DNA from: Acidobacteriota bacterium
GTDB taxonomy: Bacteria > Acidobacteriota > Aminicenantia > Aminicenantales > Saccharicenantaceae
Assembly (NCBI GenBank): GCA_028749115.1
Contig: JAQURD010000013.1
Span: 1-39,657 of the forward strand
Direction of reading: 5' to 3'
DNA: 39,657 nt
Both the position numbers and the translations under genes were made by a program. Numbering within the stretch: the stretch's first letter is position 1; each line of letters starts with the position of its first letter. The notes beneath the pieces were generated by a model. That model was not told the DNA's origin, made no database searches, and was given only the letters and a program-made list of their open reading frames with translations. This document shows positions 1 through 39,657 of this stretch, piece by piece.

Positions 1-77
1 GCATCAGGATTTTCAATTTCCCCGACATTCTTCGGGTTTTTAAAATGTTCCATAACTTTATCAGTATAGTCCCACAT
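1..77 (-). CDS. IscU/NifU-type Fe-S cluster scaffold protein, N-terminal fragment (runs off window)
   Basis: The minus strand starts with ATG at 77 and stays open to the window edge, giving 25 complete codons. The peptide begins MWDYTDKVMEHFKNPKNVGE, which matches the well-known N-terminus of IscU/NifU scaffold proteins (Y-[ST]-x-K-V-x-[ED]-H-[FY]-x-N-P-x-N-x-G). These proteins assemble Fe-S clusters on three conserved Cys in the cytoplasm; those Cys lie outside the window and cannot be checked. A clear Shine-Dalgarno AGGAG (82-86, minus strand) sits 4 bases before the start. A strong promoter and an overlapping palindrome lie just upstream. Whether it is a short IscU or a longer NifU-type protein cannot be told from this piece. 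Confidence 0.85.
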   Translation of the reverse strand, partial: MWDYTDKVMEHFKNPKNVGEIENPD

Positions 78-114
78 TTTTCTCCTGTTTATTTATCAGC
101 CATGTTCATTATTC

Positions 115-143
115 AGTATAGAGTCAGCCGGAAAGACTGTCAA
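115..143 (-). promoter_or_regulatory. Sigma70-type promoter of the iscU/nifU-like gene
   Basis: On the minus strand a perfect -35 TTGACA (138-143) is followed by a 17-base spacer and a -10 TATACT (115-120, 5 of 6 consensus). Transcription would start near 108, leaving a leader of about 30 bases before the start at 77. The -35 lies inside a 17-base palindrome, which suggests control by a repressor. Confidence 0.7.
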
Positions 144-152
144 TTTGACAGT
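136..152. promoter_or_regulatory. Palindrome overlapping the iscU-like -35 box, candidate operator
   Basis: ACTGTCAA-T-TTGACAGT is a perfect 8+8 inverted repeat with one central base. It covers the whole -35 box of the minus-strand promoter, so a bound dimer would block RNA polymerase. The cognate regulator is not in the window. Rrf2-family (IscR-like) regulators commonly control Fe-S genes, but the site does not match an IscR box that I recognise. Confidence 0.5.
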
Positions 153-185
153 TGCCGGCCAGCCATTTTCATGTTGATATCTAAG

Positions 186-237
186 AAAAATTGAATTTCC
201 CGTCCGGGAAGAAGGGGCAGGATTGATTTTTCAATTT
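186..237 (-). terminator. Possible terminator after the SYLF gene
   Basis: Downstream of the SYLF stop on the minus strand, TTCCC-GGAC-GGGAA forms a short hairpin (197-210), followed within a few bases by a TTTTT stretch. It is flanked by a longer complementary pair, AAATTGAA (188-195) and TTCAATTT (230-237). The GC stem is short, so the call is tentative. Confidence 0.35.
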
Positions 238-291
238 GCCTCGTCCACCTTACCTGGAATTTGCGAGCCAGAGAAAAAACGCAGGACTTTT

Positions 292-1005
292 TTATTTAGC
301 TTTACCCAGGTTGTCCAGAGTGGCCTGAAGCTTATTGACGATAAGAGGAGTTTTAAGATTTTCATACAGAATTTTCTGGCCAGGTAGCTCGCTCCCGTAA
401 AAAGCCTTATTGGCCTTTTTATCGACTTTAAGCGTACCGCCTTTAAGGGCCAACCCGGCAAAAAGCCCTTTGCTTTTAGAATAGGAGTAAATTTCAGCTT
501 TCATCTCCAGATCGGTGCTGGCCTCAGCACTTCGCCCGACTGGGCCGGCCGACACGCTCAGGTCAGCCCCCAGAGTAATCTTATTACTGGCCATGTTTTC
601 CACTCCCCGGCGGTTTTTAAAAACCAGGACGAGATCAGCTTTTTGAACTCCGAGCTGGAAGCCAAAACTTCCGCCAGCCAGCTTGATAAATAGAGGATTG
701 CTCCATTCGCCATTCTCCTTTTTAACCACGGCAATCCCGCTGCCATACTGTCCACCCAGTGCCCAGGCCGCTTTAACTACCCCCGGCAGGATAGCCAGAC
801 CCTGGGCCTTGTTTAATAGACTGAGAGGTATACCCTCATCTTTAAGAGCGGTTAGATCTTTAATTACATCTATTGAGCTTTGAATTTTATCTTCTCCGGG
901 TTTAGAGCTGGCCGGGTCATCTGCCAGAACGCCACTGGCAGCCATGAGGGTTAATAACATTAAAAAAAACGTAAGACAAATGAGGCGGCGCATTTTCTTT
1001 TCCAT
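292..1005 (-). CDS. SYLF (Ysc84-like) lipid-binding domain protein, exported
   Basis: A 237-residue protein. Residues 1-28 form a signal peptide (MEKKMRRLI, a hydrophobic stretch, then ASGVLA). The rest is a SYLF/Ysc84 domain: a segment on nuclear-family 'killing of idle' type helices is absent, and the recognisable core is LLNKAQGLAILPGVVKAAW, then GGSFGFQLGVQKADLVLVF and the acidic/Gly-rich C-terminal part ending with GLFAGLALKGG. Eukaryotic members bind phosphoinositides and actin; bacterial members are exported proteins of unclear role, probably membrane-associated. The start at 1005 is chosen over an in-frame ATG 16 codons upstream because it is preceded by GGAAAGGG and leads directly into the signal peptide. 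The gene lies 137 bases downstream of another exported protein on the same strand; co-transcription is possible but not shown. Confidence 0.85.
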   Translation of the reverse strand: MEKKMRRLICLTFFLMLLTLMAASGVLADDPASSKPGEDKIQSSIDVIKDLTALKDEGIPLSLLNKAQGLAILPGVVKAAWALGGQYGSGIAVVKKENGEWSNPLFIKLAGGSFGFQLGVQKADLVLVFKNRRGVENMASNKITLGADLSVSAGPVGRSAEASTDLEMKAEIYSYSKSKGLFAGLALKGGTLKVDKKANKAFYGSELPGQKILYENLKTPLIVNKLQATLDNLGKAK

Positions 1006-1142
1006 GTTTCCCTTTCCACTGAGTATTCTATGATTATAAAAATAAAGTAGCAAGGTTTAAAAACCCAGGGCCTTAGCTTGCTCTGGCTGGCTACGGCCAG
1101 AGAGCCGTGACGGTGAATCCATCGAACTCGGCCTTAACCTGG

Positions 1143-2414
1143 CTAATCCTCTTTCTTCTCAGCGGGTAGCAGCTTCTCAGCTAAAATCAAGTTGTCCAGA
1201 TGGCTTTGCCAGTGATAACCAAAGTGGAAAGGCAAAGGCTTTATCGCTTTTTTATCCTGATAAGCCGCTTTCAGCCCGTCTTGCTCCACGTTCTTGAAAT
1301 CTTTGACTGGCGGTCCATACTGGCCAAAAAGCTTGACCTCCCAGCCACCGGTCTGAAAATATTTAAAAGGAAGGCCTGTATCGTCTTGAAGAATATGCTG
1401 GCTTTTTTCCAGCAGCATCTGTCGTAGATGGCTGAAATTTTTAAAGTGCAGCAGGTAAGAGGCAGATTTAATCAGACAGGACCAGTGATCAAAGCGATTT
1501 AAATAAAAATAAAATTTGGCCCCAGGCCCAAAGCGTTCATCAGATAGATCACAGGAGATATAATAAATGGTCTGGCTTTTGCCTGAACTATTTTCAAGGC
1601 AGGTCAACTTGAAGCCTAACGGCCTTTTTATTCTTTGTCCGGGGACAGTATATTCAGACTCAACTGGCTGACCCTGTTCATCAAATTCGACTCTTTTGAT
1701 TTCAGAAATTGTATGATTTGTCCTTTCCAGAAACAGGCAAAGAAGTGGCAGGACGCCATTGATCTTGCCCGGATTAAGCTCTTCATTCATTTCCATGGTG
1801 ATAAAATAACCTTTCTTAAAAAAACCAGATAGAACGCTTTGCAGGCCAGAAAGATAGGAATCCAGAGTTTTCTTTTTGAAGTCTTCAGGACGCGCCAGAT
1901 AACCGCCTGGCTCAAGGCCAACCAGCAGATAACTGCTGGCTTCCGGGAAAAAGGCCAGAGCAGTGATGAGATCTGGCCCGCCAAAGGGATAAAAAAGAAA
2001 ATCAGTTTTTTCTCTCGCTCCAGCCAGCTCTGATTTTGACCAGGCTTCTACCGAGTCCAGCAGCCTGGTTTTGAACTTTTTCCAGGCAGAATCAAGAAAA
2101 GCTTGATATTTGACCCAGGCCGGATCTTCTTCTATTGACTTAAGAACCGGGTTGCCTGTAGGTAGACCGCTGACCAGCCGGGCCAGTTCATCAGTGGAAA
2201 CTTCAGAGGCAGTAGTTAACTCCTGAGGACGAGCCACCTCAGTCAACAAAAGCCCGGGAGTCTGAAAGTTGCTCCGGCCGTCTGCTGCCACCAAAGACAG
2301 GTGGACGGTCGTCATCAGAAGACAGGATAGAAGGCACAAAAAAGTTTTTCTCATCATTCTGCTCATGATAACATTCTTATCCATTTGGTGATCATTGGGG
2401 TGATTAGAAATCAT
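1143..2414 (-). CDS. Unrecognised exported protein, about 420 residues
   Basis: The frame encodes 423 residues with a hydrophobic signal-like stretch at about 21-44 (MRKTFLCLLSCLLMTT and following, ending near VAADG). The mature part is mixed alpha/beta with no motif I can tie to a function. It contains FLFYPFGGPDLITALAFFP followed by a LVGLEPGG turn; I have a sense that this YPFGGPD...FFP...GLEP pattern recurs in uncharacterised exported bacterial proteins, but cannot confirm it here. Five in-frame ATG codons lie within the first 21 codons and none has a good Shine-Dalgarno, so the true start may be 2366 or 2357 rather than 2414. It is transcribed divergently from the GH18 gene. No function is proposed. 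Confidence 0.75.
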   Translation of the reverse strand: MISNHPNDHQMDKNVIMSRMMRKTFLCLLSCLLMTTVHLSLVAADGRSNFQTPGLLLTEVARPQELTTASEVSTDELARLVSGLPTGNPVLKSIEEDPAWVKYQAFLDSAWKKFKTRLLDSVEAWSKSELAGAREKTDFLFYPFGGPDLITALAFFPEASSYLLVGLEPGGYLARPEDFKKKTLDSYLSGLQSVLSGFFKKGYFITMEMNEELNPGKINGVLPLLCLFLERTNHTISEIKRVEFDEQGQPVESEYTVPGQRIKRPLGFKLTCLENSSGKSQTIYYISCDLSDERFGPGAKFYFYLNRFDHWSCLIKSASYLLHFKNFSHLRQMLLEKSQHILQDDTGLPFKYFQTGGWEVKLFGQYGPPVKDFKNVEQDGLKAAYQDKKAIKPLPFHFGYHWQSHLDNLILAEKLLPAEKKED

Positions 2415-2652
2415 ATGATGAGAAAAAGAATATCAAAAAAAGGCATGTTTAATCAATATCAACACTGGCTGCTCGGGCCCGGCCTGACCGGCTTTCAGGA
2501 TTAAAGGCTAAAAATATTTTCTTGACCCCTGGATAACTTAATTATAAATATAAAAATGAAATAAAAAGTTGATTTCAGGCAGCTAATAAATTCTGGCCGA
2601 AATTGACTTCTGCTGATTAATATATTCTAAAAAAGGAGCAAGGATTGTTATT

Positions 2653-3831
2653 ATGAGATTAGTTTTAAACATTAAGAAGCAAAAGATATCCAAAATAAAA
2701 AAGTATTTTTATTTATTTACAGTGCTGGCCTTAATTTCTCTGGCTGGGAGTGAACTGGCCGGACAAAAGGCCCGGCCAAATGCCAGGCAGGAAAAGGCGG
2801 CGGCAATTAAACCAGACAGCATGGAGAAAATCATTATTGGCTATTATCTAGGCGATAAAAGATCAGTTGTTGATTACCGTCAGATTGAATTTAGTTATCT
2901 GACCCATATTGCTGAGGCTTTTACCTGGCCTGATGATGCCGGGAATTTAATAGTTGATCCTGATTTCATTTATCCGGAACTGCTGACAGCAGCCCATGAG
3001 AAGGGTGTTAAAGTCATCATGAGCATTGGCGGCTGGGGAAATTGCGCTGGTTTTCCTCCCATGGCGGCCTCATCTGAAAAGCGTTCACGTTTTATTTCTC
3101 AGGTCTTAAATTTTTGCCTCAGGCACGGCTATGACGGCGTAGATCTCGATTGGGAATTTGTGTCCAGCAAAGAAGAAAGAAAAAATTTTTCAGCTCTGGT
3201 TAAAGAGTTGAATGCTGTTCTTAAAGCACAGGAGCCGCCTCTTCTTCTGACCATGGCTGCCCCGGCCGGGCCTTACTGGGGCCGCTGGATCAATTATGAA
3301 GAGCTTCATTCCTATTTTGACTATATCAGCTTTATGACTTATGACTATCATGGCCCCTGGACTGATCATGCCGGTCACAATTCACCGCTTTATACCTGCC
3401 TGAATGATCCCTGCGGGTCGGTTGATGATACTCTTAGCTATGCTCTCATCAGGGAAATTCCCCTTAAGAAGCTTCTTCTGGGAATTCCTTTTTATGGACG
3501 AGCCTTTGAGACGGCTGGCCTCTATAAACCAGCCAGCAACAGCCAGTATTATAATTATTCAGATATACTAAAGCTTATGGCTTCTGGCTGGAGTTACAAC
3601 TGGGATGAGTGCGCGCAGGTTCCTTATTTGATCGACCCGGCTAAAAAAACTCTGCTGTCTTTTGATAATCAAAAGTCAATTTTTGAAAAAGCCAGCTATT
3701 TGCTGGACAAAGGTGCGGCCGGCTTTATTATCTGGGAGGTTACGGCTGACCGGGTCAATGACCGGTCAGAATTGCTGCCCGCTGTCTATCAGGCCATGAA
3801 CGTTCGGGATGACAATGGACAGGGGAATTGA
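2653..3831 (+). CDS. Glycoside hydrolase family 18 (chitinase-like), exported
   Basis: A 392-residue protein with a signal or anchor segment at about 17-37. The GH18 barrel starts near residue 58 (KIIIGYYLG). It contains the strand motif SIGGW (124-128) and the catalytic signature DGVDLDWE (161-168), with E168 as the predicted proton donor and the preceding Asp residues in place. SFMTYDYHGPW (226-236) and a C-terminal IIWE Trp are further family hallmarks. Such enzymes hydrolyse beta-1,4-GlcNAc linkages in chitin, or peptidoglycan-type glycans, by substrate-assisted catalysis. AGGA (2641-2644), 8 bases before the ATG, sets the start. It precedes a ChbG-type deacetylase relic and nagA, which fits chito-oligosaccharide use. 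Exact substrate (chitin versus other GlcNAc glycans) is not decided by sequence. Confidence 0.9.
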   Translation: MRLVLNIKKQKISKIKKYFYLFTVLALISLAGSELAGQKARPNARQEKAAAIKPDSMEKIIIGYYLGDKRSVVDYRQIEFSYLTHIAEAFTWPDDAGNLIVDPDFIYPELLTAAHEKGVKVIMSIGGWGNCAGFPPMAASSEKRSRFISQVLNFCLRHGYDGVDLDWEFVSSKEERKNFSALVKELNAVLKAQEPPLLLTMAAPAGPYWGRWINYEELHSYFDYISFMTYDYHGPWTDHAGHNSPLYTCLNDPCGSVDDTLSYALIREIPLKKLLLGIPFYGRAFETAGLYKPASNSQYYNYSDILKLMASGWSYNWDECAQVPYLIDPAKKTLLSFDNQKSIFEKASYLLDKGAAGFIIWEVTADRVNDRSELLPAVYQAMNVRDDNGQGN

Positions 3832-3915
3832 GTTCCTCTTTGAGTGGTAGCTGGTTTGAAACTTAGAACCTGGCAGCAGAGGTGGAGGGAGATCACCAGG
3901 GAAAAAGTCCTCAAG

Positions 3916-4345
3916 CCGCTCAGCCTTTCTAGTGATTGGCACTGAGGTGGATAAAATTGAAAAGGAGCTCAGAGCCCAAATTGGCCGGGCCTTGGCCTGC
4001 GGCCTTAAACCTGATTATCCAGATACCCACCTGGACAGCCTGGAAGCCAAAGAAGAATATCTGGTAATTGTCAGGAAATTGACTAAGGGATATAACTTGC
4101 CTGTCTCTGGCTGGTGCGGTGAAGACCGAGAATGTTTTGATATTTATAATGTTGCACTGGAAGAGGAGGAAAAAGTTTTGGTAGAAAAGTTAAGAAGCAC
4201 CAGACCAGGCTCTTATCTTCTGGTTGTTCATCCGGGGCTTGATACGCCAGAAGAGAGAGCTCTTATTAATCAAAATCCAGATGGCCTCAAAAATGTTTAC
4301 TGCTATGGCTCGGCTGATGTCCAGGCCATCACCGCCCAAAGGTAA
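3916..4345 (+). pseudogene. Remnant of a ChbG/HpnK (YdjC-like) carbohydrate deacetylase
   Basis: An open frame from GTG 3932 to 4345 (137 codons) resembles only the C-terminal half of ChbG/HpnK-type deacetylases. KELRAQIGRAL matches the helix before the metal site, DTHLDS matches the usual THLDSH, and LLVVHPGLDTPEERAL matches the late HPG segment. The N-terminal metal-binding (N/T)DD is missing. The usual second His group after HLDS is replaced by LEAKEEY, so catalysis is unlikely. Immediately upstream, in a different frame (3916-3942), the DNA reads KPLSLSSDWH then a stop, which resembles the family's HLxLxSxW motif; this suggests internal deletion plus frameshift. Intact members (about 250-300 residues) deacetylate chito-oligosaccharides, which fits the GH18 and nagA neighbours. 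If the frame is still translated it would be a short non-catalytic protein. Confidence 0.55.
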
Positions 4346-4544
4346 AAAAGATTATCATCCAGAGAAAAATTAAATTGGTCAGCTACCAGCAGCTAAAAGC
4401 GGAGGGAAGAGCAGCTATTAATTGATAACTGGCTGACAAAATTCAGACCATAGGCCTGACCTCTAAAGCCTACAGGTTCAAGTCGCTTCAATAAAAGTGG
4501 TAAAATGAAAAAATAAGTTAAAGATTAAGGAACTAGATGAGATT

Positions 4545-5723
4545 ATGAACAAGAAGATGATTAAAGGCAATTTGATTTTGCCAGGCAGAGTGGAGAAAGA
4601 TGGCCTTCTTATCATTGAAGGCGGCCAGATTGTTGAAATAATGGAAGCAGGCAAAGCTGGCCATCTGGCTGATTCTCAAGAAATTCTTGATTACAGCGGC
4701 TGCTGGGTTTCACCTGGCTTAATTGATATTCATCTCCACGGGGCCAGGGGCAAAGAAGCTATGGATGGGCAGGCAGAAAGTATCAGGGAAATGGCTAAGC
4801 ATCAGGCTGAGTGCGGGGTAACTGGTTTTTTCCCGACGACTCTCACTTCAAGTCAGGAAGCCCTTCTCCAGGCTATCTCGGTAGTCAGGAAAGCCAGCCA
4901 GGAAAATTTGCCGTCTGAAGTGCTGGGCATCCATCTGGAAGGTCCTTATATCAGCCATAAAAGGAAAGGAGCTCAGGATCCGAATTATGTGAGGGAAATT
5001 AATCCCAAAGAGATTCAAGAGTTAAAATCAGCGCTGGGAAACCTAAAAACGCTCATTACCCTGGCACCTGAAGCCGGGCAAAATCTAAGTTATATACCCG
5101 AACTGCTTAAAGCAGGCTGGACAGTTTCTCTTGGCCATACTGATGCCAGTTATGAAGAGGCTCTCGAGGCTTTTTCGGCTGGGGCAAATCATGCTACGCA
5201 TCTCTTCAATGCCTGGCGCGAATTTCATCACCGTGAGCCTGGAGGAATAGGGGCGGCCCTGGATGAAAGTCAGGTCTTTGTAGAGTTAATTGCTGATGGG
5301 ATACATGTTCATCCTTCTTTTATAAGGCTGGCCATTTTCCGCAAAGGGGTTGACCGGGTTTGCTTGATCACTGATTCGCTCAAGGAAGTTGGCCTGCCTG
5401 ATGGCACTTATGCCTGGGGTGGATTGGAAGTGGTGCTTAAAGGCCAGGAAATAAGACTCAAGGATAACGGCGTTCTGGCTGGTTCTGCCCTTCATCTTAA
5501 TAATGGCGTTCGCCAGGTGCTTGACTGGACAGGACTGTCTGTGCCAGAGGTAGTTAAAATGGCCACTTTAACGCCGGCCAAAAGTGTTGGGCTGGAGAAA
5601 ATCGTGGGGAGCCTGGAACCGGGGAAGAGAGCTAATGTGGCTATTTTCGGCAGGAATTTTAAGACAGTGGCGGCTTTTGTTATGGGAGAAAAAGTTTATT
5701 CGGGAGAAGGCGACCAACTATAA
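4545..5723 (+). CDS. nagA: N-acetylglucosamine-6-phosphate deacetylase
   Basis: A 392-residue amidohydrolase of normal NagA length, predicted to convert GlcNAc-6-P to GlcN-6-P and acetate in the cytoplasm. Visible family residues are the IDIHLHG barrel motif (His63, His65), HLEGP with the metal ligand Glu132, GHTDAS (His198), ATHLFNA (His219), the substrate-binding HHREPGG, DGIHVHP (His254) and the catalytic Asp277 in LITDS. The N-terminal half also has the small beta-sandwich segment typical of the superfamily. AAGGA (4527-4531) is a distant ribosome-binding site. It follows the GH18 gene and the deacetylase remnant by 200 bases. No nagB, nagE or other PTS gene is in the window, so the route of sugar phosphorylation is not shown. 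Confidence 0.93.
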   Translation: MNKKMIKGNLILPGRVEKDGLLIIEGGQIVEIMEAGKAGHLADSQEILDYSGCWVSPGLIDIHLHGARGKEAMDGQAESIREMAKHQAECGVTGFFPTTLTSSQEALLQAISVVRKASQENLPSEVLGIHLEGPYISHKRKGAQDPNYVREINPKEIQELKSALGNLKTLITLAPEAGQNLSYIPELLKAGWTVSLGHTDASYEEALEAFSAGANHATHLFNAWREFHHREPGGIGAALDESQVFVELIADGIHVHPSFIRLAIFRKGVDRVCLITDSLKEVGLPDGTYAWGGLEVVLKGQEIRLKDNGVLAGSALHLNNGVRQVLDWTGLSVPEVVKMATLTPAKSVGLEKIVGSLEPGKRANVAIFGRNFKTVAAFVMGEKVYSGEGDQL

Positions 5724-6255
5724 CCGGGCTAATAAATATGAATAGCTTAAATACGAGGGAGGGGGTAAATAAAAGTGGTAAATAAGATGAAAATGAAAAT
5801 TCTACCAAATTTTGGCTGGCTCTTATCTACTGGACTGGTTTTTTTATGGCTGTTCGGTATCACCTGGCTGAGGACCACCAAGAGGAGTCAACGGGAGTCT
5901 ATTCAGTCATCAAAAGCAGCTCAAAAGCCCTGGCTGAGTTTTAAATTTCAGCCCGCTGGCTCTGACTTCGCCGGCTTTCCTGCTTGTTCCTTTACTCACC
6001 TTTTCGGTTTTAAAATGAAATCCTTTGGTCACACGGCAGCTGCCGGAAGCATAGATAATAATACCGGGGGGCAGTGCCTTTCCGGCGGGTAGCCTGGGCA
6101 GTCTGTCACGCTCTTCTTAATTCTGAATCAATTATTAATTGAAATAGATTAAGAGAAACCAGGGTAGATAAAATTCGAAGTGATAAAACTGGTTCAGTAG
6201 CTGAAGGCGGTTAGTTTAGTTTATAATTTAGAGGTTCATGATGGATGATTAATCG
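5724..6255 (+). other. Gene-poor gap between nagA and the sulfatase-like gene
   Basis: About 530 bases with no convincing gene. It holds one weak small frame (listed separately) and, near its end, a TATAAT (6222-6227) that could serve as the -10 for the sulfatase-like gene; no good -35 precedes it. No hairpin, repeat or RNA gene is evident. Confidence 0.5.
5775..6092 (+). CDS. Doubtful small open frame with one hydrophobic segment
   Basis: A 105-codon frame starts with GTG (alternative ATG at 5787), preceded by a purine-rich GAGGGAGGGGG. The first 30 residues contain a hydrophobic stretch (GWLLSTGLVFLWLFGITWL) that could be one membrane helix. The rest is low in recognisable structure and ends in a Gly-rich tail that looks non-coding. 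I recognise no family. It may be spurious or the start of a decayed membrane protein. Confidence 0.22.
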   Translation: MVNKMKMKILPNFGWLLSTGLVFLWLFGITWLRTTKRSQRESIQSSKAAQKPWLSFKFQPAGSDFAGFPACSFTHLFGFKMKSFGHTAAAGSIDNNTGGQCLSGG

Positions 6256-8661
6256 ATGAGCAAGAAAAAAAAGCATGAAGACCGTGGATCAGCCCAGGCT
6301 GGTAGAGTTGCAACCACCAGGTCAAAAAGGTTTATTTTTTTATTGCTCGTGATAGCGATTTTAGCCCTGATTAGCCTTGTTTTTTATAAATTTATCTTTC
6401 ACCGTTTTTCGCTCCAGGATTTCTGGCAAAAGGAAGGCATTCGTCAGCCGAATGTTATCTTAGTTACTATGGATACCACCCGGGCAGATCACCTGCCTCT
6501 CTATGGCTATGGGGCAGTTGAAACACCAAACCTTAACGAGCTTGGCTCAAAAGGAGTTGTTTTTGAGCAATGTGCGACGGCTTCGCCTCTAACTCTGCCC
6601 GCTCACTGTTCCATTCTAACCGGTTTCTATCCGCCGTATCATGGAGTCCGGGTAAATGGTAATAACGCCTTAAGGGATGACCTGACCACTCTGGCTGAAG
6701 TCTTTTCCTTGGCTGGTTATCAGACAGCGGCTTTTATTGCGGCCTTTGTTCTCGATGGCCGCTGGGGGCTGAAGCAGGGTTTTGATTATTATGACGACCA
6801 GTTTGATCTAAAAAAATATAAGCAGCTTGATCTCGGCCAGGTTCAGCGCCCTGGTGACGAAGTGGTCAATTCCGCCCTCGACTGGCTTGGTAAGAATAGT
6901 GGGGCGCCTTTTTTTGCCTGGGTCCATCTTTATGATCCTCACCTCCCTTACCAGCCGTCTGAGCCCTACTTTTCCAGGTATAATTACTCTCCGCCCTTCA
7001 GTCTTTATGATGGTGAAATTGCCTCCATGGATGAACAAATTGGCCGCCTCTATAAGTGGCTGAAAGGTAATGGCCTGGAAAACAAAACCATCATTGTCCT
7101 GGTCGGTGACCATGGCGAAGGGCTGGGAGAGCATGGCGAGTTAGCCCATGGCTACTTTATTTACGATTATGCTGTTCATGTGCCGCTCATCATTTCTACA
7201 CCTGATAAAAAACTTCAGAACAGGCGGGTCCAGCTTGAGGTCAGCACCGTTGATATTTTCCCTACACTTCTAGAAATGACCGGACTGAAAGCCAGGAGCG
7301 GGCAGGGGCGCTCTCTGCTGCCGGTGATGTCTGGCCGGAAAGAAAAAGAAATTCCCGCTTATTGTGAATCAATGAGCCCCAGCCTGCATTACGGCTGGAG
7401 TCCTCTTCTTGGTTTAAGAACCAGCCATTTTAAGTTTATTGATGCGCCGCGGCCGGAACTTTATGATCTGAAAAATGATCCCGGCGAGCAACATGAAGTG
7501 CAGAATAAATTTCCCGGGGCAGGTCTCAATCTAAAAAGAGAGCTTGATTCTCTCCTCGAAAAGATCGGTCAGGGGGCGCCTGAAGCCCAGGCGGCCAATC
7601 TTGATGCTGAAACTGTCCAGCGGCTGGCAGCTCTCGGTTATATTGGTTCTTCGGTCAAGCTAGACACCAGGCCGGCTAAAGAGCTGGCTGATCCCAAAGA
7701 CAAGCTCGAGGTTTATGAATTAATTCAGCAGGCTGGCGATTTTATCAACCACGATCAATACCAGGAAGCGGCGGCCTTTTTAGAGCAAGCTCTGAGCCTT
7801 GAGCCGGTCATACCACAGGCCAGGCTACTGCTTTCCACTTGCTATGTTGAACTCGGCCGGCGAGAAGAAGCTAAAAAACTTCTTGATAATTTGCTTAAAG
7901 AAGATCCGGATTCCATTCAAGCCCTGATTGGACTGGCCAATCTGCTGCTCGAGGAAGGACAGGATGAGGCCGTTATTTCTTTGAGCAAAAAAGCCCTGTC
8001 ACTCGATGAAAGAAATATTCAAGCCTGTACACTTATTGGCGAGGTTTATTTAAAAAGGCAGGAACCGGTTCAGGCTTTGCCCTATCTTGAAAAAGCTCTC
8101 GTTATCCAGCCGAAAATTACCAGAAATGAATTTAATCTAGCTTTGTGTTTAGCCGGTCTTAAACAATATAGCCGGGCGGAAGAGCTGCTGACAAAAGTTC
8201 TCTCTGACTATCCCCGGTTTCCACTGGCCAACTACCACTTAGGAGTGCTTTATGAGGAGGAAGGCAGGCTGGTTGAAGCCAGCCAGGCTTACCAGCGGGA
8301 AGTAGAATATTACCCAAATCATTACCGGGCGAGATTTAATCTCGGCAAGATTAAGCTGACTCAAGGGGATTTTAATGGTTATATGGAAGAGATGAAAAAG
8401 GTCATAGAGTTGGCTCCGCAGGAAGCTGAAGGCTATCTCTTTTATGCCCGTGGTAAGCTCCTCCAGCAAGATGACCTGGCTGTTATTCTGTCGCTGATTA
8501 ATAACGGCCTGAGGCTGGCTAAAACTGCTGAGTTAAAAGCCCTGGGGTATTTTCTTCTAGCTGATGTTTATAACCGGCTTGGTCAGGCCCAGAAAGTTGA
8601 AGAAGCCCTGGCCAGAGCTGGCGAATATAAAAACCAAACAGAGAGTCAAAAAAATGAATAA
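6256..8661 (+). CDS. Membrane-anchored sulfatase-like (alkaline phosphatase superfamily) protein with TPR tail
   Basis: An 801-residue fusion. Residues 25-48 form one N-terminal membrane helix, so the rest should face the periplasm. Residues 64 to about 420 are a sulfatase/alkaline phosphatase-superfamily domain: NVILVTMDTTRADH (metal Asp73), HLYDPHLPY (from His224) and VGDHGEGLGEHGE (Asp285-His286). At the nucleophile position, where true sulfatases have C/S-x-P-x-R, this protein reads T113-L-P-A-H117, so no formylglycine can form. Thr is the nucleophile in several phosphohydrolase and phosphotransferase relatives, so sulfatase activity should not be assumed. Residues from about 480 carry roughly eight TPR repeats, likely for protein contacts. 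It overlaps the next TPR gene by 8 bases (translational coupling). The ribosome-binding site is weak. Confidence 0.85.
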   Translation: MSKKKKHEDRGSAQAGRVATTRSKRFIFLLLVIAILALISLVFYKFIFHRFSLQDFWQKEGIRQPNVILVTMDTTRADHLPLYGYGAVETPNLNELGSKGVVFEQCATASPLTLPAHCSILTGFYPPYHGVRVNGNNALRDDLTTLAEVFSLAGYQTAAFIAAFVLDGRWGLKQGFDYYDDQFDLKKYKQLDLGQVQRPGDEVVNSALDWLGKNSGAPFFAWVHLYDPHLPYQPSEPYFSRYNYSPPFSLYDGEIASMDEQIGRLYKWLKGNGLENKTIIVLVGDHGEGLGEHGELAHGYFIYDYAVHVPLIISTPDKKLQNRRVQLEVSTVDIFPTLLEMTGLKARSGQGRSLLPVMSGRKEKEIPAYCESMSPSLHYGWSPLLGLRTSHFKFIDAPRPELYDLKNDPGEQHEVQNKFPGAGLNLKRELDSLLEKIGQGAPEAQAANLDAETVQRLAALGYIGSSVKLDTRPAKELADPKDKLEVYELIQQAGDFINHDQYQEAAAFLEQALSLEPVIPQARLLLSTCYVELGRREEAKKLLDNLLKEDPDSIQALIGLANLLLEEGQDEAVISLSKKALSLDERNIQACTLIGEVYLKRQEPVQALPYLEKALVIQPKITRNEFNLALCLAGLKQYSRAEELLTKVLSDYPRFPLANYHLGVLYEEEGRLVEASQAYQREVEYYPNHYRARFNLGKIKLTQGDFNGYMEEMKKVIELAPQEAEGYLFYARGKLLQQDDLAVILSLINNGLRLAKTAELKALGYFLLADVYNRLGQAQKVEEALARAGEYKNQTESQKNE

Positions 8662-9604
8662 TAGAGCTAAAATTTTTCTAGCTTTTATTATTCTGGTATT
8701 CAGTGCTGGCTACTTTTTCGGTCAGTACCGGGAGTATCATCTGTCTGGCCTGGTCATCGGTTCTCAAGACGAGCCAGTAGCCGGAGCTGAGATTATCCTC
8801 CAGGAGGCGAGCACCAGCCGGAACTACCGGGTTAAGACTGATAAGAATGGCAGATATGTTTTATCTGGTTTGCCTCACGGGAAATATAAGGTGACAGTGA
8901 AAAGAGATGGCTATGAAACCAGGACTTTTGATTGGGATTTTTCAGCACCTCAGGAAAGAATGCAAAAAGTTGAAATAGAACCAATTGCCCTGGCCACCGG
9001 GCAGCAGGTCAAGCTGGTCGTCCAGGCGAAGGAAGCCCAGCAACTGGTGGCCGAATCAATGGAAAAAATAAAAAAAGGAGATCTGGAAGAAGCTTTGAAT
9101 CTTCTGTCAGAACTGGCTAAAAATTATCCTGATGACTCCAACGTTTGCTATCTTCTCGGCTTAACTCTTGGCCGGCTGCAACGATATCAGGAAGCCTTAA
9201 TTGAACTTATCAGGGTGACTGAGCGGGTGCCGGAGTTTTCGCCTGCTTATCTTCAGCTTGGTTATTGTTATCAAAATCTGAAAGAGATGGATAAGGCTCT
9301 TGACTATTATAAAAAAGCGGCTGAACTTGATCCGTCGAATGCCGCTAATCTCTATAACTTAGGGCTTATTCTTTTTGAAAAAAATAAGATAGATGAAGCT
9401 TTAGGTTATTTTGAGCAGGCCCTGGCCGTCAAACCGGATGATGCTGACACGCTGGAAATGATCGGCAGGTGTTACATCAATAAAGAGGATTGGCGGCAGG
9501 CGGTTGACTTTCTGAAAAAGGCCAGAGAAGTCAGCCAGGATGAAGAAAAAATGAAAATTCTTGATAAATTTATTGCCAGTCTGGAAGAGCAGATAAAAAA
9601 CTAG
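8654..9604 (+). CDS. Carboxypeptidase-regulatory-like domain plus TPR protein, exported
   Basis: A 316-residue protein. Residues 1-24 are a signal peptide or N-terminal anchor (MNNRAKIFLAFIILVFSAGYFFG). Residues about 28-105 form a beta-sandwich of the carboxypeptidase regulatory-like type (LSGLVIGSQDEPVAGAEIIL, then NGRYVLSGLPHGKYKVTVKR). Residues about 145-315 contain four or more TPR units, for example KALDYYKKAAELDPSN followed by EALGYFEQALAVKPDD. The start at 8654 is preferred to an in-frame ATG 30 codons upstream, because the longer version lies wholly inside the preceding gene and adds a hydrophilic run before the signal segment. The gene overlaps the sulfatase-like gene by 8 bases, so the two are probably translated together. 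Role likely structural or scaffolding; no enzyme motif seen. Confidence 0.85.
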   Translation: MNNRAKIFLAFIILVFSAGYFFGQYREYHLSGLVIGSQDEPVAGAEIILQEASTSRNYRVKTDKNGRYVLSGLPHGKYKVTVKRDGYETRTFDWDFSAPQERMQKVEIEPIALATGQQVKLVVQAKEAQQLVAESMEKIKKGDLEEALNLLSELAKNYPDDSNVCYLLGLTLGRLQRYQEALIELIRVTERVPEFSPAYLQLGYCYQNLKEMDKALDYYKKAAELDPSNAANLYNLGLILFEKNKIDEALGYFEQALAVKPDDADTLEMIGRCYINKEDWRQAVDFLKKAREVSQDEEKMKILDKFIASLEEQIKN

Positions 9605-9677
9605 GCTAAAATATGACGGTCCATAGGAATTCTAAGTAAGGGACAGAAGAAGTGAAATTTTTAGTCAAGAATAATAC

Positions 9678-9707
9678 TTGACAGGGAATACTTTTCGTAG
9701 CTAAATT
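9678..9707 (+). promoter_or_regulatory. Possible promoter of the TonB-dependent receptor gene
   Basis: A perfect -35 TTGACA (9678-9683) is followed, after 17-18 bases, by a weak -10 (CTAAAT or TAAATT, 9701-9707). It lies in the 238-base gap before the receptor gene, giving a leader of roughly 130 bases. The poor -10 keeps this tentative. Confidence 0.35.
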
Positions 9708-9842
9708 GATGAGACTAAGCTAAAATAAGCGGAAGAAAGTAGACGAGAATGGTAATGGATTATAAAAAATCAGGCTCTCAGGATATCTTTTTGCCTGTTT
9801 AAATAGCAGAGAGAAAGGCAAACGTTAACAACAGGAGGGAAA

Positions 9843-12800
9843 ATGAAAATAAATCTTAAGAAGCAGGGAGGCATGTTCTGCCTGATTCTTGTTGTTGTTC
9901 TGGTTCCCTCATTAAGATCCCAGACAATTGAATATGGCAAGCTGACGGGCACGGTGGTTGATGAACTGGGGACTTCTCTTCCTGGTGTGACTGTTGAGGC
10001 TAGCAGCCCGGTTTTAATGGGAGGGAAGAGGGCCACCCAGACCTCGGCCAGAGGCACCTATATTTTTATCAACCTGCCGCCAGGAAAATATGATCTGACT
10101 GCTTCTCTTTCGGGTTTTAAGACCAGCAAGCAGGAAGACATCATTATTACCGCTGGCTCATCGCTGGTGGTTAATATCAGAATGGAAATGGGCAAGCTGG
10201 AAGAGACGGTAACTGTTACTGCTGCCGGGCCGGTAGTTGATGCCAAGACTTCCACTGTTTCAACAAACATTCAAAGTGAGCTACTGGCCAAGCTGCCAAC
10301 CAGCCGCGATGCTTTCTATGATTTAGCTCTGACTACTCCCGGCATGGTAGCTCAGGGAAAGGATGGCAGCTCGCTGCCCAGCCCCAATGCCTATGGCGGC
10401 GCTTCTAACGAGAATGTATTTTTAATTAACGGAGTTAATACGACCAACCCCAGATCAGCCGCTTATGGCTCCTTAGTAAATGTCAACTATAATGCCGTGG
10501 AAGAAGTGAGAGTCATTGCCCTTGGCTCCAGGGCCGAATATGGCAGCTATTCAGGCGTGGCTATTGATGTCCTGACCAGATCTGGCAGCAACGATTTTCA
10601 TGGTAATTTTTCAGTTTATGGAGCACCAAAAGACTGGGTGGCTGACAATCAGCCCAGGCCGGCTACCTCGGGAGAAAGCGTAGATATGGGCATCTTCGGG
10701 CCTTATGGAGAGAGGCTTTATATTGGACCTGGCGATGACATACTGAACAAGACGACCAAACAATATGAATTTAATTTGACGGCCGGGGGCCCGATCAAAA
10801 AGGATAAAGTCTGGTTTTACGGCGGGATCGATTATATCCGCAGCAATTCCAAGCAGCCTTTCTGGGAAGTGCCGAATAGATACTGGGGACGATTGGCTGA
10901 TATAAAAATAACCACTGAGCCCTGGACTAACCATCGTGCCTGGATCGCTTACCATTATGAAAAAAATAAAGGTGACGGCTGGACCTGGGATCCTCACTGG
11001 GATCCGACTATGACCTATGGCCAGAACAGTCAGACCAACAGTATCTCCGCTCAATGGCAATGGATGGCTTCAGGCAAGACGGTCTTCACCGTCAAGTGGC
11101 TTGGTTTCTGGAGAAATGATGAGCCATTTATTCCTGAGGATGCTCCTGAGAAACCTGGTTATATCAACTGGTGGAAGTGGGCTGCCTATGGAATTAACGG
11201 TTCCATGCCAAATGTCGAAGCTCAGAAATCCAGTCGCAATACTATTCAGGCCGATGTCTCTTATTATGCTGAACATTTTCTGGGTGAACATGATATCAAA
11301 TTTGGTATCCAGTATACCTTTGGCCGCGGTGACTGGATGGGTGGCTATTTCCATAATTATGCTAATTTTGCCTATCCTTTACCGTGGACTAATAAGATTA
11401 GTGAGCTGATTTACACCTATGGAGCAACTGGTCTGGTTTTCTATAACCGGCAGGTCAGGCTGAATCCTTTCCTGACGGTTAGAACTGCCAACCAGGCGGG
11501 TGTCTTTTTTGATGACCAGTGGACACCCGTTAAGAGGCTGACTGTTAACCTGGGTTTGCGCTTTGACCGTATGACGACCAAATATGGTAAAGGTAAGGTC
11601 TATGAGTATGCCTCAACTCCAGAGGAGATCAATTCTCCGCCTCCAGTCTTGAGGGATAGACAGGGAACTGGAAATATTTTTGACTTTAAGAACTTCTCCC
11701 CGCGGATCGGGCTGACCTGGGCTATTACCGGTGATATGAAGACTATTTTCCGGGCGAGCTACGGTCGCTATTATCTGCCTCTAAGTGTGGAATATTTAAG
11801 AAGATTTGGGCCTGATATGCCCTTAGCTAATATCCATTATCAATTCTATAATATTCCTTTTGAGCTATTTAACCTTGATGGGGATGATTATATTTCAGCC
11901 GATGAAACGATTGCTGCTGCCCGTTATATAGGTGACTCGACTGAAGATCCTGACGCCGGGCCTCCCTGGATGGTTGATACCACTCAGGATTATTCCTGGC
12001 AGTTAAAAGTCAAAGAAGGGACCAAAGACCAGCATACTGATCAAATAACACTTAACTTAGAAAGAGAAATTGTCAGGGATCTGTCTTTTAGCGCTACTTA
12101 CATCTGGAAAAAAACATCCAATATTTTTGTCAACTGGCCGCTAAACCGTGAGACACAGGAACCATTTGAATATGAGGAGAAGGAATATACGACTGAATAT
12201 GGACGGACGGTTACCCTCTACAGCATTGTCATGAAAGATTATGACGGCGATGGCGATAAGGATGGTGCCGATATTGGCTGGATTGGAACGCACACTGACT
12301 ATATGGTTCGGAATATGCCTATGGTAGATGGTATTAAACCAAAACGTTCGTATCAGGGCTTGCAATTTATGCTGAATAAACGTTACTCCAACCGGTGGCA
12401 ACTGATGGCCTCAGCGGTCTTCTCCCGGTCAGATGGCTTTGCTATGAGGCCTGTCCGGCAGGATTTTAATTTTGAAGGGCCGATGGTTATGGATACAACT
12501 TTTATCTCCAGCCGGAACCAGGTGGTTAATAACATGGAAGGGCCGCTGCCTCATACCCAGAAATTTGAGTTCAAGCTGTCAGGCTCATACCGGATTCCGG
12601 TGATTGAAACTGATTTAGGCTGGAGAATAAGGTATAATTCTGGCCGGCCAGTCTGGCCGCTGGAAAGTTATCGGGTCATTGATCAGTGGAGCTATCCAGA
12701 GGGTCTGGTTATCAATACCGGCGATAACTATATTGTTTCCATTGATCCCAAGAAGCCCTGGTACCTGCCTCATGAAACGGTAGTTGATCTGAGATTAGAT

Positions 12801-12983
12801 CGGGCCTTCAGCCTGAAAAACGCCGGTCAGATCAGGCTAGCCGTGGATATTCTGAACCTGTTTAATGAACATGCGGTGACCAATGCTGGCTATGGAAGCG
12901 CCATTGAACCTGATATCGGGCGGGTTTCGGGCATAACTTATCCTTCCAGGATGATCCGTTTGAGCTTTAGCTACGAATACTGA
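9843..12983 (+). CDS. TonB-dependent outer-membrane receptor with carboxypeptidase-regulatory-like N-terminus
   Basis: A 1046-residue outer-membrane protein. Residues 1-26 are a signal peptide. Residues about 32-115 are a carboxypeptidase-regulatory-like sandwich (GKLTGTVVDELGTSLPGVTV, YIFINLPPGKYDLTASLSGF). A plug domain follows (EETVTVTA, then KLPTSRDAFYDLALTTPGM and a GGASNENVFLINGVNTTNP stretch). The remaining ~750 residues alternate amphipathic strands and loops, ending RLSFSYEY with the terminal aromatic residue expected of a beta-barrel. Two acidic EF-hand-like loops (residues 677-688 and 799-810) probably lie outside the cell and may bind calcium. A strong AGGAGG (9833-9838) sets the start. 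The family resembles Oar-like receptors; substrate unknown. No TonB, ExbB or ExbD gene is nearby. A terminator follows. Confidence 0.92.
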   Translation: MKINLKKQGGMFCLILVVVLVPSLRSQTIEYGKLTGTVVDELGTSLPGVTVEASSPVLMGGKRATQTSARGTYIFINLPPGKYDLTASLSGFKTSKQEDIIITAGSSLVVNIRMEMGKLEETVTVTAAGPVVDAKTSTVSTNIQSELLAKLPTSRDAFYDLALTTPGMVAQGKDGSSLPSPNAYGGASNENVFLINGVNTTNPRSAAYGSLVNVNYNAVEEVRVIALGSRAEYGSYSGVAIDVLTRSGSNDFHGNFSVYGAPKDWVADNQPRPATSGESVDMGIFGPYGERLYIGPGDDILNKTTKQYEFNLTAGGPIKKDKVWFYGGIDYIRSNSKQPFWEVPNRYWGRLADIKITTEPWTNHRAWIAYHYEKNKGDGWTWDPHWDPTMTYGQNSQTNSISAQWQWMASGKTVFTVKWLGFWRNDEPFIPEDAPEKPGYINWWKWAAYGINGSMPNVEAQKSSRNTIQADVSYYAEHFLGEHDIKFGIQYTFGRGDWMGGYFHNYANFAYPLPWTNKISELIYTYGATGLVFYNRQVRLNPFLTVRTANQAGVFFDDQWTPVKRLTVNLGLRFDRMTTKYGKGKVYEYASTPEEINSPPPVLRDRQGTGNIFDFKNFSPRIGLTWAITGDMKTIFRASYGRYYLPLSVEYLRRFGPDMPLANIHYQFYNIPFELFNLDGDDYISADETIAAARYIGDSTEDPDAGPPWMVDTTQDYSWQLKVKEGTKDQHTDQITLNLEREIVRDLSFSATYIWKKTSNIFVNWPLNRETQEPFEYEEKEYTTEYGRTVTLYSIVMKDYDGDGDKDGADIGWIGTHTDYMVRNMPMVDGIKPKRSYQGLQFMLNKRYSNRWQLMASAVFSRSDGFAMRPVRQDFNFEGPMVMDTTFISSRNQVVNNMEGPLPHTQKFEFKLSGSYRIPVIETDLGWRIRYNSGRPVWPLESYRVIDQWSYPEGLVINTGDNYIVSIDPKKPWYLPHETVVDLRLDRAFSLKNAGQIRLAVDILNLFNEHAVTNAGYGSAIEPDIGRVSGITYPSRMIRLSFSYEY

Positions 12984-13008
12984 AGATTTTTTATAGTTGA
13001 AAAGCGAG

Positions 13009-13046
13009 ATGGCACCCGGGGTAATTCCCGGGCGCCATTTTGTTTG
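13009..13046 (+). terminator. Rho-independent terminator after the TonB-dependent receptor
   Basis: ATGGCACCCGGG and CCCGGGCGCCAT form a 12-base stem with one mismatch around the loop GTAATT (13009-13038), directly followed by a T-rich tail TTTGTTT. It lies 25 bases after the receptor stop. Confidence 0.85.
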
Positions 13047-13072
13047 CCTCAACCGGGGGAAAAAGATATAAT
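13044..13072 (+). promoter_or_regulatory. Promoter of the GWxTD-domain gene
   Basis: A perfect -10 TATAAT (13067-13072) lies 17 bases after TTGCCT (13044-13049, 4 of 6 matches to the -35 consensus). It starts right at the end of the receptor terminator, so the GWxTD gene is probably a separate transcript with a leader of about 105 bases. Confidence 0.55.
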
Positions 13073-13185
13073 CTGGTAATGCTATTAACAGGCTATAGTT
13101 TTAGAATTAAGTGTTTTGCTGGCCATCATGACCAAAATCCTGCTGCCTGCCTGTTTCTATGGTTAGGGAAAGTTAAATATTAGGT

Positions 13186-15231
13186 ATGCCTGATAAATCT
13201 GCTAATAAATTTACCATCTTAGCCGGCCTGGCTTTAATTTTCATTTATGGTCTTCCTTTGGCGGCTTCTGACCTGCCTGAAAGATACCGGAAATGGCTGG
13301 AAGAGGAAGTTGTTTATTTAATCACCCCGAAGGAAAAAGAAGTATTTTTGAAGCTGCAGACTGACCGGGAAAGAGAAATTTTTATTGAAGCTTTCTGGAA
13401 ACAACGCGACCAGATGCCTGAGACTCCTAAAAATGAATTCCGGGAGGAACACTATCAGCGTTTTAATTATGCCAATGAATACCTGGGGCGGGGGACAGGC
13501 AAACCTGGGTGGAAAACAGACCAGGGCCGCATCTATATTATTCTCGGGCCACCCAACAACATTGAAAAATATGAAGATATTGATGGTGTTTATCCCACTC
13601 AGGTCTGGTTTTATTATGGCGATCCACAGTTAAATTTGCCACCGGCTTTTAATATCATCTTTTTCAAAAAGGAAGGCACAGGAGAATATATTCTCTATTC
13701 ACCTTCTGATTATGGGCCGCAGGCTCTGGTCGCTGACTACATGTACAATGCCCGGGATGCCCGTGATGCTTATCAAAGACTATATCAACTGTCTCCCAAT
13801 CTGGCGGAGCAATCCTTGAGCCTGGTTCCCGGTGAAAGAATGGCTCCAGGTATCATTAATCTGGCTTCCAATAAGCTCCTGGCGACAATTTTATCCCTGC
13901 CTCAAAGGAAGATAGAAGATGCCTATGCCCAGGCCTGGTTTAAGTTTAAAGATTTAATTGAGGTTGACTATAGCACCAATTATATCAGAGCTGATTTTGA
14001 AATCTGGGCGAGGCGTGATAGCCAGGGTAATTATCTGGTTAGCTATTCTTTTGAGCCAGCCAAACTGTCGGTTGAACCTGGCGGATCAAATTATCTGGTT
14101 AGATTTGAAATTAATGGCCGGGTGGCCGATGATCAGGGGAAAACCATTTATCAATTTGAGAAAACCCTGCCTCTGACCCTCAGCCGGGAGGAGTTGACCG
14201 AAGTCGGGAAAAGAACGATCTCTTTTCAGGATGTCTTCCCGCTTATTCCGGGAAATTATAATTTTGATCTATTAATAAAAAACCCGCTGTCCAAGGAATT
14301 TTCCAGTTATTCTTGTAAATTGACCCTTCCTCCTGAAGACAGCCAGCCTCAACTGGGAAAAATCCTTCTGGCCTATAACCTCAGACCTTCTGACCAGGCC
14401 AAAGGCCTGACTCCTTTTATGGTTGGGGCGGAGCAGGTTCTTGTCCAGGCTAAAAAGTCTTATCTTCCGTCGGATCAGCTTGTTTTTTGCTGTCAATTAT
14501 CAGGCCTGAGCGGGGATTTAAGGAGAAAGGCCAGCCTGCACTATGAACTCTTGAACCAGGAAGATAAGCAGGTCTTTGCCCGGGAAGAAAAGATTGATGC
14601 TCTTCAAAATAATGATGTCCTGACGGCTAAAATTCCTCTTAATTCCTGTCGCCCGGGCTATTATGCTATCAGGGTTCAATTGCTGGTTGATGGCCAGGTT
14701 TTAACTGCCAGTCGAGCTGATTTTGAGATTTCCCCGCTCTCTGCCCTGCCTCGGCCAATTATAGTCTCTAAGGCTCTGATTGGCCCCGAAGAAGAACTAT
14801 TTCAGACGGGTCTGCAATGGCTTAATGCTAATCAGGTGGAGGAAGCCTGCGACCGGCTGGGCCGGGCCTATACGGCCAGGCCAGAGCTTGGTCAGGCTCT
14901 GGCTTATGGCGAAGCTTTATTCAGAAAAAACGATTTCCAGCGAATTCTGGAGATTATCAAACCGTTTGACCGGCCTGAGGCTCCAGCCGAGGTGGTTTCT
15001 CTCCTGGGGCGCTCTTACCAATCAATTAATCAGTATGCTCAAGCGGCTGTCTATTATGAGCAATATCTAAACCGTTTTGGCTTGAGTGTGGATATCATGA
15101 ATTATCTCGGCACCTGCTACTTTCAACTTGGTGATAAGGACCGGGCTCTGGCCATCTGGGAAAAGTCTCTAACTCTTGATGCCAGTCAGGACAGGCTAAA
15201 AGAGCTGGTTAAATCACTAAAGGAAGATTAA
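13186..15231 (+). CDS. GWxTD-domain protein with C-terminal TPR repeats, exported
   Basis: A 681-residue protein. Residues 1-28 are a signal peptide. Residues about 30-190 form the GWxTD domain: the EEVVYLITPKEKEVFLKLQT helix, FWKQRD, and the naming motif G108-W-K-T-D112 followed by GRIYIILGPP. Residues about 240-530 look like beta-rich, Ig-like segments. Residues about 545-675 carry TPR repeats (AQAAVYYEQYLNRFG, then DRALAIWEKSLTLDAS). GWxTD proteins are common in Acidobacteriota, Aminicenantes and Bacteroidota and have no settled function. Its position after the receptor, with two other TPR envelope proteins upstream, points to a periplasmic or outer-membrane role. The start has only a weak ribosome-binding site (AGGGA about 20 bases upstream). 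It converges with the GH2 gene across 39 bases. Confidence 0.87.
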   Translation: MPDKSANKFTILAGLALIFIYGLPLAASDLPERYRKWLEEEVVYLITPKEKEVFLKLQTDREREIFIEAFWKQRDQMPETPKNEFREEHYQRFNYANEYLGRGTGKPGWKTDQGRIYIILGPPNNIEKYEDIDGVYPTQVWFYYGDPQLNLPPAFNIIFFKKEGTGEYILYSPSDYGPQALVADYMYNARDARDAYQRLYQLSPNLAEQSLSLVPGERMAPGIINLASNKLLATILSLPQRKIEDAYAQAWFKFKDLIEVDYSTNYIRADFEIWARRDSQGNYLVSYSFEPAKLSVEPGGSNYLVRFEINGRVADDQGKTIYQFEKTLPLTLSREELTEVGKRTISFQDVFPLIPGNYNFDLLIKNPLSKEFSSYSCKLTLPPEDSQPQLGKILLAYNLRPSDQAKGLTPFMVGAEQVLVQAKKSYLPSDQLVFCCQLSGLSGDLRRKASLHYELLNQEDKQVFAREEKIDALQNNDVLTAKIPLNSCRPGYYAIRVQLLVDGQVLTASRADFEISPLSALPRPIIVSKALIGPEEELFQTGLQWLNANQVEEACDRLGRAYTARPELGQALAYGEALFRKNDFQRILEIIKPFDRPEAPAEVVSLLGRSYQSINQYAQAAVYYEQYLNRFGLSVDIMNYLGTCYFQLGDKDRALAIWEKSLTLDASQDRLKELVKSLKED

Positions 15232-15270
15232 GAGCTAAAGCTAACAATTTTCTCTTTATCCAGTTAATGA

Positions 15271-18075
15271 TTATTTTTTGACATAAGCCCTGACGTTCCA
15301 GCCTCTAATTCTTAAATCTATCTCGTCCCCCTCGAGATCATCAAAGTTAAAATAACCTTTTATAACCCGTTTATCACCGGGCAACAGGGGAAAATAATTA
15401 TCATCCAGGAATAGAGGCACCACTGATTCCTCTCTCATCTTTTTCAGAACCTGAATTTCAAGATTAAAAGCCAGATAGGGTGAAGTATTATCGAGCTCAA
15501 TAACCAGATTCCTCTTTTGTCCCTTTCCTTCTACTTTCCAACGATAGTTCAGCTGAGCTTCCGGCAGAGAGTTTAAAGCGGTCAGATCAGCGTATTTTTT
15601 GACCGGGGTGACATACCAGGTTGTCTGAGAAAAATCCAGCTCATCCGGCGAATTGGTCAAGCAGTAGAAATTCTCATCCTTCAGTTCACCTTTTGGCCCT
15701 AGTAACTTGAGGTCAAGAAAACATACTCTGGTTAGATCATTTATCTCAGGGAATTTGACCAGAGTTTGCCAGCTATCCGGCTGAAGTTCAACTGGAAATT
15801 CAGCCCTGTATTTTTCTTTGGACTCAGCATCCAGAACCCTGACTATGGCCTTTAGTTTTTCTGCTTTTTCGCCGCTCAGATTGGAAGCAATTATTTCTCC
15901 CGTTTCATAATCATAGATTAAATGCAGCGGCTGGCAGGCTTTTTTCGCTCCATAAAATGCCCCGGTCGGCATCAGATAATAATCAAAAAGCTGCCACCAG
16001 AGCTTTGGCCAGGCTGAGTTGAACATCCAGTGAATCAGGCCGGTAGCCTTTGGCCTTCTGGCCACAAAAGCTTCAAACATAGCTCTCACTCCCTCATAAT
16101 TCAGATATTGAGCCTTTCTTTCGTATTCGGCAATATCATTGGGCCAGCCGAGCCTGTCCTTCATAGCCTCATGATAGCGGTCAAGATTCCGGAAAATCCC
16201 CCGGCAGCAATGATAGTACCAGATATCATCGGGCGGCCAGAGATGCTCCTTCGGAATCATTTTTCTCAGGCTTTCCAGTACCGGGACCTGCGGCCCGGGG
16301 CCGGTTTCAGTATTAAAGCCAAATGCCCCGCCGTTCTTTTTATCTTCATACCAGTAGTTGGGAGGCACCCAGTCATAAGGCCCGTTCATCTTGACGCCTG
16401 AAGGCCCGCTGACCGGGCTGATTTTCGTCCCGGTTGAGTTTAAGAAAGGCCTGTCCGGATCAATTTCCTTCAGAATCGTCTGATACTCTTTTTCCAGCTC
16501 TGGCTTTGGGACAAGATCACTGGCCAGGGCCCAGACAAAGATACTGGGATGATTCCGCAGCCAGAGAACCTGATGGCGGAACGAGCTGGAGATTAATTGA
16601 ATATCTTCTGGACTGATAATTCCCCCGTAAACCGGATCAACTGGTTTGCCAAAATAATTTTCCCATTCCCAGTGACAGCTCCAGCCAACCATCAGAAGGA
16701 GTCCAAGCTCGTCACACAGATCGTAAAGTTCCTGGCCGGTTCCCCAGAAACCTTCCAGCCGCAAGGCATTCAGGTTCATCTGTCTGGCATAGTTTAGCTC
16801 GGCCCGCAGCTTTTTCGGGGAGGTATTGAGAAAAATATCATCAGTATAACCGCCTCCCCTGATCAGAATTTTCTTGCCGTTTAGAATATAACCTTTATAA
16901 CCATCTTCTGTTAAATAATCCTTAATTTCCCGTATACCGAATCTAACCGAGGTCCAGTCAGAAATAGGCTCTAAGGATTTAAACTGAGGAGGAACCTTCA
17001 TCCCGTCCTTGTTTGCTTCCTTTTCTTTGCCCTTTTCGTCTGGCTTGACGTCAGGCCTCGGTTCTTTTGCCTGGGGCTTGTCTTTTGGAAGGAGAGGCTT
17101 GATTCTGAAAGCAACGAACAGGTCGTAGAGCTCTGGCTGGCCGAGATCATGCGTCCACCAGATTCTGGGATTGACCATGACCAGGTCTTTATATTGATCA
17201 GGCATGAAAACGACCGTTTTAACTTCCCCCGGTTCAAGTTTCACTTCTTGAACCAGAGTGATTTTTTCTATCCGGGCTTCCAGGCTGCCGGTCACTGGCT
17301 GGTCAGAATTGTTTCTCACCTGAACAAATAATGTTAACCTGGCCTGTTTAAGATTGGAAGTGTCAAGCTCGGATTTAACAAAAGGATTGACTATATCTAC
17401 CGGTCCACATAGTTTTATTCGCACTGGCCGCCACAAACCCAGACTTCGATCAGGGGGGGCCGGGTTCCAGTCAACAAATCCGATGGAAGGTTCACCCGGG
17501 ACGGGTGGTATTACTTCTATGGCCAGGACGTTTTTTTCACCGAATTTAATATAGCTGGAGATATTAAGATCGAAACGGCGAAAAGGGCCATATATCTCCG
17601 CCGCCTCAGCTATTTTCTGACCATTGAGCCAGATGTTGGCCCGGTAATTAACTCCATCGAGCTCCAGCCTGGCAGTATTTTTCCCCGGGAAAGGCGTGAC
17701 CAGAAATTCAGTCCTGTACCACCAGGAAACTCGAAAATCATCTGGCTTGATTTTTTCTAAATTCTGGCCGGAAAAAACATCTTCATAAACATTGTCCTCA
17801 ACCAGCGTCCCGAGGACGGTCGAAGGAACCACCGCCGGAAACCAGCGATCTGGTATAATGCCTGGCAGGGAGAGTTGCTCTCCGCCCTGCTTCAATTTAG
17901 CCGAAGATTGGATAAACCAATCAGTCAGATTAATAGTTACTTCTGGCAGGAATCTGAGAGAGGGGCGGCCTCGTGGTTCCATCCCGCGGTCAGGCTGCCC
18001 GAGGACAGCGGCGCGGAATATAAAAACAAAGCTAAACCAGGTCAAAAGCTGATTAAACCGGCTGAATTTTTTCAT
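15271..18075 (-). CDS. Glycoside hydrolase family 2, exo-beta-D-glucosaminidase-like (CsxA-type), exported
   Basis: A 934-residue protein with a signal peptide (1-26). Domain order: sugar-binding sandwich (about 45-225, with VPSTVLGTLVEDNVYEDVF and WWYRTEF), Ig-like GH2 domain (about 228-325), an unusual Lys/Pro/Glu-rich insert (328-362), TIM barrel (about 380-690) and C-terminal sandwiches. The barrel reads LRNHPSIFVWALASD with Asp520 where beta-mannosidases and galactosidases have an Asn-Glu pair. It then reads KMNGPYDWVPPNYWY and GGAFGFNTE with Glu590. The Asp and Glu are 70 residues apart, very close to the acid/base-nucleophile pair of actinomycete CsxA (Asp469/Glu541), as I recall it. 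The predicted activity is release of GlcN from chitosan-oligomer ends. AGGAG five bases before the ATG sets the start. It supports the amino-sugar theme at 2.6-5.7 kb; a mannosidase-like substrate is less likely. Confidence 0.85.
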   Translation of the reverse strand: MKKFSRFNQLLTWFSFVFIFRAAVLGQPDRGMEPRGRPSLRFLPEVTINLTDWFIQSSAKLKQGGEQLSLPGIIPDRWFPAVVPSTVLGTLVEDNVYEDVFSGQNLEKIKPDDFRVSWWYRTEFLVTPFPGKNTARLELDGVNYRANIWLNGQKIAEAAEIYGPFRRFDLNISSYIKFGEKNVLAIEVIPPVPGEPSIGFVDWNPAPPDRSLGLWRPVRIKLCGPVDIVNPFVKSELDTSNLKQARLTLFVQVRNNSDQPVTGSLEARIEKITLVQEVKLEPGEVKTVVFMPDQYKDLVMVNPRIWWTHDLGQPELYDLFVAFRIKPLLPKDKPQAKEPRPDVKPDEKGKEKEANKDGMKVPPQFKSLEPISDWTSVRFGIREIKDYLTEDGYKGYILNGKKILIRGGGYTDDIFLNTSPKKLRAELNYARQMNLNALRLEGFWGTGQELYDLCDELGLLLMVGWSCHWEWENYFGKPVDPVYGGIISPEDIQLISSSFRHQVLWLRNHPSIFVWALASDLVPKPELEKEYQTILKEIDPDRPFLNSTGTKISPVSGPSGVKMNGPYDWVPPNYWYEDKKNGGAFGFNTETGPGPQVPVLESLRKMIPKEHLWPPDDIWYYHCCRGIFRNLDRYHEAMKDRLGWPNDIAEYERKAQYLNYEGVRAMFEAFVARRPKATGLIHWMFNSAWPKLWWQLFDYYLMPTGAFYGAKKACQPLHLIYDYETGEIIASNLSGEKAEKLKAIVRVLDAESKEKYRAEFPVELQPDSWQTLVKFPEINDLTRVCFLDLKLLGPKGELKDENFYCLTNSPDELDFSQTTWYVTPVKKYADLTALNSLPEAQLNYRWKVEGKGQKRNLVIELDNTSPYLAFNLEIQVLKKMREESVVPLFLDDNYFPLLPGDKRVIKGYFNFDDLEGDEIDLRIRGWNVRAYVKK

Positions 18076-18547
18076 GATGGCTCCTTCTTAATATTTAGCC
18101 TTTATCTTTAATCTTCTTATTCTATAAACATCCATGCCATTTTTAAAGTTGTCATTCTCCCCGGGGAAAACCCTCAAAAATCCGTTTATGAACTTAACCG
18201 GATTTTTGCCTGGTTCAGTCGCCCAGACCTCCCCTGGCTTTTTCTATTTTAACTTTTCTGTCAGGTTTAGCACAGTTCTGACCGTTTCCCCTGGGCAGAT
18301 GTTATTTTTTAGCCCGGCCGGGCAAGGGCCTGACCGGTTATTCCCCTAACTCTAGAAACACTTAATTTTAACAACCTCATTTTGATGGTAACTAATTTAT
18401 CATCCAGGGTTGTTTTTAGCAATAAATTCAGGTCGGAATTCCGGTTTAACAGGGCAGATAATGAGTTAATAGACTGGTTGTTTAAGATTATTTATAAGAA
18501 TTTTAAAAAAGTTTTCAACCTTAAGGCCCCATCAACGACTAAACAAG
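18076..18547. other. Non-coding gap between the GH2 gene and the guaA leader
   Basis: No convincing gene. It contains an inverted repeat AAAAATCCG (18176-18184) / CGGATTTTT (18199-18207) with a 14-base loop that could act as a weak bidirectional terminator, and a 12-base palindrome GCCCGGCCGGGC (18312-18323). Neither can be tied to a gene. The region between 18330 and 18540 is AT-rich and featureless. Confidence 0.5.
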
Positions 18548-18553
18548 TATAAT
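18548..18553 (+). promoter_or_regulatory. -10 box just before the structured guaA leader
   Basis: A perfect TATAAT. With the usual 6-8 base spacing, the transcript would begin at about 18560, exactly at the first strand of the predicted three-way-junction RNA. No good -35 is visible 16-18 bases upstream, so the promoter may need an activator or be weak. Confidence 0.5.
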
Positions 18554-18560
18554 CGCTCCA

Positions 18561-18637
18561 GAGGAGGGCAGGGAGAAGGACCGTCGGGGGGTGTCCTTCT
18601 CCGGTGGGTCTTACGCCTTGGATGGAAGGCCCTCCTC
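18561..18637 (+). ncRNA. Predicted three-way-junction RNA in the guaA leader (candidate riboswitch or small RNA)
   Basis: The 77-base element folds into three stems. P1 pairs GAGGAGGGC (18561-18569) with GCCCTCCTC (18629-18637), 9 perfect pairs closing the element. P2 pairs GGAGAAGGAC (18572-18581) with GTCCTTCTCC (18593-18602), 10 perfect pairs. P3 pairs GGTG (18603-18606) with CGCC (18614-18617) through one G-U, which works only on the plus strand. A TATAAT lies seven bases before P1. About three bases after P1, TTCCTCC (18640-18646) is the exact complement of GGAGGAA (18753-18759), the guaA ribosome-binding site, so it could hide that site. It does not match the purine, ZTP or THF riboswitch consensus as I remember them. 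It could instead be an independent small RNA or a repeated palindromic element. Confidence 0.5.
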
Positions 18638-18762
18638 TCTTCCTCCTTAATATGCTATATTTTGACTCTGGAATCAACTAAAAATTATTACAACAAATAT
18701 TTCTTGGACTTAATTCTTCATCTTGATGTATGATTTTTATACCAACATGCCTGGAGGAAAAC

Positions 18763-19695
18763 ATGGATGCTAAAAAGTTTATTGACAAGCAGGTAGCAGA
18801 AATAAAAAGAACAGTCGGCCAGCATAAGGCCATATCAGCTCTATCAGGGGGAGTTGATAGCTCAGTGGCTACTATTCTGGCTCATCGGGCTCTTGGCCCT
18901 CAGCTTAAAGTAATATTTATAGATGATGGCCTGATGCGGGAGAATGAGCCAGACGAGGTCAAGGCAGCTTTCGCCCAGCTTGGCCTGGACCTTGAGGTGA
19001 TTGAAGCCAGAGCCGAGTTTTTTGAGGCTTTGAAAGGGAAGATAGATCCTGAAGAAAAAAGGAAAGCCTTTCGCTATGCCTTTTATAAAGTCTTTGGCCG
19101 CGAGGTTATTAAGAGCCAGGCCCGTTTTCTCATTCAAGGGACAATCGCCGCCGATATTATTGAAACCCGGGGAGGTATTAAGACCCAGCATAACATCCTG
19201 GAGCAGATCGGAATTGATACCGAGAAAGGCTTCGGTTTTAAGATTATTGAGCCATTGAAGGAGCTCTTTAAACATGATGTCCGCCAGGTTGGCAGAGAAC
19301 TGGGTTTGCCCGAGGTAATTTTCCAGAGAATGCCTTTTCCAGGGCCAGCTCTGGCTACCAGGATAATAGGAGAAGTCACTCCAGAAAGGGTAGAATTAGT
19401 TAGAAAAGCAACCAGGATAGTCGAAGAAGAACTGGCGCCTCTCCGGCCATTTCAAGCCTTTGCTGTCTTGATGAATGATATGGCCACGGGCCTGGCTGAA
19501 GGAAAAAGAAAATTCGGGCAAATTATAATTATCAGGTCAGTTGAAAGCCAGGATGCTTTGACTGCCCAGCCTACACCGGTTCCCTGGGATGTCCTGACCA
19601 AGCTGGCCAGGAGAATTACGAGTGAAGTTCCCTCAGTGGTCAGGGTAGCTTATGAGATAACCTCCAAACCTCCGGCCACCATTGAATACATTTAA
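18763..19695 (+). CDS. guaA: GMP synthetase, ATP-pyrophosphatase subunit (stand-alone)
   Basis: A 310-residue protein matching only the C-terminal two-thirds of the usual bacterial GuaA. The PP-loop LSGGVDSS (27-34) for ATP pyrophosphatase is followed by FIDDGLMRENE, a QGTIAADIIE segment, FPGPALATRI and the dimerisation domain ending KPPATIEYI. It adenylates XMP and, with ammonia, gives GMP. The glutaminase (GATase) domain that normally precedes it is absent, and the preceding 680 bases hold no such gene. This is the split arrangement best known in archaea (guaAa/guaAb), so a separate glutaminase is expected elsewhere. GGAGG (18753-18757) six bases before ATG 18763 fixes the start, not the in-frame ATG at 18730. 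The leader contains a predicted structured RNA able to pair with this ribosome-binding site. Confidence 0.92.
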   Translation: MDAKKFIDKQVAEIKRTVGQHKAISALSGGVDSSVATILAHRALGPQLKVIFIDDGLMRENEPDEVKAAFAQLGLDLEVIEARAEFFEALKGKIDPEEKRKAFRYAFYKVFGREVIKSQARFLIQGTIAADIIETRGGIKTQHNILEQIGIDTEKGFGFKIIEPLKELFKHDVRQVGRELGLPEVIFQRMPFPGPALATRIIGEVTPERVELVRKATRIVEEELAPLRPFQAFAVLMNDMATGLAEGKRKFGQIIIIRSVESQDALTAQPTPVPWDVLTKLARRITSEVPSVVRVAYEITSKPPATIEYI

Positions 19696-20205
19696 AGGAT
19701 CAGGATAATCTAAGAGATATATATAAATAAAAATTAGATCTTAAAGAGAAAAAAAGATAGAAGACTCGCCAGAACAGATGAATGGCCTGAGGCGCCAGTG
19801 TTCAGCTTTAATGGCTAAATGATAGTCAAACTGACTGCAGGTTTCTTAGGCCTGGTTTTTTTCAGGCCGGCGCTTAGCGCTAGCCACAGTTGAAAAGTGA
19901 ACTATTATCCAGTTCAAAAATGAGCTCCTGGGAAGCCTGTTAGCGGGAAGGTAGTGTAGTTAATGAATTGATTATTCCCTCAAAAGCGGAGTTTCAGCGA
20001 ACCGCGCTTGAGGCCAGGAATGAAGTGGATATCTATTTCCTGGCCGATGGGAACTCTGGGGAGAGGGACTTGATGGTTATAGAACTCGATACGCCAGTAG
20101 GCACAGACAGTTCTTTGATAAATCTGTTTTATCCATTCCTCCTAAAAATGGATTGCCTCAACGCGGATCACTTTTCAAGTTCAAATAACTCAGGCTGGTG
20201 GTTAG
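19696..20205. other. Non-coding gap after guaA
   Basis: No gene is supported. It has a hairpin GGCCTG (19849-19854) / CAGGCC (19863-19868) whose loop is a T-run, followed by GGCGCT-T-AGCGCT. These could be terminator debris but are not in the right form. An open frame from 19968 runs through the tRNA-Glu gene and is rejected. Confidence 0.5.
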
Positions 20206-20234
20206 TTGACAGTCAGAAAAGAATTTGCTATTTT
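20206..20234 (+). promoter_or_regulatory. Promoter of tRNA-Glu
   Basis: Perfect -35 TTGACA (20206-20211), 17-base spacer, -10 TATTTT (20229-20234, 4 of 6). The tRNA begins 12 bases after the -10, a typical distance for a tRNA promoter. Confidence 0.65.
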
Positions 20235-20245
20235 TCAGGCTTAAT

Positions 20246-20318
20246 GGCGCCATCGTCTAGAGGCCCAGGACGGGTGGTTCTCAGCCATCAAACCGGGGTT
20301 CGAATCCCCGTGGCGCTA
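20246..20318 (+). tRNA. tRNA-Glu (anticodon CTC)
   Basis: 73 bases including the discriminator A. Acceptor GGCGCCA pairs with TGGCGCT (one G-U at the end), D arm GTCTAG...GGAC, anticodon stem GGTGG/CCATC around TTCTCAG with anticodon CTC (reads GAG), T arm CGGGG-TTCGAAT-CCCCG. The D-loop and T-loop patterns are typical of bacterial tRNA-Glu. The 3' CCA is not encoded (next bases are CTC), unlike the tRNA-Gln 2 kb away. Confidence 0.96.
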
Positions 20319-20360
20319 CTCCCGGTTATCTGGTAAATAAAGAGGCAGGTGAGTCTAACA

Positions 20361-20426
20361 GGAATCTTCAGGTGGCAGAAGATTCCCATATGCGGTATTA
20401 GCACTCACTTTGCCCCCGGTTATAGG
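20361..20426 (-). pseudogene. 16S rRNA gene relic (5' domain, around helices 8-10)
   Basis: Read on the minus strand, this stretch contains GTGCTAATACCGCATATGG, a run that is a hallmark of the 5' domain of bacterial 16S rRNA (E. coli numbering about 165-185). It is preceded by a CTATAACCGGGGGCAAAGTG segment resembling the usual GGATAAC(C)...GGAAAC. It is followed by a perfect 9-bp hairpin GAATCTTC...GAAGATTC where helix 10 of 16S occurs. The resemblance may extend weakly toward 20445. No other part of a 16S gene is visible, so this looks like a short relic rather than a gene. It lies 42 bases after tRNA-Glu, in opposite orientation. Confidence 0.5.
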
Positions 20427-20583
20427 TTTGATGGTCAGCCTCTAGAGCCCAGCCCTGATTTCATTTTTTCTTTTCTGGATTTAAAGCCAGATACTCCAGC
20501 CTGAAAAATGTTAAAATCCTGCAACCGGCTCGAAACATATCAGTATTAAAAAAACCCTCTGCTGGTAAGCTTTTCGGCCGGCT

Positions 20584-20610
20584 TTGACAAATGTCAATTA
20601 AATTGATAAT
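20584..20610 (+). promoter_or_regulatory. Candidate promoter of the galactokinase gene, with inverted repeat
   Basis: Perfect -35 TTGACA (20584-20589) and GATAAT (20605-20610, 5 of 6) with a short 15-base spacer. The -35 is half of an inverted repeat, TTGACA-AA-TGTCAA (20584-20597), which could be an operator. Start codon is 67 bases further on. Confidence 0.4.
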
Positions 20611-20677
20611 GGTTATATTTCAAGATAAGAAGTTGACTAAAAGGTATTAGATCATCTGCCTTTAGTCAGGGGCTGGT

Positions 20678-21832
20678 ATGAACGACATCGCCCGAAGAGT
20701 CAAAAGAAGTTTCTTAGAGAAATTTGGCGGGGAGCCGGTCTTGATTTCTTCACCGGGCAGGGTGAATTTAATCGGGGAGCATACTGATTACAATGAGGGC
20801 TTTGTTCTCCCCGGGGCTACTGACCGGGCGATTATTCTGGCCCTGGCCCCAAGGGAGGATGATAGCTGCCGCTTTTATGCCTGTGACTTTAACCAGGATT
20901 TCAGTACATCTCTTGACCATCTAAAAAAGTCAGATTTGCACTGGCCGGACTATCTCCAGGGGGTACTGAAGGTTTTTCTGGAGACAGGCTACAGGATCAG
21001 GGGACTGGATGTGGCCTTTGGCGGTAATGTGCCCATCGGCGGCGGGATGTCGTCTTCGGCTGCGATAGAAGGAGGCCTGGCTTTTGCTCTTAATTATCTG
21101 TTCAACCTGGGTCTTGACCGGCTGATTCTGGCCAGGCTGGCCCGGCAGGCTGAAAATGATTTTGTGGGTGTTAAATGCGGCATTATGGATATGTTCGCCA
21201 ATCTTTATGGACAGCCGGAAAAAGTAATGAAGATTGATTGCCGTAGTCTGGAATATGAATTTTTCCCGTTTGAACAGGAAGACATCAGAATTGTCATTAG
21301 CGATAGCCGTGTCCGGCGGGAACTGGCTTCCTCAGAATATAATCTCAGGCGGCAGCAGTGTGAGGCCGGGGTCAGTCTTCTCAAACATTATTACCCTGAA
21401 ATAAAAAGCCTGAGAGATGTGAGCCTGTCCAGACTGGTTGCCCATCAAACTGAATTTGTACCTGTGGTTTTTAAAAGATGTGTTTATGTCATCAAAGAAA
21501 ACCAGAGAGTTGAACAGGCCTGTCAGGATTTGCTCCAGCAGGACCTGGTGTCTTTTGGTCAGCGGATGTATGAGTCACATTCAGGACTGAGAGATGAATA
21601 CGAAGTTAGCTGCCCTGAACTTGATCTGCTGGTTGAATCAGCTTCCCGGGTGCCAGGAGTCTATGGTTCAAGATTGATGGGAGCTGGCTTTGGCGGGTGC
21701 ACCATCAGCCTGGTCAGGGCGCCTGCTGTTAAGCTTTTTGAGGAAAGAGTTTCTGCTGATTACCGGCAGGCAACAGGAAAAGATCCGGCTATTCATGTGG
21801 TCAGGATAGAAGCTGGAACCAGGGTAATTTAA
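20678..21832 (+). CDS. galK: Galactokinase (GHMP kinase family)
   Basis: A 384-residue protein of normal galactokinase length. It contains all three GHMP motifs: GRVNLIGEHTDYN (27-39, the galactokinase signature), the ATP-binding GGGMSSSAA (121-129), and GFGGCTISL near the C-terminus. KCGIMDMFANLYG (166-178) carries the catalytic-base Asp171. It phosphorylates galactose, or possibly a related hexose such as GalNAc, at C1 in the cytoplasm. AGGGG lies a few bases before the ATG. No galT, galE or galM is in the window, so it is an isolated gene followed by a terminator. Substrate choice between galactose and a related sugar cannot be fixed from the sequence. Confidence 0.88.
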   Translation: MNDIARRVKRSFLEKFGGEPVLISSPGRVNLIGEHTDYNEGFVLPGATDRAIILALAPREDDSCRFYACDFNQDFSTSLDHLKKSDLHWPDYLQGVLKVFLETGYRIRGLDVAFGGNVPIGGGMSSSAAIEGGLAFALNYLFNLGLDRLILARLARQAENDFVGVKCGIMDMFANLYGQPEKVMKIDCRSLEYEFFPFEQEDIRIVISDSRVRRELASSEYNLRRQQCEAGVSLLKHYYPEIKSLRDVSLSRLVAHQTEFVPVVFKRCVYVIKENQRVEQACQDLLQQDLVSFGQRMYESHSGLRDEYEVSCPELDLLVESASRVPGVYGSRLMGAGFGGCTISLVRAPAVKLFEERVSADYRQATGKDPAIHVVRIEAGTRVI

Positions 21833-21892
21833 GAATAATCATAAAAAGACCTGGGCTAACAGATAGCTTGAAAACTATGATTTTCATCATAA

Positions 21893-21926
21893 GGGGCCCA
21901 GCTTATGCTGGTAGGCTCTCTTTTTT
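21893..21926 (+). terminator. Terminator after galactokinase
   Basis: CCAGC-TTAT-GCTGG (21898-21911) is the core stem, extended imperfectly by GGGGC against GGCTC, and followed directly by TCTTTTTT (21919-21926). It lies 61 bases after the stop. Confidence 0.55.
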
Positions 21927-22262
21927 AAAGAGTCCGGTTACCTAGCTGAAGATAGCCGGTATTTCTTTGTCAGGTTATTTAAGCCAGGTGAGGGGCAAAT
22001 GATCTCTTCTGAAAACAGTCTAAGACTCCAGGCAGAAGAAACTGGTTGGATGAAAAGCGAAAGACAGGCAGGAATCATTTTAACCCGGCTGTTGTTCTTC
22101 AGAATCAGGTCTGTCTTAAGATAGCTTTCAGAGAGGATGATTGACGGTGGGTCTGAAAGATCAGAAGATAATTTGCCAGGAAGGCGTTTCAGGGGAAAAA
22201 AGGGGCAGCTCCGGAGGGGTTGGAGCTGCCTGTCTATACAAGAAGGAGGGTTTTGGGGATGT
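21927..22262. other. Gap between galactokinase and tRNA-Gln
   Basis: No gene seen apart from the minus-strand terminator of tRNA-Gln at 22195-22230. An open minus-strand frame from 22297 starts inside the tRNA-Gln gene and is rejected. Confidence 0.5.
22195..22230 (-). terminator. Terminator of tRNA-Gln
   Basis: On the minus strand a perfect 9-bp stem GGCAGCTCC/GGAGCTGCC with a 9-base loop (22204-22230) is followed by CCTTTTTT. It lies 33 bases past the 3' end of tRNA-Gln. Confidence 0.85.
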
Positions 22263-22336
22263 TGGCTGGGAAGCCAGGATTCGAACCTAGATAACATGAT
22301 CCAGAGTCATGTGTCCTACCATTGGACGACTTCCCA
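22263..22336 (-). tRNA. tRNA-Gln (anticodon CTG)
   Basis: 74 bases including an encoded CCA. Acceptor TGGGAAG pairs with CTTCCCA (U1-A72, typical of tRNA-Gln), D arm GTCC...GGAC, anticodon stem CATGA/TCATG around CTCTGGA with anticodon CTG (reads CAG), T arm CTAGG-TTCGAAT-CCTGG with one U-G. Promoter and terminator are both visible. Confidence 0.96.
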
Positions 22337-22347
22337 GTGCTTGACTA

Positions 22348-22376
22348 AATATAGCCAATTCCTCCGGTTTTTTCAA
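22348..22376 (-). promoter_or_regulatory. Promoter of tRNA-Gln
   Basis: Minus strand: -35 TTGAAA (22371-22376, 5 of 6), 17-base spacer, -10 TATATT (22348-22353, 5 of 6). The tRNA 5' end lies 11 bases beyond the -10. Confidence 0.7.
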
Positions 22377-22394
22377 GTAAGCCAGGATATCTTC

Positions 22395-22425
22395 TGGACA
22401 ATTCTCCCGCTTATTAATATATAAT
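22395..22425 (+). promoter_or_regulatory. Candidate promoter of the flippase-nrdR-hsp20-lon operon
   Basis: A perfect TATAAT (22420-22425) with TGGACA (22395-22400, 5 of 6) 19 bases upstream. The first gene starts 24 bases after the -10. The long spacer lowers confidence. Confidence 0.45.
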
Positions 22426-22449
22426 AAGACTTTTAAAGGATCTTATCTG

Positions 22450-23475
22450 ATGAGTTCCAGACGGCGGCTATTTAATTATTTGCTTATCGGCCTCGTTACT
22501 GTCATTTTTTTATGGTTCTTTTTTAGAAGTGTCAATTGGGCAGATACCTGGAAATATATGAAACAGGTTAATCTTTACCTGTTGATTTTGGCCTTATTTC
22601 TTGTTCCTCTCCATCTTGTCACCCGTTCGATCAGATGGAAGTATCTGCTGAGACCGGTCAAGGCCAGCCTGAGACTATCTAAGGCAATTGAAGCCAACAC
22701 GCTCGGTTTTACTCTAAATTTTATTTTTCCCGGACGCCTGGGTGAGATTATCAGGCCGGTTTACCTGGCCAGCAAAGAAAAGTTGAGCGCTGGCTACCTC
22801 ATCGGGACGATTGTGGTCGAAAGGGCTTTTGATATATTTGCTATGTGCTTTTTGCTCGGGAGTTTTTTAATGTCCAGATCGGCCTATAGGTCGTTTTATC
22901 AAGCCAGGCCAGAAGCACTGGTCCATCTCTACTTCTGGGGAAAGGTTGGCCTTGTCCTGTCTGCTCTGCTTTTTATCCTGATTAGCCTGATTTATGCCTT
23001 GAAGGACAAGGCTAATAAAATAGTTTATTTTTTCTCCCGTCCCTTTCCTGAAAGAATTAGATGGAGGATAATAGCTTTTGGCCAAGAATTTATAGAGGGA
23101 CTAAAATTTTTTCAATCATGGCCCAGATTATTTGGCTATTTTGGCCTTTCTTTAGTGGTCTGGCTTGGCATTTGCTTTTTTTACTGGGTGTTCTTTTTAG
23201 CCTATAAGGTGAACATACCATTTTTCCTTTCCATCCCCTATGTTTTTCTGACCGGGGTAGGGGCTTCTATTCCGACTCCAGGGATGGCCGGAGGTTATGA
23301 TTATTTTAGCCGGTTGGGTTTCACTACTCTTTACGGCCTGGAAGCCAACCTGGCCATCGGCCTGACCATTGTTGTTCATTCCATTCAGCTGGTGGTGACA
23401 TGTGCCCTGGGCTATGTTATAATATGGAAAAATCGGTTGAGCCTTTTCCAGCTAAAACAACTGGGCAAAGGTTAA
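22450..23475 (+). CDS. Flippase-like integral membrane protein (LPG synthase TM-region / UPF0104 family)
   Basis: A 341-residue, very hydrophobic protein with about eight membrane helices, starting with one at residues 10-24. The family signature is present: FIFPGRLGEIIRPVYLASK (about 90-110), VVERAFDIF, and the late GVGASIPTPGMAGGYDYF motif. Members are the membrane part of MprF-like proteins and various lipid-linked carrier flippases or dolichol/polyprenyl-type glycan proteins. The specific substrate cannot be told. AAGGA about 10 bases before the ATG acts as ribosome-binding site. It is the first gene of a tight group: only 5 bases separate it from nrdR. Confidence 0.87.
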   Translation: MSSRRRLFNYLLIGLVTVIFLWFFFRSVNWADTWKYMKQVNLYLLILALFLVPLHLVTRSIRWKYLLRPVKASLRLSKAIEANTLGFTLNFIFPGRLGEIIRPVYLASKEKLSAGYLIGTIVVERAFDIFAMCFLLGSFLMSRSAYRSFYQARPEALVHLYFWGKVGLVLSALLFILISLIYALKDKANKIVYFFSRPFPERIRWRIIAFGQEFIEGLKFFQSWPRLFGYFGLSLVVWLGICFFYWVFFLAYKVNIPFFLSIPYVFLTGVGASIPTPGMAGGYDYFSRLGFTTLYGLEANLAIGLTIVVHSIQLVVTCALGYVIIWKNRLSLFQLKQLGKG

Positions 23476-23480
23476 AAGTA

Positions 23481-23936
23481 ATGCGTTGTCCATTTTGCGG
23501 TTTTTTAGAAAGCAAGGTTATTGATTCCCGCGAAAGCAAAAAAGGTGTGTCTATCAGGCGCCGCCGGGAATGCCTCTCCTGCCAGAAGAGATTTACTACC
23601 TACGAGAAAGTAGAACAAATTCCTTATATGGTGGTTAAAAAAGACGGCAGCCGGCAGCCTTTTGACGGCCAGAAACTTCTCCGGGGAATGATGAAAGCCT
23701 GTGAAAAGCGGCCAATTCAGATCAGCCAGCTTGAGGAAATTGTAGAAGAAGTCGAATCTATTGTTCAGGACAGGCCTGACAAAGAAATTGAGTCTTCGGA
23801 AATCGGCCAGATTGTTATGGAAAGACTAAAAAATCTCGATAAAGTGGCTTACATCCGGTTTGCTTCTGTCTACCGGGAATTCAAGGATGTCGTAGAATTT
23901 AAACATGTGCTGGAAAATTTATTAAAAGAAGAATAA
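23481..23936 (+). CDS. nrdR: Transcriptional repressor NrdR
   Basis: A 151-residue protein of standard NrdR length. The N-terminal zinc ribbon has C3-P-F-C6 and C31-L-S-C34, with SRESKKGVSIRRRREC between them. An ATP-cone domain follows (about residues 48-138, starting MVVKKDGSRQPFDGQKLLRGM, later YIRFASVYREFKDV). NrdR senses ATP/dATP and represses ribonucleotide reductase genes. The start at 23481 is chosen because translation from the upstream in-frame ATG at 23400 would run inside the preceding gene and add an unrelated sequence. Five bases separate it from the flippase-like gene and 23 from hsp20, so it is co-transcribed with proteostasis genes. No nrd gene is in the window. Confidence 0.95.
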   Translation: MRCPFCGFLESKVIDSRESKKGVSIRRRRECLSCQKRFTTYEKVEQIPYMVVKKDGSRQPFDGQKLLRGMMKACEKRPIQISQLEEIVEEVESIVQDRPDKEIESSEIGQIVMERLKNLDKVAYIRFASVYREFKDVVEFKHVLENLLKEE

Positions 23937-23959
23937 ATGGGTTTCTCCATTAAATAGCC

Positions 23960-24421
23960 ATGAAAAGAAAGATAAGGCCAAAGGTTAGAATCTTTAAAGT
24001 TGAAACCGAAATCAGAAAAGATTCAGGTCAGGTAATTTACCGGCGGCCAGCCGAGAGTGGTTTTAACATCTTCTGGGAACCAGCTATGGATGTTTATGAG
24101 AAAGATCAGGAGCTGGTGATAGAGGCTGAGGTTCCAGGTATTCCGGTTGAACATCTAAGGATAGTTCAATGGGGCAACCGGCTGGAAATCAGTGGTTTTA
24201 AAAAAGAAGAGACGAAAACTAAAAAACTTAAATTTCACCGGCTGGAAAGGGAAATGGGCTTTTTTCGCAAAGACATTGTTTTACCGGTGCCAGTCCAGCC
24301 TGAAAAAACGATGGCTATTCTGGAAAATGGAGTATTAACCATCCGCTTAAGAAAGGCTGATCTAAACAAAGAAATAGAAGTAAAAATACAAAAGCCAAAA
24401 GAAGAAAATGGAGGAAGGTAA
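23960..24421 (+). CDS. Small heat-shock protein, Hsp20/alpha-crystallin family
   Basis: A 153-residue protein. Residues about 45-140 form the alpha-crystallin domain: WEPAMDVYEKDQELVIEAEVPGI at the start, RLEISGFKKEE, the REMGFFRKDIVLP strand and the closing GVLTIRLRK (family consensus NGVLTIxxPK). It should act as an ATP-independent holdase in the cytoplasm. The C-terminal tail (EVKIQKPKEENGG) lacks the usual I-x-I/V motif in strict form, although VKI may serve. Its stop overlaps the lon start by one base (TAATG), so translation of chaperone and protease is probably coupled. There is no CIRCE or other heat-shock operator that I can see in front of it. Confidence 0.92.
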   Translation: MKRKIRPKVRIFKVETEIRKDSGQVIYRRPAESGFNIFWEPAMDVYEKDQELVIEAEVPGIPVEHLRIVQWGNRLEISGFKKEETKTKKLKFHRLEREMGFFRKDIVLPVPVQPEKTMAILENGVLTIRLRKADLNKEIEVKIQKPKEENGGR

Positions 24422-26853
24422 TGTCGCCGTTTGAAGGTTCTCCGGAAGAACCAGTTAATGGTTTAACTGAAGAAGAACAACAAAAACTTCAGATACCGGA
24501 AAAATTGCCGGTCCTGTTTTTAAGGGATATCGTTGTTTTCCCTTATATGATAGCTCCGCTTTATGTGGGGCGGGAAAAATCCAAGGCAGCCATTGATTAC
24601 AGCCTGTCAACTAACAGAATGATTCTGTTGCTCACCCAGAAGGATATGGAAATGGAAGAGCCCAAAAGAGAAGATGTCTATGATGTTGGCACTGTGGCTT
24701 TAATCATGAGAATGCTCAAGCTGCCTGACGGCCGGATCAGGATTCTGGCTCAGGGGCTGGCCAGAGCCAGGGTAGAAGCTTTAGAGGAAGATGGACCATT
24801 TACCCGGGCCAGAATTTCTACTGTCCAGGAACCAGCTTCAGTCGAGAAGAATCTGGAAGTCGAAGCTCTGATTAGAAACGTCAGATCAGGGCTGGAAAAA
24901 GCAACTTCTCTTGGCAAATCTCTTCAACCCGAAATTTTAGTCATAGCTGCTAACCTGGATGATCCCGGGCGGCTGGCTGATTTAACAGCTTCTAATTTAG
25001 AACTCAAAGTCAATGATGCCCAGGAGGTTCTTGAGATTATTGAGCCTGTCAGCCGGCTCAAAAAAGTCTACGAACTGCTGGTCCGCGAGCTGGAACTTCT
25101 TGAGATACAATCGAAAATATCCAATGAAGCCAGAGGCGAACTGGATAAATTGCAACGGCAATATTTCCTCCGGCAGCAAATGAAAGCTATTCAGAAAGAG
25201 CTGGGAGAGGGCTCAGAACTGCAGGAGGAGGTCAAAGTCTACCAGGAAAAGCTTAAAAAGCTCAGGGTTAATGATGAGGTCCGGAAAGAAATAGATAAAG
25301 AAATTAGCCGGTTGATGCAAATGCATCCCGAATCAGCTGAAACGGCTGTCATCAGGAATTATCTTGACTGGATGTTTTCTTTGCCCTGGGATGGCAGCAC
25401 GAGGGATAATCTCGATCTGAAAAAAGCCAAACAAATTCTGGATGAAGACCACTACGGGCTGGACAAGGTTAAAGAGAGAATTCTCGAGTATTTAGCTGTC
25501 AGGAAACTTTCCAATCAGATTAAGGGCCCAATACTATGCTTTGTCGGCCCGCCGGGGGTCGGCAAAACTTCTCTGGGCAAGTCAATTGCCCGGGCTCTCG
25601 GCAGAAAATTCGTCAGGATTTCACTCGGCGGGGTTCATGATGAAGCTGAAATTAGAGGCCACCGGCGAACTTATGTCGGGGCCATGCCAGGAAAAATCAT
25701 TCAAAGCTTGCGCCGGGCGGGTTCCAACAACCCGGTCTTCATGATTGATGAAGTGGATAAAATTGGAGCTGATTTCCGCGGGGATCCTTCTTCTGCTCTG
25801 CTCGAAGTTCTTGATCCCGAACAAAATAATTCCTTTTTTGATCACTATCTGGGCGTTCCTTTTGATCTGTCTAAGGTTATGTTTATTACTACGGCCAATC
25901 TGTTAGATCCGATTCAGCCGGCTTTTAGAGACAGAATGGAGATTATCGAGTTGCCCGGATATACAGAAGAAGAAAAATTGCAGATTGCCCTCAAACATCT
26001 TATCCCTAAACAAATGGCGGAAAATGCCTTAAAGCCGGGCTGGATAGAAATTACTGACAGAGCAATTAAAGCTATCGTTTCCCAGTATACACGTGAAGCC
26101 GGAGTCAGAAATCTGGAGAGAGAGATAGCTGGTGTTTGCCGGAAAGTGGCCAGACAGGTGGCTGAAGGGCATAAAGGCAAGGTCAAGGTGACTGCTCAGA
26201 AGATAGAAAAATTCCTGGGACCGCCAATAATTTTCCGTGACCAGTTAAAGAAAAATGATACTGTTGGTGTGTCAACAGGAGTAGCCTGGACTGCCTCCGG
26301 CGGGGAAATTCTTTTTGTTGAAGCCATTATGATGAAGGGTAAAGGCCACCTGCTATTAACCGGCTCACTGGGAGATGTCATGAAAGAGTCAGCTCAGGCG
26401 GCATTAAGTTATACCCGGGCTCATGCTGAGGAGTTTGGCATAAATAGCAAAATCTTTATGGACAATGATTTTCATATTCATATTCCGGAAGGGGCTATTC
26501 CTAAGGACGGGCCGTCGGCTGGAGTAACCATAGCTACGGCTTTTGTCTCGGTTTGTGCCAATATCCCGGTTCACTGGGAAGTGGCCATGACTGGAGAAAT
26601 TACACTTAGAGGCAATGTCCTGCCGGTCGGAGGAATCAGACAAAAAGTGATGGCCGCTCAGCGAGCTGGAATTAAAAAGATGATTTTGCCTCTGCCCAAC
26701 AAAAAAGATCTGGTTGATATTCCCAGGAAAATCAGGCAGGAGATGGAATTTATCTTTGTTGAAGACATTAAAGAAGTTTTCCGGCAGGCTCTGGCCTCCT
26801 CCCTGGGAAGGAAGCCTGAAAAAACAACCAAAGGCAAAAAAGGGGCTAAATAA
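24421..26853 (+). CDS. lon: ATP-dependent protease LonA
   Basis: An 810-residue LonA of normal length. The N-terminal substrate-binding domain spans about 27-225 (LPVLFLRDIVVFPYMIAPLYVGRE), followed by a coiled region. The AAA+ module has Walker A GPPGVGKT (376-383), Walker B around MIDEVDK (441-447) and a GYTEEEK sensor segment. The C-terminal protease has catalytic Ser699 in PKDGPSAG and Lys742 in RQKVMAA, spaced 43 residues apart as in E. coli Lon (Ser679/Lys722). It degrades misfolded and regulatory proteins in the cytoplasm. It is the last gene of the flippase-nrdR-hsp20-lon group and overlaps the convergent dapF gene by 8 bases. Confidence 0.97.
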   Translation: MSPFEGSPEEPVNGLTEEEQQKLQIPEKLPVLFLRDIVVFPYMIAPLYVGREKSKAAIDYSLSTNRMILLLTQKDMEMEEPKREDVYDVGTVALIMRMLKLPDGRIRILAQGLARARVEALEEDGPFTRARISTVQEPASVEKNLEVEALIRNVRSGLEKATSLGKSLQPEILVIAANLDDPGRLADLTASNLELKVNDAQEVLEIIEPVSRLKKVYELLVRELELLEIQSKISNEARGELDKLQRQYFLRQQMKAIQKELGEGSELQEEVKVYQEKLKKLRVNDEVRKEIDKEISRLMQMHPESAETAVIRNYLDWMFSLPWDGSTRDNLDLKKAKQILDEDHYGLDKVKERILEYLAVRKLSNQIKGPILCFVGPPGVGKTSLGKSIARALGRKFVRISLGGVHDEAEIRGHRRTYVGAMPGKIIQSLRRAGSNNPVFMIDEVDKIGADFRGDPSSALLEVLDPEQNNSFFDHYLGVPFDLSKVMFITTANLLDPIQPAFRDRMEIIELPGYTEEEKLQIALKHLIPKQMAENALKPGWIEITDRAIKAIVSQYTREAGVRNLEREIAGVCRKVARQVAEGHKGKVKVTAQKIEKFLGPPIIFRDQLKKNDTVGVSTGVAWTASGGEILFVEAIMMKGKGHLLLTGSLGDVMKESAQAALSYTRAHAEEFGINSKIFMDNDFHIHIPEGAIPKDGPSAGVTIATAFVSVCANIPVHWEVAMTGEITLRGNVLPVGGIRQKVMAAQRAGIKKMILPLPNKKDLVDIPRKIRQEMEFIFVEDIKEVFRQALASSLGRKPEKTTKGKKGAK

Positions 26854-27697
26854 AAGAACGGCCTTCGAAAACCAGTTCAGCCGGTCCCGTTTGGAAAAGC
26901 CTGTCCTTATCCCATTCGACAACGAGGGCTCCCAGGTTAGTCCAGACCTTGACCCTACGCTCAGTCAATCCTTTAAGGATGGAGGCGACGGCCGCCCCGC
27001 AGGCACCGCTGCCTGAAGATAAAGTCTCACCCACGCCACGTTCCCAGAAGAGAACTTCAATCTCATTTCTGTTTAGAACACGAATAAACTCAACATTGGT
27101 CCGGTTAGGAAAGAAAGGATGATGTTCAACCTCCCTGCCGATCTGGTGCCATTCTATTCTGGCTGGAAAAAACCTTTCGGCAAAGATATCACAATGAGGA
27201 TTCCCTGTCGACACACAGGTTATATTGTAAACCTTCCTGTTTATTGACAGGGGATAGTCGATAATAAACTCATGTTCACTGCCATCGTCAAAGGGTATAT
27301 CCTTAGATGAAAACTTCGGCTGACCCATGTCAATCCTGATATCAAAATGATTATTGTCCTGGCTGATCAGTTCAGCCTGATGTTCCCCGGCGATTGTTTC
27401 GAAGTTGATCACCCTGCCTGCTAGCTTATGGTAGTAAAAAAGAAAGGCTGAAGCGCAACGCAAACCATTGCCAGAAGTTTCTGCTTCTGAGCCATCAGCG
27501 TTAAAGATCCTGAAGGTCACCCGGCTGCCATCAGGATCGATAACCTTGATTAGAATCAGGCCATCAGCTCCAAGACCAGTATGCCGGTCGGTTAACCTCC
27601 TGGTCATGTCTGGCAACTGGCTAGCTTGAATGTCCTGGTTAGCTTCAATCAGTAAGAAATCATTGCCCAGAGTATGAGCTTTGGTAAAATTTATCAT
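26846..27697 (-). CDS. dapF: Diaminopimelate epimerase-like protein with Ser at both catalytic Cys positions
   Basis: A 283-residue protein with the full DapF fold. N-terminal: FTKAHTLGNDFLLIE, then RHTGLGADGLILI and NADGSEAE. C-terminal: STGNPHCDIF, FPNRTNVEF, and WERGVGETL. In canonical DapF the two active-site Cys lie in the CGNG motif and in the CGTGAC motif. Here these read S75-GNGLRC and S228-GSGAC, and both Ser codons (TCT and TCA) are clear in the DNA. True epimerisation of LL-DAP by a two-thiol mechanism is therefore doubtful. The protein may use Ser, or catalyse another isomerisation of the same superfamily, or belong to a Ser-type DapF clade. No other lysine gene is nearby. Its start overlaps the htrA stop by 4 bases (ATGA). 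Confidence 0.8.
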   Translation of the reverse strand: MINFTKAHTLGNDFLLIEANQDIQASQLPDMTRRLTDRHTGLGADGLILIKVIDPDGSRVTFRIFNADGSEAETSGNGLRCASAFLFYYHKLAGRVINFETIAGEHQAELISQDNNHFDIRIDMGQPKFSSKDIPFDDGSEHEFIIDYPLSINRKVYNITCVSTGNPHCDIFAERFFPARIEWHQIGREVEHHPFFPNRTNVEFIRVLNRNEIEVLFWERGVGETLSSGSGACGAAVASILKGLTERRVKVWTNLGALVVEWDKDRLFQTGPAELVFEGRSFI

Positions 27698-29208
27698 GGG
27701 ACCCTTATGGTTGTAATAGAATCAATTTTCTCTCCGTCTTCTTCTCTTCTAACCAGAAGGATAATTTCTTCTCCTGACTCAGCCTTTTTTAGAACATTCT
27801 GGAATTCTTTAACCGAAGTCACTTTGTTCCGGTTTACCTCGAGAATTATATCTCCGGCACGGAGCCCGGCTCGGGCGGCGGCACCATATTCTCTGACATT
27901 TGTTATTAACAGGCCCTCAGTTGTTGACAGGCCGTAACGCCTGGCGAGATCAGGATTCAAAGGGGTCAAGGTCAGGCCGACATCTTTATCTGCCTCTTCT
28001 TCTTTCCTGGGAGTGCCTTCCTGTTCAAGTTCATCAATGGTTGCTTTGACTATCATTTCCTTGTCGTCCCGGATGATCTTAATGCTAACCACATTTCCTG
28101 GCTGGAAATCGGCCACCTTAAACCTTAAATCTTTCCAATTCTCAATTGGCTGGTTGTTGATGGCCACGATGACGTCGTATTTCTTAAGACCAGCTTTGTC
28201 GGCCGGACTGCCAGCTTCAACCTGAGAAACAATAACTCCCTTGTCAACCGTCAGCTTAAATTGCTTTTTCATCGCCTCAGTTATATCAGTCCCCCTGATA
28301 CCCAGGCGTCCCCGGATGACCCGGCCCTTTTCTTTCAGTTGTTCAACTACTTTCCTTGCTAAATCAGAAGGAATGGCGAAGCCAATACCGATATTTCCCC
28401 CTGACGGAGAGAGAATGCTACTATTGATGCCAATCACCTCTCCCTGTAAATTGATCAATGGACCGCCGCTATTCCCCCTGTTTATGGCAGCATCAGTCTG
28501 TATAAAATCTTCGTAAGTTGGTGTATTGCCGCCCAGCCCGAGTTGCCTGCCCTTGGCGCTGATGATTCCAGCCGTGACTGTATGTTCCATGCCAAAAGGA
28601 TTGCCGATGGCCAGGACCCATTCTCCGATTTTGATACTGGAAGACCTACCGAGGGTGGCAGAAGGGAAATCTTTACCTTTAATTTTGATTAAAGCCAGGT
28701 CGGTGGCCTGATCCTTCCCCACAAGTTCAGCTTCATATTCCTTATTGTCGATAGTTACAGCGGTAATTTTAACGGCATTCTCAACAATATGATTATTGGT
28801 CAAAACATAGCCATCAGGTGAAATAAAAAAGCCTGAGCCCAGGGATGTTTGCCGGTATTCTCTCGGCTTATTTCTTGAGTCAGGCCGGAGACCAAAAAAC
28901 CTGTCCCAGAAATCCTCAAATGGCCAGCCTTCATCCAGACTGTAGGTTGGTATCTGTTGAATCTGTTCAGCCACAATCCGGACGACTGATGGCCCAACTT
29001 TATTGGCAATAGAAACAAAAGACTGGTTTAAGGTGCTTTCGGGTGCGGGCGATTCTTTTTCACCGGCCATTAAATAGCCCGCACTGGAAGGAAGTTCTAA
29101 GGTCAGATTTTCTGCCCCCACCTTTTTTTCAGGTGAGAGTAAGACGAATCCAGCTACCAGTAAGCCGGCTAAGAAACTAAAACCGCCTACCCAAAAATAT
29201 TTTTTCAT
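27694..29208 (-). CDS. Periplasmic serine protease, DegP/DegQ (HtrA) family
   Basis: A 504-residue protein. Residues 5-25 are an N-terminal anchor or signal peptide. The trypsin-like domain carries the catalytic triad: His140 (TNNHIVENA), Asp170 (ATDLALIKI) and Ser247 (NRGNSGGPL). Two PDZ domains follow: about 300-395, from RGRLGIRGTDITEAM, and about 400-500, from DVGLTLTPLNPDLARRY. It acts as an envelope protease and chaperone for misfolded proteins. GGAGGAG before the ATG fixes the start. It overlaps dapF at its stop (ATGA), which suggests coupled translation with an unrelated metabolic gene. It is transcribed divergently from tmk. Whether it matches DegP, DegQ or DegS roles cannot be fixed. 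Confidence 0.95.
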   Translation of the reverse strand: MKKYFWVGGFSFLAGLLVAGFVLLSPEKKVGAENLTLELPSSAGYLMAGEKESPAPESTLNQSFVSIANKVGPSVVRIVAEQIQQIPTYSLDEGWPFEDFWDRFFGLRPDSRNKPREYRQTSLGSGFFISPDGYVLTNNHIVENAVKITAVTIDNKEYEAELVGKDQATDLALIKIKGKDFPSATLGRSSSIKIGEWVLAIGNPFGMEHTVTAGIISAKGRQLGLGGNTPTYEDFIQTDAAINRGNSGGPLINLQGEVIGINSSILSPSGGNIGIGFAIPSDLARKVVEQLKEKGRVIRGRLGIRGTDITEAMKKQFKLTVDKGVIVSQVEAGSPADKAGLKKYDVIVAINNQPIENWKDLRFKVADFQPGNVVSIKIIRDDKEMIVKATIDELEQEGTPRKEEEADKDVGLTLTPLNPDLARRYGLSTTEGLLITNVREYGAAARAGLRAGDIILEVNRNKVTSVKEFQNVLKKAESGEEIILLVRREEDGEKIDSITTIRVP

Positions 29209-29363
29209 GTCTCTCCTCCCTGTTTCACTCTTAAAATTATCATATTAACTGCCAAAATTCAATGTCATGTATCAGAGATCAATGGCTCCAGTCAAAACCT
29301 AATCAAATCAAACCAGCGATGACTTAGAAAAGTTGCACTGGGCTGGTTTTCCAGTTAACATAA

Positions 29364-30038
29364 ATGTCCAGGAAGAAAATGGCAGGTGAACAAGTGAGAA
29401 ATGAGAAGAAAAAGGAAACGGGTTCTCAACAACAGGTAAAGCCTGGCCTGTTTATTGTTTTTGAGGGTATTGACGGCTGTGGAAAGTCGACTCAGGTTGA
29501 ACTTCTGGCCAGAAAACTTCGCCGCCGGGGCAAAAGAGTTTTGACTTTAAGCGAGCCGACAGCCGGTCAGTGGGGACAGAAAATAAGAGATCTGGCCAGG
29601 GATAAAAATTCGCTCTCGCCGGCTGATGAGCTCGAGCTCTTTATCAAAGACCGGAAAGAAGATATTAAATATAATATCAGACCGGCTTTACAATCTGGCC
29701 AGATTGTTATCCTCGATCGTTATTTCTATTCTACCCTGGCTTATCAGGGAGCGAGAGGATTAGCTCTTGAAGAGATAAGAGCCAGACATCGGAAATTTGC
29801 TGTCCGCCCGGATATTGCTTTTATTCTCGATGTGCCGGTTAGCCTGGCTCTGAAAAGAATAGCCAGCAGGCCGGTGATCTACAAGCATTTTGAGGATCAG
29901 GATTATCTTCAAAAAGTCAGAAAAATATTTTTAGCCCTCAAGGATTCTGAATGCTGTTTTCTGGATGGATGCAGGCCGCCGGCGGCCATCAGCCGGCAAA
30001 TCTGGCAAATATTAACCAGGAAATTCCCGGAGTTGTAG
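29364..30038 (+). CDS. tmk: Thymidylate (dTMP) kinase
   Basis: A 224-residue P-loop kinase with FEGIDGCGKST (P-loop 35-42 and beyond), the DR(Y/F) motif DRYFYSTLAYQG, and a LID-like segment RPVIYKHFEDQDYL. SEPTAGQWG follows the first strand. It makes dTDP from dTMP in the cytoplasm. The first 28 residues are a Lys/Gln-rich extension not usual for the family. A second in-frame ATG at 29379 has AGGAAG immediately before it and could be the true start, removing five residues; the ATG at 29364 has no visible ribosome-binding site. It precedes the class A PBP gene by 71 bases, with its own possible promoter between. Confidence 0.9.
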   Translation: MSRKKMAGEQVRNEKKKETGSQQQVKPGLFIVFEGIDGCGKSTQVELLARKLRRRGKRVLTLSEPTAGQWGQKIRDLARDKNSLSPADELELFIKDRKEDIKYNIRPALQSGQIVILDRYFYSTLAYQGARGLALEEIRARHRKFAVRPDIAFILDVPVSLALKRIASRPVIYKHFEDQDYLQKVRKIFLALKDSECCFLDGCRPPAAISRQIWQILTRKFPEL

Positions 30039-30047
30039 CTTCTCTGA

Positions 30048-30077
30048 TTGCCATTTATTTGAGCAATCTGCTATATT
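30048..30077 (+). promoter_or_regulatory. Possible promoter of the class A PBP gene
   Basis: TTGCCA (30048-30053, 5 of 6) and TATATT (30072-30077, 5 of 6) are separated by 18 bases, 32 bases before the PBP start at 30110. The gene could also read through from tmk. Confidence 0.4.
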
Positions 30078-30109
30078 ATTAGACTCAGTTAAGTTTAAAA
30101 CTGTAATAC

Positions 30110-32569
30110 ATGACAGAAAAAAAAGACAAGAAAATAATCTTGAAGTTTCAGCTCCCTAAAATCAGCAGGAAGGAACTGTTTAAAGGTATCCTCCTTGTCC
30201 TGGCGGTCAGCCTGGCTTTAGGTCTGGGTGGTATTTTTGGTGCTTATGTGACTATCAAAGATAATCTTCCGGCTGTCGATGAGTTATCCGAGCTTAAACC
30301 AATGATCATTTCGACTGTCTATTCTGACCAGGGGCTGCCAGTCAAGGAGTTTGCGGCCGAAAGGCGAATCCAGATTCCTTATAGTCAGATTCCGCTGGTC
30401 TTGAAGCAGGCCATTATTGCTACTGAAGATCCGAGATTCTTTGCTCACAAGGGAATAGATTACAGGGGAATACTGCGTGCCTTAAAAGAAGATGTCCTGA
30501 GAGTGGTCATCGGCAGGAAGAAGCTCCATGGCGGAAGTACCATCACCCAGCAGTTAGCCAGAAGCCTTTTCCTTTATTCTCAGCAGACAATTCGGCGGAA
30601 GCTAAAAGAGATGTTTCTGGCAGTGGAAATAGAGCGAAAATTCAGTAAAGAGAAAATTTTTGAACTATATTGTAACCAGTTCTATTTAGGACATGGGACC
30701 TGGGGGGTGGAAGCGGCCTCACAATTGTATTTTGGAAAAAATGTCAGCCAGTTAACCCTGCCAGAAGCAGCCCTGATAGCCGGAATATTCCGGGGGCCAG
30801 GGTTATATTCACCATATAATAATCAGGAAGTCACCTTGAACCGGAGAAATCATGTTATAAACCGGATGGTAGAAGAAGGCTTTATTACCAAAGAAACAGG
30901 CGAAGCCTTCAAACAACAGCCTTTAAATGCCTTACCTCTAAAAAGGGGAACAGCTGAAACTGGTTCTTATTTTTTTGAAGAAGTCCGGAAATATATCGAA
31001 AGAAATTATGGCGATGAAGCCCTTTACCGGGGCGGCCTTAAGATTTATACCACCCTCAATCTTGATTACCAGAAATATGCTGAGCAAGCAGTAGAGAGAG
31101 GATTGAGAATTCAGGATAAGAAAAATGGCTGGAGAAAAGTCAAACGAAACCTCCTGGCTGAGGGTCAGACTGATCTGAATAAATACTGGCTGACTGATTG
31201 GGAGGGTCAGGGACTCAGCGTGAATGAGGTGGAAGAAGCCATCGTTCTGGAAGTTAGCCAGAAAGAAGCCAGGGTCAAAATAAAAGACTATACCGGCCTG
31301 ATGACCAATAAGAACATAGGCTGGACAAGAGCCAGGAATCTTAATTCTTTGATCAAGCCAGGTGATGTCATTCAGGCGGAAATAGTATCTCTCAATGAGG
31401 ATAATAAAACAGCTCAGGTATCCCTTGAACAGGAGCCACTTTTAGAAGGAGCCTTTTTGAGCCTTGATCCGTCTACCGGCCAGATCAAAGCTATGGTCGG
31501 TGGTTATTCTTTTAAAAGAAGTCAGTTCAACCGGGCTACTCAGGCCCTCAGACAAACCGGCTCAGTCATCAAACCAATTCTTTATACGGCTGCTCTTGAT
31601 AAAGGTTTTACCCCGGCCAGCGTTATTATTGATGAGCCAACCAGTTTTATCGATAAATGGACAGGCGAGCCCTGGTCTCCAAAAAATTATGATGGGGAAT
31701 ATCATGGGGCAGTTACTTTGAGGACGGGCCTCGAGGAATCGAGAAATATGGTTACAGCTAAACTTCTCGATTATATTTCGCCTCAGATCGGAGTCGAATA
31801 CTGCCGGAAATTTGGTTTGACTTCGGCCATCTATCCCTATTTGTCGCTTTCACTTGGAGCCTTTGAAGTTACCCTGCAGGAACTGGTTTCAGCCTTTAGC
31901 GTTTTTCCCAATAAGGGGGTCAGGGCCAGACCCTATTTTATTATCAGGGTTGAAGATAAGGATGGTCAGATTCTTGAAGAAAATATGCCTGTTACAGAAG
32001 AGGTTATTTCACCGCAATTAGCCTATATGATGACCTATATGCTGCAGGGAGTAGTGCAGCGGGGGACGGGTAAACAGGCCTCTGTTCTGTCCTGGCCCCT
32101 GGCTGGAAAGACAGGAACTACTAATAAATTTACTGATGCCTGGTTTTTAGGCTTTTCTCCTTCTCTTTGTGCCGGGGTCTGGGTTGGCTATGATACGAAA
32201 GTGACGCTAGGTGACAATCAGAGCGGAGCTGTTGTGGCTCTGCCAATCTGGATTGATTTCTTTAAGCGTGTCATTGAAGATAAAAAAGATAAATATGAAA
32301 CATCTCAAGCGGCCTCTGTTCAAGTTGAAACAGATGGGGCGCTGGTTATCACCGAAGGTGAACTCATTGAACATTTTGAAGTTCCTCCCAACCTGACTTT
32401 TGTGACCATAGACATGAAGACTGGCTTGCTGGCTACTCCAGGCTGCCAATACCCCTTTCGAGAGGTTTTTCTGCCAGGAACCGAGCCTACCCGTTACTGT
32501 TCACTTCAGGATCACTTGAGGGTTCTCGATTATTACTCAGAAAGAGAAGCCCGCGAAGGAAGACACTAA
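30110..32569 (+). CDS. Class A penicillin-binding protein (PBP1A-type glycosyltransferase/transpeptidase)
   Basis: An 819-residue bifunctional enzyme. Residues 23-45 are the membrane anchor. The glycosyltransferase family 51 domain (about 65-240) contains TEDPRFFAHKGID with catalytic Glu106, GGSTITQQLARSLFL and KEMFLAVEIERKFSK. The transpeptidase domain (about 445-730) has SVIK with nucleophile Ser485, the SRN motif (ESRNMV) and KTGTTN. A middle segment (about 330-445) likely forms the OB-like linker. It polymerises and cross-links peptidoglycan at the outer face of the inner membrane. The C-terminal tail of about 50 residues holds a disulfide-competent pair of Cys. No clear ribosome-binding site precedes the ATG. 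It converges with the DUF6600-type gene across 25 bases. Confidence 0.95.
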   Translation: MTEKKDKKIILKFQLPKISRKELFKGILLVLAVSLALGLGGIFGAYVTIKDNLPAVDELSELKPMIISTVYSDQGLPVKEFAAERRIQIPYSQIPLVLKQAIIATEDPRFFAHKGIDYRGILRALKEDVLRVVIGRKKLHGGSTITQQLARSLFLYSQQTIRRKLKEMFLAVEIERKFSKEKIFELYCNQFYLGHGTWGVEAASQLYFGKNVSQLTLPEAALIAGIFRGPGLYSPYNNQEVTLNRRNHVINRMVEEGFITKETGEAFKQQPLNALPLKRGTAETGSYFFEEVRKYIERNYGDEALYRGGLKIYTTLNLDYQKYAEQAVERGLRIQDKKNGWRKVKRNLLAEGQTDLNKYWLTDWEGQGLSVNEVEEAIVLEVSQKEARVKIKDYTGLMTNKNIGWTRARNLNSLIKPGDVIQAEIVSLNEDNKTAQVSLEQEPLLEGAFLSLDPSTGQIKAMVGGYSFKRSQFNRATQALRQTGSVIKPILYTAALDKGFTPASVIIDEPTSFIDKWTGEPWSPKNYDGEYHGAVTLRTGLEESRNMVTAKLLDYISPQIGVEYCRKFGLTSAIYPYLSLSLGAFEVTLQELVSAFSVFPNKGVRARPYFIIRVEDKDGQILEENMPVTEEVISPQLAYMMTYMLQGVVQRGTGKQASVLSWPLAGKTGTTNKFTDAWFLGFSPSLCAGVWVGYDTKVTLGDNQSGAVVALPIWIDFFKRVIEDKKDKYETSQAASVQVETDGALVITEGELIEHFEVPPNLTFVTIDMKTGLLATPGCQYPFREVFLPGTEPTRYCSLQDHLRVLDYYSEREAREGRH

Positions 32570-32594
32570 GGATTTTCCTGCCTTCTGCTCCGTC

Positions 32595-34481
32595 TTATTT
32601 TTTCCGGTGAACCGTTGATGAAGAAGAGCGGGAAGAGGTTGAAGACCCACGCGACATTGATGAAGAACGGGTACCGGAACTCGAATTGGAGGGACGGCTC
32701 ATACGCGGAGAAGAAGAGTTTGAACTTGAGCTCTGCCTTCTAATAGAGGAACTTTTACTCCCGGTGTTAATTGAGCCTGAGCTATAGCTTTTAGAGCTAG
32801 AAGATCTAACCGGGCTGGAATAAGACTTAGCAGGAGAAGAATATTCATTGTGGTTGAGATTTTTTTTGGTAATTCTTGAAGATGAAGGATAGACAGGCAT
32901 GTTCCTTGGGTTTCTGGAAGATTGATCCCCCGAAAAAGAAGTCGAAGGAGACTGCTCTTTATCCTTGATTTTCTTTGGAGTCACTTTGCCAGCTGGAGCG
33001 CTGGTAGTAGAACTACCGGATTTTTCTTCTTTGGCCCTGGCTGGTCTTATGGATTCAGGTTTGCTGGCGTTTTTCTCCTGGCTCCGGTCAGTTTTTCTTA
33101 TATTCGTGGTAGTCCCGGCAGGTGCTCCTCTAAGAGACTCAGGTTTTACCTGCCTGACAGATGAGGATTGATTGTCCTGCCTGAGAATAACTCTATTTCC
33201 GGCCATTTTTTCTACACTCAGCTTTGAAGCCTCCGGCCTGAAGGGTAATCTGGTACTCTTTAATTGAACTTTATTTTCCAGGTTGGCGGCTCTTAATGTT
33301 TCGGGCTTTAGAGCTGCCCTCGAAATGTGCCGGGAACGGAGCTGATCTCTTCTGACGACCACCAGAGCTCTTGAGTGCAGGGGATAATGCCCGTGATGAT
33401 GGTGATAAAAAACATTGTTAACGACAACTACCGGATAACCGTACCAGCTAAGAGGTGCCCAGCCAAAATAATCAGCATCCCACCACCAGGAGACCCAGGC
33501 CGGACCCCAGATAGAAGTAGGAATCCAGTACCAGCCAAAACCTACAGCCCAGTGCCAACGGCCGTAATGGAAAGCTACCCATCCCCAGGGTTCATATGGA
33601 ACCCAGGTCCAGCCAGTTAGAGGAATCCAGGTCCAGTGTCCATTAGAATAGGGCTGCCAGTCATCATTCAGATCTCTTGGCACCCAGACGTTGCCATAGG
33701 GCGGCATATAAACCCACGTTCCATGTTCAGATAATTCTGCTTCAAAATCGCTCAGGTCTTCTGGCAAATAACGGCTGGCATAATACTTATTAGTCTCTTT
33801 ATCCCTTGATTCCTGCCAGCGATCAAAGGCATCTTCGGCAACCGGCCTGAAACCTACCGGTTTTGAGCTAAAACGCCCCTGAGCAATTTCTAATCGTTGT
33901 TCACTCTTGACGAGATATGAATCCTGTTCACCGGCCGCTTCTGCTACTCCCTTAAATACACGGATCTCGGTTCCTTTATTTCCATCAACATCAAGACGGT
34001 AAACACCTTTTTCCAGGATATAAAAAGAAGAATCAGGCGTATGGATCTCTATATCTTTTTCCCGGTCAAGCCGGTTAACCTCAAGATAAATATGGCCTGA
34101 CCAGATCCTGAATCTGGTGAGCTCGCTGCCTTTTTTCGGAAGGCTGAGAACATCCATTTTTGTATCGTTGTCCAGGCGGAGATAATTTTTCAGGCCAAAG
34201 CGGATTTCAAGACGGCCATCAGATATTTCAATTCGATCTCCCTCTGCCACCGGATCATTGATGACAATCTCTTCATAACCAACCTCAGCTGCCCGCTGGA
34301 TATAAGCCGTCCCCTCGGTAAAACTGATATGTCCAACTGACTCATTAGTGTACTGAGTTTCTTTGGCCGTGACCGGAGTTTCCTCACCAGTCTGAACGTC
34401 TTCACTTTGAGCCTTTAAAAAGACTGGCGAGGATAATAAAAGGATTATGCTCGCTGATAATAGAAGCTTATTACTTCTCAT
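32595..34481 (-). CDS. FecR-like/DUF6600-type Trp-rich exported protein with Ser-rich tail
   Basis: A 628-residue protein. Residues 1-24 are a signal peptide. Residues about 45-205 form a FecR-like region (VAEGDRIEISDGRLEIRFG, a RIWSGHIYLEV strand, later EIRVFKGVAE). Residues about 250-360 are extremely Trp/Tyr/Pro-rich (repeats of the type HWTWIPLTGWTWVPYEPWGW), typical of DUF6600. A His-run YHHHHGHY follows. The last about 80 residues are almost only Ser, Arg, Asn and Pro. The function is unknown; members are envelope or surface proteins of Acidobacteriota and related bacteria. AAGGAG seven bases before the ATG fixes the start. The Ser-rich tail may be a disordered surface or wall-contact segment. 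It is convergent with the PBP gene. Confidence 0.83.
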   Translation of the reverse strand: MRSNKLLLSASIILLLSSPVFLKAQSEDVQTGEETPVTAKETQYTNESVGHISFTEGTAYIQRAAEVGYEEIVINDPVAEGDRIEISDGRLEIRFGLKNYLRLDNDTKMDVLSLPKKGSELTRFRIWSGHIYLEVNRLDREKDIEIHTPDSSFYILEKGVYRLDVDGNKGTEIRVFKGVAEAAGEQDSYLVKSEQRLEIAQGRFSSKPVGFRPVAEDAFDRWQESRDKETNKYYASRYLPEDLSDFEAELSEHGTWVYMPPYGNVWVPRDLNDDWQPYSNGHWTWIPLTGWTWVPYEPWGWVAFHYGRWHWAVGFGWYWIPTSIWGPAWVSWWWDADYFGWAPLSWYGYPVVVVNNVFYHHHHGHYPLHSRALVVVRRDQLRSRHISRAALKPETLRAANLENKVQLKSTRLPFRPEASKLSVEKMAGNRVILRQDNQSSSVRQVKPESLRGAPAGTTTNIRKTDRSQEKNASKPESIRPARAKEEKSGSSTTSAPAGKVTPKKIKDKEQSPSTSFSGDQSSRNPRNMPVYPSSSRITKKNLNHNEYSSPAKSYSSPVRSSSSKSYSSGSINTGSKSSSIRRQSSSSNSSSPRMSRPSNSSSGTRSSSMSRGSSTSSRSSSSTVHRKK

Positions 34482-34597
34482 CGCTTTACTCCTTACACCA
34501 TTTTTATATGCAGGTTTCGTGCCAGAATTAACAGCGGAGGATCAGGGGGAAAAACCAGATTTAGCTGCTAAATAGTGTCTATTCCGGATGACGGTTG

Positions 34598-35653
34598 TCA
34601 TCTGTCAGAGATAGAAGGCCAGTAGCGTTTAAATGTCTTTAAGATAGGACTTATCTCATCGAGCAAGGAGGCCGGAAAGGAAACTGGCTGAATAGGATTC
34701 TTCAGTCGTCCGCTTAACCTTAAAATAACTTCTTCTACTCCAGCCTGAAGTCCTTCAAGATCATAACCGCCTTCAAGGAAATAGATCAGGCGGCCGGAGG
34801 CAAGATAGCCAGCCATCTCCAGGATGAGGCCGGTCAAATCGCCACAGCCATGAGGGGTCAATTCCATTTTGCCCAGAGGATCCCCTTTAAGTATATCGAA
34901 GCCAGCCGAGACAAGAATAAATTCTGGCTGGAAGGCTTTGGCTACCGGCCAGATTACCTTTTGAAATAAGGCCAGATAATCATGGTCAGTCTTACCGGCA
35001 CTTAAGGGGAAATTGAGGTTATAGCCGGCTCCATCTTTTTCACCAATTTCTGAAGCCGAGCCTGTTCCGGGAAAAAGCGGGCTTTGATGCAGGGAAAGGT
35101 AAAGAACTTCGGGACTGCTATAAAAGGCCTTTTGAGTTCCATTTCCATGGTGAAGATCCCAGTCAATGACCAGTATTTTCCTTATTCCATTCATCCGTCT
35201 GAGGTACTCAGCGGTAATAGCCAGATTATTGAAGAAACAAAAGCCCATGGGGCGGTTACTTTCGGCATGATGGCCAGGCGGTCTGACCAGGGCGAAAGCG
35301 TTGTCAATTTCCCCGGCAAGTATCAAATCAGCAGCCACCAAACCGGCACCGGCAGCCAGACAGGCAATTTCATAGGTTTGTGGCCCCGCTACCGTCTCAG
35401 AATCAAAAGGGAAGTAGCCTTTACCTGATGTTTGTTTCATAAAGCTGATATAAGAAGGCAGATGAATGTAAGATAATTCTTCTTCAGTTGCCAGGCGTGG
35501 CTTAATGGGGACATAAGCTGCTTTTAACTTCTGGGTCAGCACCTGGTGCAGGGCAATGGCTCTCAGGGGTGATTCGATATGGCCAGAGCCCATCTCATGA
35601 AGAGCAAAGCGCCTGTCAAAAACTATACCAGTTGTCATAGTTAAACGGCTCAC
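34598..35653 (-). CDS. Histone deacetylase family protein (AcuC/acetylpolyamine amidohydrolase-like)
   Basis: A 351-residue protein with the complete arginase-like deacetylase fold. Visible are RPPGHHAE (the tandem His of the charge relay), DWDLHHGNGT (zinc ligands Asp and His), SAGFDILKGDPLG (the third zinc Asp) and LEGGYDLEGL. It is a Zn amidohydrolase that removes acetyl groups from lysine or acetylpolyamines in the cytoplasm; the substrate cannot be chosen. The GTG start at 35653 shares bases with the stop of the upstream symporter gene (GTGA, 4-base overlap). An ATG at 35638, five codons later, is the alternative but lacks a ribosome-binding site. The overlap suggests that the imported solute is an acetylated compound handled by this enzyme; that is inference. 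Confidence 0.9.
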   Translation of the reverse strand: MSRLTMTTGIVFDRRFALHEMGSGHIESPLRAIALHQVLTQKLKAAYVPIKPRLATEEELSYIHLPSYISFMKQTSGKGYFPFDSETVAGPQTYEIACLAAGAGLVAADLILAGEIDNAFALVRPPGHHAESNRPMGFCFFNNLAITAEYLRRMNGIRKILVIDWDLHHGNGTQKAFYSSPEVLYLSLHQSPLFPGTGSASEIGEKDGAGYNLNFPLSAGKTDHDYLALFQKVIWPVAKAFQPEFILVSAGFDILKGDPLGKMELTPHGCGDLTGLILEMAGYLASGRLIYFLEGGYDLEGLQAGVEEVILRLSGRLKNPIQPVSFPASLLDEISPILKTFKRYWPSISDR

Positions 35654-37119
35654 CTATCAGGAAAGAAGCTTTTAAGTTCTTCTGGCCGGGGAGGCCTGGT
35701 TAGCAGGCTGACTATAATCAAACTTGCCAGGGAAACCAGCAATGCCGGGAAAATAATCGGAATGCCGAATGGATCTCCCCCGGGAACCTTTTCTGGCGGC
35801 AGTATGCCCGTCAATATTTTCAGGCCGATGCAAACTATTGTCCCTGATATAATTGAAGCCAGTCCGCCGGCTTTAGTTGCTCTTTTCCAGGCGAGGGCAG
35901 CGATCAGAGAAGGTGTGATAGCTACACCATAAATAGTATAGGCAAAATAACTCATATCAAGAACCGATTTGAGCTGGAGAGCCAGGAAAAAGGCGACCAC
36001 CCCAATGGCGACTATAAAGATTTTCTGCAACCCGACTAGATGGCGATCACTGGCTGAATGGTTGATAAATCTTTGATAAATATCACGAACAAGATTACTC
36101 GTGGGAGAAAGTAAGTAATTCATTCCTGTCGAGATGACTACGGCACAGGCGGCGGCCAGCAAAAGAACACCAATTGGCGGAGGAACTAGATGGCGAGCAG
36201 CCAGGAGAACCACCTTGCCTCCCTCCCTCGGTAAGCTCAGGTCAATCTGGCCTTTAAACCGGCCATAAGCAAAGACGGCAATGACCACGACCATGGTCTC
36301 GACCAGAACAGTGCCAATTGTCCAGAAGATGACGGCTTTTCTGGCATCTTCCGGGCTTCTGGCACTGTAAAATTTCTGATACATACTCTGGACTCCCAGA
36401 AGAAGCAGCATCGTTGACAGAAAATAGCCCATCGCCTTCAGGACTGGGTAAGCTCCAAATTGAACATTGATTACAGAAAAATAACCGGACGGAAGGCTGG
36501 CCTGTGCCCCCTGGAGGCCGCCTCCAGCCGCATAGACAAAGGGAACTGAAAGTAAGCAGGCAAGAACAATAATTATTCCGTTAGGGAGGTCCGTATAGGC
36601 TACGGCTATCATCCCGCCCAGGGCGGTAAACAAAATAACAAAAGTGGCTGATAAATAAATGCCCAATTTTTCAGAGATAGCTCCGTCAGTAGCGACATTC
36701 AGAATAAATCCTCCGGCTACAAATTGATAGGAGACAATAGCTGTAAAAGAAATGATCAGGGCCACTGCTCCAAAAAGCCTGGCCAGAGGTCCATACCTTA
36801 CCTCCAGGATATCTCCAATAGTGTACTGGCCGAACGTTTGGATTTTAGCGGCCAGAAAATAAATTATGACAATGCCGACCCAGGCCCCGGCTGAAAGCCA
36901 GAGGGCTGAAAAGCCCGCCTTAGAAGCGAACTCTGCTCCAGAAATAAATGTTCCAGAGCCGATCCAGGTGCAGATTAAGGTGAAAACCATAACTGGCCAC
37001 TTTAATTTGCGTCCAGCCACCATGAAATCTTCCTGACTGTGGATTTTTCTGGCCCGGACAAAATTAATAATGGTCAAAAAAATGAGGTAGATCAGGATAA
37101 TATAGAGATAAACGGACAT
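35650..37119 (-). CDS. Sodium:solute symporter family (SSS/SLC5) transporter
   Basis: A 489-residue integral membrane protein with about 13 hydrophobic segments. The family-typical N-terminus (EDFMVAGRKLKWPVMVFTLICTWIGSGTFISGA) and the FGQYTIGDILEVRYG loop match the sodium:solute symporter fold. It should import a small solute with Na+ across the inner membrane; the substrate is unknown. The ATG at 37119 is chosen, because AGGAGG sits five bases before it; the TTG just before it is too close to that site. It shares a 4-base overlap with the HDAC-like gene downstream. A promoter and palindrome lie upstream at 37225-37257. Confidence 0.9.
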   Translation of the reverse strand: MSVYLYIILIYLIFLTIINFVRARKIHSQEDFMVAGRKLKWPVMVFTLICTWIGSGTFISGAEFASKAGFSALWLSAGAWVGIVIIYFLAAKIQTFGQYTIGDILEVRYGPLARLFGAVALIISFTAIVSYQFVAGGFILNVATDGAISEKLGIYLSATFVILFTALGGMIAVAYTDLPNGIIIVLACLLSVPFVYAAGGGLQGAQASLPSGYFSVINVQFGAYPVLKAMGYFLSTMLLLLGVQSMYQKFYSARSPEDARKAVIFWTIGTVLVETMVVVIAVFAYGRFKGQIDLSLPREGGKVVLLAARHLVPPPIGVLLLAAACAVVISTGMNYLLSPTSNLVRDIYQRFINHSASDRHLVGLQKIFIVAIGVVAFFLALQLKSVLDMSYFAYTIYGVAITPSLIAALAWKRATKAGGLASIISGTIVCIGLKILTGILPPEKVPGGDPFGIPIIFPALLVSLASLIIVSLLTRPPRPEELKSFFPDR

Positions 37120-37224
37120 CAAATCCTCCTTCTCTGAAAGATAGGGACGTCAATATTCAGAAAACTGGAGGCAATCAAACTAAAAAACAGGATGCTTCTC
37201 AAACTGCCATCAGTATTCATAGGC

Positions 37225-37239
37225 TTGATAATATATCAA
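37225..37239. promoter_or_regulatory. Palindrome over the symporter -10 box, candidate operator
   Basis: TTGATA-ATA-TATCAA is a perfect 6+6 inverted repeat with a three-base centre. It covers the -10 of the minus-strand symporter promoter. The regulator is not identified. Confidence 0.45.
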
Positions 37240-37257
37240 ATATCAGATGAGCGTCAA
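37230..37257 (-). promoter_or_regulatory. Promoter of the symporter-HDAC operon
   Basis: Minus strand: -35 TTGACG (37252-37257, 5 of 6), 16-base spacer, -10 TATATT (37230-37235, 5 of 6). The leader to the symporter start is about 105 bases. Confidence 0.6.
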
Positions 37258-37317
37258 AAAAATTCCCTTTTCCTGTCTGGCTCATTGACTTATTTTGCTG
37301 GCCAGCTTTGTTTATGA

Positions 37318-39657
37318 TTATTTCTCTTCAGGAGGAACTTCTTCCCGGGAACTTTCACTGCCTGCCTCGCTGTCCGGATAGAGTTCCAGAGCTTCCTTCC
37401 TTTCCATCCTGACCGAATAAACTTTGGTAATATTGGGCTCTTCCATAGTTGTCCCGTAGATATAATCTGCTACTTCCATTGTCTTATAACTGTGAGTGAT
37501 GATAATAAATTGAGTCTGATGCTTGATAGCCTCCATCAGGTTAAGAAAACGCGTTAAATTGGCTTCGTCAAGAGCAGCATCAACTTCATCCAGAATACAG
37601 AAAGGAGATGGTTTATATCTAAAAAGAGCAAACAAAAAGGCTAAACTGGTCAGCGATTTTTCTCCTCCAGAAAGCAGGGTGAGATTCTGAACTCTCTTGC
37701 CGGGTGGCTGAGCGATAATTTCTACTCCGCTTTCCAGCGGATTATCAGGTTCGAGCAGCTTAACTTCGGCTGTCCCACCTCTAAATAGCAAAGCAAATAG
37801 TTCCTGAAAATTCTTATTAACTTCTTCCAGAGCTGTTAAAAACTGAGTCTTACTTTCTTCATCTATCTTTTTTATTGCTTCCTCGGTCGAATGAATTGAA
37901 TCTTTTAAATCCTGTTTCTGCTGAATCAGAAAATCATATCTTTTCTTTTGTTCCAGGTATTCTTCCTCAGCCATCAAATTGACCGCCCGGTAGCGAAGAA
38001 GCGTTTCGTTAATATTCTCCAGTTCTTTTTCAAGATCTTCATCAGCCAGTTCTCCAGGTGGAGCCAGAGGTTTTCCCCGCTTCCTCTCTTTTTGTCCTTT
38101 AGGCTTTTCTTCAACTTTTTCTTCTTCTGTTTCTTCAGGTTCTCCCCCCTCTCCTTCTTCTGCTAGAGCCCTGGAAATTTCTTCACTTTCAGCTGGCCCT
38201 TCTGCTGAGATTTCTTTTGACTCCACTTCCTGTCTTAATTCTATCAAGTTTTTCTTTAATTCCTGCCAGCAGGTCTCCTCAAGGTTGACACTATCTCTCT
38301 CTATTTCAGCCCGCCGGATTTCAAGCTTCATTCTCTCTTCTCTGGCTTTTTCTTCTTTCCCGCGTATGTCCTCCAGTGCCGGTTCTAGCTCTTCCAGTTG
38401 TTTTTGCCAGATCTCGACTCGTTGTTCCAGCCCGGCTAAAAGGGCCTGTGCTTTTTGTTTTTCTTCTGCCCAGACTCTGGCTTTTTGTTTAAGATCATCA
38501 ATTAATTTAATCAGACTGATTTTTTCCCCGTCGCTGGCCAGGGCTTCGATCTCCAGCTGACCTATTTTCCCCCTGATGGCTTCCTGTCTTTTTTCTAGCG
38601 ATCTTAAATGACTTCGGCTGCTGTTTATTTTTTCTTCCAGCAGATCTCTTTCAGTTCTTAATTGATAATATGATTTTTCTGCCGCCTGCTCTTTCTCTTT
38701 CAGAGCCTTGAGGCTGTCTTCCTTGTTTTTTATTTTCTCTTCTATGTCTTTTAGTTCTAATTCGGATTTTTCCAGTTTAGTGGAAGCGTCAAGCATCTGG
38801 CCGGTCAGAGCTTCTTTCTCACCGGCTTGAATGGTTTCTTCCTGTCCAACGATAGTCAGGCTGGTTATTATTTTTTCGAGCTCAAGAGCCGCAAAATTTT
38901 TGTTGCGTTCGAAATCATACAGGGTTCTTTCCCTGGTTAAGATTTCTTTTTTCAACTGCTCAATCTCAGCTTCAATAGCCTGACTTATTTCCCTTTGCTT
39001 AATTATTTCAGTCAGGAGAGGCAGTTGTTCAGCCTCCAGGCTTTCTATCTCTCTCTCCAGTCTTTTCTTTTCCTGATTGAGAGTAAAGAGCCCTTCCTTT
39101 TTTTGGCCTGGCCTCAAAAGTCCAGAGGATTCAAGGATATCTCCACCCCGGCTGATATAATTAAGTTCAGGATATTTTTCCCACAACTTTATAGCTGTGG
39201 CCAGTTCAGAGACAATGATGGCTTCCTTAAGCCGGCCAAGATGTCCTGCCAGTTTATTTTTAGGCTTAATCCTGTTTTTTAGCTTTCCCAGGACGCCTTC
39301 TTCCTGGAGGAGGCCTGCTGGCAAATCCTCTTCTGGCTTTTCAGCCAGAAGCAGGATGTTAGTCTTGATCTCGGCTGGCAGCAGCTTTTTAAAGTCTTCT
39401 ACCAGACAGGCTTGAGCCCGGGCTTCCTCTTTCCAGAAAAGATCGAAAAGGGCTGCTTCTCCATCTGCAACTTCTACCAGCTCAGAAAACCAGCCAAGAG
39501 CCCCGGCTGTCAGGTTCTGACCGGATACCTCTCTTTCAGCTTCTGTGATCTTTCCGAGAGCCTGCAACTGATATGTAAGCTCGTCAGTGGCCCGTTTCAG
39601 GCTGGCCAGTTTCTCTTCCAGAGAAGATAGCTTTGACTGGCTGATTTGAAGTTCATC
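37318..39657 (-). CDS. smc: Chromosome partition protein SMC, C-terminal part (N-terminus outside window)
   Basis: The minus-strand frame is open from the window edge (39657) to the stop at 37318, 779 residues. The first about 200 residues hold the hinge domain (ALGWFSELVEVADGE, later ELNYISRGGDILESSGLL), followed by a long coiled coil of about 350 residues. The C-terminal head has the ABC signature LLSGGEKSLTSLA and Walker B CILDEVDAALDEAN, then the D-loop and IIITHSYKTMEV. SMC dimers organise and segregate the chromosome with ScpAB. The coiled coil carries an unusual acidic then basic low-complexity insert (about 38040-38215, Glu/Gly-rich then Lys/Pro-rich). The N-terminal Walker A head lies outside, so the gene's start and any operon partner are unseen. 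Confidence 0.95.
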   Translation of the reverse strand, partial: DELQISQSKLSSLEEKLASLKRATDELTYQLQALGKITEAEREVSGQNLTAGALGWFSELVEVADGEAALFDLFWKEEARAQACLVEDFKKLLPAEIKTNILLLAEKPEEDLPAGLLQEEGVLGKLKNRIKPKNKLAGHLGRLKEAIIVSELATAIKLWEKYPELNYISRGGDILESSGLLRPGQKKEGLFTLNQEKKRLEREIESLEAEQLPLLTEIIKQREISQAIEAEIEQLKKEILTRERTLYDFERNKNFAALELEKIITSLTIVGQEETIQAGEKEALTGQMLDASTKLEKSELELKDIEEKIKNKEDSLKALKEKEQAAEKSYYQLRTERDLLEEKINSSRSHLRSLEKRQEAIRGKIGQLEIEALASDGEKISLIKLIDDLKQKARVWAEEKQKAQALLAGLEQRVEIWQKQLEELEPALEDIRGKEEKAREERMKLEIRRAEIERDSVNLEETCWQELKKNLIELRQEVESKEISAEGPAESEEISRALAEEGEGGEPEETEEEKVEEKPKGQKERKRGKPLAPPGELADEDLEKELENINETLLRYRAVNLMAEEEYLEQKKRYDFLIQQKQDLKDSIHSTEEAIKKIDEESKTQFLTALEEVNKNFQELFALLFRGGTAEVKLLEPDNPLESGVEIIAQPPGKRVQNLTLLSGGEKSLTSLAFLFALFRYKPSPFCILDEVDAALDEANLTRFLNLMEAIKHQTQFIIITHSYKTMEVADYIYGTTMEEPNITKVYSVRMERKEALELYPDSEAGSESSREEVPPEEK

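Follow-up and report, generated by a model that had tools for sequence, protein, structure and literature searches.

A structured element upstream of a stand-alone guaA gene is a candidate small noncoding RNA locus of the Aminicenantales

The window analyzed here, a 39,657-nucleotide stretch of DNA from an Acidobacteriota bacterium, carries a gene for a stand-alone GMP synthetase subunit (guaA) that is preceded by a strongly folding element. Is this element a regulatory leader of guaA, as the initial annotation proposed, or a locus that functions by itself? We refer to the structured core as D1 and list its parts and surroundings in Table 1. It spans 77 nt and consists of a 9-pair outer stem (P1), a 10-pair inner stem (P2), and a conserved strand, GCCUUGGAU. 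The core folds at -41.3 kcal/mol (z = -2.98), and 1 of 200 shuffled sequences folds as well. The fold is unremarkable for positions 18555-18660 (z = -1.49; 15 of 200 shuffles as good) and for the whole 223-nt region upstream of guaA (z = -1.56; 18 of 200). A covariance model, R1, recognizes D1 in the window with an E value of 4.2e-11, the window sequence being among those used to build the model.

Table 1. Positions of D1, its stems, and neighboring features in the window, with the loci of two associated motifs
Feature	Position or loci	Strand	Evidence or remark
Structured core D1	18561..18637	"."; plus favored in Saccharicenans	Model match, covariation, fold
Outer stem P1, 5' arm GAGGAGGGC	18561..18569	+	Covariation
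Outer stem P1, 3' arm GCCCTCCTC	18629..18637	+	
Inner stem P2, 5' arm	18572..18581	+	Covariation and fold
Inner stem P2, 3' arm	18593..18602	+	Covariation and fold
Conserved strand GCCTTGGAT, between P2 and the P1 3' arm	18615..18623	+	Near-invariant in two alignments
Rightward promoter-like element TTTTCAA-N17-CGACTAAA	18512..18543	+	Ends about 18 nt before D1; conserved in genus
TATAAT	18548..18553	+	Not conserved; probably coincidental
TTCCTCC, ribosome-site complement	18640..18646	+	Private to own genome among 15 genus loci
Leftward promoter-like element: -35 TTGATT (18677-18672), 17 nt, -10 CATATT (18654-18649)	18649..18677	-	Conserved in genus
Promoter-like element of guaA, TGGACT-18-TATGAT	18705..18734	+	Scan; conserved in 15-row genus alignment
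guaA, stand-alone GMP synthetase ATP-pyrophosphatase subunit	18763..19695	+	310 aa; GMP_synt_C; TIGR00884 guaA_Cterm over cut-off
D2 copies	L166, L171, L176, L181, L186 (own genome); others such as L167-L191		
NrdR-like box loci, promoter pointing at D1	L052, L069, L094, L105, L108, L109, L115-L118, L123, L125		

The initial annotation had described three stems and called for covariation among relatives. We assembled 64 D1 matches, which represent 60 distinct sequences, and counted how their stem positions pair. Among the distinct sequences, 92.6% of stem cells are paired, compared with 59 to 70% when the partner strand is slid, and 37 cells are changed on both sides, compared with 13.4 after shuffling and 0 to 5 after sliding. 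Six pairs show changes on both sides, a weak measure that 25 of 500 shuffles also reach. P1 is paired in 94.5% of cells, with 4 of its 10 pairs changed on both sides, and the modeled part of P2 in 89.8%, with 2 of 7 pairs so changed; these values come from an alignment built to fit the model, a procedure that favors pairing, and part of the genus's inner stem is shifted in it by one position. These compensatory changes support P1 and P2 as real stems. The 4-pair third stem is present in the window fold but lacks conservation: stems with four or more pairs that end 0 to 4 nt before the conserved CUUGG occur in 9 of 59 distinct sequences versus 9.2 after shuffling, and with a narrower offset in 5 of 57 versus 4.1 expected. 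The G-U pair that had been taken to assign the element to the plus strand is a U-G pair within this third stem and is uninformative for the family.

D1 is shared among relatives. Across the stand-alone guaA loci of the window's own genome and its relatives, D1 lies upstream of the gene in 24 of 30. No D1 match precedes guaA at L020, L022, L024, L025, or L026, of which L024 retains an apparent truncated remnant; at L016 the available sequence reaches just 37 nt upstream of the gene. Palindromic repeats containing forms of GGGGTCA or GGGGACA occur close to D1, or in the interval that separates it from guaA, at L019, L023, L027, and L030. Run against 142 genomes of the class, the covariance model finds D1 in 58, with one match each in most, under the stricter filters of searches over more than 40 genomes, at which weak matches are lost. 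All of these carriers belong to the order Aminicenantales (58 of the 94 order genomes, G000-G093), and none to the 48 class genomes beyond it; the five lowest-scoring matches (L126-L130) are degenerate, and some are perhaps not real. In a phylum-wide sample of 396 genomes, D1 is likewise present in 20, all within Aminicenantales. A pattern scan of 84,980 species genomes returned 35 loci, 33 of which are titled Aminicenantes, Saccharicenans, or Acidobacteriota, save one labeled "uncultured bacterium" and one labeled "Clostridiales"; several titles give Candidatus Saccharicenans, the name used here for the genus. The Nitrospira match (L033) is without the inner stem and looks like a chance match. 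A contig titled Syntrophaceae contains a strong copy (L052:4336-4406), perhaps in misbinned Aminicenantes DNA.

The copy number speaks against a dispersed palindromic repeat, which the initial annotation had named as the main alternative. In the window's own genome, blastn detects one full copy and one 15-base chance match, and the model detects one match; two or three matches are found in G059, G060, G074, and G075, and three is the maximum in any of the 142 genomes. D1 resembles scattered palindromic repeats in being palindromic and intergenic, but it differs from them in occurring about once per genome, in the conservation of its unpaired strand, and in the covariation of its stems.

We compared D1 with known RNAs. 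At gathering thresholds, Rfam finds only tRNAs in the window and 20 loci, bearing out the earlier remark that the element does not fit the guanine, ZTP, or THF riboswitch classes. At a low threshold, positions 18450-18850 yield snoRNA, microRNA, and lncRNA matches of chance strength and no riboswitch, and focused low-threshold scans give matches of chance strength only, all far below the cut-offs. Membership of D1 in a guanine, ZTP, or THF riboswitch class or in another Rfam family is thus rejected for want of a match. Like these riboswitches, D1 in many genomes precedes a purine gene; unlike them, it is not tied to that gene. Signal recognition particle RNA is rejected as well, with a separate such RNA present in 34 of 40 genomes, including the window's own (contig C29), as is a CsrA-titrating RNA, with CsrA over the cut-off in 0 of 60 genomes and one weak match. 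No 6S RNA (RF00013) was found in 40 genomes by a search that a very divergent 6S RNA may escape, and the RF00013 model, with 187 positions, is much longer than D1. The abstracts that we searched contain no report of this element, and those retrieved for Aminicenantes together with noncoding RNA hold nothing on RNA. D1 is put forward as a new, lineage-specific candidate family without an Rfam counterpart.

Promoter-like elements bracket D1 on both sides. The TATAAT that had been read as its promoter is present, but it has no acceptable -35 element and, among 15 genus loci, stands at that place only in the window. Further upstream, TTTTCAA-N16/17-CGACTAAA ends 18 to 19 nt before D1 in 15 of 16 Saccharicenans loci and 16 nt before D1 in L111 and L119. 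The rightward motif thus precedes D1 in 17 of 64 loci. It was matched in 61 of 12,800 windows placed at random in these loci, a background that includes windows overlapping the motif. TTTTCAA-N16/17-CGACT also occurs at seven other places in four genomes (L195, L196, and L199-L203), where the longest ORF lies 6 to 220 nt away by script and likely start codons 31 to 51 nt away by eye; the genes represent about three families, some found in more than one genome. Since a same-strand ORF follows in all seven cases and a reversed control of the motif is sparsely matched (1 match versus 9, and 0 versus 4), the Saccharicenans motif looks like a real promoter class, perhaps the target of an alternative sigma factor.

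On the other side of D1, a leftward element of the form TTG...-17-.A...T with a score of at least 8 is present at 44 of 59 distinct loci, compared with 7.9 expected from Markov-resampled flanks. Rightward elements of the sigma70 type reach this score at 21 loci versus 10.1 expected, loci with a short left flank being scored as having none. At 12 of 63 loci, a TTGAC promoter upstream of D1 is accompanied by two NrdR-like boxes 30 to 33 nt apart, according to what we take to be the NrdR consensus; block shuffles predict 0.45 such pairs, and none occurs downstream of D1. The nrdR gene itself (TIGR00244) is encoded in the window, and no ribonucleotide reductase gene was noticed by eye among the genes following D1 at these loci.

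Outside the genus, an operator-like motif, D2, often lies upstream of the leftward promoter of D1. D2 is 66 bp long and has 1 to 36 matches per genome in all 94 order genomes. We examined 28 copies among about 120 matches listed from five genomes: D2 lies upstream of genes in reverse orientation, the 26 copies with both neighbors called all having a 5' neighbor of opposite strand, and 20 of 27 copies end in a promoter -35 element, compared with 7.7 expected. The genes that follow include, by eye, response regulators and pilus-like genes. Its own pair changes are modest, and a test of an alternative pairing within D2 gave no support. D2 is thus probably a promoter-side operator of a large regulon, and we rejected it as a second RNA domain of a D1 transcript because it is multicopy, has opposite-strand 5' neighbors, and ends in a promoter -35 element.

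Runs of U beyond the stems, defined as at least 5 T in 9, are distributed by lineage. On the plus side, 14 of 16 genus loci and 14 of 48 others have such a run after D1 (background, 0.19); on the minus side, it is found in 0 of 16 genus loci and in 22 of 48 others (background, 0.17). The D1 of the window has no clear U-run after P1, and a terminator scan of the window called none, the loop of D1 being above the loop limit of the scan.

The conservation of D1, its two stems, its promoter-like flanks, and its separability from guaA are direct observations. We think it somewhat more probable than not that D1 forms the core of an independent locus for a structured small noncoding RNA, present once in most carrier genomes; this reading explains the borders, the stems, the conserved strand, the promoters, and the U-runs together. 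Because D1 is kept while neighbors and promoters change, its function most likely resides in the element and not in its surroundings. Trans-acting bacterial small RNAs are intergenic, structured, and furnished with an intrinsic terminator. D1 is comparable in being short, in having a promoter-like element, in ending with a stem and then U's at most genus loci, and in being a lineage-specific single locus; it differs in having no Rfam family match and in its facing promoter-like element.

That such an RNA is made, where it ends, and which strand carries it we infer from sequence. In Saccharicenans, an alternative-sigma-like rightward promoter would initiate transcription some 10 nt ahead of the core, and the GC-rich P1 with the following U's would double as a terminator, giving a plus-strand RNA of about 90 to 100 nt whose end would precede the promoter of guaA itself. 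In the genus, the plus strand is favored by the rightward element and the U-run. The second, facing promoter may make an antisense RNA, and in other lineages the leftward promoter would be the stronger candidate, often with an upstream operator-like motif. The conserved GCCUUGGAU strand may be recognized by a target RNA or protein, so that the RNA would act in trans. Several findings count against a small RNA: D1 was not detected in 36 of the 94 genomes of the order, the window lacks a clear U-run, plus-side U-runs are scarce outside the genus, and the count of pairs changed on both sides is a weak measure of covariation. So do the association with guaA and the equality of the two strands, described below.

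Production of a sense/antisense RNA pair from face-to-face promoters, starting within about 10 to 20 nt of either end of D1, is a possibility that we rate as rather improbable. The core is near-symmetric, and the two RNAs would be perfect complements, each beginning with a similar outer fold. The type of the rightward promoter would differ between lineages (alternative-sigma-like in Saccharicenans and NrdR-box-bearing in others), and the leftward promoter would carry a D2 operator outside the genus, as the core is kept.

We consider it unlikely that D1 is a cis-regulatory leader, co-transcribed with guaA from the rightward promoter, in which D1 and the U-run act as a regulated terminator. The U-run of the genus loci is consistent with it, as is gene order: a same-strand guaA begins within 600 nt of D1 in 39 of 64 loci, and in 4 more (L098, L101, L104, and L112) guaA lies further downstream with a gene between. 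It was not found in the fetched flank of 21 of 64 loci, several of these flanks being short. Across 60 genomes, tabulated by hand, 34 have both D1 and guaA, 12 only guaA, 6 only D1, and 8 neither (Fisher p 0.05), and the three genus genomes without D1 (G006, G008, and G011) are also missing the stand-alone guaA. Against a leader, D1 is kept in genomes for which the search yielded no stand-alone guaA (G028, G034, G044, G046, G051, and, with a weak match, G047), and the next gene is convergent at L085, L094, L114, and L120. The distance from D1 to guaA ranges from 126 to 518 nt, and guaA's own promoter-like element sits after D1. The proposed occlusion of the ribosome-binding site also falls away: TTCCTCC is indeed the exact complement of GGAGGAA (18753-18759) ahead of the guaA ATG, but a 7-nt complement exists in 1 of 15 genus loci, and the longest elsewhere is 5 nt. 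The link between D1 and guaA is common and looks like shared synteny; the two are associated, not tied.

Other gene contexts, which are approximate because a simple ORF caller was used, vary. D1 precedes a fucose-isomerase-like gene at L111 and apparently at L119, and at L004 such a gene follows guaA by eye. A DUF1846 gene comes after D1 at L098 (family confirmed), L102 (similar sequence), and L101 and L104 (by length only), and guaA is next after it where the flank is long enough. As for the guaA product of the window, domain searches found no glutaminase domain in it. A second GMP synthetase match in the same genome (G000:C13:70818-71762) lies in a 513-aa frame, the length of a full GMP synthase, and this pairing of a stand-alone subunit with a match in a 513-aa frame recurs in the order.

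The strand signals bear on a different reading, in which D1 is a structured DNA site between facing promoters that either binds a regulator or recombinase or extrudes hairpins. Departures from Watson-Crick pairing are about equally G-U and A-C (8 and 7 in P1; 10 and 9 in the outer part of P2), and the two strands fold equally well (mean z, -2.68 for plus and -2.79 for minus), with plus better in 29 of 60. A selected RNA would be expected to show a preference, and the bracketing promoters also suit a DNA site. However, 77 bp is long for one operator, most carrier genomes have only one match, and the leftward element, where found, always points at D1 from the same side, that side alone having been scanned. 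We regard a DNA site as quite unlikely.

It is more doubtful still that D1 is a bidirectional intrinsic terminator that merely parts neighboring transcripts. The GC-rich P1 would suit this role, as would the U-runs on the plus side in the genus and on the minus side in others; however, a terminator could do without the conserved inner stem, the conserved GCCUUGGAU strand, and bordering promoters. A minus-strand leader of the gene left of D1 is very improbable: a leftward promoter-like element is present and many loci have a minus-strand gene to the left, in the genus mostly 110 to 180 nt away, but the left gene varies by lineage (phosphoglucomutase-like, M20-peptidase-like, and others, by eye), and in many loci a plus-strand gene ends left of D1.

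The analysis of D1 corrects the tempting reading of a guaA riboswitch. If the reading of facing promoters is right, this would be an unusual sense/antisense locus in which regulation shifts between lineages and the RNA stays. As a stand-alone structured small RNA locus, D1 would give this order of uncultured bacteria a further candidate family of RNAs.
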